NCBI GenBank assembly: GCA_016195025.1
Contig: JACQAL010000019.1
Span: 1-58,627, forward strand
Source: Bacteroidota bacterium
Lineage (GTDB): Bacteria; Bacteroidota; Bacteroidia; Palsa-948
Reading direction: 5' to 3'
Length of the DNA: 58,627 bases
In this document: positions 1 to 58,627 of the stretch, in pieces
How the letters are laid out: the number at the start of each line of letters is the position of its first letter
Position numbering within the stretch: the first letter of the stretch is position 1
The notes under the pieces: generated by a model
What the model saw: the letters and a program-made list of their open reading frames with translations, nothing else
What the model was told of the DNA's origin: nothing
Database searches by the model: none
Program-made: the position numbers and the translations under genes

Positions 1-5
1 ATTTG

Positions 6-1532
6 TTACTTTGGCATTTTCGCTTTCAGCCGCGCAATTTCTTTTGCAATCCACTTCTCCGTTGGCATCATGCACTTTTGAATGCGCGCGGCATAGCGGA
101 TGCTTGCAAGTATTTCTTCCTGCTTTTCTTCTATTTTCTTTTTCTGCTCGCTGATGAGAATGTTTTTCTTTTTTATTTGCGTGTAGGCGCGGAGAATAAA
201 CGCAGCGAATGCAACGACCAACAACAAACCACCAACAACAAACAGCAGTATTATTTTTTGTTTGCGCGCTTCCGCTGCTGCCACCGCATCTTTCTTCTCC
301 TGCTCGGCTTTTGTGGCGGCTTCTTTCTTTTCAAACTCGTAGTTCATTTCTTTACGCACCATTTGCTTTTTATTTTCCTCACTGAAAATAGTATCCTTTA
401 ATGCCATTGCTTTTTTATAATGCTCTAATGCGAGCTGGTAGCGGTTGGTTTTGGTGTAGAGGTCGGTGAGCGATTCTTCTGTTATCCTTTCTTCATTCAA
501 TTCGCCTGTTTCCTGATTCAACTTTAATGCATCCAATAAATATTTTTCTGCTGCTGAGTATTTTTTTGTATCAGTGTATAACTCTCCTATGTTGCCGAGA
601 GCGGATGCAATTCCATTTTTATCTCCGAGTTCTTCCGATATTTTCAACGCCTTTAAATAATATTCCAATTCCTTATCTATCAATTCTTCTCTTTTGGCTT
701 GTGATGGTTCGACTCCGCTCACCACATCCTTTTTAATTTTGCTTTGGTCAGCATATACATTTGCGATATTGCCGAGAGTGTTTGCCTGCAATTGTTTGTC
801 TCCGAGTTCTTCCGCTATTTTCAATGTTTTGAAATCATAGTTCAATGCTTCTGAGTAATCGCCTTGTCTATAATAAACAAGTCCGATGTTGCCAAGGGTT
901 TTTGCAATATCTCCTTTATTGCCGAGTTCTTCTTTCATTTTCAATGCCCTGAAGTAATAGTCGAGCGTTTTGGGATAATCGCCTTGTCTGTAATAGACCC
1001 CTCCGAGATTGGCGAGGCGTTTTGCCATTCCGCTTTTGTCTTTAAGTTCTTCATCTATTTTCAATGCCTTCAGGTAAGCGTCAAGCGCTTTTGGATAATC
1101 GCCTTCATGCATATAAATATTTCCGTTGTTGTTATTTGCTTTCGCAATTCCTTTTTTGAAATTCAGTTTGAGCGCCAGTTTCAATGCTTCCTTACCGTAG
1201 TTTAATCCATCTGCATAGTTGCCAATCTTTCTATATTCATCGCCAATTTTATTCAAGTGATTTACTTTATTCGTATCCTCTTTGTCTTTTTTGAGCAGGG
1301 AGAGGAGGGAATCGGTTTTCGCATTCTGCGAAATGGATAATGTAGAATGGATAATGGATAATGTGAATACAAGCAGCCGGAGAATGGATAATGTATTCCC
1401 GATAGCTATCGGGACAAAAGTCAGAAGAAAGAAAACTTTGCGGACAGAGAAAGTTGCCCCGACATTTATGTCGGGGATAATGGAGCAGAATTTATTTTTC
1501 AGGAAGGGCTTCAGCCCTTTTGTTATGAGCAT
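6..1532 (-). CDS. TPR-repeat signalling protein with TM and coiled coil, no output domain
   Basis: Tandem TPR motifs fill roughly residues 90-370 (repeating GDYPKALDYYFRALKIxEELGDK units), followed by an alanine/glutamate-rich helix, one membrane segment (ILLFVVGGLLLVVAFAAFIL), a coiled coil, and the linker ILASIRYAARIQKCMMPTEK. In this family that linker normally leads into a SpoIIE/PP2C phosphatase (compare 40625 and 48903), but here a stop follows about 15 residues later. It may be a natural short form or a truncation. The N-terminus is doubtful: the first ~60 codons run through three DNA palindromes (1397-1414, 1457-1476, 1504-1519), so the ATG at 1532 may not be the native start. Role inferred as membrane sensor or scaffold. 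Confidence 0.75.
   Translation of the reverse strand: MLITKGLKPFLKNKFCSIIPDINVGATFSVRKVFFLLTFVPIAIGNTLSILRLLVFTLSIIHSTLSISQNAKTDSLLSLLKKDKEDTNKVNHLNKIGDEYRKIGNYADGLNYGKEALKLALKLNFKKGIAKANNNNGNIYMHEGDYPKALDAYLKALKIDEELKDKSGMAKRLANLGGVYYRQGDYPKTLDYYFRALKMKEELGNKGDIAKTLGNIGLVYYRQGDYSEALNYDFKTLKIAEELGDKQLQANTLGNIANVYADQSKIKKDVVSGVEPSQAKREELIDKELEYYLKALKISEELGDKNGIASALGNIGELYTDTKKYSAAEKYLLDALKLNQETGELNEERITEESLTDLYTKTNRYQLALEHYKKAMALKDTIFSEENKKQMVRKEMNYEFEKKEAATKAEQEKKDAVAAAEARKQKIILLFVVGGLLLVVAFAAFILRAYTQIKKKNILISEQKKKIEEKQEEILASIRYAARIQKCMMPTEKWIAKEIARLKAKMPK
1397..1519. repeat. Cluster of three REP-like palindromes
   Basis: Three short perfect or near-perfect palindromes lie left of the RAYT-like transposase gene: TCCCGATAGCTATCGGGA (1397-1414), CCCCGACATTTATGTCGGGG (1457-1476), and AAGGGCT/AGCCCTT with a 2-nt loop (1504-1519). 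The second and third types recur on the other side of the transposase gene (2056-2075, 2017-2030). All three are read through by the N-terminal part of the TPR gene. Confidence 0.75.
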
Positions 1533-1541
1533 TAGTAAAAA

Positions 1542-2003
1542 TTATTTCTCTCCGAACGGAGTTACGGAGTCCGTACTTTGTCGGACAAATTTATAATTCC
1601 TTATGAACTCCTCGTACTCCTGCTGAAAAGTTTTTTTCTTGTGATGCGCTTCCTGATTGCTGATATAATTATTCACCGCATCAAAATGCGATTCGCTTAC
1701 CGATACCGCGAAATAATCATCCTGCCAGCCGAATTTTTCAGTCCACTTTAAATTCTTATTCGCCCAGTGCGATGATTCTCCTTTAATGAGATTCATCAGC
1801 GTGGCAATGTTTTGTTCGGGTTCTAACGACAAAAAACAATGCAGGTGATTTTGCCAGCCATTTACATTTATAAGATGAATATTTTTTGAAAGAGAATATT
1901 CTCTTATGTGTTCGCACAGCGCATCCTTATTCTCTTGGTTCAATAGCGTCTTTCTGTCTTTAGTCGCCCACACTGCGTGAATGAGAATTTTGGTGTAGGG
2001 CAT
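1542..2003 (-). CDS. REP-associated tyrosine transposase (RAYT, IS200/Y1 family)
   Basis: A 153-aa HUH transposase: MPYTKILIHAVWATKDR start, HLH metal-binding pair in NGWQNHLHCFLSL, MNLIKGESSHWAN, and the C-terminal helix carrying the candidate catalytic tyrosine (VNNYISNQEAHHKKKTF). These are family hallmarks of single-strand DNA transposases that nick at hairpins. No separate accessory gene is seen. The last codons overlap more small palindromes (1550-1561, 1564-1574). Palindromes of the same type flank the gene on both sides, which fits RAYT biology: a domesticated transposase acting on REP hairpins. Length is typical of the family. Confidence 0.85.
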   Translation of the reverse strand: MPYTKILIHAVWATKDRKTLLNQENKDALCEHIREYSLSKNIHLINVNGWQNHLHCFLSLEPEQNIATLMNLIKGESSHWANKNLKWTEKFGWQDDYFAVSVSESHFDAVNNYISNQEAHHKKKTFQQEYEEFIRNYKFVRQSTDSVTPFGEK

Positions 2004-2016
2004 TTTATTTTATCAA

Positions 2017-2075
2017 GGGGCTGAAGCCCCGGTTTGTTTTTTTACTCTCTGCTATCCCCGACATAAATGTCGGGG
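2017..2075. repeat. Two REP-like palindromes upstream of RAYT gene
   Basis: GGGGCTGAAGCCCC at 2017-2030 mirrors the AGGGCTTCAGCCCT type at 1504-1519. CCCCGACATAAATGTCGGGG at 2056-2075 matches the element at 1457-1476 apart from its centre. They bracket the transposase gene symmetrically. Confidence 0.75.
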
Positions 2076-2121
2076 CAACTGAGGATAGTTGATTGGGTAA
2101 AAATACTTTTTTATTTATTCC

Positions 2122-2379
2122 TCACTGCGGCAGGTGGCAGTTATGCTGTGTAAAAATTCCGCGCTTCCAGCAAAGATGAATGGCTTTACCTTTGTCGCTT
2201 TCGCCCAGAATGGAATATACATCGCTCACAATTACTTTTACCGTGCCCAGCGGTATGCCTGAATGAGCGGCAAGTTCCTGCTGTGTGCTGCTGTGCGCCC
2301 AATACCTGAAAATAGAAAATTCTTTTTTGCTCAATGTGCGCGTAGAGTCAATGTCGGGGTTAATTGGTTCTTCTTTCAT
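2122..2379 (-). CDS. Small LuxR/GerE-type HTH protein
   Basis: 85 aa, almost entirely a GerE-like helix-turn-helix: LSKKEFSIFRYWAHSSTQQELAAHSGIPLG..TVKVIVSDVYSILGESDKGKAIHLCWKRG follows the pattern TxREpeVL...s..EIA..lgis..TVk.hv..iy.KLg...R..A. There is no receiver or sensor domain, so it resembles stand-alone response-regulator output domains. Assigned as a DNA-binding transcription factor by family similarity; the target is unknown. Confidence 0.6.
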   Translation of the reverse strand: MKEEPINPDIDSTRTLSKKEFSIFRYWAHSSTQQELAAHSGIPLGTVKVIVSDVYSILGESDKGKAIHLCWKRGIFTQHNCHLPQ

Positions 2380-2490
2380 ATATTGGTTTTTGAAACTAAT
2401 ATCTGAAACACCTTCCGAAGAAAAATATCCAGTTGGCTATTGCAATTCTTTTTTTCTGTTCTATCATTGCCGCCCAAAGGCAGGAAAATG

Positions 2491-2742
2491 AAAACAACTC
2501 AAACAGGGTCTAAAACGACCGAAAGGTCTGTGAAAAAGACCGAAGGATGGACAACAAATACGATAGGGTCTTTCGGGAAGACGAAAAGGTCTCTGAAAAA
2601 AAACAAAAGGTCAATTCCGGAAAACGAACGGTCTTCTTAGCGGACGAGAAGGTCTGCGTAAAAGACCAGGCGGTCTTCTTAGCGGACGAGAAGGTCTTGG
2701 TGAAAGACGAGACCGTCTTCTTAGCGGACGAGACGATATTTA
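2491..2742 (+). repeat. 21-bp degenerate satellite (12 units), possibly coding
   Basis: Twelve consecutive 21-nt units can be laid out from 2491; the last four are clearest (TAGCGGACGAGAAGGTCT core alternating with TAAAAGACnAGnCGGTCTTC). Because 21 is a multiple of three, open frames run through it: ATG at 2547 gives a 74-aa heptad-repeat peptide (VFLADEK/VxVKDxA), and ATG at 2488 gives a 50-aa Lys/Thr-rich peptide in another frame. Neither is assigned as a gene with confidence. The array sits just upstream of the protein at 2805. A second 21-bp array (47321-47530) adjoins the protein at 47540. Confidence 0.75.
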
Positions 2743-2804
2743 TAGAAAAAATAAAGAAAAAACAAAAATAAATCATTAATCATTAATCTTAAATCCTTAA
2801 TCCT

Positions 2805-3524
2805 ATGCCATCACCAGGTTCAAGAATTCCCCGAGACATCGCACACTTCGTTCCTTATATGGACGATACCGATGATTACCAGCAAGCCAACGACCCCAAC
2901 ACCAGCCAGCCCCGCTTTCAGAACTGGAACTGGAGCGGAGGCAACAGCAACGACTGGCACAACTTCCGCACAAAAGCCGACCAGTTGTTTTTGCAGTACA
3001 ACAACAAAAAATTCCGCAACAGCGATGTAACCGAAAAACTTCATAAACTCATTGAAAAGGTGGTTGCCTATGACCAGCAAGAGCACCTCTTGGATAAAAT
3101 TGCCGCCACCAAAATTCCCCCGGCCGATATTGCCGACTTTGAGCATTTCCATATCAAGCGCGGCACCATTGTGGCAGATGAAACGCCCTCGCGCGTGGCA
3201 GACGGAATGGGCACGCCCACCGTTACCATTAAAAAAACCGAACATCTTTCGCACACGCTCGGCATTGCCAATGCCGCGCATAAAACCAAAGGCAAAGGCA
3301 AGCACATTAAAGATGTTCAGGTGTGGCGCGCCCTTGTTGCCGCCAGTGCGCCCGAACCCGATGACGATGCCTACAAATATATTGGCGATGCCAAGCGCGG
3401 AAGTTTCAAATCGGAGTTTGAACAAAAAGATGTGCGCAAAGATGCATGGTACAAAGCCCGCTATAAAAACACGCAGGGAAAATTCGGCAACTTCTCCGAG
3501 TCGAAAATGGAATCGGTGATATAG
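2805..3524 (+). CDS. Hypothetical protein with FN3-like C-terminal end
   Basis: 239 aa, no signal peptide or membrane segment. The first half is Asp/Asn/Trp-rich and helical (NWSGGNSNDWHNFRTKADQLFLQYNNKKF). The last stretch, DAWYKARYKNTQGKFGNFSE, resembles the final strands of a fibronectin type III-like domain (WYrvra.n..G...fS). The gene at 47540 and the remnant at 7513 end in comparable ways. The leader just before the ATG repeats 'ttaatc' words, as does the region upstream of 47540. Function unknown. GC is higher than in the neighbours. Confidence 0.7.
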   Translation: MPSPGSRIPRDIAHFVPYMDDTDDYQQANDPNTSQPRFQNWNWSGGNSNDWHNFRTKADQLFLQYNNKKFRNSDVTEKLHKLIEKVVAYDQQEHLLDKIAATKIPPADIADFEHFHIKRGTIVADETPSRVADGMGTPTVTIKKTEHLSHTLGIANAAHKTKGKGKHIKDVQVWRALVAASAPEPDDDAYKYIGDAKRGSFKSEFEQKDVRKDAWYKARYKNTQGKFGNFSESKMESVI

Positions 3525-3546
3525 TAGTCATCTGAGTTTATGCATT

Positions 3547-3694
3547 TTTGATAAAATAATGCAAATGCCGCGAACAAATGCGAACACCGCGAATTTTTAT
3601 TTGAATTTTGTTCGCGGTGTTCGCATACATTCGCATTGTTTGCATGATGTTACCCATAAAAACAGCTCATTATTATAGGTAGCAACTTGCGTTA
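3547..3694 (+). mobile_element. MITE-like palindromic element, copy 1
   Basis: Matches copy 2 (5038-5204) almost base for base, from TTTGATAAAATAATGCAAAT to the right terminal repeat TAGGTAGCAACTTGCGTTA. The left terminal repeat is replaced by unrelated sequence (3525-3546). Internally it holds a strong hairpin, GCGAACACCGCGAA facing TTCGCGGTGTTCGC, inside a longer imperfect palindrome. It begins about 20 nt after the stop codon of the gene at 2805. No coding capacity. Confidence 0.85.
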
Positions 3695-3747
3695 ATAACT
3701 GCGTAAGTCCTACTCTTTTTCTCTGTACCCTATTCCAAATATTATTA

Positions 3748-3755
3748 TATATTTG
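3748..3755 (+). promoter_or_regulatory. Bacteroidota -7 promoter motif
   Basis: TATATTTG matches the TAnnTTTG -7 consensus of Bacteroidota, 40 nt upstream of the ATG at 3795 and outside the MITE copy. Confidence 0.5.
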
Positions 3756-3794
3756 CGCTCTCAAATTATAAACAACAACCAAAACCAAAACACA

Positions 3795-4265
3795 ATGCCA
3801 TCACTTACACCCACCGAAAAAAAAGCGCTCATTGAGTTTCACTCAAGTGAACTTAAGAAAATGCTCAGAGGAATTGAAAGAACAAAAAACCGCATCAGCA
3901 AGTTAGGAGGCAAAGCCAGCGAGTCAGAAGGCAAACCCAAAAGAGTGCGCAGAACTCAGGCGCAGATTGCCGCGGCAAAACACACACCCAAACGCAGAGC
4001 GCACCGCAAAGCAGCGCACAGCGTAAGCACCGGCAAACGCCCGCACATAAAATGGGTGGAGTTTGTTCCGCACACCATCAAGCAGCACGGCAAGCCAATG
4101 ACCGCGCGCGAAATTCTGACTAGGGCGTCAAAAAAGTTCAGCATCCCTACCGGAAGAAAAGAATATAAATCGCTCGCGCAAACGCTCCGCAACATGAGGC
4201 GCGCAAAACGCATTACAGCAGAAAGCGGGCAGGGCAATAAAAAGTACTACAAAGTACTTGCCTGA
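3795..4265 (+). CDS. Basic DNA-binding protein with C-terminal winged helix (HARE-HTH-like)
   Basis: 156 aa from MPSLTPTEKKAL. An ATG 42 nt upstream (3753) is in frame but would lie on top of the promoter motif. The N-terminal helix (ALIEFHSSELKKMLRGIERTK) is followed by a Lys/Arg/Ala-rich linker (RRTQAQIAAAKHTPKRRAHR). A C-terminal domain, about residues 90-155, fits a HARE-HTH-like winged helix: FVPHTIKQHGKPMTAREILTRA ... EYKSLAQTLRNMRRAKRI ... KKYYKV. Inferred nucleoid-associated or histone-H1-like role. Confidence 0.65.
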   Translation: MPSLTPTEKKALIEFHSSELKKMLRGIERTKNRISKLGGKASESEGKPKRVRRTQAQIAAAKHTPKRRAHRKAAHSVSTGKRPHIKWVEFVPHTIKQHGKPMTAREILTRASKKFSIPTGRKEYKSLAQTLRNMRRAKRITAESGQGNKKYYKVLA

Positions 4266-4352
4266 AATCCGGAAATGGAATAGTGGAAGGATGGAAGATT
4301 GACTGTTTCCCATCCTTCCATTATTCCAATCTTCCAATCTTCCATTCCATTG
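4266..4352. repeat. G-rich-word hairpin after the DNA-binding protein gene
   Basis: GGAATAGTGGAAGGATGG (4275-4292) pairs with CCATCCTTCCATTATTCC further right. More TTCCA words follow up to TTCCATTCCATTGG. It sits directly downstream of the stop at 4265, so it may act as a terminator or as another REP-like element. Confidence 0.6.
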
Positions 4353-4377
4353 GAATAATTCTTGTTGTTTGAGCCGC

Positions 4378-5037
4378 ATGAGCCGGCTCTTGCTCCTTGC
4401 TTTTATCACCCTAATCGTAATCGAAGGGTTCTCTCCTGCCCTTTGCACCGCTCAAGAGAAAATCTCTTTTACCAAACAAAACAATGCTTCAGAGAAGGTG
4501 CTGCTGAAACTTCCCCTTCATTGCACCCTCCAAACCTACGACAGCATTGCGCACATTGGCGTACTTTACCGCATTGCACATGATTCGCTGTTGTGCTTTC
4601 GCGAGCAGCGCAAACTCTGGAATGCCGGTTCAGGCGAAGAGATGAACTTCTGGGATTCCATGCGCGCCATTTATGCCGATACCTCTTTAACGGACGATGA
4701 GAAAAGAAAACAAATGAACGCGCTCATCTATCCCGATTCTTTTTCAGTGGCATTCCGTTCCATTCAGCAACTTAAATTCCCCGTGAGCAATGTAAAAAAG
4801 CATTCCGAAAAAGTTATTAAAGGAATTGCCATTGCTGCCGGATTGTTTTTGCTGGGCTCGCACCTTATTCAAATGGACTTTGAAAAATTAGAGAGAGAGG
4901 ATGACGCTGTAAACCATCCCACCGCCTATAAATCGGTGGCGGGCTTGGGATTAATGGTTGCCTCGTTCACTGTTTTCTCCAACTCGTTTCATTATACCAT
5001 TACTCCTGATAAATGGAAACTGATGACCAATGACTAA
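4378..5037 (+). CDS. Hypothetical exported/membrane protein
   Basis: 219 aa from the ATG at 4378. A signal-peptide-like N-terminus (RLLLLAFITLIVIEGFSPAL) precedes a soluble helical region containing FWDSMRAIYADTSLTDDEKRKQMNALIYPDSF. Two further hydrophobic segments follow (VIKGIAIAAGLFLLGSHLI and VAGLGLMVASFTVFSNS). No family recognised. The MITE-like copy 2 begins at the base directly after the TAA stop. Confidence 0.65.
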   Translation: MSRLLLLAFITLIVIEGFSPALCTAQEKISFTKQNNASEKVLLKLPLHCTLQTYDSIAHIGVLYRIAHDSLLCFREQRKLWNAGSGEEMNFWDSMRAIYADTSLTDDEKRKQMNALIYPDSFSVAFRSIQQLKFPVSNVKKHSEKVIKGIAIAAGLFLLGSHLIQMDFEKLEREDDAVNHPTAYKSVAGLGLMVASFTVFSNSFHYTITPDKWKLMTND

Positions 5038-5204
5038 TAATGTAAGTTGCCACCTATTTGATAAAATAATGCAAATGCAGCGAACAAATGCGAACACCGC
5101 GAATTTTTATTTGAATTTTGTTCGCGGTGTTCGCATACATTCGCATTGTTTGCATGATGTTACCCATAAAAACAGCTCATTATTATAGGTAGCAACTTGC
5201 GTTA
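5038..5204 (+). mobile_element. MITE-like palindromic element, copy 2 (most complete)
   Basis: 167 bp with terminal inverted repeats TAATGTAAGTTGCCACCTAT (left) and the complement of TAACGCAAGTTGCTACCTAT (right), and a long internal hairpin. No ORF. It begins immediately after the stop codon of the preceding gene and ends 18 nt before the next ATG, where TATCTTCG could serve as the -7 of the gene at 5223. Confidence 0.9.
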
Positions 5205-5222
5205 ATATTTATCTTCGCGCAA

Positions 5223-5978
5223 ATGAAAAACGAGAAAGTGAGACAACGGGAAAGTGTGAAAGTGAGAATCTCTCACCTGCTCACTCTCTCACCTGCTCAC
5301 TTTCTCCTTTTCCTTATACCTTATACCCTATACCTTATTCCCTTTACTTCCTCCGCTCAGTCAACCTTCAGAGCAGGGCTGGCGGCAGGATTAGTTTCTT
5401 CCGATGTGGTGGGCATTGACCCCTACGATACCGATTACTCAAAACTCGGCTTCACTGCCGGAGGATTTTCCAACCTCAAACTTTCGGAACGCAACTCCCT
5501 GCAGTTTGAAATCCTCTATGTGCAGAAGGGAAGTTTGCAGCCCCTCGATACTGCGAACAATAATTATTACTTCTATAAACTGAAACTCAATTATGCCGAA
5601 GTGCCGCTGCTGTTCATTCACCGCTTCAAGATTGCCATGATGAAAAAGGAAGCGTTCCCGCTCGGCTTTGAAATTGGTCCTTCGTTCGGCATCCGCACCA
5701 GCATCAGGCAGGATGGAATAGCCTACCAGAACGGCTATTACCTCACCGGTGTGTATGACTACACCCAGTTCCGCAAAACAGAAGTTGCCGCCAACATCGG
5801 AATAAGTTATTACTTCACAAAAAACTTTCTGTTCAACGTGCGCTATTCCAATTCCATTATTCCCGTAATCAGGCACGCCATTCCGCTCAACACTTTTTTC
5901 TGGTACGCATTCAACAAAGGCGACAACACGCTGGTGAGTTTTACTTTTCGGTTGCTGTTTGGCGGGAAGGAAAAGTAG
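5223..5978 (+). CDS. PorT-like outer-membrane beta-barrel protein
   Basis: 251 aa. From residue ~48 (STFRAGLAAGLVSSDVVGIDPYDTDYSKLGFTAGGF...) it shows alternating amphipathic strands, YFYKLKLNYAEVPLLFIHRF and a final aromatic strand, typical of the OMP_b-brl_2/PorT-like porin family that spans the outer membrane. The N-terminus is odd: codons 1-25 are written by a repetitive inverted sequence (GAAAGTGAG/CTCACTTTC words at 5232-5312), after which comes a real hydrophobic core (HFLLFLIPYTLYLIPFTSSAQ). The native start may be further inside. Confidence 0.75.
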   Translation: MKNEKVRQRESVKVRISHLLTLSPAHFLLFLIPYTLYLIPFTSSAQSTFRAGLAAGLVSSDVVGIDPYDTDYSKLGFTAGGFSNLKLSERNSLQFEILYVQKGSLQPLDTANNNYYFYKLKLNYAEVPLLFIHRFKIAMMKKEAFPLGFEIGPSFGIRTSIRQDGIAYQNGYYLTGVYDYTQFRKTEVAANIGISYYFTKNFLFNVRYSNSIIPVIRHAIPLNTFFWYAFNKGDNTLVSFTFRLLFGGKEK

Positions 5979-6039
5979 TTTAAATCCTACCAAATACTAA
6001 TCTGTACTAATGTAACTAATTGTTGCCTGTTTTGATAAC

Positions 6040-6684
6040 TTAATTACCAAATATTGCCTGAGGAGCATCATTGTTCCTTTTAGAAGTGTCTTTGTTAATA
6101 CTGATTTTTTTTTCTGTAATAATTTTAAATTCTTTGGTTTTGTAAATGATTGAAAAAGTTCTAATCTTAAATGTATCAGACCTTACAGAGTCAGTATAAA
6201 TAAAATGATGATTCCAGATATATTTATTAGTCGTCCCCAAAAATTTACCTCTTGCAATACTGTCTATATATATGCTATACTTTTTATTTTGATAAAATTC
6301 AACGAAGAAAGTATCGTTAACTGTGTAGCCATTTTCACCTGATAGAATTAATACTTGTGATTGAGGCATAGCAACAGGAACAGTACAAGAGCAACATCGC
6401 CTTCTAAAAGTTACAAGCCCATCAAGTTCGTTGTCATTATTAATATCTGCGAATAAGAATTTTATTTTCTTATTCTCAGGCAGCGCCATATCTACAATAG
6501 GTTTTCCCTTTGCAAGATGCCTTACAACATAGGATGGGTTACAAGAATCTTTAGGAACAAAGTTGCTTTGATTTAATTTTTTTTCCACCCATTCGCTGAA
6601 CGCTTGCCTGATTTTATCTTTATCGGATTGATGGGAACATGCAAGAAGGATGACCGAAAAAAATATGAATAAAACTTTTTTCAT
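6040..6684 (-). CDS. Hypothetical lipoprotein
   Basis: 214 aa with a lipoprotein signal (MKKVLFIFFSVILLACSHQS; lipobox LLAC). The mature part has a conspicuous RRRCCSC cysteine cluster and DINNDNELDGLVTF, which looks like an acidic metal- or calcium-binding loop. No family recognised. Convergent with the gene ending at 5978; the ~60 bp between them contains a short repeat related to 44463-44550. Confidence 0.7.
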   Translation of the reverse strand: MKKVLFIFFSVILLACSHQSDKDKIRQAFSEWVEKKLNQSNFVPKDSCNPSYVVRHLAKGKPIVDMALPENKKIKFLFADINNDNELDGLVTFRRRCCSCTVPVAMPQSQVLILSGENGYTVNDTFFVEFYQNKKYSIYIDSIARGKFLGTTNKYIWNHHFIYTDSVRSDTFKIRTFSIIYKTKEFKIITEKKISINKDTSKRNNDAPQAIFGN

Positions 6685-6807
6685 AAGTAAATCATTTTTG
6701 TTGTGGACTCAAACCCGTGTTCGTTGTTGTTTTTGAAACTTGAATATGATTTGTAATTTTCGTTATAAAAATTCGTTACTTCGTTACCAGGAATAGAAAT
6801 TCACATT

Positions 6808-7440
6808 TCAAATCCCCCACATAAATCCAATTCCGAAAATCACACCGCCCGGCTGCAGCAGTTGCAGCACCTGTTTTGATTTATTGGTAAGCGTTACTCC
6901 GTTTTTTATTACATAAGGCGCAGTTTCAATAGATACTCCATAGCCAAACTCAATGTAAAATAATTTATTCCTCCTGAAAAACCAATTGTACGATGCCGCG
7001 GCATTCACCGTGCTTGCCGGGAGCAAATCAAGCACCACCTCTTCGGTGCCGTTTGGCTTGCTCGCGGTGGTTTCGAGTTGCGTTTTAAAATCTTTCAAGC
7101 CCGTGGAATGTGAATAACTCATGGCATAGCCCCACGAAGAAGTGAACTTGCGGGTGTATTTAATTCCAGCGCTCACTTTGTTTCCCCAACTTCCGATTCC
7201 CGCGCCAGCAAGAAGGAACATTGTTTTGTGAATGCGAAGGTTCGCGCCAATGCCCAGCAAGCCGTTGTAATTGTTCAGCCCGCTGCCAATGCCTAAATAA
7301 AATTTAGGTGCGGAATCATTCTTCGTGGGCGGTGGAATTTCTTTTTTGTCTTTGTTCTTTGCTTCTTCCTTGTTGTAATAATCCTGCGCAAAGGCGTGAA
7401 CAGAAAGAATGAAAAGTAAAAGTGTGATTAGTTGTTTCAT
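6808..7440 (-). CDS. Secreted/outer-membrane beta-strand protein
   Basis: 210 aa from MKQLITLLLFILSVHAFAQ, a clear signal peptide; the in-frame ATG 21 nt further upstream would spoil it. After a charged linker (KEEAKNKDKKEIPPPTKND), the rest is rich in glycine/aromatic alternating strands (FYLGIGSGLNNYNGLLGIGANL, YIEFGYGVSIETAPYVI) ending in FGIGFMWGI. An aromatic final strand is typical of an outer-membrane barrel. No specific family. Confidence 0.7.
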   Translation of the reverse strand: MKQLITLLLFILSVHAFAQDYYNKEEAKNKDKKEIPPPTKNDSAPKFYLGIGSGLNNYNGLLGIGANLRIHKTMFLLAGAGIGSWGNKVSAGIKYTRKFTSSWGYAMSYSHSTGLKDFKTQLETTASKPNGTEEVVLDLLPASTVNAAASYNWFFRRNKLFYIEFGYGVSIETAPYVIKNGVTLTNKSKQVLQLLQPGGVIFGIGFMWGI

Positions 7441-7512
7441 CAGAGGAAGTAAGATGTACAAAAATAGTATTTCCCTGACTTTTCCCTATTTCCCTATGCC
7501 TTATAAACGGTG

Positions 7513-7653
7513 CTTCAGACATCTGCCGGCAAAGCCACGCTCGATGGTTTTACCAGCGGCACAAAAATGTGGTTCCGCGAGGCAACCATTCTTCCGCTGA
7601 AACATGGCGGACAAACTCCGTTCACGCAGCCCGTGGCGGTGACGATTCCGTAA
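7513..7653 (+). pseudogene. 3' remnant of an FN3-like protein gene
   Basis: Only 46 codons remain: LQTSAGKATLDGFTSGTK then MWFREATILPLKHGGQTPF and TQPVAVTIP. This is the final part of a fibronectin type III-like domain (aTl.gltsGTkyWFRv......G.spfs.pv). A stop lies just upstream in frame, and no start is convincing. Its last 42 bases recur at 8768-8809. Read as the stump of a gene of the same kind as 2805 and 47540. Confidence 0.6.
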
Positions 7654-7771
7654 AGACAAACTCTCCCCGCCACTTCGTGTGCGCCCCTCTCTTTTTGAAA
7701 GAGAGGGGTTAGGGGTGAGTTTCTTGGGATTTGGGATTTGGGGCTTGGAATTTAAAATTAAGGGGGTGAGT
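7612..7771. repeat. Left direct repeat flanking the alpha-CTD gene
   Basis: Begins with the 42-bp tail sequence (7612-7653), followed by a CTCTCCCC...CCCCTCTCT/AGAGAGGGG palindromic element, TTGGGATTTGGG words, and TTTAAAATTAAGGGGGTGAG. The same order of modules recurs at 8768-9006. Together with the remnant it fills 7462-7812, where no other gene is seen. Confidence 0.75.
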
Positions 7772-7812
7772 TTACTTTTTTATCTTCGCACATTCTCCAA
7801 CACCAATTTCAA

Positions 7813-8766
7813 ATGAACACAACTTTTGAAGAACTCAATCAATTATTCAGATTAAAAAGTGCTGATTACAAGCAGATAAAAAAAGGGCTTATAAATAAAA
7901 TAACAGTGGTGAATGACAATGATGTGCTACTGAAAGACGAAGAACTAAAATCATTGCTTACCGATTTCAGAACAGGCGGAAGTTATGATATGGATGAAGT
8001 ATGCGAACTTTATAAAATCTCCAAAAATATTTTACTCCAACTGGTGCGAAACAATATCATCTCCAGTTTCAAATTAACTTCCGCTCAGGGAAGCAAAATC
8101 CTTTTTCTTAAATCGGATCTTGACAGGGAAAATAATCTGCTGCTGGTTTATTCAAAGAAAAAAGACATTGCGAAACTTTCCCTCTTTGCAGGGAAGTTAA
8201 TTGAAATATTAGTAGAGGAATGGGGAATGGACAAGGATGAACTTGAAATATTCAGAAAGTATTATTTTTCTTCTATGAGTTTAGAAGAAATTGGCAAGGA
8301 ATATACATTATCCGGAGAAGCAGTGAGAAGAAGAATTTATAAGAATAATATAAAACTCGTTACTATTTTTAGCTCTGCAATAAAAGACAGAAGCGATAAA
8401 TATTGGGACAAGAAAAACTATGACGCTCTCGAAAAAAAATACAACCATCTTAAAAATTTCATAGAAGGGCTTGAGTTTATGAAGAAAGAATTGAATGTGC
8501 CTGCTGTTCCTGCTGAACCTATGCCTGTAAACTACTCAATCCGGTTTATTGATCTTGATAATATCAATGTTCGCCTGGTGAATTGCCTTAAAGCGGCAGA
8601 TGTAGAAACCATTGGTGACTTAATGAGTTTGACAAAAATAGATTTACTTAAGTACAGAAATTTCGGAAAAAAATCTTTAAAAGAACTGGAAGATATATTG
8701 GCAAAATTTGGCATCTCGTGGAATGGCGAACATCCACAAGCAAATTCTGAAGAAAAAAAGAATTGA
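7813..8766 (+). CDS. Sigma4-like HTH protein with RNA polymerase alpha-CTD domain
   Basis: 317 aa. Residues ~56-105 look like a MerR/excisionase-type HTH (DMDEVCELYKISKNILLQLV). Residues ~135-175 resemble sigma-70 region 4 (DELEIFRKYYFSSMSLEEIG then KEYTLSGEAVRRRIYKNNIK), followed by a short coiled coil. Residues ~243-300 match the RpoA C-terminal domain with its helix-hairpin-helix: IDLDNINVRLVNCLKAADVE, TIGDLMSLTKIDLLKYRNFG, KKSLKELEDILAKFGIS. There is no alpha N-terminal domain, so it cannot form the core enzyme. Inferred DNA-binding regulator or polymerase-recruiting factor. A -7-like TATCTTCG lies upstream at about 7781. Flanked by direct repeats. Confidence 0.75.
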   Translation: MNTTFEELNQLFRLKSADYKQIKKGLINKITVVNDNDVLLKDEELKSLLTDFRTGGSYDMDEVCELYKISKNILLQLVRNNIISSFKLTSAQGSKILFLKSDLDRENNLLLVYSKKKDIAKLSLFAGKLIEILVEEWGMDKDELEIFRKYYFSSMSLEEIGKEYTLSGEAVRRRIYKNNIKLVTIFSSAIKDRSDKYWDKKNYDALEKKYNHLKNFIEGLEFMKKELNVPAVPAEPMPVNYSIRFIDLDNINVRLVNCLKAADVETIGDLMSLTKIDLLKYRNFGKKSLKELEDILAKFGISWNGEHPQANSEEKKN

Positions 8767-8767
8767 G

Positions 8768-9006
8768 CAAACTCCGTTCACCCAGCCCGTGGCGGTGACG
8801 ATTCCGTAACTACTCTCCCCTTTCATCCCCTCTCTACCCGTAGAGAGGGGAAAGAGGGGTGAGTCCTTCAAGTCCCAAGTCCCAAGTTTCAAGAAATACA
8901 AAAAGTATTCTTGGGATTTGGGACTTTTTATTTCCACAGCGGCTGTTCCTTGGAACTTGGAATTTGGAATTTGGAACTTGGAATTTAAAATTAAGGGGGT
9001 GAGTTG
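8768..9006. repeat. Right direct repeat flanking the alpha-CTD gene
   Basis: Repeats the modules of 7612-7771: the 42-bp tail with one mismatch (8768-8809), a CCCCTCTCTAC/GTAGAGAGGGG palindrome within 8813-8863, a hairpin of AAGTCCCAAG and CTTGGGATTTGGGACTT words, and TTTAAAATTAAGGGGGTGAG. It begins 2 nt after the stop of the alpha-CTD gene. Confidence 0.75.
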
Positions 9007-9012
9007 GCAACC

Positions 9013-10263
9013 TCAATAATTATAATCAGGCGGTTCACCGCATAATTTTCTTCCTTCTAAAATTTCTTTTTTAGAATCGAGCATGCCCTGCGGCATTCCC
9101 CACCGATGCTCCGGCTCACCGCGTTGTTCAGGCGAAGGAAAGCCGATGCCTGTGTCTAATTTCATGCAATAATCTTCAAAGGCAGCAGGAATGGCTTCAA
9201 TTATTTTTTTCGCCTTGTATCTGCGATAGGCAATAATCAGCGCCTTGCGGTAATCTTCGTGTGCTTCTATGGGCACCGGCTCGCGGGCATCTTCAAGATA
9301 AGCGAGCACATTCTGCGTTTCTTCCTGCAATGCATCGTCTTCTTCTGAAGAACGAAATTCAGCAATGGCATAATTAGCAAATAGTTTTTTATTTTCTTTT
9401 GTTTCAAAATTTTCTACCAGTTCTTTAAAAAAATCTTGCTGGGTAAAATCATCATCCAGCCCCAGCCATGGTTTGCGTTCAGCAATTTTTGGCTCTTCAA
9501 TTTTTTTGCCTGCCTTCTTTGCTTCGTTCTTTTTCTGTTTTTCTTTTTCTGCGTAATAGAGGCGGATGTAATACATTTCTTTCGGAAATTTTATATCGGG
9601 CAGCGCCAGCAAACCGGTGGTGCCCATGTAGAGGTCGTAGAAATCATACCAGGGAGGAATCCCCTTATCAAATATAATTGCGCAAGCATAGGTCTGGTAG
9701 AATTCCTCCGGTTCAATTTCTTCTTCTTCGGCATAGCATATTTTCAGGTAAGGATAATTCTGCCAGTCGTAATCAAAAAAATCATCTTCATATTCTGCGG
9801 GCGTTTCTTTTAAAAAACGAATCATCAAATCCACTTCCGCCTGCGTGATGGGCGGCAGGAAGGGGCAGTTGTAAAGGTCGTTCTGCCAGGGGTAAAAATC
9901 ATAGGTGGTTTCTATTCCTTCCAATTGCAGCTGGCCCGCGCGCCAGCGGCATTGCAGGTTGAAAAGTTTTTTATGCTGTATTTGCCGCAGGCGTTTGTCG
10001 GCATCTTTGCGGTATTCCAATTGTATGTCTTCTGCCTGCCTGGCATAATAATCAGCGCTCTTTGTGAAACGGTGGCGCGCATGTGCATACCATTCCAACT
10101 GGTGCATCACGCTTTTTTCATCGTATTCCGAAAAATATTTTTTGATTTTCGGAAGCATCGAAAGCAAATCCTTTTTTATTTTCTCGGCTAATTCCCTGTC
10201 AGCACCAGATTCCTTGGTGTTTTTCGAGAATGAATCAAGAAAGTTTTTCAATATTTCTTCCAT
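9013..10263 (-). CDS. Hypothetical 416-aa protein
   Basis: Soluble, charged protein with no signal peptide. A helical N-terminal half (LLSMLPKIKKYFSEYDEKSV, ADYYARQAEDIQLEYRKDAD) is followed by an aromatic-rich middle (TTYDFYPWQNDLYNCPFLPP, DDFFDYDWQNYPYLKICYAE). No family recognised. It starts 9 nt after the HAD gene at 10273, so the two are probably one transcription unit. Confidence 0.7.
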   Translation of the reverse strand: MEEILKNFLDSFSKNTKESGADRELAEKIKKDLLSMLPKIKKYFSEYDEKSVMHQLEWYAHARHRFTKSADYYARQAEDIQLEYRKDADKRLRQIQHKKLFNLQCRWRAGQLQLEGIETTYDFYPWQNDLYNCPFLPPITQAEVDLMIRFLKETPAEYEDDFFDYDWQNYPYLKICYAEEEEIEPEEFYQTYACAIIFDKGIPPWYDFYDLYMGTTGLLALPDIKFPKEMYYIRLYYAEKEKQKKNEAKKAGKKIEEPKIAERKPWLGLDDDFTQQDFFKELVENFETKENKKLFANYAIAEFRSSEEDDALQEETQNVLAYLEDAREPVPIEAHEDYRKALIIAYRRYKAKKIIEAIPAAFEDYCMKLDTGIGFPSPEQRGEPEHRWGMPQGMLDSKKEILEGRKLCGEPPDYNY

Positions 10264-10272
10264 ATTTATATT

Positions 10273-10737
10273 TCAAAAGGACAACTCTATTGTATTCATT
10301 AAATAATTCTCAACAGATTTCCAATTTGGGAATGGCTCTTTGCCGAATAAAATTAATTCTCCATTAAACTTATCTGCTCCGTTATTTGGGCGGTCATCAA
10401 TTAAAAAATCTCCTTTATTAAGATGTTTATGATGTGATAATATCAAGCGTTTATAAGCATGTTTGCCAAGATGATGTTTTACCCAAGCAAATTTATCAGA
10501 AGCAGCAGAAGGATTTTCCCAGGGAGAAGTTGAGAGAATATATGTATCAAAAAATTCTGAAAGTTTTTTGTAAGAATCAATCGCTCCTTCCATTGGAAGC
10601 ATTAAAGAAAATATTCCTGGAACTTCATCCAATTTACCAGTATATTTTTCCTGCGTATCTTTTGGTAAGAGGTCAATCCCGCTTTTAAAATCAACAAGAA
10701 CATTATCCATATCAACATACAGAATTTTTTTTGCCAT
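10273..10737 (-). CDS. 5'(3')-deoxyribonucleotidase-like HAD phosphatase
   Basis: 154 aa with HAD motifs in order: motif I DMDNVLVDF (nucleophile Asp and general acid Asp), motif II in YILSTSPWENP, motif III lysine near HLGKHAYKRLILSHHK, and motif IV GDFLIDDRPNN. This is the NT5C-type family, which dephosphorylates deoxyribonucleoside monophosphates in the cytoplasm. First gene of a two-gene unit with 9013. Confidence 0.85.
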   Translation of the reverse strand: MAKKILYVDMDNVLVDFKSGIDLLPKDTQEKYTGKLDEVPGIFSLMLPMEGAIDSYKKLSEFFDTYILSTSPWENPSAASDKFAWVKHHLGKHAYKRLILSHHKHLNKGDFLIDDRPNNGADKFNGELILFGKEPFPNWKSVENYLMNTIELSF

Positions 10738-10849
10738 ACTTCAAAGATACTAAATGATTATGCTTTTGCGATAAGATTTATACTTTTAGTATAACATTTC
10801 TCAGAAGTTAGCAGTTTTGTGTTTATCTTTACTGTGTATCAGTAGAAAA

Positions 10850-11266
10850 ATGAAAAACATCCTGCTCCTTCCGCTTTTATTATTTTACGGGTTGCCGTTA
10901 GTGAATGCACAGGTGGGTTATACCCGAAGCGATATAACCGCAAGGTTCGGCACTGCCTATTATAAAACCGGAACGTCAGCCATTGGCGAGCCGTATGTTA
11001 TTTATAAAACACAGGACTCTACCGCAGCAAGCGGCATCTTTATAAAAACGATGGGTTTTTATTTTAAAAAATCGGATGATGGAACGGAATACTGCAATGA
11101 ACAATTAATAATGGAGCCCTTGTCGGAATTACAGAAGTGGGTGGAATATTATAAAAGCAAATACAAACAAATCTCCAAAAAGGAATTTAAAGACGAAACG
11201 AATAAAATAATTTTCAGAGTTTCAATAATAGACAACCAGTGTGCAGTAAGGATTTGGGCTGAATAA
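10850..11266 (+). CDS. Small secreted hypothetical protein
   Basis: 138 aa from MKNILLLPLLLFYGLPLVNAQ, a clean signal peptide; an upstream in-frame start at 10817 would add unlikely residues. Mature part: TRSDITARFGTAYYKTGTSA then GEPYVIYKTQ and CNEQLIMEPLSELQKWVEYY. No recognised domain. A possible -7 motif (TATCTTTA) lies just upstream at about 10826. Confidence 0.7.
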   Translation: MKNILLLPLLLFYGLPLVNAQVGYTRSDITARFGTAYYKTGTSAIGEPYVIYKTQDSTAASGIFIKTMGFYFKKSDDGTEYCNEQLIMEPLSELQKWVEYYKSKYKQISKKEFKDETNKIIFRVSIIDNQCAVRIWAE

Positions 11267-11271
11267 ACTGT

Positions 11272-11457
11272 TCACGCTTTCTTCCCCGGAACTTTTCCTC
11301 CTGCTTTGCGCGCCTGGCTCAAGCCAATGGCAATTGCCTGCTCGGGGCTTTGCACTTTTCCGCCCTTACCTTGTTTTCCCGATTTAAGTTTGCCGTGCTT
11401 GTATTCGTGCATGGCTTTTTCAACTTTTTCTTGTGCTTTTTCTCCGTACTTTGGCAT
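11272..11457 (-). CDS. DUF6496-type small basic protein
   Basis: 61 aa, Lys/Gly-rich: MPKYGEKAQEKVEKAMHEYK, HGKLKSGKQGKGGKV, QAIAIGLSQARKAGGKVPGK. The pattern 'KxxMHEyKhGkLkSG..gk.V....QAIAIgLseArkaG.KVP' is that of the DUF6496 family, common in Bacteroidota and other bacteria. Function not established. Convergent with the gene ending at 11266. Confidence 0.75.
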   Translation of the reverse strand: MPKYGEKAQEKVEKAMHEYKHGKLKSGKQGKGGKVQSPEQAIAIGLSQARKAGGKVPGKKA

Positions 11458-11514
11458 AGTATTTTGTTTTTAAGGTTGTAAATTAAAAATTAAAATTTCA
11501 TTCCACCTTTCCAT

Positions 11515-12810
11515 ATGAACGATTTAGGAATCCCGGAAACATTTCAAAAGCGAATCGTTATTATCGGAGGAGGATTTGGCGGCTTGAAACTTTCCGAACT
11601 GCTTTCTCCTTCACTGTTTCAAATTGTGCTTCTCGATAAAAATAACTACCATAATTTTCAGCCCTTGCTTTACCAGGTTGCCACGGGAGGGCTGGAAGCC
11701 GAAAGCATTGCATACCCGCTGAGAAAATCGCTGGGCAAAAATGTTTTCTTCCGCATGATGGATGCAGAAATTATTTTTCCGGAAAAAAATCTGGTTCAGA
11801 CATCTGCCGGAAACCTCAGTTACGATTTCCTGGTGATTGCATCGGGCAGCAAACCGAACTTTTACGGAATAAAATCCATTGAAAAAAATTCGTTCACGCT
11901 GAAATCGGTTCCCGATGCGCTGGACATTCGCAGCTGGCTTTTTCAAAATCTCGAAACTGCCGCTTATGAAAAAGAAATTGTTGAACCGCTTTCGGTTGTA
12001 ATTGCGGGCGGAGGACCAACAGGAGTGGAAGTGGCGGGCGCATTAGCCGATATGAAAAATCATATTCTTCCGCGCGATTACAGGGAACTGAATTTCCGCC
12101 TGGCAAAAATTTATCTCATTGAAGCAGGCGAACGCTTGCTCGGAGCCATGTCAATAAAATCTTCGGAACATGCCTACAACTACCTGCGCACGATGGGCGT
12201 GGAAATTATTCTGAAGCAAAGCGTGAAAAGTTTTGACGGCAACGAAGTTCTTCTCTCGGACGGAAGAATCATTCATACAAAAATATTTTTATGGAATGCC
12301 GGTGTGATTGGAAATTTTATTCCCGGTTTGAAAGAAGAATGCATTCTGAAAAACCAGCGCATTGCCGTGGATGCATATAATAAGGTAAGCGGCTACACAA
12401 ATATTTTTGCCATTGGCGATGCTGCCTGCGCAGAACAACCTCACCCCATGCTTGCGCCCGCTGCCATTCAGCAGGCAAAAAATCTTGCGCACAATTTGAA
12501 TTTGTCGGGCGCCAATCATGCTCAATGGAAAAAATTTCAGTATACCGATAAAGGAGTGCTTGCAACGGTGGGAAGAAACAAAGCCGTTTCAGAAATAAAA
12601 AATATAAAGTTGTACGGATTCATTGCGTGGCTCATTTGGGTATTTGTGCACCTGATGGCGCTGGTGGGTTTCCGAAACCGGGTAATTGTTTTTACCAATT
12701 GGGTAATTAATTACTTCTCGTACAACAGCGCTATCAGGTTAATCATTCATCCTGCAAAAAAAATAATTGTCGCCAGAGAGAAGGCGGAAGCCGGCAAAGA
12801 AGTTCAGTGA
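11515..12810 (+). CDS. ndh: Type II NADH dehydrogenase (NDH-2)
   Basis: 431 aa. FAD-binding Rossmann motif RIVIIGGGFGGLKLSELL at residues 13-30, substrate-facing HNFQPLLYQVATGGLE, NAD(P)-binding VVIAGGGPTGVEVAGALADM at ~160, the FAIGDAAC motif of the second FAD site at ~300, and a C-terminal hydrophobic/amphipathic region (FIAWLIWVFVHLMALVGFRN) for peripheral membrane attachment. It transfers electrons from NADH to quinone without pumping protons. Single gene, no partner. Confidence 0.92.
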   Translation: MNDLGIPETFQKRIVIIGGGFGGLKLSELLSPSLFQIVLLDKNNYHNFQPLLYQVATGGLEAESIAYPLRKSLGKNVFFRMMDAEIIFPEKNLVQTSAGNLSYDFLVIASGSKPNFYGIKSIEKNSFTLKSVPDALDIRSWLFQNLETAAYEKEIVEPLSVVIAGGGPTGVEVAGALADMKNHILPRDYRELNFRLAKIYLIEAGERLLGAMSIKSSEHAYNYLRTMGVEIILKQSVKSFDGNEVLLSDGRIIHTKIFLWNAGVIGNFIPGLKEECILKNQRIAVDAYNKVSGYTNIFAIGDAACAEQPHPMLAPAAIQQAKNLAHNLNLSGANHAQWKKFQYTDKGVLATVGRNKAVSEIKNIKLYGFIAWLIWVFVHLMALVGFRNRVIVFTNWVINYFSYNSAIRLIIHPAKKIIVAREKAEAGKEVQ

Positions 12811-12960
12811 ATCGCCAGAACATTTCGCGGGAAATACTTTTCACAAACCAAATTAAAAGAGGAACATTCTTTTTCAATTTATAAGTATTGAAAAATAGAA
12901 ATCGTTTTCCGGAAAAACCGGAAGAAATAAATTTCATATAATAAATGTAATGTGGATTAT

Positions 12961-12968
12961 TATCTTTG
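12961..12968 (+). promoter_or_regulatory. Promoter -7 motif for tRNA-Met
   Basis: TATCTTTG, matching TAnnTTTG, 21 nt upstream of the tRNA. The 180 bp before the tRNA hold no gene. Confidence 0.55.
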
Positions 12969-12989
12969 TCGCCCGTTTTTAAATTTCAT

Positions 12990-13063
12990 GGCGAGGTAGC
13001 TCAGTTGGTAAGAGCACAGGATTCATAACCCTGAGGTCGAGGGTTCAACTCCCTCCCTCGCTA
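12990..13063 (+). tRNA. tRNA-Met (CAT anticodon)
   Basis: Cloverleaf readable by eye: acceptor GGCGAGG/CCTCGCT with a terminal G-U pair, D-arm with AGCTCAGTTGGTAAGAGC, anticodon loop TTCATAA giving CAT, and T-arm GAGGGTTCAACTCCCTC. CCA is not encoded. Its 3' half (13036-13061) is the left attachment site of the genomic island and is repeated at 32789-32814. The gene stays intact at this end. Confidence 0.93.
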
Positions 13064-14696
13064 CTATGTCGGAAATTTTTGCGTGATGGTCGTAAGTTCC
13101 AATATTCATTTCGTCAAACTCCTTTGAAAGTGAGGCAAGTATATTGAAGTATTCATTCACTTCTGGGGTTAGATACTCCCACTTTTTACTATCAAGGAAA
13201 ATCCCACTCGGAAAGAGGACTTTTTGCAGTTCCACATTGGCTTCATAGGGATTGGAAACCCAAAAATTAGAGACATTTGAAAGGAATGAGAATGTTTTCT
13301 CAATCAATTCTTCGAGGTTAGATATTTCCGCAACCGACTTGGCAAGTTCCACCCGCAAGTCCACAATTTGCTGCTCATATTCCGCTTTTAGTTGAGCATA
13401 AAATTCTTCCGACTCCTGAAATTTTCCGATGCCTTTATTCTTTCTCAATTCAGAAAATTCTTTTTCTTTCTGTAAAAGTTTTTGCTTAATGATTTTTTTA
13501 TTCTCGTATTCTTCCCGTTTCACATACTCATACGATTTTCTAAATTGAAGTTTGAACGGCTCAAGAATTATCGGATGGAAAGAATATGATGCAAGCAGAC
13601 GGACGAACTTCTCGTGCGCTCCCTCCCTGATTGACTTAGGAGTGCTATTTGCATTTATACTAACTCCTTTGCATTCCTGACATCTGTAATACCATAATTC
13701 TGCCCAACTTTTTACAACGCGATAACCAACCATTTTACCACTACATTTCTCGCAATACATAATATCGTTTAATGGTAACGCTGGATTTTTTTTGCGGTGT
13801 TTTGACTTGATATGCTTGCCTTCAATTATGTCTTGCACTTTTTTGAATAGTTCCTTAGATACCATCGCTTCCCAATGTCCTTTTATGGGAATCCATCCAG
13901 TAAGATTATTTATTTGCACTCCGCAATAAAACGGATTGCGCCACATATCGTGGAGTTGTTGGGGTCTCATTTTTGTATCATGTCTAATTGTTAACCGCCT
14001 TATTATTTCGGCATCGGTTATTTCTTCATCTACTTTCCAATGCCACGCCTTCTGCAAGATTTTTCCTAAATCGTTAATTACAATTTTTTGAGTAGGAGAA
14101 AAAAAATTCATGTCCTTTACTCTCTTTCCATATAGGTCATATCCTTTCGGGACATTGCCCAACCGATAACCCTTCATTACAAATGCTTTCATTCCAGAAT
14201 AACAAATCTCCCTTTTGTCTTCGTTCTCTTTGTATGCTGTAATGAGATTGTTATAGATGGCTATTTTTCCTTGAGTAGTTGTAGTATCCAATCCAGTTGA
14301 AACCTCAAACAAGTGAACGCCCATCTTTTCAACCAACTCATCTACCAAACCAACTGCGCTTCCACCTGACCTGCTAAATCTGCTCATCTTATATATCAAA
14401 ATAGCATAAGGTTTCACTTTGGCTTTTCTTACTTCTTCAATCATTTTCATAAACTCCTTGCGGGTGAAATCTTTTTTTGCGCTTTCGTAAGTTCCCCCGA
14501 AAACTTTTGTAACAGTAAATTCTTTTTTTACTGCACATAACCTCGCATCTTCCTCCTGTCTTTCTACAGAATCATTATTGATAAACTGATGCTTAGTAGA
14601 TACTCTTGTATATATCCATACGGGAAATATAGTCGTCCTGACTACCTCTTTTATTTTTCTGGCGAACTTTTTGAAATAATCTAATGATGTGTCCAT
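13023..14696 (-). CDS. Large serine recombinase (island integrase)
   Basis: 557 aa. N-terminal resolvase domain with the catalytic serine in YTRVSTKHQ (~residue 31) and arginines in YKMSRFSRSGGSAVG. A Recombinase domain follows, then a zinc ribbon (YCEKCSGKMVGY...YYRCQECKGV, ~residues 315-345) and a coiled coil (~400-470), the architecture of phage-type large serine integrases. The last 15 or so residues (REGVEPSTSGL) are read from the antisense of the tRNA attL sequence, so the C-terminal tail was probably changed by integration. The start codon abuts the small gene at 14699. Confidence 0.9.
   Translation of the reverse strand: MDTSLDYFKKFARKIKEVVRTTIFPVWIYTRVSTKHQFINNDSVERQEEDARLCAVKKEFTVTKVFGGTYESAKKDFTRKEFMKMIEEVRKAKVKPYAILIYKMSRFSRSGGSAVGLVDELVEKMGVHLFEVSTGLDTTTTQGKIAIYNNLITAYKENEDKREICYSGMKAFVMKGYRLGNVPKGYDLYGKRVKDMNFFSPTQKIVINDLGKILQKAWHWKVDEEITDAEIIRRLTIRHDTKMRPQQLHDMWRNPFYCGVQINNLTGWIPIKGHWEAMVSKELFKKVQDIIEGKHIKSKHRKKNPALPLNDIMYCEKCSGKMVGYRVVKSWAELWYYRCQECKGVSINANSTPKSIREGAHEKFVRLLASYSFHPIILEPFKLQFRKSYEYVKREEYENKKIIKQKLLQKEKEFSELRKNKGIGKFQESEEFYAQLKAEYEQQIVDLRVELAKSVAEISNLEELIEKTFSFLSNVSNFWVSNPYEANVELQKVLFPSGIFLDSKKWEYLTPEVNEYFNILASLSKEFDEMNIGTYDHHAKISDIVAREGVEPSTSGL
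13036..13061 (+). repeat. attL, 26-bp tRNA-derived direct repeat
   Basis: Starts GTCGAGGGTTCAACTC and ends CCCTCGC within the tRNA-Met T-arm and acceptor stem; identical to 32789-32814. Confidence 0.88.
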
Positions 14697-14698
14697 AG

Positions 14699-14890
14699 TT
14701 ATTTGATTAAAGGGTGAATATTTATGCTGCCGTCATGGGTGAATCGTTTAATACACACCAGTGACAGGCGGTGTAAAAATTCAATTACTTTTACTCCATC
14801 TTCTTCCGAGATTTTCTCGAAACCTTTACATTTTCTTAATTCATCAATAGTAATTTTAGGGCATCCGTTGAATGCGTTTTGATTGTCCAC
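14699..14890 (-). CDS. Small hypothetical protein upstream of integrase
   Basis: 63 aa from a GTG start (DNQNAFNGCPKITIDELRKC, KGFEKISEEDGVKVIEFLHR). It ends 2 nt before the integrase ATG, so the two are probably co-transcribed. The start is uncertain. Small size and position fit a recombination accessory protein, but there is no sequence evidence for that. On the opposite strand at 14903-14982 a 28-codon fragment (RDGITEADIELMAGGGYPNR) looks like debris of another gene. Confidence 0.5.
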   Translation of the reverse strand: MDNQNAFNGCPKITIDELRKCKGFEKISEEDGVKVIEFLHRLSLVCIKRFTHDGSINIHPLIK

Positions 14891-14971
14891 GATAAAATGG
14901 TATTCTGTATCGGGATGGGATTACCGAAGCCGATATTGAACTTATGGCGGGCGGAGGTTATCCGAACCGTT

Positions 14972-15907
14972 TTATTTTTTGATGTGTTCACGCTCGAAGT
15001 AAATTTTTCCATCTGCCCTGTGCTTCAGGGTAATGCTTTGATAATTTTTTAATGCAAAGGCATTGACGACTTCCGCTTCCTGTTGCCGTGTAAGTTCTCC
15101 GTGTTTCTTCGTAGTTATCTGCAACTGATTTTTTTCTTTGCCGATAAATTTGATAGTGATTTCAGAAACATTTCCGCTTCTGATTTCACGGATGACACTC
15201 ATCTCTTTTTCATTCAGGATTCGGAAGGGCATCAGAAAATCTTTCTTTGACTCGTCTCCAATAAATTCCGCCAGAATTCTTTTAAGAGATACATAAGTAT
15301 GTTCCACCGTCAGAAGTTCCTTTACAGAAGCATTTCCGCCATGAAGATTTTCTGCATACGGGAAGCAGTCCCCGTCTGGGAAAAATATGACAGCAACATC
15401 ATTTGGAATTATCAAGGATGCGATGACAAAAAAATTAAAAAAGTTTATAGAGAAATCTTTTTTCTTCAATAAAGAACCCATGCCTCCTTTTTCAAGCAAG
15501 TCAATCATCATTTTTTTTGTCCCTTCATCCATTGGAGTGTTCTTTATTTTTTCTATTGCCTGATTTTTTAATATGGCGTTTTCTCTGAAAGTGCGGTCAA
15601 AATCTTGCTCTTGGAAAAGCATCTCTTTACTTTTCTTGATGGCAGGAAGCGGAAGACCGAGATTCCGCGCCTTCTCCACCGTGCAGAGCCATATATATTC
15701 CACTAAGTTTAGTTTTAGACGCTTTCCCGCTTCTTCCGTAACCTGTACAATTTTTTCATTCTTCCAATGGTTGAAGTTTCGGGATTTGACATCCGTGTCG
15801 GTCAGTAAAAGTTGTCGGTCGGTAATTCGCTGGTTAATTTCCATCCAGTCGCTGTCGCGTACATAAGCGATGATGGAGTTGAAAAATTTTTGTGCGGGCT
15901 TAGTCAT
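14972..15907 (-). CDS. MerR-like HTH regulator
   Basis: 311 aa. Residues ~20-95 fit a MerR-type winged HTH (WMEINQRITDRQLLLTDTDV, NFNHWKNEKIVQV, LVEYIWLCTVEKARNLGLPL, PAIKKSKEML). The C-terminal two thirds contain a hydrophobic stretch (SINFFNFFVIASLIIPNDVA) and unrecognised mixed alpha/beta sequence ending in DGKIYFEREHIKK. Perfect palindromes in its upstream region (15932-15953, 15976-15991) are candidate operators. Likely island-encoded transcription factor. Confidence 0.65.
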   Translation of the reverse strand: MTKPAQKFFNSIIAYVRDSDWMEINQRITDRQLLLTDTDVKSRNFNHWKNEKIVQVTEEAGKRLKLNLVEYIWLCTVEKARNLGLPLPAIKKSKEMLFQEQDFDRTFRENAILKNQAIEKIKNTPMDEGTKKMMIDLLEKGGMGSLLKKKDFSINFFNFFVIASLIIPNDVAVIFFPDGDCFPYAENLHGGNASVKELLTVEHTYVSLKRILAEFIGDESKKDFLMPFRILNEKEMSVIREIRSGNVSEITIKFIGKEKNQLQITTKKHGELTRQQEAEVVNAFALKNYQSITLKHRADGKIYFEREHIKK

Positions 15908-15931
15908 CTTTATTTTTTTTGTTTCACAAAT

Positions 15932-15991
15932 GTAATCTGAGATAACAGATTACGCAAGAGAAAAGCAATATTTATTTTACACGCGTGTAAA
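15932..15991. promoter_or_regulatory. Candidate operator palindromes in divergent region
   Basis: GTAATCTG-6 nt-CAGATTAC (15932-15953) and the perfect 16-mer TTTACACGCGTGTAAA (15976-15991) lie between the MerR-like gene (minus) and the Fic gene (plus). MerR proteins bind such dyads. A further dyad GTTAC-TTTT-GTAAC (16201-16214) overlaps a possible Fic promoter. Nothing else is seen in 15908-16228. Confidence 0.5.
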
Positions 15992-16228
15992 GTTTTCATA
16001 GAGGGAATTTACAGGCGCATTTCATCTAACATTTCTGTTAGGATAAAATCATTTTTTGAAAAGATTTAAGAAAAGTCCCATACATTTTTATTAGATGTCA
16101 TTTCTTTCCAAAAGCCATCAAATATCCCTTTCTTATCCCAGCGTAGAAAAACAAGTATATCACACGATATAACATATACCTTGCCATATATCACAAAATT
16201 GTTACTTTTGTAACATATCAAAGAGTAT

Positions 16229-17308
16229 ATGTCATTCTCTGCAACACATCCTTTTAACCTGCCCGCACTTCCGCCAAAACTGGATTGCAATACGCAATCA
16301 TTCATGCGCTGGTTACTGAAGGCGCGGGCGGAACTGGGAGAATTAAAAGGATATTCTTCCGCGCTGCCGAACCCCATGTTGTTATTAAGCCCTGCCATCA
16401 TTAAAGAATCAGTAGCGAGTTCTGAAATTGAAAACATAAATACCACCGTTGAAAAAGTATTGGAGCAGCAACTCTTTCCCGAATCCGAACAGCGGACAGA
16501 AAACAAAGAGGTGCTTCACTACCGAGATGCCATCGTTTGGGGATTTGAGCGGATGAATAAAATTCCTTTGAGCAGCCGACTCATAACAGAGATACATGAA
16601 AAGTTGCTCCGCGAAAAAAGTTACGGGTACAGAAAAAATCAAAACCGAATTGAAAATTCTCTGACGGGCGAAGTGCTTTACACGCCTCCCGCTTCAACTG
16701 AAATATTACGGCTCATCGGCAACTGGGAAAAATTCCTGCATCATTCCAACGATGATGAACTTGACCCGCTTATTAAATGCGCTGTTTTGCATTATCAGTT
16801 TGAAGCGATACATCCATTTGGCGATGGCAACGGAAGGACGGGAAGAATTTTAATGGTGTTGTATCTCGTGCAGGAACAACTGCTGCAATATCCCATTCTT
16901 TTTATTAGCGGATACATTACGCGCAACCGCTCGGAGTATTACCGCCTGCTCCGCGAAGTAACTGTGAAAGGAAACTGGTGTGATTTTATTGAGTATATGC
17001 TGCGCGGATTTTATTTGCAGGCGAAAGAAACCAAAGAGCAATTATTCAAAGTAGTAGAGTTGCTGAAGAATCACAAGGAAAAAATAAGAAAAGAATGTCC
17101 GAATATTTATTCGGCAGATATGGTTGAGATTTTGTTTTCATATCCCATCATTACTCCCGTGCGTCTGGGCAACCTGCTGAATATTCATTACACCACCGCT
17201 ACCCGTTATTTGAAACAACTGAATGAAAAAAAAATTCTCGAACACAAACAGGTTGGTAAGTACCAACTCTATATCAACAAAAAACTGATGAGTATTTTGC
17301 GGGGATAG
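16229..17308 (+). CDS. Fic-domain protein (AMPylase family, class II)
   Basis: 359 aa. The signature HPFGDGNGRTGR (~residues 192-203) is intact, with the catalytic His. An N-terminal SSEIEN segment (~residue 64) matches the [S/T]xxxE[G/N] inhibitory motif, which makes it class II. A C-terminal winged helix is suggested by MVEILFSYPIITPVRLGNLL, NIHYTTATRYLKQLNEKKIL. Members transfer AMP from ATP onto hydroxyl side chains of target proteins and are often self-inhibited. Single gene; no antitoxin-like neighbour. Confidence 0.88.
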   Translation: MSFSATHPFNLPALPPKLDCNTQSFMRWLLKARAELGELKGYSSALPNPMLLLSPAIIKESVASSEIENINTTVEKVLEQQLFPESEQRTENKEVLHYRDAIVWGFERMNKIPLSSRLITEIHEKLLREKSYGYRKNQNRIENSLTGEVLYTPPASTEILRLIGNWEKFLHHSNDDELDPLIKCAVLHYQFEAIHPFGDGNGRTGRILMVLYLVQEQLLQYPILFISGYITRNRSEYYRLLREVTVKGNWCDFIEYMLRGFYLQAKETKEQLFKVVELLKNHKEKIRKECPNIYSADMVEILFSYPIITPVRLGNLLNIHYTTATRYLKQLNEKKILEHKQVGKYQLYINKKLMSILRG

Positions 17309-17583
17309 GGGTAAGCCAGACCAATTCTTATTTCTTCTTATTACGCTTCCCGCTCCGATTAAAAAGCAAAACGCTGGCGGATTGAACTACTTTCCTAAAC
17401 CCGCATTCCGATTCGTCTGAACGCTTTTATTCGTTTCGTTTCTCAAAAAATTCCAAAGGATTGCATTTTGCATAGGAACTTTTCAACAACCGCAGCGTTT
17501 TGGAACGCTTTGGAATAATTGTTGCTGATGTCTTTCCACCCACTTTCATACGAAAAATAAAAATCAACTAAAAATAAATTCCA

Positions 17584-18060
17584 ATGGAAAAAACAATTAC
17601 CGAAATCCCGAATCCAAAAATTACAGAGAAAGAAAAATTCATTTACAGTCCCGATGTAAAGGTGAAGCCCTGCTCCGAAACCAAACATAAAATCTTGCGA
17701 CTCGAACTGGATGACGACTTAACCCGCATTGATTTTGTTTACAACAACGGACGCTATGGCTGGGCGCAGATTGCAGCCGACTCTTTTATTCGCCCTGTAG
17801 GAACTGAAACCTGCCTGCCACTTGTGCGAGCGGTAGGCATTCCGCTTGCTCCACAGAAATATTACTTCACAAAGCCAAATCAAAACATTTACTACACGCT
17901 CTATTTTCCTCCGCTGCCGAGAGAGGTTCGGGCAATTGATATTATTGAAAAGGAAATTCCCAATAGTAACTTTTTTAATTTTTACGGAGTGTCTGTTGAG
18001 AAAATTAAGAAGGAAGTAATCACGGTTGGAATTAAATCATCTATCATTTTTGTTAGATGA
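17584..18060 (+). CDS. Hypothetical 158-aa protein
   Basis: No signal peptide. Beta-rich pattern: KILRLELDDDLTRIDFVYNN, GRYGWAQIAADSFIRPVGTE, CLPLVRAVGIPLAPQKYYF, YTLYFPPLPREVRAIDIIEK. Family not recognised. The 275 bp upstream are without a gene and show no clear signals. Confidence 0.6.
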   Translation: MEKTITEIPNPKITEKEKFIYSPDVKVKPCSETKHKILRLELDDDLTRIDFVYNNGRYGWAQIAADSFIRPVGTETCLPLVRAVGIPLAPQKYYFTKPNQNIYYTLYFPPLPREVRAIDIIEKEIPNSNFFNFYGVSVEKIKKEVITVGIKSSIIFVR

Positions 18061-18237
18061 TGCGCCTCCGAAAGAAATAAAGAAAAAGAATCTGGCAGAA
18101 AATTTTTACTTTTGTTCTATCGTTAGCAGCAATTTAATTTTTACATCCGAATATTTCAATCAGCGTATAACAACATCTAATATTTTTTTTAATGACATAA
18201 ACTTAAACATATAACGATTTGCGTTAGCAAATTCTTG

Positions 18238-18347
18238 GACTGAAAAACTGCGAAACTTTTCAACCGAACAAGAATGAGTGTAACGCTCACGCGCAGCGTG
18301 GGCGGTGGCTTGTTTGTTCGGTAGGTTCTTCGCAGTTCCCTCAGTTC
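18238..18347. repeat. Long imperfect hairpin in 18061-18408 intergenic region
   Basis: Left arm GGACTGAAAAACTGCGAA...AACCGAACAAG (18238-18271) pairs imperfectly with right arm CTTGTTTGTTCGGTAGGTTC...GCAGTTCCCTCAGTTC (18309-18346). The loop includes its own dyad ACGCTCACGCGCAGCGTGGGCG. It fills the otherwise empty space before the methyltransferase gene. It could be a structured leader, an ncRNA or a mobile hairpin. Confidence 0.55.
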
Positions 18348-18408
18348 AGATAAATCACATAAGTCCTGCGCTGTATTTTTTTTGTGCGGGACTAAACACA
18401 AAAAAACG

Positions 18409-20127
18409 ATGAGTGAAAAAATCACAAGCAAAAATTTATGGGGTAAATTAAATTTATCTTCTCTTGACCAACACCCAGAGTTCAAAGAAGACAGCGTTAG
18501 AGAGGTCGTTATTGCCCCACTCTTAAAAGCCCTTCAATACAAAGAAGAAAATATTAACCGAAGCAAAACATTAGTAAATCCTTTTCTCAAGGTTGGTACA
18601 AAAAAAATTCCCATTCATCAATATCCAGATTATTGCTTCAATGTTGATGGCTATTTTGCATGGGTGCTGGACGCAAAAAGTCCCAAAGAAAGCGTTACGG
18701 ATTCCGAAAATTTAGGACAGGTTTACAGTTATGCCGCTCACCCTGAAATAAAAAGTACATATTTCGCTCTATGCAATGGAAAAGATTTTTCCTTGTATCG
18801 GACACAGGCGCAAGCAAATGATTTGCCTTTGCTTAATTTTTCGCTAAGTGAAATAGAACATTACTGGGAGAAACTTTCAATGTTTCTTTCACTCAATAGT
18901 TTTCAGGCGGGTAAAATTTTCACTTATGAAACAACGACCGCAACAGCAAAGCCAGAAGGATTTGATTATAGCACCAGACCCTTGCTGGAAGAAATCCCAG
19001 TAAGAAAACAGGCGGCAAAAAGGCATTTTGGTTGTAATGCTTATTTTACTCGTCAATCTTGGGACATTGTTAATGAGTATATAAAAAACTTTTCAAAACC
19101 AAATGATTTAGTTCTTGACTGTTTTGGTGGAAGCGGAGTAACTGCGATTGAAGCATTAATGTTGGATAGAAAGGCAATTCACATTGATTTGAACCCATTA
19201 TCAGAATTTATAGTTACATCTCTTGCTTCTCCTGTCAATCAAAACGAATTTATTGACGCATTCAATAGAATTAAAAAAGATTATGAAAAAGAAGAACCTA
19301 TAACGAAAGAAGAAATTAAAAAAGCATTGAAAAAATATTTTTCTCCTAAAGGATTCAAATTACCAAAAGGTTCTGATGTAGAAACAATAGAAGATTTATT
19401 CACCGATAAACAACTTGCTCAACTCGCATTATTAAAATATTTAATACATAAAGAAAAAAATGGGAATATAGAAATGTCTTTGTTGCTTGCTTTTTATAAT
19501 ACAATAAGCATTATTAATAAAACATTTCACGAAACACCAAAAGGAGGAGGAAATCATTTTGGATACTATTACCGATATAGAATTGCACCACGACCAGCAG
19601 ACAGAGATACATTAAAAACTTTTGAAGGTAAATTCAAAAGAATTTTAGAAGGGAAAAAAGAAATGTCTTCTAAAATAAACAATCAGACATTTAAAAATCT
19701 TACAATAAAAAAGGGAACAGCAACAAATCTGAAATGGCTTCAGAAAGAAAGTGTGGATTACATTTATACAGACCCGCCATACGGAAAGAAAATTCCCTAT
19801 TTAGATTTATCAATAATATGGAATACTTGGCTTGACCTTAAAGTAACAGAACAAGATTATATGCAAGAAGCCATTGAAGGAGGAGAGCATAATAAAACAA
19901 AAAAAGATTACAACAAGTTAATTTCAGAAAGCATTAAGGAAATGTATCGCGTGTTAAAATACGACCGATGGATGAGTTTTGTATTTGCACATAAAGACCC
20001 AGAATTCTGGCATTTGATTATAGAGACAGCCGAAGATTGCGGATTCGAGTATAAGGGGGCAGTTCCCCAAAAAAACGGGCAATCAAGTTTTAAGAAAAGA
20101 CAAAATCCTTTTACTGTTTTATCTTGA
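18409..20127 (+). CDS. HsdR_N-type nuclease domain fused to DNA methyltransferase
   Basis: 572 aa from the ATG at 18409. Residues ~20-175 resemble the N-terminal PD-(D/E)xK domain of type I restriction subunits (EDSVREVVIAPLLKALQY, YPDYCFNVDGYFAWVLDAK, with a plausible D...DxK core). Residues ~200-570 are an amino-methyltransferase: YFTRQSWDIVNEYIKNF, motif I VLDCFGGSGVTAIEAL (~235), then ~200 residues later motif IV TDPPYGKKIPYLDLS (~455), the alpha-class order. Predicted N6-adenine or N4-cytosine methylation with possible self-contained cleavage. Heads a co-directional run with 20173 and 20746. Confidence 0.8.
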   Translation: MSEKITSKNLWGKLNLSSLDQHPEFKEDSVREVVIAPLLKALQYKEENINRSKTLVNPFLKVGTKKIPIHQYPDYCFNVDGYFAWVLDAKSPKESVTDSENLGQVYSYAAHPEIKSTYFALCNGKDFSLYRTQAQANDLPLLNFSLSEIEHYWEKLSMFLSLNSFQAGKIFTYETTTATAKPEGFDYSTRPLLEEIPVRKQAAKRHFGCNAYFTRQSWDIVNEYIKNFSKPNDLVLDCFGGSGVTAIEALMLDRKAIHIDLNPLSEFIVTSLASPVNQNEFIDAFNRIKKDYEKEEPITKEEIKKALKKYFSPKGFKLPKGSDVETIEDLFTDKQLAQLALLKYLIHKEKNGNIEMSLLLAFYNTISIINKTFHETPKGGGNHFGYYYRYRIAPRPADRDTLKTFEGKFKRILEGKKEMSSKINNQTFKNLTIKKGTATNLKWLQKESVDYIYTDPPYGKKIPYLDLSIIWNTWLDLKVTEQDYMQEAIEGGEHNKTKKDYNKLISESIKEMYRVLKYDRWMSFVFAHKDPEFWHLIIETAEDCGFEYKGAVPQKNGQSSFKKRQNPFTVLS

Positions 20128-20172
20128 CAACTAATTATCAATTTTCAAAAAGTAAAAAATCCAAGAGCGGTA

Positions 20173-20658
20173 ATGAAAGCGCATTTAGGAATGAAAATTG
20201 CCGACATAGTTTTACAAACCATTGAAGGAATTATAGCGAAGAATGAAGGCGCATCACTCGAACAAATAAATGATGAACTTATTATTAAAGGAATGGAATT
20301 AGGATTCCTCCACCTGTTAAAAAAAGAGTATTCCGATTTAACTCCTATTCTGTTGGAGCATTTTGATTACAGCGAACAAACAAAACTTTTCACTATCAAA
20401 AAAGACAGCAAATTCAAAACGCATGTTGATACCGCGCTACGCATCCGTTATTATCTGATAAGTTTTATGAGAAGAATGGAAAGGGAAGGAAGGAATCCAA
20501 CTTTTGATGAGATTGAATTTAACATTTTACCGCTATTAAAAAATGGTGTGACTCCACCCAAACAATCCATTGAGAAAGTTCTAAAAGATATTGGTGAACA
20601 TATCGGTGAGGATAGATGGAAATTAAAAAAGGGTGGGCAGGGAAAATTATTTGAGTAG
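20173..20658 (+). CDS. Winged-helix-like partner of the methyltransferase
   Basis: 161 aa: MKAHLGMKIADIVLQTIEGI, RYYLISFMRRMEREGRNPTF, DEIEFNILPLLKNGVTPPKQ, IGEDRWKLKKGGQGKLFE. The second half fits a winged helix ('deIe..IlplLkNG.tP..q.i..vL..i.e..g..rWkl'). It starts 45 nt after the methyltransferase stop, so a shared transcript and function are likely. Role inferred as DNA recognition or a subunit of the modification complex. Confidence 0.6.
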   Translation: MKAHLGMKIADIVLQTIEGIIAKNEGASLEQINDELIIKGMELGFLHLLKKEYSDLTPILLEHFDYSEQTKLFTIKKDSKFKTHVDTALRIRYYLISFMRRMEREGRNPTFDEIEFNILPLLKNGVTPPKQSIEKVLKDIGEHIGEDRWKLKKGGQGKLFE

Positions 20659-20745
20659 CGCGAATTGAGTGACCATCAGTTGAAAGAATACTGGAAAGAA
20701 TTTCAAATTGAAAAATAATAATTCATAAATAAATATCAATGTCCA

Positions 20746-22008
20746 ATGGCAAAAGAAAATTCCATCAAATGCCCTGAGTGCGGGGCAGAGATTGATGTAA
20801 ACGCAGTGCTTTATCATCAACTCTCCGAGCAGGCAAAAAAAGAGAACGAAAAAAAGTTCGCCAAGAAAGAGCAAGAACTTTCGGAAAAAGAAAAACAACT
20901 TAAGGAGGATAGGAAAAAACAGGATGAAGTAGTCGAACAGGAAGTGGATTCCAAACTTAAAGCAGAGAAGAAGAAATTGGAGGAATCCATTCGCAAAAAA
21001 GTGAATGACGACAAAATGGATGAGATGGAAGCAATGAAAAAAGAATTGGATGAAAAATCTGAACAAGTAAAACAGTTAGGAAAATTAAAAGCCGACCTCG
21101 CTCGCACCGAAAGAGAAAAGCAAGAACTCAAAGACCAGATAACTGCCGAGCAGGAAGAAAAGTTCAATCAACTTCTGGCGAAGGAAAAGGAAAAGATTCA
21201 AAACGATGAAGGGGAAAAAAATAAAACCGAACTCCAGAAACGCCAAAAACTCATAGAGGATTTGAATAGCAAACTTGAAGAAGCCAAAAGAAAATTAGTG
21301 GAGAGTTCAAACAAACAGACGGGCGAAATCAAAGAAATAGAGTTGCGGGATTTTCTCAAAGTAACTTTTCCTATTGATGAAATCGGAGATGTGCCGTCAG
21401 GAGTGAATGGAGCGGATGTAATGCAGTATGTCCGCAGCAACATCGGGCAACCGAGCGGACTAATTTTATACGAGAGAAAGGAAACCCAAAAGAAGTGGGG
21501 TGCAGATTGGGTTTCCAAACTGAAAGATGATGGGAGACGAGCAAAAGCGGATATATGCGTTATTGTTTCTCATGCGATGCCGCCAGATAATCAGGAAACG
21601 CATTTCAGGGAAGGTGTTTGGGTTTGTACATTCTCCGATGTAAAAATTCTAACTACGCTGTTAAGAGATGGACTTATCAAGCAATACGCTGCTATTACTT
21701 CTCAAACCGACAAGGGAACGAAAGCAGAAATGCTGTATGCCTATTTGCATAGTCCAGAATTTAAGAATCATATTACTGGCGTGCTGGATGCCTTCAAAAA
21801 AATGGATGCAGCCCTCCAAAAAGAAAGAGTAGATGCGTTAAAAAAATTTGCTGAAAGAGATGCGGACATTTTGCAGGCGAAGCAAAGTTTAATCAACTTC
21901 TGGCACAAAGTGGATAGGATAGCAACGGATAGTTTGAGCAAGGAAATTAAAATTCTGGAAACGCCTGTTCAACCACAGTTGGGCGAAGGGCAAGTGGAAG
22001 CAAATTAA
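20746..22008 (+). CDS. DUF2130 protein with zinc ribbon and coiled coil
   Basis: 420 aa. N-terminal CPECGAEIDVNAVLYHQL ribbon half, then a ~170-residue charged coiled coil. The DUF2130 domain occupies ~residues 200-400: GEIKEIELRDFLKVTFPIDE, NGADVMQYVRSN, GLILYERKETQKKWGADWVS, VIVSHAMP, FREGVWVCTFSDVK, KAEMLYAYLHSPEFKN. GAD followed by YERK resembles the D...ExK core of PD-(D/E)xK nucleases (inference). Follows the methyltransferase genes by 87 nt; it may be the nuclease arm of the same system. Confidence 0.8.
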   Translation: MAKENSIKCPECGAEIDVNAVLYHQLSEQAKKENEKKFAKKEQELSEKEKQLKEDRKKQDEVVEQEVDSKLKAEKKKLEESIRKKVNDDKMDEMEAMKKELDEKSEQVKQLGKLKADLARTEREKQELKDQITAEQEEKFNQLLAKEKEKIQNDEGEKNKTELQKRQKLIEDLNSKLEEAKRKLVESSNKQTGEIKEIELRDFLKVTFPIDEIGDVPSGVNGADVMQYVRSNIGQPSGLILYERKETQKKWGADWVSKLKDDGRRAKADICVIVSHAMPPDNQETHFREGVWVCTFSDVKILTTLLRDGLIKQYAAITSQTDKGTKAEMLYAYLHSPEFKNHITGVLDAFKKMDAALQKERVDALKKFAERDADILQAKQSLINFWHKVDRIATDSLSKEIKILETPVQPQLGEGQVEAN

Positions 22009-22029
22009 AAAAATCTTAAAAATAATTTC

Positions 22030-22254
22030 ATGTATTACAACAATCCCAATCCCCTTAAATTCAAAACAAAATGTTTAACCTGCGGGAAAGAGTTTTTGGA
22101 CAGCGGGAATCACAACATTAGTCCAACTTTTCAGTGCAACTGCTATGATGATTTGCTGATTGAAAAATATATCTGTAATCCTTGTCATCAAAAGGGAAAT
22201 TTGAAATGCCCCAAGTGCGGTATGCCAATAGAAACGGTGAGTGTATTGTACTAA
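22030..22254 (+). CDS. Small zinc-ribbon protein
   Basis: 74 aa with paired Cys motifs CLTCGKEF, CNCYDD, CNPCHQKG and CPKCGMPI, enough for two zinc sites. Probably nucleic-acid or protein binding. Sits 21 nt after the DUF2130 gene. Confidence 0.65.
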   Translation: MYYNNPNPLKFKTKCLTCGKEFLDSGNHNISPTFQCNCYDDLLIEKYICNPCHQKGNLKCPKCGMPIETVSVLY

Positions 22255-22287
22255 AAATAGGATATAAAACTTAAAATCATAAACACA

Positions 22288-22704
22288 ATGAACGAATACG
22301 ATTACTACAAGCGAGAACAATACCGTAAACAACGCATTAAAAAAATAATACAGGCAGAAGAAGATTCCGTTAGAGAAAATTATCAAATCATCTATAATTT
22401 CCTGAAGTCAGTAGGAAAGAATTTTGCGCGAGATGAAAAAATTAAACACCTGAAAGAGTTTGAACTATTCATTGATGATTTGCCCGAACCGAAGAATGCC
22501 AAAATAAACTGTTGCAATTTAATTTTCTGGTCAGTCCTGATGTTTCCTTTCAAATGGTTAGCCACATACGAGGATTTGGACGGGAACATAATGGGCGAAA
22601 TAGCAGACAAGGCGGTGCAAGCGCAGAAACTTATGCCTGATGATAGGAAGCAAGCGCAGGATTGTTCTTTATTCAGGAAGTATAATAAAACTCTATTCGT
22701 ATGA
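22288..22704 (+). CDS. Hypothetical helical protein, first of a coupled trio
   Basis: 138 aa: YDYYKREQYRKQRIKKIIQA, NYQIIYNFLKSVGKNFARDE, CCNLIFWSVLMFPFKWLATY, CSLFRKYNKTLFV. Its overall pattern parallels the next protein (helix, then 'nilFwavlm...lqfa.ky', ending 'SLf.KY.ktLFv'), so the two are distant paralogues. The stop overlaps the next ATG (GTATGA). Family not recognised. Confidence 0.6.
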   Translation: MNEYDYYKREQYRKQRIKKIIQAEEDSVRENYQIIYNFLKSVGKNFARDEKIKHLKEFELFIDDLPEPKNAKINCCNLIFWSVLMFPFKWLATYEDLDGNIMGEIADKAVQAQKLMPDDRKQAQDCSLFRKYNKTLFV

Positions 22705-23105
22705 AAGAAGAATTTATTTCACTTGAGGATGAAAAAATAATCAGAGATTCTTATGCTGAACTTCTTGATTGGCTTAAAGAGCGCGGAGTTTTTGCTTACA
22801 AACTTGAACAGGAAGGCAGAAAAAAAGGAATTCCATTGAGCGAAGAAAACGACCCTTATCTGAAGGCGTTAGAAAAAGTAAAAGAATTGCCCGCAGCAGA
22901 AAAAGCACACTTTACCGAAATGAACATTTTATTTTTTGCTGTGATTATGGGACGGCTTCAATTTGCTGGAAAATATTTTAGGAGTGCAATTACTTTTCTG
23001 GAACAGGCAAATAACGCATTGAAATTGCAAGGGCAATCATTCGCAGATTTTGAAATCTATAAAAAAAGTTCTCTATACCAAAAATATAAAACACTATTCC
23101 TATGA
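22701..23105 (+). CDS. Hypothetical helical protein, second of a coupled trio
   Basis: 134 aa: EKIIRDSYAELLDWLKERGV, EMNILFFAVIMGRLQFAGKY, FEIYKKSSLYQKYKTLFL. Overlaps both neighbours by 4 nt, which implies translational coupling. Paralogue of 22288 by its C-terminal motif. The hydrophobic central helix is short and not clearly a membrane span. Confidence 0.6.
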   Translation: MKEEFISLEDEKIIRDSYAELLDWLKERGVFAYKLEQEGRKKGIPLSEENDPYLKALEKVKELPAAEKAHFTEMNILFFAVIMGRLQFAGKYFRSAITFLEQANNALKLQGQSFADFEIYKKSSLYQKYKTLFL

Positions 23106-23686
23106 AAAATTCTGAACTTGAAATTCCATTTTTTGAAACATCATTCTTGCAGGAATGGTACATCCAATTTTTGGAGCAAATAATTATTGACGAATATCCT
23201 TTTTTCATGGAGGATATAATAAAAGATGAATCTGCTCAGAAGGCAATCATAGCCCACAGAAATTTCGGTTTGATTTCTATGGCAAGTAAGAAAGGAACTT
23301 CGCTTTTCAATCTGCTGGATGTGGCTGGCAAATGGGAGAATTTTCTTCTTGCTGCAATTACCTCCCGTCACGGAGAAACACTAATGCGAATACTTATTCA
23401 TCAACCGAAAAGTTTATCCGAGAAGATAATAATTCAAAAATTGGTTGCCAATGCTGGTTTTACCAGATTGTTTCTTGAGGAAGAAATGGTTGGCTGCCCT
23501 GAATTATCATACACGATTCACAGAGGAAGAAAATTATCCATTGAGGAAGCAAAGCCGTATGAAGATGCCCTATCAATGCTTCAGCACTTATGCAAGCAGG
23601 TTGGGGCGCGGGATATTGTTCAGGATGTGAAGGTGCGGGAAAATAAAAACGGAAAATCCGTTAAAGGAAGGCGAAAGAATAACTGA
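23102..23686 (+). CDS. Hypothetical protein, third of a coupled trio
   Basis: 194 aa: SFLQEWYIQFLEQIIIDEYP, DESAQKAIIAHRNFGLISMA, ENFLLAAITSRHGETLMRIL, YTIHRGRKLSIEEAKPYEDA, with a basic C-terminal tail (ENKNGKSVKGRRKNN). Start overlaps the previous stop. No family recognised. After the stop, a short in-frame-looking scrap (ERFNELIKSLDNK, about 23690-23728) suggests a decayed gene. Confidence 0.6.
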   Translation: MKNSELEIPFFETSFLQEWYIQFLEQIIIDEYPFFMEDIIKDESAQKAIIAHRNFGLISMASKKGTSLFNLLDVAGKWENFLLAAITSRHGETLMRILIHQPKSLSEKIIIQKLVANAGFTRLFLEEEMVGCPELSYTIHRGRKLSIEEAKPYEDALSMLQHLCKQVGARDIVQDVKVRENKNGKSVKGRRKNN

Positions 23687-23833
23687 AGAACGATTTAACG
23701 AACTTATTAAATCGCTCGACAACAAATGAAAGCAAAAATGGCGCACGAAGAATTTAAAATATACGATACAATTACCAGTTTAAATATTTACATCGGAATA
23801 TTTTGATGAAGAAAATCGTACACAATAAAAAAC

Positions 23834-24214
23834 ATGATGCACTACAATTTATTTTTAGACGACAGAAGAACATTACATGAAATATCTGCAATGACGAATG
23901 ATACTTCTTATGTAGATAACAAATGGATTGTTGTTAGGAGTTACAATGAATTTGTTTCGACTATAAAAGAAATGTTTGGGCGAAATTATTTTCCATTACT
24001 CATTTCGTTTGATAATGATTTAGGGTATGAAATTCCAGAGGATGAAAAGACGGGGTATGACTGCGCAAAATGGGTTGTGGATTTTTGCATTGACAATAAT
24101 CTGGAACTTCCCAAATATAAAGTGCATTCTCAGAATCCAGTTGGACAGAAAAATATCAGTTCTTATTTGGCAAATTATCTTAAACATTCGGCTGGAGCAA
24201 GAAACAAAAATTGA
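23834..24214 (+). CDS. cREC: cyclic-phosphate-processing receiver-like domain protein
   Basis: 126 aa covering a single domain: YNLFLDDRRTLHE (paired Asp of a receiver-like fold), WIVVRSYNEFVSTIKE, LLISFDNDLGYEIPEDE, GYDCAKWVVDFCIDN, LPKYKVHSQNPVGQKNI, LANYLKHS. This is the pattern of the stand-alone cREC family, proposed from comparative genomics to process cyclic phosphates in RNA or nucleotide conflict systems. No RNA ligase or kinase is adjacent. Followed 4 nt later by the gene at 24219. Confidence 0.75.
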   Translation: MMHYNLFLDDRRTLHEISAMTNDTSYVDNKWIVVRSYNEFVSTIKEMFGRNYFPLLISFDNDLGYEIPEDEKTGYDCAKWVVDFCIDNNLELPKYKVHSQNPVGQKNISSYLANYLKHSAGARNKN

Positions 24215-24218
24215 TTGA

Positions 24219-24557
24219 ATGAATAATCATCAGAATAAAATAGAACTTGTATTCACTTTTCTTGAATTGCCTGACGGCAGAAAAAAGGCAGTCGAATTAG
24301 GATTGGAAAAAATGTTCGATGAAGAAATTGAAAGAATCAGAAAGAAACTTCCTGTCATAACTTTAAGAGAATTGGCGATATTGCAATCAGAGCAGTTAGC
24401 CAAGCAAAAGCCAGTTACCTTAGAAGAAGCAAGGGCGCAATTTCTTTGGATACGATATGGCACGAAAGGAGAAACGAAAGAGATGTATTTGGAAAAATAT
24501 AAGAAGGGAGAATTTGATTTTATCTATAAAAAATTTGATGACCCAACTGAAAAATAA
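24219..24557 (+). CDS. Hypothetical 112-aa protein next to cREC
   Basis: Charged, helical (FTFLELPDGRKKAVELGLEK, FDEEIERIRKKLPVITLREL, RAQFLWIRYGTKGETKEMYL). Spacing of 4 nt after cREC and 5 nt before the nuclease gene indicates an operon. Family not recognised. Confidence 0.55.
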   Translation: MNNHQNKIELVFTFLELPDGRKKAVELGLEKMFDEEIERIRKKLPVITLRELAILQSEQLAKQKPVTLEEARAQFLWIRYGTKGETKEMYLEKYKKGEFDFIYKKFDDPTEK

Positions 24558-24562
24558 AACCA

Positions 24563-25264
24563 ATGAAAGAACAATTACGAATTTCCGCTAAAGATTTAGG
24601 CGCAATGGCTCTGCCCGATTTCTGCCCGCGCTGTTTCTGGATTGAATGGCATTCCGATTCACTTCCGTTTCCGACACCTTTTGCTGGAATATTTTCTTCC
24701 ATTGACAGTTACACGAAAAAAGTAACCAACATTCATCACGATAAGCACAATCATATTCCAAAGTGGTTTCAAAAGTTCGGCATCAAAGGCGTTCCGCAAG
24801 AAGTTTCAAAGAATTTTTTTATCGAAGACAATGCAACTAATATTAAACTCACGGGAATTCCAGATGAAGTCCTAAAGGATGGAAAGAATTATACTATCCT
24901 TGACTACAAGACCGCCCGCTTCACCGAGCATCAGGATGAACTGTTTCCGATGTACGAAATTCAGTTAAATGGCTACGCTTGGATTGCAGACCAAACAGGA
25001 TTCAGTCCTGTTACCAAACTGGGACTGGTATATTATGAACCGCAGACAAATTTAACGCTGGATAGCATCCAAGATTTTCTTCGCCCCACAGGATTTACTA
25101 TGCCCTTTGATGCAAATTACAGAGCCGTTGATTTGAATGTGTCCAAAGTCAAACGGCTGTTGAAACAATCGCGGGAAATTATGGATTTGAAAAAGCCGCC
25201 TAAAGGAAAATCCGATTGTGAAAATTGTGAGTCGGTGAAAAATCTTTTGGAATTGTTAAACTAA
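24563..25264 (+). CDS. Cas4/RecB-like PD-(D/E)xK nuclease with four cysteines
   Basis: 233 aa. Nuclease core: LTGIPDEVLKDGKNYTILDY then KTARFTEHQDELF and the RecB-type motif YEIQLNGYAWIADQTG. N-terminal CPRCFWIEW and C-terminal DCENCESVKNLL supply four cysteines, as in Cas4/AddB 4Fe-4S nucleases. No CRISPR array or Cas gene is in the window, so a solo Cas4-like role in defence or recombination is inferred. A degraded second copy lies at 26020. Confidence 0.78.
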   Translation: MKEQLRISAKDLGAMALPDFCPRCFWIEWHSDSLPFPTPFAGIFSSIDSYTKKVTNIHHDKHNHIPKWFQKFGIKGVPQEVSKNFFIEDNATNIKLTGIPDEVLKDGKNYTILDYKTARFTEHQDELFPMYEIQLNGYAWIADQTGFSPVTKLGLVYYEPQTNLTLDSIQDFLRPTGFTMPFDANYRAVDLNVSKVKRLLKQSREIMDLKKPPKGKSDCENCESVKNLLELLN

Positions 25265-25276
25265 AAATTTTAGAAT

Positions 25277-25519
25277 ATGGGACAATACGAGCGTAGGGAT
25301 GTTAATGAAAGGATAGCAAGAATGAGCGATGAGGAATTCAAAGCATTGCTTGATAGAGCAATCCTGATACTTGCAAAATTTGAATCTGAAAAGAAGAATC
25401 CTCCATCTGAATTACAGCGCGAAAGAACGATTCAATGGTTGCCATATATGAAAAAGGTTTATGACATCGCAGATAAAATAAGAGCGGAACAAGCAAAAAA
25501 TAAAACTTCAAAAAAATAA
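25277..25519 (+). CDS. Small hypothetical protein
   Basis: 80 aa, highly charged helices (ERIARMSDEEFKALLDRAIL, TIQWLPYMKKVYDIADKIRA). 12 nt after the nuclease gene. No family recognised. Confidence 0.5.
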   Translation: MGQYERRDVNERIARMSDEEFKALLDRAILILAKFESEKKNPPSELQRERTIQWLPYMKKVYDIADKIRAEQAKNKTSKK

Positions 25520-25521
25520 AT

Positions 25522-25701
25522 ATGGAAAACACAAATGCACAACAACAGACCGACTCCAACAAAGGCGCATTCCTCCGCTCACTCATAAAAATAAATCATC
25601 CCGACTGGACAGCCGAGCAGATTGAAGCGGAGTTCCAGCGGCAAATGAAGGCGAAGGACAACGAGCAGGACGATGGTTACTGCGAAGCGTGCAGTGGTTG
25701 A
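25522..25701 (+). CDS. Short 59-aa hypothetical protein
   Basis: ATG at 25522, 2 nt after the previous stop. Reads MENTNAQQQTDSNKGAFLRS then LIKINHPDWTAEQIEAEFQR and ends DDGYCEACSG. The close spacing, the codon usage and a predicted amphipathic helix support coding. Function unknown. Confidence 0.5.
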   Translation: MENTNAQQQTDSNKGAFLRSLIKINHPDWTAEQIEAEFQRQMKAKDNEQDDGYCEACSG

Positions 25702-26019
25702 ATAATCACGGAGAATACAATAATGCAAAACTCAGAAAAACTTCAAATATTTTTTAGAATATGAAAAAGAATTCAAAACACCAATCACAAACTACGGCAA
25801 AGAACAAATCTTGCTCACAGAAATCCAATCTGTATATCAAAGAAGATTTCGATTTGCAAAAGACATTGGCATTGATACGGCAACACAACGAATGGATAAA
25901 AGAATTGAGGACGCAAGGAATTTACTTAGAGTATTTTTAGAAAAAGACGCATTACTTCTTTTCCTGCACCTGTAAAGCGTAACAGCAGTAGCCAGACAGA
26001 TGCGCGTTTCAGTTCTTAT

Positions 26020-26398
26020 GAGATACTGAAGGACGGAAAAAATTATTCCATCCTCGATTACAAAACTGCTCGCTATACACCTAACCAAGATGTATTGTTT
26101 CCGATTTATGAAATCCAACTTAATGGCTACGCATGGATAGCAGACCAGACGGGATTTAGCCCCGTTACTAAACTTGGCTTGGTTTATTACGAACCTCAGA
26201 CAAACCTTACAATTGATAATATCAAGTCCTACATTCATACTGATGGGTTCGCCATGCCGCGTTGAAGTGAATGTTTCCAAAGTTAAACGGCTACTCAAAC
26301 AAGCGCGTGAGATTTATGACTTAAAACGCCCGCCAAAAGGAACGGTAGATTGTGAGGACTGTCAGTCGCTAAAGAACCTGATTGACTTGGTCAGTTAA
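26020..26398 (+). pseudogene. Decayed second copy of the Cas4-like nuclease
   Basis: Encodes EILKDGKNYSILDYKTARYT and YEIQLNGYAWIADQTGFSPV, closely matching residues ~98-180 of 24563. A ~20-nt deletion after GFAMP shifts the frame, and NVSKVKRLLKQAREIYDL ... DCEDCQSLKNL continues in another frame. The 5' third is missing. Just upstream (about 25739-25975) an open stretch without a start (YEKEFKTPITNYGKEQILLT ...) looks like debris of a different gene. Confidence 0.8.
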
Positions 26399-26441
26399 AC
26401 TCCTCCTTTATTGCATTTGGGTTAGGGGTTTATGTCAGTTC

Positions 26442-29399
26442 TTAAGAATGTATGATTAGGTTAGAACTACCGATTTGCTTACTTTGCTCAAATAGTTTAT
26501 TCATAAAATTTCTTATCGGCTCTGCAAGTTGTTCCCTGCTTTGTATAAACTTAATCCCTTCTTGAATAAATATTTTTCTAAGCAATTTAGTTTCCGAAAC
26601 GGATATGCCCCTTAATGCAAAATGTTTTTCCGCGATAGCGATGGTTTGCTGTCCGACTGCTTTTTTGAATTCAGCACAATCGTTCAGGATTTCTTTATTG
26701 AATATCACGCCAAACGCCCTTGACATAAGTACTCCAGAATATCTGCCCGTCCTGCCAAGAAGAATCAAATCTTCCTGCGTGAACCGAAATTCGGTTGATA
26801 AACTAATATCTTCAGTTTCTCTTATACTCTCGATAAAGAATAATAATTCTTTTTCGTCTTCTGGAATCGGCTTTCGGTTTTTTGGCGGGACGATGGACAG
26901 GTATATGTGTGAAATTTTTTTAGGAAAGATAAACGAGAAGTCATTCAGAAAATTAGTTAGCCCTTCTTTGACTGCATCGCTGACAGTCCCCCAACTCAAC
27001 TGCTCATTGCCATTTACAAAAGTTATGCCCGTAGTTCTGCTTAAAGAATCAATAAAAATATTTCCGCTTTGATTATAGAAATGCAGTTTGGTTTTTCTTT
27101 CAAATATTCCGTTTAGGATGGCGCGGAATCTCTCCCGTTGAATTCCCCCTATATCCTCCACCAGTTTTATTTCCGAATTCAGTTTTTTTAAGGTGAATTT
27201 CTCGTACCTTTTTGTGGGAGGCAAGCCGATTAGTTCTCCGTGCTTTTTAACAATAATGATATTCTGGTGAAATAAAATATAATCTGCATCATTAAAAAAA
27301 TCTTGAGCAACTTCTCCCTCAAATAAAAAATACAGAACATTCAATACATTTATGCTCCCGATATTTGATAAATTTCCACCAGTCATTACCTCACACAAAG
27401 CGTGGCTGTTTTCCGATGTCAATATATCCTGTCTTTCGCAAAATTCACATAACTCCTTGTTAGTTCTCAATAAATCTTTCCATTCTTCAGAATACTTATC
27501 AAACGCTTTTGCTTCTTCATCTACTTCTTTATTCAATTCTTTGAGGCGGGATAAAATCAAATCTAATTTTGTTACATCGAGTTCTTCATAACTGATTTCA
27601 TATTTTTTCTCTTCAGGAAAATATTCCATAGTAAAAAACTTTTTCCCTTTTTTGACTTTTATCAAGTCCTCATAGCCGACTGGAACAACGGTAACATTAT
27701 CCGAATTTAATTTTACGATGATGTGCCTGATGATTTTCTTTTGTTTGCCCTCTATGTAAACAGTCGTCATTTTACTGGGATAAAACTTCGGGTTATACTG
27801 CTCAAGGAAGTATTTAATTTCGGCAATCTTATTTTTCTTTTTTTCTTCTTTGCGACTTCCTGTAATTCTTTTAATATGGGGATAAAGAGATTTAAGCCAC
27901 CTGTCAGATAATTGCTGGTAAAATAATTTTTCATCGAAATCCCTTTCAATGATATGCCAGTATTGGCTTTCTTTCAGGAATTTCACATAAGAAGGGAGGA
28001 TGTTGGCTAATCGCGGCTGTTCTATGTTTTGCGTCTTGAATTTTTCCAAATCTAAAATGCTAAGGCATTCGCTGTATAGGAATGATGTGATATTTTTGAA
28101 AATCAGATTTTTTCTGATTCTATTTATGAGCAATACCAAATTGAAAAAATTATGTGTTTCTACACCTTTAATGATAAAAGATTTCTGTATTTCCAATTCA
28201 TCATGAATTTTATTGATATTCAAGAGACCTCTTTTTTTCACCGCGATGTTTACTTCTGCTTCTACTTTTATATTCCTAAGTTTGAATTCGCGTTCCAGAA
28301 AATCGCAAATCTCCTGTGATTGGATATTGGAATAATTTCGGATAGTATCACCGTTGATTTCTTTCCCATCTTTCAGTATTTCCCAAATTGCATCCACAAT
28401 TTTTTCAAGGGAGATTACTCCTTTTAACTGTCGCGTAAATGTTTGTCTGGTTTTTCTGACCGCTTTCCTGATAGCACTTTTTTCCGCCTTTTCTTCCTGA
28501 AATTTTCTAAGTTCCTCAAGTTCATATTTGCTTTGTATTTCGCATCGTGTCAGGAACTCGCAAATCTCCTCAGGTATTTCATGCGGAATAATTTTTCGGA
28601 TGCTGTCATACTCAATTCCCTTTTCTTCTATCAATGCTATCGCAATTATTTCTTTGACTTGTTCTTCCGAAAGTTTTGGGAAAATTTTATTCAGCACAAT
28701 GGTTAATACCTCCTCATTTTCATCCTTTTCGTTGCATTTTTTTTCTTCCCAATGCCTGACAAATTCTTTGCAAAATTCCGACTGAACTTCGTATGTTCTG
28801 AAGTTGAAAATCCGATGATGATATTTTTTCTCGCTGTTGCAGAAGCAGGCGACTGCATCGTCTAAAATCAGCGGGGGCTTCTGGCAGATGAAATGTTTTA
28901 TTCGTTTGTAAAAAGAATAATGAAAGGAGTGTATTTCTTTCTGGAAATCTTCTTCAAATTGTTTTATATTATTTACAATCCTTTTGGCGTAGATGGATGA
29001 CTTTTCACTCTCTAATTTGATGTCTGGATATAATTGCTGTTGCAGCAAATCGGCTATCTTCTCACGATATGCTATTTTTTTTACTCCTATTGCATTGTTA
29101 CTCCGATTAGATGTCCTGATTAAAATTCCATCCAGTTCAAATTCTGGAACGAACCTGAAATCCGCATTTGGCGGTATTTCGTCAATCAAACTGAATGCAA
29201 AAAAGAATTCAGGGGAAACAGGCAGGTCTGAATTTGTATGCTTCCCGATAATCACTTTTGCTTTTTCAATATTTATTTCTTCTTCAAGTTGCTTTTCAAG
29301 GTTCTCCCTGTTGAGTTTAACGGCTTCTTCAACCCCAGAAGACAGGTAATCAAAAAATTCCTGCTTTACCGATGCCTGCAATGCCGTTGTTGTTTTCAT
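26442..29399 (-). CDS. Large unrecognised protein (985 aa)
   Basis: No signal peptide or membrane span. N-terminal part: FFFAFSLIDEIPPNADFRFV, PEFELDGILIRTS. Middle: long helices with a basic segment (EKAEKSAIRKAVRKTRQTFT) and HTH-like repeats of 'eICdFL.R' (EEICEFLTRCEIQSKYELEE, SQEICDFLEREFKLRNIKVE). Cys/His positions: LCEFCERQDILTSENSHALC. C-terminal alpha/beta part: YLSIVPPKNRKPIPE, LLGRTGRYSGVLMSRAFGVI. No NTPase, nuclease or protease motif is evident. Second gene of an operon with 29404 (4-nt gap). AT-rich codon use. Confidence 0.75.
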   Translation of the reverse strand: MKTTTALQASVKQEFFDYLSSGVEEAVKLNRENLEKQLEEEINIEKAKVIIGKHTNSDLPVSPEFFFAFSLIDEIPPNADFRFVPEFELDGILIRTSNRSNNAIGVKKIAYREKIADLLQQQLYPDIKLESEKSSIYAKRIVNNIKQFEEDFQKEIHSFHYSFYKRIKHFICQKPPLILDDAVACFCNSEKKYHHRIFNFRTYEVQSEFCKEFVRHWEEKKCNEKDENEEVLTIVLNKIFPKLSEEQVKEIIAIALIEEKGIEYDSIRKIIPHEIPEEICEFLTRCEIQSKYELEELRKFQEEKAEKSAIRKAVRKTRQTFTRQLKGVISLEKIVDAIWEILKDGKEINGDTIRNYSNIQSQEICDFLEREFKLRNIKVEAEVNIAVKKRGLLNINKIHDELEIQKSFIIKGVETHNFFNLVLLINRIRKNLIFKNITSFLYSECLSILDLEKFKTQNIEQPRLANILPSYVKFLKESQYWHIIERDFDEKLFYQQLSDRWLKSLYPHIKRITGSRKEEKKKNKIAEIKYFLEQYNPKFYPSKMTTVYIEGKQKKIIRHIIVKLNSDNVTVVPVGYEDLIKVKKGKKFFTMEYFPEEKKYEISYEELDVTKLDLILSRLKELNKEVDEEAKAFDKYSEEWKDLLRTNKELCEFCERQDILTSENSHALCEVMTGGNLSNIGSINVLNVLYFLFEGEVAQDFFNDADYILFHQNIIIVKKHGELIGLPPTKRYEKFTLKKLNSEIKLVEDIGGIQRERFRAILNGIFERKTKLHFYNQSGNIFIDSLSRTTGITFVNGNEQLSWGTVSDAVKEGLTNFLNDFSFIFPKKISHIYLSIVPPKNRKPIPEDEKELLFFIESIRETEDISLSTEFRFTQEDLILLGRTGRYSGVLMSRAFGVIFNKEILNDCAEFKKAVGQQTIAIAEKHFALRGISVSETKLLRKIFIQEGIKFIQSREQLAEPIRNFMNKLFEQSKQIGSSNLIIHS

Positions 29400-29403
29400 C
29401 TGC

Positions 29404-30672
29404 TTAATATTTTTCGATTATATCAAAGAAACTGCCTACTATATTTTTATGCCTGTCTAATCGCTTGAGTGTTTTTTGCCGTATGATAGGTCTGTCGGAT
29501 TTTTCAAACGAAAAGTATTGGGTGAGATACCGTTCAAGGTTCGATAATGAAATGCCGTTTTTATGTATGGGCTTTAGTGTTCTTTCTGACTCAAAATTAA
29601 AATATATTGAGTTGATAATTTCGCAGGCAGTAACATTGACATAACTCATGGATTGCATTAAGTAATTTTTTGTCGTCAGCGGGGAGTCGTCAAAGGTGTG
29701 GTAAACTTCCAGCATAGCCAGTTCAACATTTTTTTCTGGGCGCACCAACTCTTTTTCAAAAAACTTTTTTTCATCTGGATTCACGGCAAAAATCATTTCG
29801 AGCGATTTCGCGTACTCGTCAATTATCCGTATCAGGAGCATCTGCTGTTTTACGCTTAGTGGTTTCCCGCCACAAATGAACCGATACGAAATGCTTTTCA
29901 GTATCCTCAAATCGTCTTTTATCTTGGAAGATTTAGAGCCGAAGAATTCTTCTATTCTGCGGTTTTCCATTTTGAGTTTGACCATCAGTTCCGTATGGCT
30001 CTGAATAAGCGAATAAAATTTCTGGGAAAAGGTGTCGGTCAATCTACCCTTTCTTTTCGGGTACATTTCTTTTTGCACCTTTAGTAGCATCAGCAAAAAA
30101 TCTATCGGGTTGTCCTTGTAGTCGAACATCCTCGCCCTGAAATCAATGTTGAACCTGAACAGGTCTTTTTTTGCAAAAAGTATCTGCTGACATATATAAC
30201 TGAGCCACTCCATTGTGGGCGCATAATTTTCTCCCTTGACTTCAGCGTTCTGCATCCTCTTTTCAATTTCTTTCATCTTAGGAAATTTGTTAAACAGCGG
30301 GACTCTAAACACAAGGGAGAAATACGGCTTTATTATTTTCCAAATCTCATCTCTTGTCATTTTCTGCGCGACATCGGAATATTTTTGAAGTTCCCGAAGT
30401 TCTTGCTGCGTTATGTTTTCAAAATTTATTTTTGCTTTGTTTGCAGAGATATACCGTTCCGAAAGGTTTGAAATTATTTCTTCGTCTTCCTTTGTAAGTC
30501 CTCCTTCAATTTTTATGTCGCTTATAGTCGGGAGGCGGGGCAGGTCAATCGGCTTGCGTATCACCAAAAATTTTTCTTGTTGTTTAATAGCCAGAATAAG
30601 TTCTTTACCGTTTGTATCTTCGGAATATTGCACGCGGTCTTCATCAGTAATTATGATGTCTATGTTTTCCAT
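29404..30672 (-). CDS. Unrecognised helical protein (422 aa), first gene of the operon
   Basis: N-terminal beta segment (IDIIITDEDRVQYSE, ELILAIKQQEKFLVIRKPID), then nearly all helices: DEIWKIIKPYFSLVFRVPLF, MEWLSYICQQILFAKKDLFR, DFLLMLLKVQKEMYPKRKGR, YAKSLEMIFAVNPDEKKFFE, ERYLTQYFSFEKSDRPIIRQ. No membrane segment or catalytic motif recognised. Divergent from 31035 across a 362-bp AT-rich region with repeated AAATAATATT boxes. Probably works with the 985-aa protein. Confidence 0.72.
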   Translation of the reverse strand: MENIDIIITDEDRVQYSEDTNGKELILAIKQQEKFLVIRKPIDLPRLPTISDIKIEGGLTKEDEEIISNLSERYISANKAKINFENITQQELRELQKYSDVAQKMTRDEIWKIIKPYFSLVFRVPLFNKFPKMKEIEKRMQNAEVKGENYAPTMEWLSYICQQILFAKKDLFRFNIDFRARMFDYKDNPIDFLLMLLKVQKEMYPKRKGRLTDTFSQKFYSLIQSHTELMVKLKMENRRIEEFFGSKSSKIKDDLRILKSISYRFICGGKPLSVKQQMLLIRIIDEYAKSLEMIFAVNPDEKKFFEKELVRPEKNVELAMLEVYHTFDDSPLTTKNYLMQSMSYVNVTACEIINSIYFNFESERTLKPIHKNGISLSNLERYLTQYFSFEKSDRPIIRQKTLKRLDRHKNIVGSFFDIIEKY

Positions 30673-30872
30673 TTTAACTTTATGTCCAGAATGTTAAATT
30701 TTGGTGTGAAAATGTGTTATCCGATGTTCTACTCAAAAGTAATAAGAATCCTACCAATCTACTTTTATCTTGATTAAAAAATAAAAGAAGCGAGAAGCAG
30801 ATTAGTTAGTGTAGAGATTTTGGGACTTCGCTATATGAGACCGACATCTATTAAAAAAAGAAAAACTGGGAT

Positions 30873-31007
30873 AAATAATATTAAATATCTCCTGTGAATC
30901 ACCCCCAAAGACCAGATTAAATATTATTTCTCCCTTTTTCTTGCCATAACTCTTTTCTAAATAATATTTTTTGTTCAGAACTTAGTCCATAGAAATAATA
31001 TTATTTC
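30873..31007. promoter_or_regulatory. AT-rich divergent control region with repeated boxes
   Basis: AAATAATATT at 30873-30882, a similar box at 30959-30968, and the perfect 16-bp palindrome GAAATAATATTATTTC at 30992-31007 lie between the 422-aa gene (minus) and the 136-aa gene (plus). Repeated dyads in a divergent promoter suggest an operator. GCCATAACTC (30943) also faces GAGTTATGGC (31496) on the far side of the small gene. No gene is seen in 30673-31034. Confidence 0.5.
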
Positions 31008-31034
31008 CATAATTTTATTTTATCTTAGCGTCTG

Positions 31035-31445
31035 ATGAGGCAGAAAAAAGTCAGCATAAACGGCAACCTTTTTAGTACCAAACTCGAAGGGCTTTTCCAT
31101 TCATTACTAAGACGGGAAGGAATAGCATTCCGCCAGAACCAGAATGCAGAACTGATTCCAAAATTTAATTATCTGAATGAGGACTGCTCTGCCTTAAAAC
31201 TGAAGATACAGTTTATGTTCAAAGACATGGCAGGACGGCTTTATTATGTGTTTGTAAGCAATAGGAACGACAATGTGAAGCGAATTAAGATTCTTATGCT
31301 GAAAAATCTTTTGAGGCGCACAAATCAAATTGCATACATCTTCAATGTTTCTGACGAGGCAGGAGCAAATGAAGTGCTACACTCTATTAAAAAAATTTCT
31401 TCTTCACCTACAAATTCAAATTCTTCTGCTCCGTTATCAGTATAA
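31035..31445 (+). CDS. Hypothetical 136-aa protein, divergent from the two-gene operon
   Basis: MRQKKVSINGNLFSTKLEGL, FHSLLRREGIAFRQNQNAEL, KLKIQFMFKDMAGRLYYVFV, RRTNQIAYIFNVSDEAGANE, Ser-rich tail. The order E-(helix)-beta-beta is loosely reminiscent of small nuclease-like folds, but no catalytic set is evident. Its position suggests regulator or accessory of the adjacent operon (inference). Bounded by an inverted pair of 10-bp repeats. Confidence 0.55.
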   Translation: MRQKKVSINGNLFSTKLEGLFHSLLRREGIAFRQNQNAELIPKFNYLNEDCSALKLKIQFMFKDMAGRLYYVFVSNRNDNVKRIKILMLKNLLRRTNQIAYIFNVSDEAGANEVLHSIKKISSSPTNSNSSAPLSV

Positions 31446-31582
31446 TTTTTTTTGAAAAATTTAATATTATTTTTTCTTTCCCCTTTTTTTCCGATGAGTT
31501 ATGGCAGGTCATCGTTTTTTTTCTTAATGTATAAAATCGGCAGAAAAACTACTGCCCGTAAGTCATAAAGCGGTACTATGAC

Positions 31583-32305
31583 CTAAGCCGCCCGTTCCTT
31601 TCTCCAATAAAGTATCTGAACTGCCTTAGGGTAAAAACTTTTTCCTCTGGAAGTTCTGAATCCTTCGCGGTTGAGACGGTCGGCAATTTTTTGGTAGGTC
31701 ATCTTTCGTTCTTTCCGCAACGCATAAACATATCCGATTGCCCGCTTGTTATTCGGATTCTCTTTTGCCAATCGGATAATGACCTTTGTTCCCTTCTCCC
31801 TCGCTTCATCGGTAAGATTTTCTGGTGTTCCGAGTTTTTTGCCTCGCTCCTTTAATGCTTTTAATGCGCTGCGGGTTCGCTCTGAAATCCGTAAGATTTC
31901 TTCTTCATTCAAACTTGTTTTTAGTTTAATGATAAGCGGTGTATCACGCGGGCTTTCCGCTGAAACAAATTCAACATTACTGCTAAGTAAAAAATCAATC
32001 AATAGTGAAAAGCGAGACAGACGGGACGCTTCTTTTACAACGAGTATTGCGCCTTCTTTCTTTGCTGTATTGATTGCTTTTAACAGCAATGGTCGTTTCT
32101 TCAGCAGGGTATCAATACTTACATGGCTATCCATGCGAATCCTGTCTTTGTTCGCTGCGGTTTCTATTTCTGTAAAACTCTCTATGATTACACCATCCAC
32201 AGATTGCACATAGGTTTCCACAGAGAATTTTTGTGCATCGAGTCCCAGCCCAGAATGTTTTTGCTTCTGAGTGCTGACCCTATAATACGCTATATATTTT
32301 TTCAT
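31583..32305 (-). CDS. Small serine recombinase (resolvase/invertase type)
   Basis: 240 aa. YYRVSTQKQKHSGLGLDAQK holds the catalytic Ser; VVKEASRLSRFSLLIDFLL carries the conserved Arg residues. The C-terminal HTH is MTYQKIADRLNREGFRTSRG. An insertion (ANKDRIRMDSHVSIDTLLKK) between the first and second conserved blocks is unusual. It may resolve, invert or help excise the island, whose right end lies 0.5 kb away. Confidence 0.85.
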   Translation of the reverse strand: MKKYIAYYRVSTQKQKHSGLGLDAQKFSVETYVQSVDGVIIESFTEIETAANKDRIRMDSHVSIDTLLKKRPLLLKAINTAKKEGAILVVKEASRLSRFSLLIDFLLSSNVEFVSAESPRDTPLIIKLKTSLNEEEILRISERTRSALKALKERGKKLGTPENLTDEAREKGTKVIIRLAKENPNNKRAIGYVYALRKERKMTYQKIADRLNREGFRTSRGKSFYPKAVQILYWRKERAA

Positions 32306-32386
32306 TTTTCTTGAATTTGCAATTCCATAAACGGACGATTAAGAAATTACATTTACGCGCACACGGACACTTTTGCAAACGATTCT

Positions 32387-32593
32387 TCATTGCTGAATGG
32401 ATGTTTTAAGTTGCTTGTACGATACGACTGTCCCCGCCATCACCTTCATCATCACTCCTGCCAGATAAAGCACTACAAGCATTACAATGAAGAACAGGAT
32501 ACCCTTGAATAGAGGACTGGAAGTTATCTTATCCATCTTGTCCTGATACTTCCACTCGCTGTTCATTCTCTTTTCGCTTGCATTCTTTTCCAT
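32387..32593 (-). CDS. Small single-pass membrane protein
   Basis: 68 aa from the ATG at 32593. Charged N-terminus (MEKNASEKRMNSEWKYQDKM) and one membrane helix (GILFFIVMLVVLYLAGVMM) with a short tail. Last island gene before attR. Function unknown. Confidence 0.6.
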   Translation of the reverse strand: MEKNASEKRMNSEWKYQDKMDKITSSPLFKGILFFIVMLVVLYLAGVMMKVMAGTVVSYKQLKTSIQQ

Positions 32594-32788
32594 ATTCAAA
32601 ATATTTATTTATTATTTATTACAACAGGTTCTATTCACTCCCATTAGTATTATTTTGCCTATGTTTGGTGATGAAAGTTTGAGGGGATTGAAGGACTATC
32701 CAGCCGTTCCGTGAATTCTGCAACCTTTAAGAAATCGGAAATAAGTTGGTTAGATATTTTGAACCCCCTCGCTACTCTTTTTGCTGAA

Positions 32789-32814
32789 GTCGAGGGTTCA
32801 ACTCCCTCCCTCGC
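32789..32814 (+). repeat. attR, 26-bp tRNA-derived direct repeat
   Basis: Identical to 13036-13061. An additional CCCTCGCTACT, matching the tRNA 3' end, lies 20 nt to the left (32767-32777), so the junction may be composite. Confidence 0.88.
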
Positions 32815-32901
32815 AACTTCTTCTATCCTTTCAAAAATTTTATATAACTGTTTGCAGATTAGATTTTTTTTATACATTGCCCGCAGTTTTACACACTCGC
32901 C

Positions 32902-33777
32902 ATGGCAAAAAGAAAAAAACAAAAATCGCGCAAATCAAAAGCGAAGCGGAACAAACCGAAAAAAAAGAAATCCGCTGCAAAAAAATCTTCCCGCTCAAAA
33001 ACAAAACTGAAAAAGAAAAAACCGGCAAGAAAAAAATCGAAAAAGATTTCGAAAGCAAGAAAAGTAAAGCAGGCAAAGAAAAAGGCATCTAAAGCAAAAA
33101 AGAAGAAAGCAAAAAAAGTTTTGAAGAAAAAAAAACTTAGCAAGAAAAAATTAAAAGCCGCTGCTAAGAAAGAGAAGATTTCAAAAAAGGAAAAGAAAAA
33201 AGAAAAACCGGCAGTGGCTCCGCTTGAAATAGTTTCTGCCAAGACAAAAGAAACTGCCGAACAACTTCCCAAGCCGCCCAGCCCGAAAGTTATTGCGAGA
33301 GCAAAAGCAGCGCTCGAGGCAAAAGAAAAAGCAAAAATTCCTCCGCTCCCCATTGATAAAGCCGCTGCGGAGAAGCAGTTAAAACTTGCCGAGCCGAAAA
33401 ATAAACTGGTACTCGAATACATCATTCACTCTTCCCCTGCCCTGCTTTTTGAATTCCTCACAGCGCCCAGCGGATTATCAGAATGGTTTGCCGATAATGT
33501 GAACATCAGCGGAAGCGTATATTCATTTTTATGGGAAGGCGCAGAGCAAAAAGCAAAAGTATTGTCGGCACAAGAAAATAAATCCATCCGTTTTCAATGG
33601 ATGGACCGTCCGGCAAATTCCTACTTTGAATTGCGCATTGAAAAAAATGAACTCACCGATGAACTTTCTTTGCTCATCACCGATTTTGCCGAATCTCCCG
33701 AAGAAACAAATTCGCTTGAAGTGCTCTGGCAAGGACAGGTTCAGCGCCTGATGAAAGTAATTGGTTCCAAAATTTAA
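32902..33777 (+). CDS. START-like domain protein with histone-like Lys-rich arm
   Basis: 291 aa. Residues 1-100 are about half lysine with Ala/Ser/Arg (AKRKKQKSRKSKAKRNKPKK ...), like histone H1 tails, followed by a Pro/Ala linker. Residues ~165-291 are the Bacteroidota START-like domain: LVLEYIIHSSPALLFEFLTA, PSGLSEWFADNVNISGSVY, FLWEGAEQKAKVL, WQGQVQRLMKVIGSKI. The family is normally a ~130-aa stand-alone protein of unknown ligand. The arm predicts nucleic-acid or ribosome binding. First gene right of the island. Confidence 0.8.
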   Translation: MAKRKKQKSRKSKAKRNKPKKKKSAAKKSSRSKTKLKKKKPARKKSKKISKARKVKQAKKKASKAKKKKAKKVLKKKKLSKKKLKAAAKKEKISKKEKKKEKPAVAPLEIVSAKTKETAEQLPKPPSPKVIARAKAALEAKEKAKIPPLPIDKAAAEKQLKLAEPKNKLVLEYIIHSSPALLFEFLTAPSGLSEWFADNVNISGSVYSFLWEGAEQKAKVLSAQENKSIRFQWMDRPANSYFELRIEKNELTDELSLLITDFAESPEETNSLEVLWQGQVQRLMKVIGSKI

Positions 33778-33797
33778 TTTCTATCTTTATTTATTCT

Positions 33798-34442
33798 ATG
33801 AAAAAATTGTTCAGGGATAATCTTGCATTTTTTTTCCCTTACTTTTTATTTCTTCTCATCGCGGGAATTTTTCTTTCCCTGCATTCAAAAGGCGAGGCAC
33901 ACCTCATCCTGAACCAATACAGATATGAAATTTGCGACACGCTGTTTTGCTATGCAACCTGGCTCGGAGATTTTTTTGCGGTGATTGTAATTGTTTTCGT
34001 TTTATGTTTTTTCAACTATCGTTTTGCTCTGCTGGTTGGATTGAGCAATATTTTTTCAGCGCTCATCACTCAACTGCTCAAGCACACTTTATTTTCGGAT
34101 GTTGACCGTCCTACGAAATTTTTCGAAGGAATTCATCAACTGAATTTGGTTGCCGGCTATGAAAATTATCTCTACAATAGTTTTCCGAGCGGGCATACCA
34201 CTGCCGCCTTCACCACTTTTTTCTGCCTGGCGCTTATTTTCGAAAATAAAATTCTGAAGTTCGCCATGTTCCTGATTGCGCTCACAGTCGGATTATCGCG
34301 CGTATATCTTTCGCAGCATTTTCTGAACGATGTGTATGCAGGTTCATTAATCGGAGTCATCACTACCCTGTTATTTTACTCCTGTCTTTTTTCAGAAAAA
34401 GCAAAAACAATTTCATGGCTCAATAAATCACTGCTGAAATAA
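33798..34442 (+). CDS. PAP2-family membrane phosphatase
   Basis: 214 aa with about six membrane segments. The phosphatase motifs are present: SFPSGHTTAAFTTFF (domain 2) and LSRVYLSQHFLNDVYAGSLI (domain 3, catalytic His), with a domain-1-like KHTLFSDVDRP. Such proteins dephosphorylate lipid phosphates such as phosphatidic acid or undecaprenyl pyrophosphate at the outer face of the inner membrane. 20 nt after the START gene. Confidence 0.88.
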   Translation: MKKLFRDNLAFFFPYFLFLLIAGIFLSLHSKGEAHLILNQYRYEICDTLFCYATWLGDFFAVIVIVFVLCFFNYRFALLVGLSNIFSALITQLLKHTLFSDVDRPTKFFEGIHQLNLVAGYENYLYNSFPSGHTTAAFTTFFCLALIFENKILKFAMFLIALTVGLSRVYLSQHFLNDVYAGSLIGVITTLLFYSCLFSEKAKTISWLNKSLLK

Positions 34443-34476
34443 ATAACTCTCTTTATTTTCTTACCTTTGATTTACT

Positions 34477-34851
34477 ATGGAATTGCTTTTACTAAAACCA
34501 TCCAACAACACGCTGGAAATTTGCCTGAATGCCGAAACAGGAACTTTTTCCTTCATCGGCAGGTCGTATCCTGAAAACAGCATATTATTTTTCAAGCCCG
34601 TGAATGAGTGGATTGAAAAATATATTCAAACTCCCGCGTCAAAAACCATATGCACTTTTAAGATTGAGTATATGAATTCCGCTTCGCGGAAATGCCTCAT
34701 GGAAATTTTTAAACTGCTGGAGCCGCTTCATAAAACCACCCGTTCGGTTACCGTTCACTGGAATTTTGAACAAGACGATGACGCCATGAAAGAAACCGGA
34801 GAAGAATACAGCAATCTTTTCAAACTCAATTTCCAGTTTAATTCCTTTTAA
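34477..34851 (+). CDS. SiaC-family (DUF1987) regulatory phosphoprotein
   Basis: 124 aa. Fits DUF1987: LLKPSNNTLEICLNAETGTF, SFIGRSYPENSILFFKPVNE, WIEKYIQTPASKTICTFKIE, YMNSASRKCLMEIFKLLEPL, VTVHWNFEQDDDAMKETGEE. In Pseudomonas, SiaC is phosphorylated by SiaB and dephosphorylated by the PP2C-like SiaA; SpoIIE-type phosphatases occur in this window at 40625 and 48903. A -7 motif TACCTTTG lies at about 34463. Confidence 0.82.
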   Translation: MELLLLKPSNNTLEICLNAETGTFSFIGRSYPENSILFFKPVNEWIEKYIQTPASKTICTFKIEYMNSASRKCLMEIFKLLEPLHKTTRSVTVHWNFEQDDDAMKETGEEYSNLFKLNFQFNSF

Positions 34852-34953
34852 GAATTGAGTACATTTTATAAAATCCAAACTTCAAAACCGTATTTTCTCA
34901 AAAGAAAAAGAAGCCATTGTGTGGCTGAGAAATGTTCAGAGAGATAAGTTATC

Positions 34954-36000
34954 ATGAAAAAACAATTCAACCGGAAAAAATTCGACTCCCGCCCGCGAAG
35001 AGACAGCGATGATAAAAAGGAACGTGGCGAAAAAAAAGATTGGGGCAAAGGAAATTCACGCAGCAATAACCGTGTCGGAAATAATAAACACGAAAGAAGA
35101 GAAGAGAAGCCCTGGGAGAAAAAACGATTTGACAGGGAACAAAAGCCCTGGGAAAAAAGACGCGATGAAAAAAGATACGACCGGAAAAAAAGTTTCGTAG
35201 AAAAAAAAGAACAAAATCTTAAAAAAGCATTTGAGCGAAGCGAAAAAACAAATCATGTATCTGCGCCCAAAATAATTCCTCCTGCTGAAGGATTAATCCG
35301 CCTGAATAAATATCTTGCCAATGCCGGCATTTGCTCACGGAGAGAAGCCGATAAATTTATTGAAGCGGGTGCAGTGAAGGTGAACGGAAAAATTATTACC
35401 CAACTCGGTTATAAAGTTTCTCCCGGAGATAAAGTTCAGTTTGGCGATAACCGCGTGCAGAAAGAAAAAACTGTTTACATTCTCCTTAACAAACCCAAAG
35501 GATACATTACCACTACCGATGACGAGCGCAACCGCGCCACCGTGCTCGATTTAATTCAGGGCGTTGAAGAAAGAATTTATCCGGTCGGGCGGCTGGACAG
35601 AAACACTTCCGGGCTTCTTCTTCTTACCAACGATGGCGAACTTGCAAAAACATTAATGCATCCGAAATACCGCGTGCCGAAAGTATATCACATTGTGCTC
35701 GACAAATCGCTCAAGCCCGATGATTTGGATAAACTGAAAAACGGAGTTGAACTGGAAGATGGCTTTGCCAAGCCCGATGATATTGCGTATGTAGAGGGAA
35801 CCGAAGGAAGAAAAGATATCGGCATTGAAATTCATTCCGGCAGAAACCGCATTGTTCGCAGAATGTTTGAACACCTCGGATATAATGTGGTGAAACTTGA
35901 CCGCGTTCTCTATGCGGGGCTTACCAAAAAAAATATTTCGCGCGGCAAATGGCGCTTCCTCGCAGAGAACGAAGTGCGGATGCTGAAGCGCATCAAATAA
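34954..36000 (+). CDS. rluB: RsuA/RluB-family pseudouridine synthase with basic N-terminal arm
   Basis: 348 aa. Residues 1-105 are Lys/Arg/Asp-rich (RKKFDSRPRRDSDDKKERGE ...) and presumably bind rRNA. S4 domain: RLNKYLANAGICSRREADKF, IEAGAVKVNGKII. Catalytic domain: LLNKPKGYITTTDD, VGRLDRNTSGLLLLTNDGEL (catalytic Asp), HSGRNRIVRRMFEHLGYNV. Modifies 23S rRNA uridine in related bacteria; RluB versus RluE/F specificity cannot be fixed by eye. Confidence 0.88.
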   Translation: MKKQFNRKKFDSRPRRDSDDKKERGEKKDWGKGNSRSNNRVGNNKHERREEKPWEKKRFDREQKPWEKRRDEKRYDRKKSFVEKKEQNLKKAFERSEKTNHVSAPKIIPPAEGLIRLNKYLANAGICSRREADKFIEAGAVKVNGKIITQLGYKVSPGDKVQFGDNRVQKEKTVYILLNKPKGYITTTDDERNRATVLDLIQGVEERIYPVGRLDRNTSGLLLLTNDGELAKTLMHPKYRVPKVYHIVLDKSLKPDDLDKLKNGVELEDGFAKPDDIAYVEGTEGRKDIGIEIHSGRNRIVRRMFEHLGYNVVKLDRVLYAGLTKKNISRGKWRFLAENEVRMLKRIK

Positions 36001-36077
36001 TTTTTCCAACGCTTCGTTGTGGATAGATAAACATTCTGAAAAGAAAAGCAAAATTCTTTTTTTGCAACTTTGTGCGC

Positions 36078-38663
36078 ATGAAAATCATCAGGCGAATCCT
36101 ATTCACGCTGCTGTTTTTGTTTCTTCTCATTGCGGGAACATTGTTCATCATTGCTTTCGCCTATGAAAACGAGGTGAAAGAGTATATGATTCAGCAGTTG
36201 AACAAGCATTTGAAAACACACGTGATTGTTGACAGCAAAAACATTCATCTCTCGCTGCTCAAAAATTTTCCGTACGCTTCGCTTGATTTCAAAAATGTGC
36301 GGATGCTCGAAAGCCCCGTTGGAAAAAAAATAGCTGTTGATACTTTGTTTTCAATGGAAGAAGTTTCGCTGCAGTTTAATGTGCTGGATATTCTGCAAAA
36401 AAAATATGTAGTAAAAAAATTAAGAGCCGAAAACGGAAAAGTAAAACTCCGCAGGGCGAAAGACGGAACGGAGAACTGGGATGTTTGGCAAAAAAGCAAT
36501 GACACCACTTCCGCTGCGTCTTCCGAATCGGCTTTCAATCTTGAAAAGTTTCAGTTCAGGAATATTGAATTGGTTTATCTCGACCAAAAACACCGCGATG
36601 ATATTGCGTACACTATTCACAGCGGAAGCATTGGCGGAGAATTCACTAGCAAAAAATATACGCTTGCCATTGCGGGCGATTTGCTCGCAGAGCATTTCAG
36701 CATTGACAGCATAAATTACCTCAGCCGAAAACCCGTGAAGATGGATATGCATCTTGAAGTTGACAATGAGAAAAAAAATTATGTCTTCAGCGATGCCGCA
36801 GTAACCATTGCCGATTTAAAATTTTCAGCGGAAGGAAATTATACCGATGAAAAGAAACCCTATGTAAATTTAAAATTGAATGCGAAAGATATGGACGTGC
36901 AATCCGTTCTTTCGCTTCTGCCGGAAAAATTTAACGAGCGCATGAAGGAGTATGACAGCGATGGAGATTTTTTCTGCACCGCAAGCGTGACGGGCGCTGT
37001 TGATGCTCCTGAAGTGAGGGCTGCGTTCGGAATTTCAAAAGGAGAAATCACGCAGTTGAGTTCAAATGTGATGCTGAAGAATGTAACACTTTCGGGAAAT
37101 TATTTTTATTCTCCGGCAAAAGATTTTCTTGAACTGAAAACTTTCTCTGCCGTACTGGCAAACGGAAACATTGAAGGAAATTTCAGGATGGATAATTTTT
37201 CTTCTCCTTTTGTGAGCGCAAAATTAAATGGCGCTTTCTCTATGGAGGAATTGCGAAAGTTTCTGAAGATGGATACGCTCTGGAATTATCCGGTTGAAAC
37301 TTTTTACGGAAACATGAAAGTGAATCTGGATTACAAAGGGCAGTTGAATGCTTCGCGCAAGTATAAAAAATCTGATTTCGACAACATGAATCTTACGGGT
37401 GAAATGCAACTGGAAAACGCAGGCATTCAACTAAAAAATTCTTCGCTTGCGTTCGACAGCATTAACGGCTCTTTCGCGCTTAACAACAACAGCATTGCCG
37501 TGAATTCATTCAGCGGAAAAACTTCCAAAAGCGATTTTTCCCTGAAAGGAAACCTCGAAGATGTGCTCGCTTTTGCTTTTACCGATGATGCGGGAATAAA
37601 TGTGGAAGCAACTTTTCAATCGGAGAATTTAGACCTCGATGAATTTTTAATCAACCAAAAAGTTTCCACGAAGAAAGATACCGTATACCGCATTCATTTC
37701 TCTCCGCAACTTAATTTTTCTCTCAGCACACGCATCGGGCATTTATCGTTCCGGAAATTTGCGGCAGATAATCTTCGCGGAAGTTTTCAACTGCGCGGGC
37801 AGAAACTGATTGGCGACCCTATTTCATTTTCCACTATGGAAGGAACTGTTTCAGGCAGCGGAATGATTGATAATTCCATTGACAGCAATTTATTGATTAC
37901 CTGCAATGCCAACCTGAAAAAACTAAACATCTCCAAACTGTTTGAAGAGTGCGGGGACTTCGGGCAAAAAACTATTTCATACAATCATTTGCGCGGAACC
38001 GGAACTGCCGATGTGCAGTTTGCCAGCGTGTGGAAATCCGATTTAACTGCCGACCTCAACCGCATTTACGTGCACAGCAACCTGCTCATTGAAAAAGGCG
38101 AACTCATAAAGTTTGAACCCATCCGGGCGCTTTCAAAATATATTTCAGTTGCGGAATTAGAGGACATAAAGTTTTCCACGCTCGAAAATCAAATTGAAGT
38201 GAAAGACAAAAAGGTTTTCATTCCGAAAATGGATATTCAATCAAGCGCGCTGAATGTTACGCTCAGCGGAACGCACGGGTTTGACAACGCCATTGACTAT
38301 CATTTCAAAGTGCTGATGAGCGATGTGCTGTTCAGCAAAGCGCGCAAGGCAAAAAAAGAAAACGATGAGTTTGGCGTGGTGGAAGACGACAAGAGCGGGC
38401 GAACCAGTTTGTTTATTTCAATGACCGGCACGGTGGACGAGCCGAAATTCAACTACGACAAGCAGGGAGCGAAACAAAACCTGAAAGAAAACATGGCGGA
38501 AGAAAAACATACACTGCGCCAGATTTTGCACGAAGAATTCGGATGGTTTAAAAAAGACAGCACGCTGAAAAAAGATAAACCTAAAGATGACGGCAAGTTT
38601 ATTATTAAATGGGATGAAGAAGAAAAAAAGAAAGAAAAGAAAAATGAGGATGAGGATTTTTGA
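36078..38663 (+). CDS. AsmA-family inner-membrane protein
   Basis: 861 aa from the ATG at 36078. A single N-terminal membrane helix (LFTLLFLFLLIAGTLFIIAF) precedes a long repetitive beta-rich periplasmic region with AsmA features (VIVDSKNIHLSLLKNFPYAS, LQFNVLDILQKKYVVKKLRA, and the AsmA_2-like VKDKKVFIPKMDIQSSALNV near residue 710), ending in a charged Lys/Glu tail. AsmA-like proteins are linked to phospholipid transport and outer-membrane homeostasis. Separate unit from the synthase upstream. Confidence 0.82.
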   Translation: MKIIRRILFTLLFLFLLIAGTLFIIAFAYENEVKEYMIQQLNKHLKTHVIVDSKNIHLSLLKNFPYASLDFKNVRMLESPVGKKIAVDTLFSMEEVSLQFNVLDILQKKYVVKKLRAENGKVKLRRAKDGTENWDVWQKSNDTTSAASSESAFNLEKFQFRNIELVYLDQKHRDDIAYTIHSGSIGGEFTSKKYTLAIAGDLLAEHFSIDSINYLSRKPVKMDMHLEVDNEKKNYVFSDAAVTIADLKFSAEGNYTDEKKPYVNLKLNAKDMDVQSVLSLLPEKFNERMKEYDSDGDFFCTASVTGAVDAPEVRAAFGISKGEITQLSSNVMLKNVTLSGNYFYSPAKDFLELKTFSAVLANGNIEGNFRMDNFSSPFVSAKLNGAFSMEELRKFLKMDTLWNYPVETFYGNMKVNLDYKGQLNASRKYKKSDFDNMNLTGEMQLENAGIQLKNSSLAFDSINGSFALNNNSIAVNSFSGKTSKSDFSLKGNLEDVLAFAFTDDAGINVEATFQSENLDLDEFLINQKVSTKKDTVYRIHFSPQLNFSLSTRIGHLSFRKFAADNLRGSFQLRGQKLIGDPISFSTMEGTVSGSGMIDNSIDSNLLITCNANLKKLNISKLFEECGDFGQKTISYNHLRGTGTADVQFASVWKSDLTADLNRIYVHSNLLIEKGELIKFEPIRALSKYISVAELEDIKFSTLENQIEVKDKKVFIPKMDIQSSALNVTLSGTHGFDNAIDYHFKVLMSDVLFSKARKAKKENDEFGVVEDDKSGRTSLFISMTGTVDEPKFNYDKQGAKQNLKENMAEEKHTLRQILHEEFGWFKKDSTLKKDKPKDDGKFIIKWDEEEKKKEKKNEDEDF

Positions 38664-38666
38664 GAA

Positions 38667-39599
38667 TTAAATTTTAAATTTCAAACCAACGCTTATTCCT
38701 ATTAAAGAATTTTTGAATGAAACAAATTGATTAGGGTCGTACTTGCCTAAAAAATTATAATACTTATTTGTTTTGCCATTGTATAAAAAATCGGAATCAG
38801 AATTTTTCACATCAATGAATCCGCCTTCGTAGTTAAGCATTACAACGAGCAGTGACTTTTCATATAATTTTCCTTGCCACCCCACTCCTATCATTTCACC
38901 TATATCGTATTGCTTAAACGGGCGACTTGTGAACTTAATTTTAGCATCTGCCTTCCCGTAATACCATGGAAAAGAAACATTCAAATAATAATGAACGGAA
39001 TCTCCGGTAGCAGTATACGATTGGTTGAATGAACCGTATGAATTGCTTGCTTCCCAAAAAAAGTAATCGGTATATTTAATCAGGCGTGCATAATAAATTC
39101 CAATATAGCAGCTGAAACCGTTTTCTTTATCTTCAGAAGTATTGTAATGCAGTTGCAAAGGAATAGTAAGATAAGTTAATTTCGTACTCTTGGAAAAAGA
39201 ATACAGCACCTCTTTATTACCCGTCATGCTGTCATTTTCAGTGCCGCGATAGTCAGAATACTCCTGCCCTTTGGATGAAAGTGCCGCCCCAATACTCATT
39301 CCTAAATTTTTACTTATGTGATAACCGGCTGAAGCGCCCACTTGAAAATGATAAGTCGGTTTTTTCTTCATAGAGGATATATCGGGAGAATAACTGAAGG
39401 GTGATGTAAGCACTTTAAAATCTCCTCCGAACGTTCGCTGATATTGTCCAATAGTATTTACAAAAAACTTTTCCTTAGAAGCAGATGATTTTTTTTCAGG
39501 AACAAAATCAACCTGCGCATACAAGCCAGATGAAATAAACAGGTGCGCGCTTACCGCAAGAATCAGAACGAGGAAGGATTTAGATAAAACTTTTGACAT
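38667..39599 (-). CDS. Outer-membrane beta-barrel protein
   Basis: 310 aa from MSKVLSKSFLVLILAVSAHL (signal peptide ending at YAQ). Alternating strands: YHFQVGASAGYHISKNLGMS, IGAALSSKGQEYSDYRG, STKLTYLTIPLQLHYNT, GFSCYIGIYYARLIKYTDYF, IGISVGLKFKI as a final strand. Belongs to the PorT-like OMP_b-brl class. Upstream in-frame codons to 39686 are not likely to be translated. Convergent with the AsmA gene, 3 nt apart. Confidence 0.78.
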   Translation of the reverse strand: MSKVLSKSFLVLILAVSAHLFISSGLYAQVDFVPEKKSSASKEKFFVNTIGQYQRTFGGDFKVLTSPFSYSPDISSMKKKPTYHFQVGASAGYHISKNLGMSIGAALSSKGQEYSDYRGTENDSMTGNKEVLYSFSKSTKLTYLTIPLQLHYNTSEDKENGFSCYIGIYYARLIKYTDYFFWEASNSYGSFNQSYTATGDSVHYYLNVSFPWYYGKADAKIKFTSRPFKQYDIGEMIGVGWQGKLYEKSLLVVMLNYEGGFIDVKNSDSDFLYNGKTNKYYNFLGKYDPNQFVSFKNSLIGISVGLKFKI

Positions 39600-39779
39600 A
39601 AATTTATTTTGTCCTCGCAGAGTCTCCGCCTCTGGACTCTGTTGAAATGTATTCCGCAAAAATACAGATAGCAATAACACAGGCAAAAAAATATTAATTG
39701 CCGTTTACCTATTCACCTTCTTCGCAAGTATAAAAAACTATTTTGCCGTATTAAGCAATGTTAAACGCGCAGGTGGAAA

Positions 39780-40118
39780 TTATTGAGCCGGAATTATTTT
39801 TTTGAGTTCAGAAATTAAAGCGGGAAGATTGCTCTTGGCGGTGTCCCATAGGCGAAAGGGATTCACGCCTTCATAATCGTGTATTATTTTATCGCGCATG
39901 CCTGCCATTTCCTTCCATGGGAGCGCAGGATGCAGGGTTTTGAAATCATCTGAAATTCTTTTTGACGCTTCTCCAATCACTTCAAATTCACGTATAACAG
40001 CGCTTTTGGTTTTTTCATCGTTGCAAAATGCGGATTCATCCATGCCTTCCATGAATTGCAAAATTCTTTCGGCTCTTTCAAGAATATGCCCGATGTAAAC
40101 AAAGTTGTCCTTATGCAT
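39780..40118 (-). CDS. hepT: HepT-like (DUF86) toxin, RNase/AMPylation target
   Basis: 112 aa with the family motif RxxxxHxY as RDKIIHDYEG, helices FVYIGHILERAERILQFMEG and VIREFEVIGEASKRISDDFK. HepT proteins are HEPN toxins neutralised by MntA-type nucleotidyltransferases through AMPylation of the Tyr in this motif. Overlaps the MntA gene upstream by 8 nt. Confidence 0.88.
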   Translation of the reverse strand: MHKDNFVYIGHILERAERILQFMEGMDESAFCNDEKTKSAVIREFEVIGEASKRISDDFKTLHPALPWKEMAGMRDKIIHDYEGVNPFRLWDTAKSNLPALISELKKIIPAQ

Positions 40119-40398
40119 GATAAACGGTTTTCAAATCGCGCAGAATGTATTTCATTATAGGAGGATAAACGGCTTCTTTATCCACAAGGTCAACTTTTCT
40201 TCCCAGCTTTTCCGTGAGTTCAATTTGCATTCCGGCAATGTCAAACAATGTTGTTCCGCGCGAATATTCCACCAGCACATCAATATCGCTTTTGTCGGTC
40301 ATCTCATCACGCACAAACGAACCGAAAATACCTATCTCTTTTACCTTATATTGTTTCAGGTAATTAACAATTGTATTAATAATATCTGCTTTGCTCAT
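40111..40398 (-). CDS. mntA: MntA-like minimal nucleotidyltransferase antitoxin
   Basis: 95 aa. GIFGSFVRDEMTDKSDIDVLVEY contains the GSxxR...DxD catalytic motif in the form GSFVRDE...SDIDV. IELTEKLGRKVDLVDKEAVY follows. First gene of the toxin-antitoxin pair with 39780; the antitoxin precedes the toxin. Confidence 0.88.
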   Translation of the reverse strand: MSKADIINTIVNYLKQYKVKEIGIFGSFVRDEMTDKSDIDVLVEYSRGTTLFDIAGMQIELTEKLGRKVDLVDKEAVYPPIMKYILRDLKTVYHA

Positions 40399-40624
40399 GG
40401 GTTATTTTTTTATGCAAACATACATAAAAAAGAAGGAAGATATATTCCGCAAAAATACAGATATTCCCAAGCGAAATCAACGCTGGCGTGCGTCTGCCTG
40501 CCCTGATGAATATCAGGAAGAGAAAAATCGTCTGAAATCATTTAGAAACGCGCGCGTCATTCATCCCGATGGAAGCTGCATCGGGGTGGATTCAAACCTT
40601 TGCTGCAAGTTCATTTTATTGCGG

Positions 40625-42562
40625 CTATATCCTAATCCCTATCACTAAAACGTCATCCACCTGTTCCAAATCGCCTTTCCATTCGCGGAAGGTTTTATCG
40701 AGAAATTCTTCCTGCTCTTTCATGGGCAGTTGCTGAATGCCAAGCAGTATTCGCTGAAAGTGGCGGTTCATGAATTTTTTTCCGCCCGGTCCGCCAAACT
40801 GGTCGCAGTAGCCATCGGAGAAAATATAAAAGGTATCACCGGGGTTGAGGTAAACCTGGTGGTTGGAAAACTTTTTTTCATCGCCTCCCGTAAGCAATCC
40901 TCCTATGGAATGTTTGTCTGCCCGCACTTCTTCCACTTCCAGCGCGTCCTTGCGCACCAAATATAAACTCCTGAGCGCGCCTGAGTATTGAAGCAAAATA
41001 TTTTTATCGCCTTGCTTGTGCGCATCAAGGGCGCAAACGGCAATGTCCATTCCGTCTTTCGTATCGGGGTTATCGTCCTGGTGAAGCGCTCTTCGTATTC
41101 CCGCTTCCAGTTGGTTGAGCACTTCCGAAGGCGTGGTGATTTCTTTTTCCACAATTATCTGGTGAAGCGTGTCGTGCCCAATCATGCTCATGAACGCGCC
41201 CGGCACTCCATGCCCGGTGCAATCGGCAACTCCAACAATGTACTTGCCTTTTTTTTCTTCGAAGAAATAAAAATCACCGCTCACAATGTCTTTCGGGCGG
41301 TAATAAATAAAGGACTGGGTGAACGCATTGAATATATCTTCTACATTGGGAAGCAGCGCCTGCTGAATGAGTTTGGCGTAACTGATGCTGTCCTTAATAT
41401 CTTTGTAAGCGGCTTCAAGTTTTTCATTTTTCAGGTTCAGTTCGCGGGTGCGTTCATCCACCAGCGCATGCAAATGTTTTTCGCGCTCTTTCAACTCCTG
41501 AATGATTTTTGTATTCTGGCTGCGCAAGCGCCCCAGCAGCACGCGCATGATGCCGCGCGCCACATCGTTGTATTTATGCGACACTACGGAAAAATCTTCC
41601 TGGTCTAACTGCAGAAGCACGCAATCGGTAACGGCAGTTACATCGGCAGAGCGCGGTTCGGTATCGAGCAAAGATATTTCTCCGAAAAACTTTCCGGCAC
41701 TCAGTTCGGCAATGTCATAAATACCATCGTGCACTTTCACTTTTCCTTCGTCAATAATATACATGCAGGTGCCGAGTTCGCCTTTTTCAATAATGTGCGT
41801 GCCGGCAGGAATGGACATTACTTTCATGGCAGCGGCAATTTCGGTAACGATGTTTTCGGAAGTGGTGGAGAAAATATCCACGTGTTTCAGAATTTCTACT
41901 TTGTTCAGGGCAATATCGGTGCGAACGGTGCTTGCCAGCCGCGTTTCGGCTGCCGATTTGCGCGCGTGATTTTCCTTGTTGAGTTTCCCCAGCAGAATTT
42001 TTATTTCTTCTATATACTTCTGCTTGTTTGCTTCTCTGAGTGCAATGGCGGATTGGGTAAAATACCTGTGCTTCTGCATGAAATCGAGTTGCTGCGTGTA
42101 CCACTGGAGAAGCGATTTTGGTTTTCCGTATTCGCTCCATTCTCTCTTGAGCGAATGGGAGATGCTGAAAAAATCATCTCTTCCCAGATAATCCAAATCG
42201 GCATCACAAATAAGTTTCTCCAGCAGGTTCTGCGGCTTGTGCGGAATGGAGGTGGCGAGTATGAGTTGGGCAATGGTGTTGATTTGATTGCGCGTGTAGC
42301 CGAATGTTTCCAGCGTGCCGCGCATCATGGTAACGCCCAGCGCTTCGTTGTCGTAATACTTGAAGAGGAAACCGCAATCGTGATACAAGGCGGCAGTTTT
42401 TAACAGCAGCGTATCTTCCTCGCTCAGCCGTTCGAATTTTGCCAGCCGCGCAGCCGCGTTGCAAACATCAATGGTGTGATGCACGCCATGATAATAGAGA
42501 TTTTTCGGAAGGTCTTTCTCTAATTTTCTGATGATGTATTTTTCGGCATCTGCAAAATGCAT
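40625..42562 (-). CDS. HD domain - cNMP-binding - SpoIIE phosphatase
   Basis: 645 aa from MHFADAEKY; the 19 residues upstream are encoded within MITE copy 3. Residues ~20-190: HD-type hydrolase (YYHGVHHTIDVCNAAA, LYHDCGFLFKY, ICDADLDYLGR). Residues ~245-350: cyclic-nucleotide-binding domain (GTHIIEKGELGTCMYIIDEG, GKFFGEISLLDTEPRSADVT). A coiled coil and linker SISYAKLIQQALLP follow, then SpoIIE/PP2C (RPKDIVSGDFYFFEEKKGKY, ADCTGHGVPGAFMSMIGHD, SDGYCDQFGG). Predicted cytoplasmic Ser/Thr phosphatase gated by cNMP, acting in partner switching. Confidence 0.88.
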   Translation of the reverse strand: MHFADAEKYIIRKLEKDLPKNLYYHGVHHTIDVCNAAARLAKFERLSEEDTLLLKTAALYHDCGFLFKYYDNEALGVTMMRGTLETFGYTRNQINTIAQLILATSIPHKPQNLLEKLICDADLDYLGRDDFFSISHSLKREWSEYGKPKSLLQWYTQQLDFMQKHRYFTQSAIALREANKQKYIEEIKILLGKLNKENHARKSAAETRLASTVRTDIALNKVEILKHVDIFSTTSENIVTEIAAAMKVMSIPAGTHIIEKGELGTCMYIIDEGKVKVHDGIYDIAELSAGKFFGEISLLDTEPRSADVTAVTDCVLLQLDQEDFSVVSHKYNDVARGIMRVLLGRLRSQNTKIIQELKEREKHLHALVDERTRELNLKNEKLEAAYKDIKDSISYAKLIQQALLPNVEDIFNAFTQSFIYYRPKDIVSGDFYFFEEKKGKYIVGVADCTGHGVPGAFMSMIGHDTLHQIIVEKEITTPSEVLNQLEAGIRRALHQDDNPDTKDGMDIAVCALDAHKQGDKNILLQYSGALRSLYLVRKDALEVEEVRADKHSIGGLLTGGDEKKFSNHQVYLNPGDTFYIFSDGYCDQFGGPGGKKFMNRHFQRILLGIQQLPMKEQEEFLDKTFREWKGDLEQVDDVLVIGIRI

Positions 42563-42603
42563 GGCACCACGAAAATAAAATAAATACAAACAGGTACGAC
42601 TAC

Positions 42604-42751
42604 TAATGTAAATTGCCACCTATTTGATAAAATAATGCAAATGCCGCGAACCTGCCTGACCGGCAGGCAGGCAAATGCGAACACCGCGAATTTTTATTTG
42701 AATTTGTTACCCATAAAAACAGCTCATTATTATAGGCAGCAACTTGCGTTA
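42604..42751 (-). mobile_element. MITE-like palindromic element, copy 3 (nested insertion, internal deletion)
   Basis: Keeps both ends (TAATGTAAATTGCCACCTAT left; GCAACTTGCGTTA right). It carries a 21-bp insert at 42651-42671 with the dyad CTGCCTGACCGGCAGGCAG and lacks about 39 bp of the right hairpin arm. The right end touches the stop codon of the OmpA gene (minus strand). Strand label is relative to the adjacent gene; sequence orientation matches copies 1 and 2. Confidence 0.88.
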
Positions 42752-44350
42752 TTATTCCTGCCGCTTGTTCGCAGCAATGCTGGTTTCCTTTTGCGAGAGA
42801 ATTAAAATTTCCACGCGTATATTTTTATTTGCCTGCGTTTGGTTTTTAGGTTCGGGAAAAACCGGCTTGCTTCCTCCGTAACCAATGGCGGAAAGCCGCG
42901 CGGAAGAAATTCCTTTGCTCACCAAATAGGTTTTGATTTTCTCTGCCCTGCACTGCGAAAGTTTTTTTGAACTGCCGCTGAAATTTCCTTCATACGATTT
43001 GCGGATTCTTTTATTGCCGTTCGTGTGCCCTTGTATTTCAATAGTGGTTCCTCCGCTGGCTATGAGGTATCCTGCCAGTTTATCCAATTCATCCAGCGCG
43101 CCTTCTTTCATATCACTTGAGTTGGGGTGAAAATAAATTTTATCCATCGTGAAATTATCTCCTTCGTGCAGGGAAGAAAGATATACTTCGTTGGTGAAAG
43201 CGCGCGCACTGTCGCCCGTAATAAAAAACACATCAAACGGTTTATACCCGAGGGCGGAAAAACGCAAATGATATTCTTTGTTCTTCTCCAGAGGGATTTC
43301 AAATTTTCCTTTCTCAAGTTTTGAAACAAGCGGAAGGATTTCTTTTTGCTTTCTTGCCAGCAACACTTCGGCATCAATGAACTCGTGTTTAGCGCTGTCG
43401 CGTACAAGAAAAACTGCTTTGGGTTCTTCTTCTTCCATATTTTTTCGAAGAGGCAGGGAAAAGACATCAGTATGTATAATTGAATCGGCAAAATTATTTT
43501 TCACTTCACTGTTTTTCATTGCGGCAGTTTCAACCAATGGATGGGCGTTCATTGCGCTGCCAAGACCATCAAGGTTTTTGAAACCTTGATGGTCTGATGC
43601 TGTATTTATCTTTTTCAATTTTGCCTGTTGAATTGGCTCTTCGTAGCATTTATCATAGAGGCATGGATGGGCGTTCATTGCACTGCCAAGACCATCAAGG
43701 TTTTTGAAACCTTGATGGTCTGATGCTGAATTTATCTTTTTCAATTTTGCCTGCTGAAGCGGCTCTTCGTAGCATTTATCATAGAGGCATTTGAATTTCT
43801 GAGCGCGCGCTTCATTTCTCAGCGTGAAAGAAAACCCGCAATCAATCCCTTTCACGTGATAGATGTTCAGAAAATAAATTTCCCCTTTCTTCGCCTGCAC
43901 GGCATCCTGATAGGGAGAATTATAAATATCTTTTTTGTTCTTTGCCGGAGAAAAAGAAAGCCCGGTTCCTGTTTTCAGCATTTCATTTCTGTACATGTTT
44001 GCGCGCACGGGAGGAATTTTATTTGTTTTGATTTTACAGGCAGTGGTCTGCGGAGAAGTTTTGTAGAGAAAAAAGTTATAGGAGTTGCCTTTCTGAAAAG
44101 GGAAAATTTCAAAAGCAAACGAACAATCCTCACTGAAAGTTATTTTATACCAGAAGGATTTGGATGAATCCGCAAAATGTTCGTACACGGTGCCCGATGC
44201 ATCCGTTACAAGCGTATCGGCAAAGGGATGAATGCCGCTTTCATCCATTCTTATTTCATTGAAGACCTCCGAACAGGCAGCGTCCTTGCTTTGCGGAAAA
44301 GCAAACTTCACGCAGAATAATACAACAACTAACGGGAGAAATGCTCTCAT
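42752..44350 (-). CDS. OmpA-family protein with internal 42-aa duplication
   Basis: 532 aa with signal peptide (AFLPLVVVLFCVKFAFPQ). Residues ~50-190 look like a beta-rich secreted domain. Two copies of a 42-residue unit (CLYDKCYEEPLQQAKLKKIN ... LDGLGSAMNAHP) sit at ~190-275. The C-terminal OmpA peptidoglycan-binding domain (~400-525) has IYFHPNSSDMKEGALDELDK, IEIQGHTNGNKRI, RAEKIKTYLVSKGISSARLS, GYGGSKPV. Predicted outer-membrane anchor to peptidoglycan. The duplication includes a DNA palindrome. Confidence 0.85.
   Translation of the reverse strand: MRAFLPLVVVLFCVKFAFPQSKDAACSEVFNEIRMDESGIHPFADTLVTDASGTVYEHFADSSKSFWYKITFSEDCSFAFEIFPFQKGNSYNFFLYKTSPQTTACKIKTNKIPPVRANMYRNEMLKTGTGLSFSPAKNKKDIYNSPYQDAVQAKKGEIYFLNIYHVKGIDCGFSFTLRNEARAQKFKCLYDKCYEEPLQQAKLKKINSASDHQGFKNLDGLGSAMNAHPCLYDKCYEEPIQQAKLKKINTASDHQGFKNLDGLGSAMNAHPLVETAAMKNSEVKNNFADSIIHTDVFSLPLRKNMEEEEPKAVFLVRDSAKHEFIDAEVLLARKQKEILPLVSKLEKGKFEIPLEKNKEYHLRFSALGYKPFDVFFITGDSARAFTNEVYLSSLHEGDNFTMDKIYFHPNSSDMKEGALDELDKLAGYLIASGGTTIEIQGHTNGNKRIRKSYEGNFSGSSKKLSQCRAEKIKTYLVSKGISSARLSAIGYGGSKPVFPEPKNQTQANKNIRVEILILSQKETSIAANKRQE
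43539..43790. repeat. 126-bp tandem duplication with 33-bp hairpin, inside the OmpA gene
   Basis: Two units of exactly 126 bp (43539-43664, 43665-43790) differ at only a few bases. Each contains 15-bp inverted arms AGACCATCAAGGTTT / AAACCTTGATGGTCT with a 3-nt centre (43563-43595, 43689-43721), translated as SDHQGFKNLDGL on the gene strand. Confidence 0.9.
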
Positions 44351-44462
44351 CCTGCGGCAAAGGGACGATGAAATAACGCATGCTCAGCGCGCAAACAAAG
44401 GAGAATTCAAACAGGAGTGTGTTAATTAGACCAACAATATAGTTTCCGAAAATCATAATTAC

Positions 44463-44550
44463 TCCTACTAAATACCACTCTTTACCAATGTACTAATTGC
44501 TGCCTGTTTTGATTGGTATATTGGTAGGAATTAGTATTTGGTAGTGATTT
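44463..44550. repeat. Short dyad repeat upstream of the PQQ-propeller gene
   Basis: CTACTAAATACCACTCTTTACC and GGTATATTGGTAGGAATTAG...TTTGGTAG form a long imperfect dyad around TACTAATTGCTGCCTGTTTTG. A related sequence (CTACCAAATACTAATCTGTA, TAACTAATTGTTGCCTGTTTTG) lies at about 5984-6034. TTGCTGCCT resembles the MITE terminal repeat. A -7-like TAACTTTTG follows. Confidence 0.5.
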
Positions 44551-44639
44551 GGTATAACTTTTGTGGAATATGAAAAGTTTCTGCATCCACAATAAAAACC
44601 TTCTTCATAAGTTATTACACCAAACTAAAATTCTTCACA

Positions 44640-46193
44640 ATGAAAAAAACAATCTTCATCGCTGCGCTTTTGCTGATTGGCAGTTTCGCAGTGTTTGCTC
44701 CTTTCACAAAAGAAGCAACCGGCACAACGCAACCCCTCCCCGACTCCACCCTCACCGCCACCGATGAAGGAATTGATGTTCTCAACTATGTTCAGGAAAT
44801 GAATAAAGGTGTGAAGCCCTCTCCGCGTTTCAATGCAGGGCATGTTTCGTTCACCGATATTAATGATTACTTAACGAAAACGAAAGACGGCTTCACGATT
44901 AAACTTCCGAGCAACACCAATGTTCCCACGCCAACGGTTCACGATGGAAAAGTGTACGTGAGCGGTGGCTTCGGAAGCAAGCAATATTTTGCTTTCGATT
45001 CAAAGAGCGGAGAAAAAGCATGGGCGGTGAATATTGACGATGACGGTCCTTCTTCAGGCGTGATTGAAGACGGGGTTTTGGTTTACAACACCGAGTCGTG
45101 CACCATCTTTGCCACCGATGCCAAGAGCGGAAAATATTTATGGAGCCACTGGCTGGGAGACCCGCTCATGAGCATGCCCGCAGTTGCCAACGGAAAGGTG
45201 TTCACGGCATATCCTTCTTACTCCAATAGTTTCACGCAGGAAGTGAAAGACAAAGGTCCCAACGGGACAAGCAAAACCGTTTATAACATGAAATCATCGC
45301 ACGTGCTTGCCGCTTTCGATTTGAAAACCGGAAATGTTATTTGGCAAAAATGGATTGACGGAGATGTGATGAGCGCGCCCGTTGCCGATGGAGAAAATCT
45401 TTACATCACTTCTTTTCCCGGCACGGTTTACAAATTCAATCAGAAGGACGGAGAAATTCTTTCGGCAAAATACATGCGCGCCACTTCCGCTCCCATAATT
45501 AAGGACGGAGAAATGACCGTGAGCCGCAGAGCCGATAATGGGAAAGATGATAAAGCCGTTGAAACCATTGCGCAGATGGATGAACAAAAAATGAGTGTGA
45601 AGAAAGAGTACGGTAAAAAGGAAGCCGACTACCTGAGCAAAACTATTCAGCATAACTCAAAACTGAAAACCACTTCCATGACATACGATGCCGGAAATGG
45701 TTTCTCCGGAGGCGCGCCTGCTTCTTCGGGCGCGTATGTTGCCGAAGAAAACATAGGGCAGAGCAATGTTTCTTCGCTGCAATCCTTTCAGGGTTCGCGC
45801 ATTCTTTCTTATAAAGGAAAAAACTACAACACCATGGGCGATGAAATTGTATGCACCAATCCGAAAGACGGAAAAACCATGTGGAGTTCAAAACTCGCGG
45901 GCGATATTCACAGCGAAGGAGGATTCCTCGGCACTCCTCCCCTTGCCGTGGGAGGAAAAATTATTGTGGCAACTTACACGGGAGAAATTCAAATCATAAA
46001 TTCCGAAACGGGAAAGTTGGAAAGCAAATACGAAACGAAAGAAAACATTCGCTACCAGCCCGTGGTGCAGGACGGCTGGATTTATGTTACCACCACCAGC
46101 GGAAAAATGATTGCCATTAACACCAACGATTCTTCCCTCACCGGCTGGCCCATGTGGGGAGGCAACGCGCAGCATACGAATATTGTGCAGTAG
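44640..46193 (+). CDS. PQQ-like beta-propeller repeat protein (BamB-like)
   Basis: 517 aa with signal peptide (MKKTIFIAALLLIGSFAVFA). Blade repeats such as FAFDSKSGEKAWAVNIDDDG, FATDAKSGKYLWSHWLGDPL, AAFDLKTGNVIWQKWIDGDV, VCTNPKDGKTMWSSKLAGDI follow the PQQ/BamB W-motif pattern. The end SSLTGWPMWGGNAQHTNIV is typical of PQQ propeller proteins. Predicted periplasmic; no PQQ dehydrogenase catalytic residues were identified, so scaffold or binding role. Confidence 0.85.
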   Translation: MKKTIFIAALLLIGSFAVFAPFTKEATGTTQPLPDSTLTATDEGIDVLNYVQEMNKGVKPSPRFNAGHVSFTDINDYLTKTKDGFTIKLPSNTNVPTPTVHDGKVYVSGGFGSKQYFAFDSKSGEKAWAVNIDDDGPSSGVIEDGVLVYNTESCTIFATDAKSGKYLWSHWLGDPLMSMPAVANGKVFTAYPSYSNSFTQEVKDKGPNGTSKTVYNMKSSHVLAAFDLKTGNVIWQKWIDGDVMSAPVADGENLYITSFPGTVYKFNQKDGEILSAKYMRATSAPIIKDGEMTVSRRADNGKDDKAVETIAQMDEQKMSVKKEYGKKEADYLSKTIQHNSKLKTTSMTYDAGNGFSGGAPASSGAYVAEENIGQSNVSSLQSFQGSRILSYKGKNYNTMGDEIVCTNPKDGKTMWSSKLAGDIHSEGGFLGTPPLAVGGKIIVATYTGEIQIINSETGKLESKYETKENIRYQPVVQDGWIYVTTTSGKMIAINTNDSSLTGWPMWGGNAQHTNIVQ

Positions 46194-46285
46194 GGGGCAA
46201 TGTCTCACTTTAGAATTTATTTATACAAACCACGCTGAACGGGGAAAAGAAATAAATTTACTTAACGTTCGTTAGTACCGCTATC

Positions 46286-46903
46286 ATGTTTGTTCCAGCC
46301 ATGACATTAGATGAACTCCGCAGGGAGTTTGAAAAAGATTTAGAAATTGTTAACCGCAAGGTTGCTTACACGGGGGAAAAAATTTTTAAAACACACAAGC
46401 CCCGCGGAGAGCAGTGCATTATCCATTTTCTTGATTACCGTTCCAAGTACAACAACAACTGGCTTTTCAGGTTTCACGTATCAAAGAACGAACGGCTTTG
46501 TCAGACACTCACGTGGTTCATGGGGAAAAAAGGAATGGTGGCTCTCTGCATGATATACCATCACAAGATTCCGTACCTGGTTTATTTTACAGGGCACATG
46601 TTTGAGCGCTATTGCGAGCGGAACAAACTTAACTTAACTTCATCAAAAGAAATTATACGCTCATTCATGAACGAGAATAAATCCTTCCAGATACAAGATA
46701 TGGAACAGTTTGCACCCGGCATGTGGGAAATTTTTTGCGTTACCTCTTCGGGAGGCATTGTGCTTGGCACGGCTGACCGCACTAAAGACATTTACAGATT
46801 TAACACCTACCTATCGCCCGACATGCTGAAGACAGACCAGGTTGCTCTGCGCGCGCAATTGCAGGAAACAAGTTTAACCTATAGGGGAATGAATGTTGAA
46901 TAA
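46286..46903 (+). CDS. Hypothetical 205-aa cytoplasmic protein
   Basis: MTLDELRREFEKDLEIVNRK, IHFLDYRSKYNNNWLFRFHV, GHMFERYCERNKLNLTSSKE, IVLGTADRTKDIYRFNTYLS. Looks like a compact alpha/beta fold with FERYCER resembling viral or RNase-type cores only loosely. No family recognised. MITE copy 4 starts 5 nt after its stop. Confidence 0.65.
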   Translation: MFVPAMTLDELRREFEKDLEIVNRKVAYTGEKIFKTHKPRGEQCIIHFLDYRSKYNNNWLFRFHVSKNERLCQTLTWFMGKKGMVALCMIYHHKIPYLVYFTGHMFERYCERNKLNLTSSKEIIRSFMNENKSFQIQDMEQFAPGMWEIFCVTSSGGIVLGTADRTKDIYRFNTYLSPDMLKTDQVALRAQLQETSLTYRGMNVE

Positions 46904-46908
46904 CTGAT

Positions 46909-47011
46909 TTGCACTGCGTGGCTGCCGGCTTAATTATGGATAACATCATGCGAAAAATGCGAATGTATGCGGCATTTGCATTATTTTATCAAATAGGTGG
47001 CAATTTACACC
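46909..47011 (-). mobile_element. MITE-like palindromic element, copy 4 (reversed, internally shortened)
   Basis: On the minus strand it reads GTGTAAATTGCCACCTATTT ... ATAATGCAAATGCCGC ... ATACATTCGCAT ... GCATGATGTTA ... GGCAGC, the order of copies 1-3 with the central hairpin lost and a degenerate end (46909-46927). Opposite orientation to copy 2, yet again directly after a stop codon (46903). Confidence 0.8.
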
Positions 47012-47028
47012 AAAGGCAGTCAGAAATC

Positions 47029-47284
47029 CGAAAATGGGACAAGGGACATGGGGCAAGCGGCAAGGGAAATTCACCTGTCCCCTGTCCTCTGTCCCCTGTC
47101 CCTCCGTTCGGAAACCTGATTTGTTTCAGTATACATTAACAGTATTGAATATTGGCTTAACAGTATTGAATATTGGCTTATACTGAAAGTAGTCATGTTT
47201 CCGAAAATGGGACATGGGACATGGGGCAAGTGGCAAGGGAAATTCACCCGTCCCCTGTCCTTTGTCCCCTGTCCCACCGTTCGC
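47029..47284. repeat. Two direct copies of a ~85-bp hairpin element
   Basis: 47029-47113 and 47200-47284 are close copies: CCGAAAATGGGACA..., GGACATGGGGCAAG, GGCAAGGGAAATTCACC, then GTCCCCTGTCC/TTGTCCCCTGTCCC arms complementary to the first part. Between them lie two TGGCTTAACAGTATTGAATAT units (21 bp) related to the downstream satellite. Confidence 0.8.
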
Positions 47285-47320
47285 AAAGCCGAGTTGTTTT
47301 GGTATAACAGTATTGAATAT

Positions 47321-47530
47321 TGGCTTAACGAAACTCAGTTATGGCTTAATGAAACTCAGTTATGTCTTAACAGAACTCAGTTATTTCTTAACAGAACTCA
47401 GTTATGGCTTAACAGAACTCAGTTATGGCTTAACGAAACTCAGTTATGGCTTAATGAAACTCAGTTATGGCTTAACAGAACTCAGTTATGTCTTAACAGA
47501 ACTCAGTTATGTCTTAACAGAACTCAGTTA
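47321..47530 (+). repeat. 21-bp satellite, ten tandem units
   Basis: Ten units of TGGCTTAAC(A/G)(G/A)AACTCAGTTA in perfect 21-nt register. Two of the three plus frames stay open (repeating WLNRTQL or GLTELSY); all minus frames are closed in each unit. Ends 9 nt before the stop of the gene at 47540. No convincing gene start. With MITE copy 4 and the hairpin pair it fills 46904-47539. Confidence 0.88.
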
Positions 47531-47539
47531 TGGCTCTTC

Positions 47540-48310
47540 TTATGGCACTACAAAGTATATAAAAGCCGTCCAGGTGTAAGGGTCATCGGTTTTATCGCTG
47601 AAAACATGATGGCTGGAGATTACGGCAGCGGAAGAAGTAGATTTGTCAGTTGTTTTTGAAGTATGATGCGTTTTTGAACTCTTGCCCTTCCGTGCGGTTC
47701 CTATACTGGTATGCCGGGCGGCAACGAGAGTTCCGCTGTCGAGGTCGCTGAAAATAACATCGGTTTGCGGGGTAAATCTTCTTTTAAGTTGGGCTGCAGT
47801 GGGAATTGTTTTGTTATTGGGAACAACGGCATAATCCCATCCATGCGCTTCGTTTTGTTTCGGATTCGCTTTTTTTGCATGCAGGTGAAGTGTGCCGGGT
47901 CCTGATTTGATTTGTCCGAAATCGGGTTTCTTGCCGGTGTTTTTGTTTTTAAGTTTTAACCCTATGCGGTGCACCACCGTGATGCCTGCGTCCACATCTC
48001 CTGCCGTTTTTGCCACCGCGCGCGCCACCCCCTGTCCGTAAGAGGCATTGAGGCGGTAGGTTTCATTTACAATCAGCCGCTGCTCATTTTCCTGCGCAGC
48101 CGTGGCGGTGGGCGGAATGGTTTGCCGCTTGTTGTGAATTGACATGAGCAAATCGGCTTGCGGATGCGCGGTGCCATCGGGCACGGGCGGGTTGGTGGCA
48201 TCGGGGTCGCCTGTGAATACAACGCCTTTTACTTCGCTCACCGCATCGGTAACCGTGAGGGATCCGATGTCGGTAATGACTACGATTTTGGGAAGGTTCT
48301 TTGCTGCCAT
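47540..48310 (-). CDS. Hypothetical protein adjacent to 21-bp satellite
   Basis: 256 aa, no signal peptide. KIVVITDIGSLTVTDAVSEV, GVVFTGDPDATNPPVPDGTA, RQTIPPTATAAQENEQRLIV, GPGTLHLHAKKANPKQNEAH, GWDYAVVPNNKTIPTAAQLK, Ser/Thr/Lys-rich stretch, end DPYTWTAFIYFVVP. The end resembles the last strands of FN3-like proteins such as 2805 (DAWYKARYKN) and remnant 7513. The upstream leader (repeated ATTAAGGATTA) is shared in type with 2805. Function unknown. Confidence 0.65.
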   Translation of the reverse strand: MAAKNLPKIVVITDIGSLTVTDAVSEVKGVVFTGDPDATNPPVPDGTAHPQADLLMSIHNKRQTIPPTATAAQENEQRLIVNETYRLNASYGQGVARAVAKTAGDVDAGITVVHRIGLKLKNKNTGKKPDFGQIKSGPGTLHLHAKKANPKQNEAHGWDYAVVPNNKTIPTAAQLKRRFTPQTDVIFSDLDSGTLVAARHTSIGTARKGKSSKTHHTSKTTDKSTSSAAVISSHHVFSDKTDDPYTWTAFIYFVVP

Positions 48311-48374
48311 GGTGAAATTAAGGATTAAGGATTAGTGATTAGTTATTTTTAATAGAAGTTTGAAATTAATTTTG

Positions 48375-48605
48375 TCAGTTATAGTCCTCCGGTTTTTTTC
48401 CGATGGCATAAACAACTGAATAATAGTTTATCTTTGATAAGTCATGTGTGCCGCTGGTGTATTTGGTTAATGTTTCGGGTCGTATGCCTGCCCTCCCTGC
48501 TATTTCTTTTCTTTCATCCTTATGAGAACAAATATCTTTTCTTAATTTTTCATGCTTGCGCTTTACATGCTCTATTGCTTTTTTCTTGCAGTCGGTGATT
48601 TCCAT
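48375..48605 (-). CDS. Small XRE-like HTH protein
   Basis: 76 aa from MEITDCKKKAIEHV; longer in-frame extensions overlap the attC-like site. KDERKEIAGRAGIRPETLTK then YTSGTHDLSKINYYSVVYAI fits a Cro/CI-type helix-turn-helix. Function as a regulator is inferred. It faces left, away from the cassette-like array. Confidence 0.55.
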   Translation of the reverse strand: MEITDCKKKAIEHVKRKHEKLRKDICSHKDERKEIAGRAGIRPETLTKYTSGTHDLSKINYYSVVYAIGKKPEDYN

Positions 48606-48673
48606 TTCGGAAATAAAAATAAAACCTATTTTTGAGATTGGCTTGGCGCGCACGCCAAGAAATGAAATTTGTT

Positions 48674-48818
48674 GAAAACTCTTGCCGGCATGCAATGGCG
48701 CAAGGGGCGAATAAATAAGTAAGTTTGCTCTGAAGGAGCGGAGAGCCGAAGGATGCAGTGGCGGCAATCCTACTAATAATGGTGCGATTGGCGCATTGCG
48801 GCAAGCCGGAAGTTAACT
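48674..48818 (+). repeat. attC-like site 0 (left end of array)
   Basis: Imperfect palindrome: left arm ACTCTTGCCGGCATGCAATG (48678 on) pairs with CGCATTGCGGCAAGCCGGAAG before the core GTTAACT (48812-48818). The segment after the core (ACAACCGCCCAAATACAAAC) matches the start of the other cassettes. The centre holds TAAGTTTG (48720-48727), a TAnnTTTG motif. A second motif, TATCTTTA (48875-48882), precedes the gene at 48903. Confidence 0.6.
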
Positions 48819-48902
48819 ACAACCGCCCAAATACAAACAACATAGACAGTCTCGCAACGGTAGACAGCAACTCTTATCTTTACAGTTGAATAGAAACAGA
48901 CA

Positions 48903-50708
48903 ATGCAAAACATACATCTAACAAAATACCTTTTCATCGGACTAATAATTTTCTTTTCTCGTTTCATTTGCTTTGGACAAGACAATGATAAAATCAAAGC
49001 AACATTCATTTATAATTTCACAAAATATATAGATTGGCCTAATCAAAATGAATTAAAAGAATTTAGTATTGGATATTTAGGTAGCGGTTCATTCGCTGAA
49101 ACAAGTAAAGTATTGTTGTCAAATAAATTTTTTAATAATAACATACCTTACAAAATAAAATATTTCAATTCAATTCAGGATATAGAGCCTACTCAAATTT
49201 TATATGTTAATGGAGACGATGGGTTTGACCAAGATAAAATATTTAATAGTATAAAAGGAAAGGGAACTTTATTAGTCGCTGAAAATCTGGAATACTTCGA
49301 TAAATCAATGATTAACTTTATTATGACTAGTAATAACAAACAACGATTTTCATTGAATCAAAAAGTTGTCGAAGGTGAAGGATTTAAAATAAACTCTACT
49401 TTACTTTCCTTGGCGATATTAGATGGAACAGGATGGAAAGATGTTTTTTCAAAATTTCGCGAGTTATTAAAAAGTGAGAAAACAAGAGTAGAAGTAAGTA
49501 AAAAAGATTTAGAAAAAATATTAAATACCTATGACACTCAAAATAAAAAAATAGAAGAACAAAGTATTGAAAAAACAAAAACATTGAACGATATTGAGAA
49601 ACTGAATACTGAGAAAACAAAAACACTTGAAGAAATTGAAAAAATGAGTTTTCAAGCACAAGCAAAAGAATTAAAAATAAAAACACAATTGAATGAAATT
49701 ACAAATAACAAACTTGAAGCAGAAAATAAAAGACAAGAAAACGAATTATTAAAAAAGGAAAAAGAAATACAGGAGGGGGAAAATAAAAAACAAAAAATAA
49801 TTATTGCATCAGTTATCGGTGGCTTACTCGTAGTAATTTTATTTTCTGTATTTGTTTTTCGTTCTTTATACATTACGCGAAAGCAAAAAAGAATTATTGA
49901 ATTACAAAAAACAGAAGTGGAAAAATCAAAATATATTATTGAAGAAAAAAATAAAGAAATAACAGACAGTATCACTTATGCAAAAAGAATTCAACAAGCC
50001 AAACTTCCAGACAGAAAAGATATTTTTTCAGCATTCCCGAATTCATTTGTTCTTTACAAACCAAAAGATATTGTAAGCGGTGATTTTTATTTCTTCCATA
50101 AAAACGAGCAGATAGTTTTCATTGCCTCGGCTGACTGTACAGGTCATGGAGTTCCTGGTGCATTTATGAGTATGATAGGTTCTGAAAAATTAGATGACGC
50201 TTTGGCGCACAGCGCAGACACTTCTGAAATTCTTTCGCATCTAAATAAAGGCATAAAAGTTTCGCTTCACCAGACAGACAGCGATGAATCAACTCGTGAC
50301 GGAATGGACATCGCGCTTTGTTCAGTAGACACAGACGCGCGTGTTGTAAAATACGCTGGTGCAAACCGACCGCTTTGGATTATTCGCAACGGGCAGACAG
50401 TTGTTGAAGAAATTAAAGCAACTAAAAAAGCAATTGGGGGTTTCACAGAGGACAGTCAACACTTCGACACCCATGAAATAAAATTTGCTCAAGGTGACAC
50501 CTTTTATATATCAACTGACGGCTACGCAGACACTTTTGGAGGACAAGAACAAAAGAAAGTAACGACAAAAAGATTCAAAGAAATTTTACTTTCAATTCAG
50601 GACAAATCCTTAAAAGAACAAGAGCATTACCTCGACAACTTTATCGCAGATTGGAAAGGCGGGACAGAGCAAGTAGACGACATTTTAGTTATTGGTGTGC
50701 GCTTGTAG
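48903..50708 (+). CDS. YfiR-like (DUF4154) sensor - coiled coil - SpoIIE phosphatase
   Basis: 601 aa. Signal peptide, then YfiR/DUF4154 domain (~residues 25-175: IKATFIYNFTKYIDWPNQNE, LLVAENLEYFDKSMINFIMT, NSTLLSLA). Coiled coil (~190-295), one membrane helix (IIIASVIGGLLVVILFSVFV), a second coiled coil with linker SITYAKRIQQAKLPDRKDIF, and a SpoIIE domain (KPKDIVSGDFYFF, ADCTGHGVPGAFMSMIG, STDGYADTFGG). Periplasmic sensing to cytoplasmic Ser/Thr dephosphorylation is inferred. Sole gene of the first cassette-like unit. Confidence 0.88.
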   Translation: MQNIHLTKYLFIGLIIFFSRFICFGQDNDKIKATFIYNFTKYIDWPNQNELKEFSIGYLGSGSFAETSKVLLSNKFFNNNIPYKIKYFNSIQDIEPTQILYVNGDDGFDQDKIFNSIKGKGTLLVAENLEYFDKSMINFIMTSNNKQRFSLNQKVVEGEGFKINSTLLSLAILDGTGWKDVFSKFRELLKSEKTRVEVSKKDLEKILNTYDTQNKKIEEQSIEKTKTLNDIEKLNTEKTKTLEEIEKMSFQAQAKELKIKTQLNEITNNKLEAENKRQENELLKKEKEIQEGENKKQKIIIASVIGGLLVVILFSVFVFRSLYITRKQKRIIELQKTEVEKSKYIIEEKNKEITDSITYAKRIQQAKLPDRKDIFSAFPNSFVLYKPKDIVSGDFYFFHKNEQIVFIASADCTGHGVPGAFMSMIGSEKLDDALAHSADTSEILSHLNKGIKVSLHQTDSDESTRDGMDIALCSVDTDARVVKYAGANRPLWIIRNGQTVVEEIKATKKAIGGFTEDSQHFDTHEIKFAQGDTFYISTDGYADTFGGQEQKKVTTKRFKEILLSIQDKSLKEQEHYLDNFIADWKGGTEQVDDILVIGVRL

Positions 50709-50771
50709 TGGCGGACAGTTGCGCACTCGGTGGACAATTGCGCAAGAACAAAGCAGGACGTGGAGCGGATG

Positions 50772-50908
50772 TAGTTAACAGCAAATTTGCGCTATTGCCG
50801 CTTTCGTTCTTGTATTGAGTTTTGTTTTTCATATCTTTGTTTCGGTTTCGGCAGACAATTTTTCGCTTCGTAAGTCGGCAACATCGCAAATTTGCAAAAC
50901 GTTAGAGC
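50772..50908 (+). repeat. attC-like site 1
   Basis: TAGTTAACAGCAAATTTGCG (50772 on) faces CGCAAATTTGCAAAACGTTAG; GCTATTGCCG also faces CGGCAACATCG. The core is GTTAGAGC (50901-50908). The two arms have unequal spacers beside the core boxes, as in attC sites. The centre carries TATCTTTG (50832-50839), a -7 motif. No gene in 50709-51015. Confidence 0.65.
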
Positions 50909-51015
50909 CAATGCCCACAACTTCGGTGGACAATTTTGCAATTCGTACATTTGCCTTGACAATTTCTTGCAGACAATTTATTTCTCTTCTGACAACTAAC
51001 AAAAAATAAAAGCCA

Positions 51016-52668
51016 ATGAAAAAAGTTCTTCTCATCTCGACAGCAGTTTTTTTCTGCTTGACATTTGCGCGCGGTCAGACACCCAACTGGCAATGGGCGA
51101 AAAGCCCAAGTGGAAGTTTTGATCAATATATGTTGTATTCTGTTGCTGCCGATGCTAACGGTAATAGTTATTTAGTAGGTTCTTTTCAAAGTGACTCCGT
51201 CACTTTCGGTTCCATCACTCTTGCTAATGCCAATACGGGTTCTGCTGACATCTTTCTTGCCAAATATGATGCATCAGGAAATGTCCTTTGGGCAAAACGT
51301 GCAGGAGGAATTGGTAATGATGCGGGGTTTTCCGTTACTAACGATACCAGTGGAAATGTATACATCACGGGCTATTTCGCTAGCACCTCTATCACCTTTG
51401 GCTCTACTACTCTGCCTAATTCTGGTATTTTTATTGTCAAATACGATGCTTCGGGCAATGTGATCTGGGCGAAATGCAGGGACGGAGGTAGTCTTGCTTA
51501 TTCTGGCGGAAACAGCATTGTCATAAATGGGAACGGGGATGTGTATGTTACTGGCGGATTCAGTGCTTCCACTCTCACCTTTGGCAGCACTACTTTAATC
51601 AATGCAGGTTTGACGAATATTTTTATTGTCAAATATGATACTTTGGGCAATGTGCTCTGGGCGAAAAGTGCAGGCGGAATGGATACTGATGAGGGACTCA
51701 GCATTGCTACCGATGCAAACAGCAATGCCTATGTTACAGGATATTTCTATAGTTCCTCTTTCACTTTCGGCTCAACTACTTTGACCAATGTATATTATGG
51801 TCAAACCGATATTTTTATTGTTAAATACGATTCTTCAGGGAATGTAATATGGGCGAAAAGTGCAGGCGGAACTCAAGGTGATAGAGGAAACGGCATTGCC
51901 ACCGATGCGAGTGGTGATGTGTATGCTACGGGCATTGTTATTAGTGATTCCATCACTTTTGACTCAATTACTTTGTACAATTCAGGTGTTTTTGTTGTCA
52001 AATATGATCCTTCGGGCAATGTGCTTTGGGCAGAAGGATATGCAGGACTTGCAGGTGGTAGCGGTACCAGTATTGCCACTGATGCAAGCAGCAATGTGTA
52101 TGTTGCGGGCGCTTTCGGTTCTGATTCTATCGTTTTTGGCTCCACTACTTTGACTAATGCAGACCCATTTACCACAGTTGATATTTTTATTGCCAAATTC
52201 GATGCATTAGGAAATGCCCTTTGGGCAAAAAGCGCAGGAGGAAGTTCAAATGATGGAGCGACTTCCGTTACCAGCGATGTGAACGGCAATGTCTTTGTAG
52301 CTGGACTTTTTCAAAGTCCCACTCTCACCTTTGGCTCTACAACTTTGACCAGTTCGGGTGGTTGGGAAATTTTCCTTGCGAAATTAGGTTTGGTTACAGG
52401 AGTAAATGAATGGAGCAATAAAGAAAGTTTTTCTGTTTATCCCAACCCCTTTTCTTTCACAACAACTTTGCAGGTAGACAAATTTTTAAAAAGCGCAACC
52501 TTGACAGTTTACAATTCTTTAGGGCAGACAGTAAAACAAATAAAAAATATCAGCGGGCAGACAGTTACTTTCTCCCGTGACAATCTCGCAAGCGGACTGT
52601 ATTTCGTTCGGCTGACAGAAGAAAACAAAACCATCGCAGTAGACAAATTAGTAATCGCGGACAAATAA
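51016..52668 (+). CDS. SBBP beta-propeller repeat protein with T9SS sorting domain
   Basis: 550 aa. Signal peptide MKKVLLISTAVFFCLTFARG. About seven SBBP-type repeats (VLWAKRAGGIGNDAGFSVTN, DTSGNVYITGYFASTSITFG, STTL, IFIVKYDASGNVIWAK). C-terminal type A sorting domain (~residues 470-550: FSVYPNPFSFTTTLQV, LTVYNSLGQTVKQIKNISGQ, LASGLYFVRLTEENKTIAVD, KLVIADK). Secreted by T9SS and probably surface attached; adhesin or binding role. The post-stop sequence TTTTCTCGGCTCGACAGTTG recurs after 52952 and 57272. Confidence 0.9.
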   Translation: MKKVLLISTAVFFCLTFARGQTPNWQWAKSPSGSFDQYMLYSVAADANGNSYLVGSFQSDSVTFGSITLANANTGSADIFLAKYDASGNVLWAKRAGGIGNDAGFSVTNDTSGNVYITGYFASTSITFGSTTLPNSGIFIVKYDASGNVIWAKCRDGGSLAYSGGNSIVINGNGDVYVTGGFSASTLTFGSTTLINAGLTNIFIVKYDTLGNVLWAKSAGGMDTDEGLSIATDANSNAYVTGYFYSSSFTFGSTTLTNVYYGQTDIFIVKYDSSGNVIWAKSAGGTQGDRGNGIATDASGDVYATGIVISDSITFDSITLYNSGVFVVKYDPSGNVLWAEGYAGLAGGSGTSIATDASSNVYVAGAFGSDSIVFGSTTLTNADPFTTVDIFIAKFDALGNALWAKSAGGSSNDGATSVTSDVNGNVFVAGLFQSPTLTFGSTTLTSSGGWEIFLAKLGLVTGVNEWSNKESFSVYPNPFSFTTTLQVDKFLKSATLTVYNSLGQTVKQIKNISGQTVTFSRDNLASGLYFVRLTEENKTIAVDKLVIADK

Positions 52669-52746
52669 TTTTCTCGGCTCGACAGTTGCGCTCGACAGAC
52701 CGCTTCTCTCTCGGTGGACAACATCGCAAGATAAAAAATGCACTGT

Positions 52747-52878
52747 GGGTAACAGCAAGTTTGCGCTATGCGGGCTGACGTTTAAGTTTGAAAAATTGTA
52801 TCTTCGTTTTATGTTTGTAATGGCAGACAATTTTGTATTCCAAAAGCCCGCCCATCGCAAACTTGCGGAACGTTAGCA
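52747..52878 (+). repeat. attC-like site 2
   Basis: GGGTAACAGCAAGTTTGCGC (52747 on) faces CGCAAACTTGCGGAACGTTAG; ATGCGGGCT faces AGCCCGCCCAT. Core GTTAGCA at 52872-52878. Central -7-like TATCTTCG at 52799-52806. Cassette-start sequence CACCAACACCCAAACAAC follows. Confidence 0.65.
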
Positions 52879-52951
52879 CCAACACCCAAACAACAAAAAG
52901 ACAATGCAACCTTCGACAGCGATTTCGCATCTTGACGGCATAGCAAGTCCA

Positions 52952-54340
52952 ATGAAAAAACTTTATGCGGTTGGTTTAGTTTTATCATTTTCTTTTTTCA
53001 CTCATAATTCCTATGCCCAACTTATTGCTGCAGGGGGACTTCATTCTCTTATGCTTTGCACCGATTCGACCACGAGGGCTTGCGGACAAAACTTGTATGG
53101 GGAATTGGGTGATGGTACTACCACAAACAAATTAATTCCTGTGCAGGTCGGTGGGCTTACTGGCATTACGACTGTATCTGGTGGTTGGCGTCATTCTCTC
53201 TTTTTAAAAAATGATAGCACAGTTTGGGCTTGCGGATATAATAATTATGGTGAATTGGGGGATGGAACCATAATACAAAGAAACTTCTCTGTGATAGTGA
53301 GTGGGTTGATAGGAATTACGGCTGTGTCTGCGGGACAAAATTATTCACTTTTTTTGAAAAATGATGGCTCGGTCTGGGCTTGCGGGCAGAACTTGTACGG
53401 GGAATTGGGTGATGGTACTACAATAGATAAATGGACACCTGTGAAAGTGAGCGGGCTTGCAGGAATTACATCTATATCTGCTGGATACGAGCATTCTCTC
53501 TTTTTGAAAAATGATGGCACAGCTTGGGCTTGCGGGTATAACGGAGGAGGAGAATTGGGCGATGGAACTACCATTGACAAATGGACTCCAGTGCAAGTGA
53601 GTGGGCTGACGGGAATTATAGCCGTATCTGCAGGTTATGATCATTCCCTCTTTTTGAAAAATGATGGCACTGTTTGGGCTTGCGGATTAAATCTTGACGG
53701 GGAATTTGGTGATAGCACTATTTCAAACGGCTCAACTCCCATGCAGATAATATCACTGACAGAAATTACGGCTATTAGTGCGGGCAGTGGGTATTCCCTC
53801 TTTTTGAAAAATGATGGTACATCCTTAGCTTGTGGGGGTAATGGGACAGGAGAATTGGGCGATGGAACCATTATACAAAGAAAAACACCCGTGCAGGTAG
53901 TTGGGCTAACGGGAATTATAGCTGTGTCTGCGGGCTGGTTTCATTCCCTCTTTTTGAAAAATGATAGCACGGTTTTGGCTTGTGGATATAACGGGGATGG
54001 GGAATTGGGTGATGGCACTACTACACAAAGAAATAGTCCCGTGCAGGTAACTGGTTTATGTAGCGTTGCATCAGTAGAAGAGAATTTATTAAAAAATTTA
54101 ATTTCCATTTCCCCTAATCCCTTCTCCACCCAAACAACTTTGCATTCAGACAATCTTTTACACAACGCAACTCTCACGGTGGACAACTGTTTCGGGCAGA
54201 CAGTAAAACAAATTAAAAACATCAGCGGGCAGACAGTTACTTTCTCCCGCGACAATCTCGCAAGCGGACTGTATTTCGTTCGGCTGACAGAAGAAAATAA
54301 AATTATAGCGGTAGACAAATTAGTAATCACCGATAAATAA
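52952..54340 (+). CDS. RCC1-repeat protein with T9SS sorting domain
   Basis: 462 aa from MKKLYAVGLVLSFSFFTHNS; an in-frame ATG at 52904 would add 16 residues ahead of the signal peptide. Seven RCC1/BLIP-II-like repeats: NLYGELGDGTTTNKLIPVQV, GGLTGITTVSGGWRHSLFLK, NDSTVWACGYN. Sorting domain at the C-terminus (FSTQTTLHSDNLLHNATLTV, DNCFGQTVKQIKNISGQTVT, KLVITDK). Secreted propeller protein; ligand unknown. Stop codon is followed at once by a palindromic element. Confidence 0.9.
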   Translation: MKKLYAVGLVLSFSFFTHNSYAQLIAAGGLHSLMLCTDSTTRACGQNLYGELGDGTTTNKLIPVQVGGLTGITTVSGGWRHSLFLKNDSTVWACGYNNYGELGDGTIIQRNFSVIVSGLIGITAVSAGQNYSLFLKNDGSVWACGQNLYGELGDGTTIDKWTPVKVSGLAGITSISAGYEHSLFLKNDGTAWACGYNGGGELGDGTTIDKWTPVQVSGLTGIIAVSAGYDHSLFLKNDGTVWACGLNLDGEFGDSTISNGSTPMQIISLTEITAISAGSGYSLFLKNDGTSLACGGNGTGELGDGTIIQRKTPVQVVGLTGIIAVSAGWFHSLFLKNDSTVLACGYNGDGELGDGTTTQRNSPVQVTGLCSVASVEENLLKNLISISPNPFSTQTTLHSDNLLHNATLTVDNCFGQTVKQIKNISGQTVTFSRDNLASGLYFVRLTEENKIIAVDKLVITDK

Positions 54341-54427
54341 CTCTCCCCTCTTTCCCCTCTCTACCAAGTAGAGAGGGGAAAGAGGGGTGAGTCCTGTGAC
54401 AAACAAATTAATAATCACCGACAAATA
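54341..54427 (+). repeat. Palindromic element after T9SS stop, followed by a second sorting-domain tail
   Basis: CTCTCTACCAAGTAGAGAGG core within CCCCTCTTTCCCC/GGGGAAAGAGGGG arms (54343-54388), same family as 7664-7720 and 8813-8863. Right of it AACAAATTAATAATCACCGA CAAATAA (54400-54427) reads NKLIITDK-stop, a duplicate of the KLVITDK tail just left of the element. Confidence 0.8.
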
Positions 54428-54551
54428 ATTTTCTCGGCTCGACAGTTGCTTTTGTTCCGACCGTTTTTATCGGGTGACAGTTTCGCACGGACAGAAAAGA
54501 AAAAATAAAACCCTACATTTACAAATTACAAAACAAATTAAACTTAAAACA

Positions 54552-54761
54552 ATGACACAAGAACAAGACAAACTTTCAAAAGGTTGGAAAATCTGGACAA
54601 TCTCTGGTATTGTAATTTTCGTTGCAGCAATTGCTTATTCAGCATACAGAACTTTCGGTCAGGACAGCGTTACAAGTGGCGACTATTCTCAACTGACAAT
54701 GATGGGAGTTTTGTTTATTGTAATGCTTGTAACATTGCGACCAGTATTTAAAAAGTGGTAG
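54552..54761 (+). CDS. Small two-TM membrane protein
   Basis: 69 aa: MTQEQDKLSKGWKIWTISGI VIFVAAIAYSA, then YSQLTMMGVLFIVMLVTLRP VFKKW. Two membrane helices with a short outside loop. Shares the third cassette-like unit with the RCC1 gene. Function unknown. Confidence 0.6.
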   Translation: MTQEQDKLSKGWKIWTISGIVIFVAAIAYSAYRTFGQDSVTSGDYSQLTMMGVLFIVMLVTLRPVFKKW

Positions 54762-54818
54762 CGGACAGACAAGTTTCTGCTCGCGGACAGTGACACTGGA
54801 CAAAAAAAGAAACACTAC

Positions 54819-54949
54819 TGCCAACAGCACCTTGCGGCAATGGCAGTTGACATTTAATTTGGAAGTTTCTGCTTTCTATTATCTTTGTAGCGGCTTGACA
54901 GTTTTGTAGCAGTAACACCGCCACTTCTCCAACCTGCAAACCGTTAGCA
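54819..54949 (+). repeat. attC-like site 3
   Basis: TGCCAACAGCACCTTGCGGC (54819 on) and the end CCACTTCTCCAACCTGCAAA CCGTTAGCA (54921-54949) form an imperfect dyad; TGCCAAC pairs with GTTAGCA and ATGGCAG with CCGCCAC. Central TATCTTTG at 54880-54887. The cassette-start sequence (ATAATGCCCAAATACAAAAA) closely matches that after site 0, including CAACGGTAGACAG and TATCTTTACAGT. Confidence 0.6.
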
Positions 54950-55026
54950 ATAATGCCCAAATACAAAAAGACAATGCAACGGTAGACAGTAAATTTGTAT
55001 CTTTACAGTAACTAATTCAAAAGACA

Positions 55027-56457
55027 ATGAAAAAACTTTTACTCATCATATCAGTAATGGTTTGCGTATTTGCAAACGCACAATATACCAAGCTCCTTGA
55101 TTTTACAGGTCTTGCAAACGGAGGTCGTCCTCACGGGTCTCTTATTTCTGACGGAACTTTTCTGTATGGAATGACACAGCAGGGCGGTGCAAGCTTTTTT
55201 TATGGAACCATCTTTAAAATAAAGGCAGATGGAACTGGCTATTTCAAACTATTAGATTTTGCAAACGATACTGTACACGGTATTTATCCTAATGGCTCTC
55301 TTGTTTCTGACGGAGTATCTCTTTATGGAATGACATCTCAAGGCGGGATAGGCAATTGTAGTACAGGTTGCGGAACCATCTTTAAAATAAAGCCAGATGG
55401 AACCGGGTATTCCAAACTTCTTGATTTTACAGGCGCAAATGGAAGCCAGCCCGATGGCGACCTTATTTATGACGGAGCCTTCCTGTATGGAATGACACAG
55501 GTTGGCGGCACAAACAATTTTGGAACAATCTTTAAAATAAAACCCGATGGAACGGGGTATTCCAAACTACTTGATTTCACGGGTGCAAATGGAAGTACTC
55601 CTTGGGGCTCTCTCATTTCTGACGGAACATTCTTGTACGGAATGACACAGGTTGGTGGCGCAAATAATTGGGGAACAATTTTTAAAATAAAACCCGATGG
55701 AACCGGAGATACAACATTGTTGAATTTCTCTGGCTTGGCAAATGGAAGTGACCCTCTTGGTTCTCTTATTTTTGACGGAACTTTTCTTTATGGAATGACA
55801 AAAAGTGGCGGCACAAACAATTCTGGAACCATCTTTAAAATAAAACCCGATGGAACAGGGTATTCCAAACTACTTGATTTCACAGGCGCTGCAAACGGAG
55901 ACACTCCTTTTGGCTCTCTTATTTCTGACGGCACATTTCTGTATGGAGTGACATATATTGGCGGCACAAACAATTTTGGAACAATTTTTAAAATAAAACC
56001 CGATGGAACTGGGTATTCTAAACTATTAGATTTTACAAACGATACTGTACACGGAATTAATCCTACTGGCTCTCTTATTTCTGACGGCACATTTCTGTAT
56101 GGAACGACAATTCAGGGTGGAACAAACAATAACGGGACAATTTTTAAATTAGGAATTGAGACTGGCGTAACGGAGAACAATGTGGAAATTGATTTTACAA
56201 TTTTCCCAAATCCATTTTCTTCCCAGACAACTTTACGGATAGACAATTCATTCCACAACGCAACTCTCACGGTTTACAATTCTTTCGGGCAGACAGTAAA
56301 ACAAATAAAAAATATCAGCGGGCAGACAGTTGTTCTCTCCCGTGACAATCTCGCAAGCGGACTGTATTTCGTTCGGCTGACAGAAGAAAACAAAACCACT
56401 CATCTTGACAGCGGTTCTCGCGCTGACAGTTGCGCATGGACAGTATCCAACCTTTGA
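55027..56457 (+). CDS. GloVer-type repeat protein with damaged T9SS domain
   Basis: 476 aa. Signal peptide MKKLLLIISVMVCVFANAQ. About eight repeats of 'LLDFTGxANGxxPxGSLISDGTFLYGMTxxGG.. and GTIFKIKPDGTGYSK' (choice-of-anchor GloVer family). A T9SS domain begins normally (FPNPFSSQTTLRIDNSFHNA, LASGLYFVRLTEENKT), but the last strand and KLVITDK tail are replaced by HLDSGSRADSCAWTVSNL, which is the signal-peptide DNA of the next gene read out of frame. Sorting may therefore fail. Confidence 0.85.
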   Translation: MKKLLLIISVMVCVFANAQYTKLLDFTGLANGGRPHGSLISDGTFLYGMTQQGGASFFYGTIFKIKADGTGYFKLLDFANDTVHGIYPNGSLVSDGVSLYGMTSQGGIGNCSTGCGTIFKIKPDGTGYSKLLDFTGANGSQPDGDLIYDGAFLYGMTQVGGTNNFGTIFKIKPDGTGYSKLLDFTGANGSTPWGSLISDGTFLYGMTQVGGANNWGTIFKIKPDGTGDTTLLNFSGLANGSDPLGSLIFDGTFLYGMTKSGGTNNSGTIFKIKPDGTGYSKLLDFTGAANGDTPFGSLISDGTFLYGVTYIGGTNNFGTIFKIKPDGTGYSKLLDFTNDTVHGINPTGSLISDGTFLYGTTIQGGTNNNGTIFKLGIETGVTENNVEIDFTIFPNPFSSQTTLRIDNSFHNATLTVYNSFGQTVKQIKNISGQTVVLSRDNLASGLYFVRLTEENKTTHLDSGSRADSCAWTVSNL

Positions 56458-57265
56458 CATTACAACTGGTGCTTCGGGGACAACGACAACTGTTCCTCAA
56501 AGTTTTAATGAAACAAGAGGAGTTGATATAACAGTTCTTCAACCTGTGTTGATTCAATCAATCATATTACATAGGTTTTGCACCGGAACAGTTAATGATT
56601 CCGGGTTTGTTGGATTAAGAATATATGACAGTGGAACACAAGCATTATTATTCTCGCGTGACAGCGTTATAAGTCCTATGTATGACAGCGCAATTAGTTT
56701 TTCCGCATTGTTTATTAATACTTGGCAGACTGGACAATCCTTTCGTGTAAGTTTTTCCTGCTATGGTTATGGCAACAGCAATACAAGTGGCAGTGGATAT
56801 ATGTTTCAACCGACAACATTTCCTTACAATGGCAACAATGGCTTTGTTCAAATTAATCAAGCATATGACGGTGCTCTAAATACATTTCCAAACAATACAA
56901 ATATATTTGTCCCTTTTATAAGTTTTGAATATAATCCTTGGGTAAATGTTAATGAGATTGAAAATAATTCCACACTTAGCATTTCCCCTAATCCTTTCTG
57001 CTCGCAGACAGTTTTACAAACAGACAATCTTTTACACAACGCAACTCTCACGGTGGACAATTGTTTCGGGCAGACAGTTGCGCAAATAAAAAACATCAGC
57101 GGGCAGACAGTTACTTTCTCCCGCGACAATCTCGCAAGCGGACTGTATTTCGTTCGGCTGACAGAGCTGCGCTCGCAACCTACGGTTGTCTCTCCCAGCG
57201 GGGGAGGGACAGAGGGTGGGGGCAGTGAGGTTTTCACAGGCAAATTAGTAATCACCGATAAATAA
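56405..57265 (+). CDS. T9SS-sorted secreted protein lacking its ATG start
   Basis: 286 aa counted from a TTG at 56405, in LTAVLALTVAHGQ. Sister gene 57272 begins MKKFFLASTAVLALTVAHGQ, so the first ~5 codons are missing. Body: beta-rich (TFDITTGASGTTTTVPQSFN, ETRGVDITVLQPVLIQSIIL, SFRVSFSCYGYGNSNTSGSG). Sorting domain FCSQTVLQTDNLLHNATLTV ... KLVITDK, interrupted before the last strand by an in-frame palindrome-rich insert (57167-57232; VSPSGGGTEGGGSE). Expression would need a TTG start, read-through or coupling with 55027. Confidence 0.7.
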   Translation: MTAVLALTVAHGQYPTFDITTGASGTTTTVPQSFNETRGVDITVLQPVLIQSIILHRFCTGTVNDSGFVGLRIYDSGTQALLFSRDSVISPMYDSAISFSALFINTWQTGQSFRVSFSCYGYGNSNTSGSGYMFQPTTFPYNGNNGFVQINQAYDGALNTFPNNTNIFVPFISFEYNPWVNVNEIENNSTLSISPNPFCSQTVLQTDNLLHNATLTVDNCFGQTVAQIKNISGQTVTFSRDNLASGLYFVRLTELRSQPTVVSPSGGGTEGGGSEVFTGKLVITDK

Positions 57266-57271
57266 ACAGCA

Positions 57272-58480
57272 ATGAAAAAGTTTTTCCTCGCCTCGACAGC
57301 AGTTCTCGCATTGACAGTTGCGCACGGACAGACATATCCGATATTCGGAAACGAAATACCTGTGACCATTAATGGATTAACCTTTAGCGTACAAGACCCT
57401 TTTATTTCTCCTGACGGAAACACACTGATATTTAATCATGACAACAACTTACCTAATGTAAAATTATATTATGCAAGCAAAATAAACGATTCAACTTTTA
57501 ATTTTATAGGAGAAATTGCTGGCGCTAATCAAACTACACCTAATGCAACTAATCTGTCTTCGTGCTTGGATTCAGCCAATAATCTTTTCTGGACTTCATT
57601 AAGAAATTATAATCCGCCAACATCGTATGAAAATCTTATGCACGCAAAATACACTTCGGGAAGTGCAACAAATTTGACAAAGGTGTATGGAAATATTTAT
57701 GTTCAAATTCCGTATTGGGTAATTATGGACGCTGAAATAAGTTATGATGGGAATTATTTATATTATACCAATACTTATTTCGGTCCAAACGGAAATGACT
57801 GTAATGCTCCCTGCTATTCTCAGCTCAACATTGCACAGAAAGTGAATGATACAACTTTTAGCAAACTTTCCAACTCTAATGCAATTCTTACAAATGTCAA
57901 CGATACTAATTATCTTGTTTATGTTCCGCAAATAACTAAAGACGGACTTGAACTGTATTTTACAAGAGTATTGAAAAATCCACCCAATCCTAACACTGAG
58001 ATTTGTGTTTCGGTAAGAAATACTGTTAGTGATACATTCAGTTTGCCGTCTGTAATATATTCAAATTATGGTTGGTTGCCCGAAGCCCCATCTTTAACAA
58101 CCAACAAAGGCATATTGTATTATCATAAACAATCAGCATATAGTAGTGGCTTTTTCAAAATTTATATGCGGTATCGAACAGGGACAACAGATATAAGCGA
58201 GACAACTAATAATGAGTTTATTTCTGTATTCCCAAATCCCTTTTCAACACAGACAACTTTGCAAACAAATAATCTCTTACACAACGCAACTCTCACGGTG
58301 GACAACTGTTTCGGGCAGACAGTTGCGCAAATAAAAAACATCAGCGGTCAGACAGTTACTTTCCCCCGCGACAATCTTCCAAGCGGACTGTATTTCGTTC
58401 GGCTGACAACCCCCTCTCTTGTTTTAGGAGAGGGCGGGGGTGAGGTTTTCACAGGCAAATTAGTAATCACCGACAAATAA
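57272..58480 (+). CDS. PD40/TolB-like repeat protein with T9SS sorting domain
   Basis: 402 aa. Signal peptide MKKFFLASTAVLALTVAHGQ. WD/PD40-like motifs: FSVQDPFISPDGNTLIFNHD, SYDGNYLYYTNTYFGPNGND, PQITKDGLELYFTRVLKN. T9SS domain FPNPFSTQTTLQTNNLLHNA ... SGLYFVRL, then an in-frame insert TTPSLVLGEGGGE encoded by a CCCCCTCTC/GAGAGGGCGGGG palindrome (58408-58446), then VFTGKLVITDK. Starts 6 nt after the stop of 56405. Confidence 0.85.
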   Translation: MKKFFLASTAVLALTVAHGQTYPIFGNEIPVTINGLTFSVQDPFISPDGNTLIFNHDNNLPNVKLYYASKINDSTFNFIGEIAGANQTTPNATNLSSCLDSANNLFWTSLRNYNPPTSYENLMHAKYTSGSATNLTKVYGNIYVQIPYWVIMDAEISYDGNYLYYTNTYFGPNGNDCNAPCYSQLNIAQKVNDTTFSKLSNSNAILTNVNDTNYLVYVPQITKDGLELYFTRVLKNPPNPNTEICVSVRNTVSDTFSLPSVIYSNYGWLPEAPSLTTNKGILYYHKQSAYSSGFFKIYMRYRTGTTDISETTNNEFISVFPNPFSTQTTLQTNNLLHNATLTVDNCFGQTVAQIKNISGQTVTFPRDNLPSGLYFVRLTTPSLVLGEGGGEVFTGKLVITDK

Positions 58481-58569
58481 TTTTTTCGGCTTGACAGTTG
58501 TGTTCGGTAGACCAGACAAACTATTCTTAACTTTGAAAACAACAAAAAGTAACTAATCAAATAAAACTC

Positions 58570-58627
58570 ATGGAACTGATCCGAAAAAAAATCTTAAAAG
58601 TTCATGGTACAATTGCCGTGGCAGCCG
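58570..58627 (+). CDS. Partial CDS at window end
   Basis: ATG at 58570 opens a frame (MELIRKKILKVHGTIAVAA) that runs off the end. It follows the T9SS gene by ~90 nt without an attC-like site. Too short to assign. Confidence 0.35.
   Translation, partial: MELIRKKILKVHGTIAVAA

Follow-up and report, generated by a model that had tools for sequence, protein, structure and literature searches.

The locus lies on contig JACQAL010000019.1 of a Bacteroidota bacterium whose assembly comprises 3.5 Mb in 79 contigs, and was analysed in a stretch of 58,627 nucleotides (the window). Two large genes on the minus strand, gene A (422 aa, 29404-30672), the first gene of the operon, and gene B (985 aa, 26442-29399), the second, are separated by a gap of 4 nt. 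The initial annotation had described them as intact open reading frames 4 nt apart, and their coordinates and frames were verified in the window. Because the gap is only 4 nt, the two genes are presumably co-transcribed. The gene A protein is basic (pI 9.05), has no transmembrane segment, is soluble by hydropathy and is predicted, at low confidence, to be mostly helical; the gene B protein has a pI of 7.5 and is also soluble by hydropathy.

The pair is carried by an island of 19.8 kb, with a 35-bp repeat from the 3' half of tRNA-Met at each end. The left attachment repeat (13031-13065, plus strand; CTGA[G/A]GTCGAGGGTTCAACTCCCTCCCTCGC[T/A]ACT) lies inside the tRNA-Met gene (12990-13064), and the right one (32784-32818, plus strand) is identical to it at 33 of 35 positions. 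At the left end, a large serine recombinase of 557 aa (13023-14696, minus strand) is the probable island integrase, and a small serine recombinase or resolvase of 240 aa (31583-32305, minus strand) is encoded at the right end. With tRNA-Met direct repeats at both ends and a serine recombinase at one, the island is genuine, and the share of it first ascribed to the gene pair, a fifth, was measured as 21%. The conflict genes of the island comprise a PglX-like DNA methyltransferase, Fic, DUF2130, cREC and a Cas4-like nuclease; the conflict-type neighbours named at the outset (methyltransferase, Fic, cREC, Cas4-like, recombinases) were all recovered. The methyltransferase, with a PglX-like C-terminus, is followed by a 161-aa protein of no assigned family and by the DUF2130 protein (18382-22008), a run that is possibly a restriction-like operon. 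Three overlapping small genes (138, 134 and 194 aa; 22288-23686) are without a family match. A 179-bp stretch (24872-25050) of the Cas4-like PD-(D/E)xK gene (24563-25264) recurs with 78% identity at 26026-26204, directly before the gene pair, as a decayed copy with a broken frame.

On its right the island is bordered by a START_2-domain gene (32902-33777), which adjoins tRNA-Met, with the island absent, in four of six congeners. The orientation of tRNA-Met (12990-13064) relative to the START_2 gene (32902) in the window is opposite to that in those four congeners, and because of this difference the integration site is, judged by gene order, one with a history more complex than a single insertion; the site may have undergone an inversion or a complicated course of insertion. 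Several degenerate tRNA-Met fragments adjoin the intact gene in another congener, G004 (L024 900-1330), as if left over from repeated integrations at the site. Six congeners lack a close counterpart of the NDH2-type dehydrogenase gene (11515-12810) that lies to the left of the island.

Neither protein had initially been given an assignable motif, a judgement upheld by profile, PDB and motif searches. Whole proteins and overlapping segments of A and B gave chance-level matches alone in Pfam, NCBIfam, PADLOC and PHROGs, as did sequence searches of the PDB, with profiles that are weak in being built from two close sequences alone. In PADLOC-DB 2.0.0, gene B had no match and gene A a single one at chance level (E 0.007, over 49 residues). 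No catalytic or sensor domain or motif, usual in defence systems and not required of them, was recognised in A or B, and no P-loop, nuclease or HEPN motif was found. Several candidates were rejected. A match to HTH_60 (E about 0.02-0.03) was dropped, this family having no above-cut-off match in 198 genomes of the phylum; tandem HTH-like segments in B (residues about 247-289 and 329-371), plausible by eye, score no better than the shuffled whole protein; HEPN-, HNH- and HUH-like strings were absent, not conserved in the related pair described below, or badly placed; and an Rfam match to MIR844 fell far under the cut-off. Structure prediction, one of the routes first proposed for both proteins, was run on alignments of two sequences, too few to be useful to AlphaFold, and the AlphaFold2 models of A and B (pLDDT 40 and 30) were unusable and were rejected as input for a fold search.

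Among 60 relatives, gene B is present only in the congener G005, in which both genes stand on contig C116 in the order seen in the window, so that the sole relative found has the two genes together, the co-occurrence in other islands that the initial annotation had looked to. Identity between G005 and the window is 91% for gene B and 89% for gene A. When the 60 kb around the G005 pair was compared with the window at the nucleotide level, a single match was obtained (window 26442-30691, 92%), which defines the transferred unit on the minus strand as the two coding sequences and about 19 nt upstream of A, the ribosome-binding region. Homology ends on one side with the stop codon of B and on the other about 19 nt ahead of gene A, and similarity beyond these two ends is no better than that of simulated sequence. 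The breakpoints thus fall outside the pair, and the two genes are inherited as one.

Between the window and G005, dN/dS is 0.22 for gene B and 0.14 for gene A, values far below 1 that rule out chance open reading frames. Because of them, A and B are regarded as real genes; by this measure both encode functional proteins in both species, under purifying selection. dS is 0.19 for gene B and 0.42 for gene A, compared with 0.90-1.04 for rpoB of the same genome pair. Since the dS of the pair is so far under that of rpoB, vertical inheritance is ruled out, and substitution rates place the movement of the pair between the two species, or into both, after their split. Within gene A, codons 211-351 have a dS of about 0.8, the remaining codons 0.14-0.43. 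The peak suggests recombination of gene A with a third, more distant allele, and further, unsampled members of the family therefore probably exist.

The pair is otherwise very rare. Apart from the two known carriers, none of 395 sampled genomes of the class has gene B, and none of 395 sampled genomes of the phylum has either gene. Two pattern scans of one genome per species, covering 84,980 species, gave no further copy, scans of this kind detecting close relatives only, so that distant ones may exist. No copy of the pair was found in IMG/VR, or in plasmids and phages searched with tblastn, and weak genome matches outside the genus carry stop codons or sit in rpoB or rpoC frames. The two outcomes named beforehand as speaking against a new system, a confident match of both proteins to a known one or homologues mostly apart and in core genomes, were not encountered.

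A gene of 136 aa (31035-31445, plus strand) diverges from the pair and lies outside the transferred unit. Its product shows faint similarity to the DUF1374, DUF1064 and VirArc nuclease models (E 0.004-0.1), which are of the PD-(D/E)xK type and whose catalytic residues it apparently lacks. The initial annotation had grouped this gene with the pair, an association that does not hold in G005: no homologue was found beside the G005 pair or elsewhere in that genome. A "match" in the congener G001 contains internal stops and was taken as chance.

Between the divergent genes, AATAATATT boxes of either orientation are clustered (30873-31007; boxes at 30873, 30920, 30959 and 30993/30997). The intergenic region, 362 bp long, contains five AATAATATT/AATATTATT boxes where 0.05 are expected, a number reached in 0 of 20,000 simulations, and one more box is located at 31463. 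The repeated AT-rich boxes first noticed by eye are accordingly not due to chance, and the 16-bp palindrome reported with them (GAAATAATATTATTTC, 30992-31007) is exact. The inverted pair GCCATAACTC/GAGTTATGGC is likewise exact, extending to 11 bp, but is only mildly unlikely by chance (P about 0.03). In the window the AATAATATT repeats lie about 200-335 bp ahead of the pair, on its upstream side. In G005, two boxes form the inverted repeat GGAATAATATTAAAATC-T-GATTTAAATATTATTCC (P 0.003) about 257-291 bp before A, with perfect arms of 11 bp, or arms of 17 bp with one mismatch. Each of these two genomes has the inverted box pattern at only two sites, and five other congeners have it at none. The boxes are probable protein-binding sites, and because the flanks of the two pairs share nothing else, they may travel with the pair, for which the upstream AATAATATT repeats are probably operators. 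A candidate -7 element of the Bacteroidota type, TACTTTTG (30734-30741, minus strand), known by its match to the consensus TAnnTTTG only, stands about 62-69 bp upstream of gene A, much nearer to A than the boxes do. The window boxes are closer to the 136-aa gene than to this likely promoter of the pair, and may serve that gene instead.

The element that carries the pair in G005 has 38-bp att repeats in tRNA-Thr. Its tyrosine integrase adjoins the pair, on whose other side a replication-like module follows; among its genes are those for an AAA (DnaC-like) ATPase and an excisionase-type HTH protein. Over L004 9365-19961 and L005 1600-4368 it also encodes a zeta-toxin-like protein, an NYN ribonuclease and a complete type I restriction-modification system (HsdR, HsdM and HsdS), in which an SMC gene similar to Lamassu LmuB separates HsdM from HsdR. 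The window and G005 elements differ in kind, and the pair is independent of element type.

A mobile, selected two-gene unit is thus common to two species. Because both copies sit in tRNA-gene elements among restriction and other conflict genes, a defence role of undescribed type is the reading that the genomic context at the two loci tentatively favours. A and B are best read as one horizontally mobile cargo operon which, by this association, is most likely directed against phages or other elements. In Escherichia coli the immune repertoire resides mostly on mobile elements (PMC10121019), and satellites and prophages keep defence cargo beside the integrase (PMC9122126); the position of the G005 pair next to its integrase was counted in favour of defence, as a place for such cargo (PMC9122126). 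Like the cargo of the P4/P2-type hotspots (PMC9122126) and of the E. coli islands (PMC10121019), the pair is compact, intact and horizontally exchanged, and resides in an att-flanked integrative element beside restriction or conflict genes. It differs from that cargo in that no described defence family matches it and in being known from two species only, its part in defence being putative. The pair stands beside established defence genes in independent elements, but at two loci only, too few for a strong argument from association, and such extreme rarity would be unusual in a successful defence system. The absence of a PADLOC profile match and of a recognised catalytic domain or motif also speaks against a defence role.

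In a defence system of this kind, two soluble cytosolic proteins would act together, probably as a complex, and islands would retain the pair for protecting the host and themselves from phages or competing elements. It may be conjectured that the large protein B recognises an invading nucleic acid or a phage product, and that the basic, helical protein A is its partner or effector.

It is unlikely, if conceivable, that the pair belongs to a known two-gene defence system but has diverged too far for sequence profiles to recognise it. Defence proteins change fast in evolution, and the two close sequences supplied neither strong profiles nor a useful AlphaFold alignment; against this, no marginal but consistent match emerged in PADLOC or the PDB, and the P-loop, nuclease and HEPN motifs that most such systems carry are missing. 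The two-gene systems of PADLOC-DB 2.0.0 resemble the pair in having two large genes that lie side by side, read in one direction and move together, but A and B reach no meaningful profile score and contain no recognised ATPase, nuclease, helicase or sensor domain. That they instead constitute a new two-protein immune system, two families without known relatives whose exact pair has spread among the islands of a poorly sampled genus, is itself quite unlikely on present evidence.

Doubtful, too, is a role in element maintenance or mobility, in which A and B would bind the AATAATATT repeats and aid persistence, segregation, replication or excision. The recurrence of one repeat core upstream of both copies of the pair, in contexts otherwise unrelated, the restriction of the inverted pattern to only two places per genome, and the place of the G005 pair between integrase and replication-like module are all consistent with such a function. 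The recombinases, however, differ (serine in the window, tyrosine in G005), as do the tRNA genes, so the pair is not bound to any single integration system, and neither A nor B matches an ATPase, a relaxase or a ParB-like protein. In being neighbours on a mobile element and having inverted repeats upstream, the two genes also recall type II toxin-antitoxin modules, but 422 and 985 aa are far above the typical size of such partners, and with no toxin or antitoxin domain found in A or B the pair does not fit that class. Integrative islands hold mixed cargo, some of it unrelated to defence; a function in counter-defence, stress response or host manipulation is nevertheless improbable, both known copies being among restriction and other conflict genes.

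If the pair does serve in defence, as tentatively preferred here, it would add two protein families missed by every library searched, and would show that lineages with sparse sampling harbour systems of their own, beyond the pool that is shared. Ending at the gene boundaries, the unit common to both species is a clean cassette for testing. If its role is a different one, a conserved, selected and mobile gene pair is still at hand, and that role would partly explain what islands gain from large orphan genes.

Follow-up and report, generated by a model that had tools for sequence, protein, structure and literature searches.

Downstream of position 48,812 of a Bacteroidia contig, a run of genes separated by palindromes raises the question of whether these genes form a cassette array and, if so, which recombinase would move them. 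The window, i.e. the whole stretch of DNA that was analysed, is the entire contig C19 (58,627 b), one of the 79 MAG contigs of a 3.5-Mb genome whose placement in the Bacteroidia was judged from its relatives. From 48,812 to the contig end the genes are co-oriented, and three of the palindromes (S2, S3 and S4) lie on one strand. The initial annotation had read this region as an integron-like cassette array with four attC-like palindromes, genes all pointing the same way and no visible integrase. That reading is supported, the uniform gene orientation was seen again, and the underlying observation was confirmed in part. The window contains the left end of a cassette array, and we are largely confident that it is explained by a widespread integron-like system of Bacteroidia whose integrase (PF13495 and PF00589) lacks the patch domain of IntI.

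S2 (50773-50907), S3 (52747-52878) and S4 (54819-54949), all on the forward strand, are attC sites of one family and thereby predicted, from their sequence, to be sites of gene-cassette recombination. The covariance-model check proposed in the initial annotation gave strong matches, with E-values of 3.1e-22, 5.4e-27 and 1.5e-16 respectively for a leave-out model (R2) without window sequence. S1, the remaining palindrome, bounds the array on the left and had to be rejected as an attC site of this family, as it gave no match to the model with all filters off. The folded bottom strands of S2 and S3 display a TAAC/GTTA stem, a one-sided 4-nt spacer, a stem of 10-11 bp that includes one extra base, and a further stem. 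A search of the window's own genome with a right-arm pattern, allowing up to three mismatches, returned 24 forward and 5 reverse matches (0 and 4 for the reversed control), mostly on a handful of contigs other than the window's. The attC covariance model, built from 26 sites, detected 56 full-length sites at E < 1e-16 in the 3.5-Mb genome, nearly all of them in arrays on other contigs; the sites are grouped and not dispersed singly. An alignment of the sites showed 95.2% of cells paired (26-44% in slid controls) and 84 double-change cells compared with 27.7 after shuffling, counts that are somewhat favoured because the structure was derived from the same sequences. A G-T pair on the bottom strand, equivalent to C-A on the top strand (alignment columns 10/132), is invariant. 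The sites are imperfect palindromes of conserved structure with covarying stems, as is characteristic of attC.

Four cassettes are delimited on the forward strand of the window. Cassette 1 (48813-50901; 2.1 kb) carries a YfiR-SpoIIE sensor gene (48903-50708; Pfam DUF4154 and SpoIIE) and has homologues elsewhere in its own genome and in the same-genus genome G005. Cassette 2 (50902-52872) encodes a beta-propeller with a T9SS tail (51016-52668), and cassette 3 (52873-54943) an RCC1 propeller with a T9SS tail (52904-54340) together with a 69-aa ORF (54552-54761). The array continues past 54949 with cassette 4, which starts at 54944, contains three ORFs with T9SS tails (55027-56457, 56405-57265 and 57272-58480) and runs into the contig end at 58627. 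The earlier idea of an array of T9SS surface proteins holds for the T9SS-tailed propellers of the window, but a survey of cassette content found such tails in only 8 of 46 cassettes, so that T9SS shuffling accounts for part of the content and most cassettes do not encode T9SS-sorted proteins. In 9 of the 46 the longest ORF lies off the cassette strand. When an empty counterpart of the window locus was sought in the genus, six relatives showed no recognisable orthologous locus, and viral contigs searched with one DNA pattern gave no match. Two kinds of repeat lie elsewhere in the window: tandem 21-bp repeats (TAACAGAACTCAGTTATGGCT) at 47116-47577 make up a repetitive ORF (47195-47659), and a dispersed, MITE-like repeat of about 100 bp ending in GTTACCCATAAAAACAGCTC is present three times (about 3550-3690, 5060-5200 and 42600-42750).

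Once a cassette has been excised as a circle, its opening bases are expected to pair with the left box of its attC site; in the array, the whole cassette separates the two. The left box was the exact complement of its own cassette start in 39 of 44 consecutive pairs scored automatically (40 of 44 with one mis-picked core corrected by eye), compared with 7.2 in shuffled pairings (maximum 14 in 5000 shuffles) and 7 for the right end of the same site. The matches frequently extend to 9-10 bp, and the same complementarity was found for 30 of 31 pairs in relatives and for 19 of 24 internal pairs at integrase loci of public genomes. The units are hence bounded by G/TTR, each with a left box that complements its own beginning, in keeping with gene cassettes. 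As for the complementary R and L boxes described initially, such boxes do exist, but the partner of a left box is the beginning of its own cassette and not the right end of the site it belongs to. Within the window, the start of cassette 1, GTTAACTACA (48812), and the left box of S2, TGTAGTTAAC, are complementary at 10 of 10 positions. Two of the three complete cassettes of the window break the rule: cassettes 2 and 3 have non-complementary ends (3/7 and 4/7 matches) and appear to have lost an internal boundary. Inside cassette 3, at 54340-54392, lies a REP-like, near-perfect 25-nt palindrome (ACTCTCCCCTCTTTCCCCTCTCTAC), which possibly marks the place of such a loss.

Comparison between genomes supported the cassette boundaries at G/TTA, since whole-cassette homology begins and stops at the G/TTR cores. 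Homologous cassettes of the window's own genome and of G005 align from about 30 bp ahead of a core until about 10 bp beyond the following one; for the cassette at C23 15963-16611 the alignment with G005 spans -30 to +6 of the cores. Two unusually long cassettes of the window's genome (G000), C55 11943-21947 (10.0 kb) and C59 5768-14867 (9.1 kb), have intact complementary ends, while most of their interior is poor in the word GACA, as might result from gene insertion into short cassettes. The palindromes could in principle be dispersed structured repeats (REP- or MITE-like, or RNA elements) instead of recombination sites, as their many copies are alike in sequence and structure and contain a promoter-like element. 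We regard this as extremely unlikely, because repeats would not be expected to show box complementarity across units of 0.4-10 kb in 40 of 44 pairs, because the arrays keep one orientation and because a search of Rfam gave no match to the palindromes in the window. Complementarity across units of up to 10 kb is expected only of units that circularise.

S1 (forward strand, 48670-48811, the palindrome reaching to about 48813) is a weak palindrome that ends in GGCAAGCCGGAA/GTTA and forms the junction at which cassette 1 starts. Exactly two copies of the 15-mer GCAAGCCGGAAGTTA are present in the genome, at C19:48801 and C58:27503, and both mark the left end of a cassette. With low confidence, we consider these two starts to be secondary insertion sites or remnants; S1 itself may be an attI-like or a secondary insertion site. 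It does not resemble the attI of relatives. As a class-wide attI, GCAAGCCGGAAGTTA was rejected, for its exact matches outside its own genome resemble coding sequence and are not followed by a cassette end.

A search for IntI in the window's own genome revealed none, in line with the initial annotation. Five tyrosine recombinases were found there, none of which belongs to the patch-less integrase family; a profile search for this family detected no member, and a search for integrase remnants in a subset of the contigs returned chance matches only. An attI adjoining an integrase gene was likewise not found in this genome. Without a detectable integrase copy in its genome the array is an orphan, and it was presumably mobilised in trans, or else its integrase has been lost or is missing from the assembly. 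The genome has at least two attC sites and no integrase, as in a CALIN, although contig gaps could hide an integrase. The integrase is present in the same-genus genomes G001, G003, G004 and G005. Since the window's genome yielded no simple tyrosine recombinases other than XerC/D-like proteins, the host XerC/XerD might move the cassettes as in dif-module systems. This is very improbable given that relatives have a dedicated recombinase at the array head and that the attC sites are 130-nt hairpins with a one-sided 4-nt bulge, unlike the short dif site.

The dedicated integrase was identified by tblastn with the 405-aa recombinase of one relative as query, which retrieved homologues near arrays in seven others. 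Its domains are Phage_int_SAM_4 (PF13495) and Phage_integrase (PF00589), preceded by an extra N-terminal stretch that folds, in a predicted model, into a beta-beta-alpha-beta-beta domain. TIGR02249 matches the protein in two pieces and below the cut-off. The closest solved fold is the integron integrase VchIntIA (PDB 2a3v; Foldseek E 2.3e-16), which has the same C-terminal SPL-x-x-L ending; compared with VchIntIA, the Bacteroidia integrase has the extra N-terminal domain and lacks about 40 residues of the integrase-specific insertion, and the profile skips chain residues 182-240, where the integron-specific insertion is located. The spacing from KGxKDR to HxLRH is 56-59 aa, whereas it is 100 in the only IntI-type sequence with both motifs recognisable; the linked integrase thus lacks the IntI patch domain. 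A quick tree placed the IntI-type sequences in one clade (SH-aLRT 100) with the patch-less integrases outside it; the Bacteroidia sequences were not resolved as one clade. The best curated NCBIfam model for most members tested is NF040815 ('site-specific tyrosine recombinase/integron integrase'), as for XerA-like recombinases. The XerA of archaea is of the dif type, whereas the Bacteroidia gene is linked to an attI-like site as well as to cassette arrays.

Two further integrase relatives were noted. Directly 3' of an attC site, the gene at L131:9730-11034 (G126:C1) resembles the integrase (NF040815 E 4e-33), but HxLRH is replaced by KVLKYSY and about 170 extra C-terminal residues have no Pfam match; it is probably a cassette-borne, dead integrase fusion. 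In a Spirochaetota MAG (JARKUF010000008.1; L277), and so outside Bacteroidota, an integrase relative is followed by a possible attI and, 97 bp downstream, a single cassette, a case that could reflect transfer, a binning error or chance.

The start of the first cassette was located in relatives from the left box of the first attC site. It lies 107, 107, 90, 92, 204 and 2196 bp past the integrase stop in G052, G016, G049, G081, G135 and G100 respectively, 84-108 bp past it in six further genomes, and mostly 74-178 bp past it at loci of public genomes, where some distances were larger or unclear. The sequence before the core has the attI-like consensus CGnnTATAAACAA/GTTR across 23 loci, which were hand-picked for a located start and of which the G003 entry rests on a 17-base match. 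Relatives thus carry an attI-like site beside the integrase gene. As a genome-wide search pattern the consensus proved too loose, the reversed control giving more matches. When attI was sought de novo, independently of the attC model, the signal was weak (7 loci, compared with 4 of 456 controls), so that attC-anchored detection was used. Across 80 loci from a scan of public genomes, 42 of 44 attC matches were placed downstream of the integrase on its strand, and all of these matches fell in Bacteroidota records. Cultured hosts comprise Flavobacterium enshiense, F. aciduliphilum and Algoriphagus ornithinivorans; in F. enshiense DK69 nine attC model matches lie 3' of the integrase gene, which spans L269:7962-9029.

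Among 149 sampled Bacteroidia genomes, the covariance model detected attC sites in 106, covering 77 of 99 genera. The integrase was found in 84 genomes (A6 profile, E <= 1e-60, a cut-off chosen to exclude Xer proteins, at which some matches may still be other subfamilies), and 78 of these had attC sites (Fisher p=1.7e-11, an optimistic value as the genomes are related). The remaining 28 attC-carrying genomes, the window's included, had no detectable integrase. A classical IntI (TIGR02249 above cut-off) was present in one of the 149, and IntI could therefore act in trans on attC sites. According to the corresponding alternative, the sites are ordinary attC sites moved only by the classical IntI of other bacteria and the linked recombinase is coincidental. 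Archaeal and phage attC sites, diverse in origin, are indeed substrates of IntI1 (PMC9668308, PMC9892861), and the window's genome has neither kind of integrase. Nevertheless, a single IntI-positive genome stands against attC sites in 106, and in many families the patch-less integrase lies directly 5' of the first cassette, with a conserved attI-like site and a single orientation, so that we think this alternative improbable.

We infer that the linked integrase would be the catalyst, by a single-strand mechanism. Being close to IntI in sequence and fold, it would recognise the attC bottom strand folded as a hairpin and cut at G/TTR. A circular cassette would be excised, both of its ends rejoining as the 7-10 bp R stem, and would be inserted at the attI-like site just 3' of the integrase's own gene. 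Expression of the next cassette would then probably be driven by a promoter-like element in the attC loop.

Such elements match TAnnTTTG, the Bacteroidota -7 element. On the forward strand of the window, TATCTTTG lies in the loops of S2 (50832-50839) and S4 (54880-54887), facing cassettes 2 and 4 respectively, and the S3 loop contains TAAGTTTG (52783-52790) and TATCTTCG (52799-52806). TAnnTTTG was found on the cassette strand in 87% of the attC loops of the window's genome, on the other strand in 0% and in 9% of shuffles; the values for 52 non-redundant loops of relatives were 42%, 2% and 7%. A TTG at a fitting upstream distance was present in only part of the loops. Given that the loops share ancestry and are therefore non-independent, these figures are suggestive of a promoter function.

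The array is also enriched in GACA on one strand: from 48812 to 58627, forward-strand GACA occurs 13.6 times per kb and TGTC 1.4 times, whereas elsewhere in the window the two words occur 2.4 and 2.3 times per kb. Cassette-strand GACA reaches 39 per kb in the 100 bp next to a cassette end and is down to about 3 at a distance of 800-1200 bp, with TGTC near 1-2.6, and the enrichment around attC decays over about 400 bp. Enrichment centred on attC was observed in the window array and on contigs C55, C35, C59, C10 and C66. Cassettes longer than 4 kb show a similar decay, and the GACA count per cassette is far less variable than cassette length. The enrichment is weaker in relatives and was not seen in four IntI-type loci, whose array parts were undelimited. 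A coding artefact is unlikely, as GACA is densest in ORF-less cassettes and peaks in noncoding ends. Neutral drift is likewise unlikely, since GACA was conserved at 86% in diverged homologous cassettes compared with 64% for all 4-mers, although these pairs are non-independent. Candidate roles are the loading of a strand-specific protein that aids bottom-strand folding, or a self-mark of cassettes. A more far-reaching proposal, to which we give somewhat less than even chances, is that Bacteroidia have an integron class of their own, in which a patch-free integrase acts on folded attC sites that double as promoters, and the oriented GACA word is part of the recombination or cassette-recognition machinery.

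Sedentary chromosomal integrons of the Vibrio type, with IntI, likewise have tandem co-oriented cassettes, some without ORFs, attC hairpins with R and L boxes and a G/TTR core, and an attI at the array head beside an integrase of the same superfamily. The Bacteroidia arrays differ from them in an integrase without the IntI patch domain (56-59 aa versus 100) and with an extra N-terminal domain, in its gene lying on the cassette strand, in attC sites with a 9-10 bp R stem, a one-sided 4-nt spacer and a promoter-like loop element, and in GACA enrichment and cassettes of up to 10 kb. The window array, having attC sites and no recognised IntI, would be filed as a CALIN, whereas the arrays of relatives have a linked integrase from another family. 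Both the definition of integrons and the searches for them rest on the extra domain specific to IntI (PMC9024848, PMC2426708), which is described as essential for integron function (PMC8138268). An integrase without this domain may explain why the system has gone unreported; the open-licence literature revealed no report of a patch-less integrase paired with attC sites. If this reading is true, a class-wide branch without the IntI domain would alter the number and distribution of integrons, would account for Bacteroidia attC clusters seemingly without an integrase, and would offer an independent way to test the recognition of folded single-strand sites. Cultured hosts render the system testable, and the GACA gradient around attC is a strong and simple signal.
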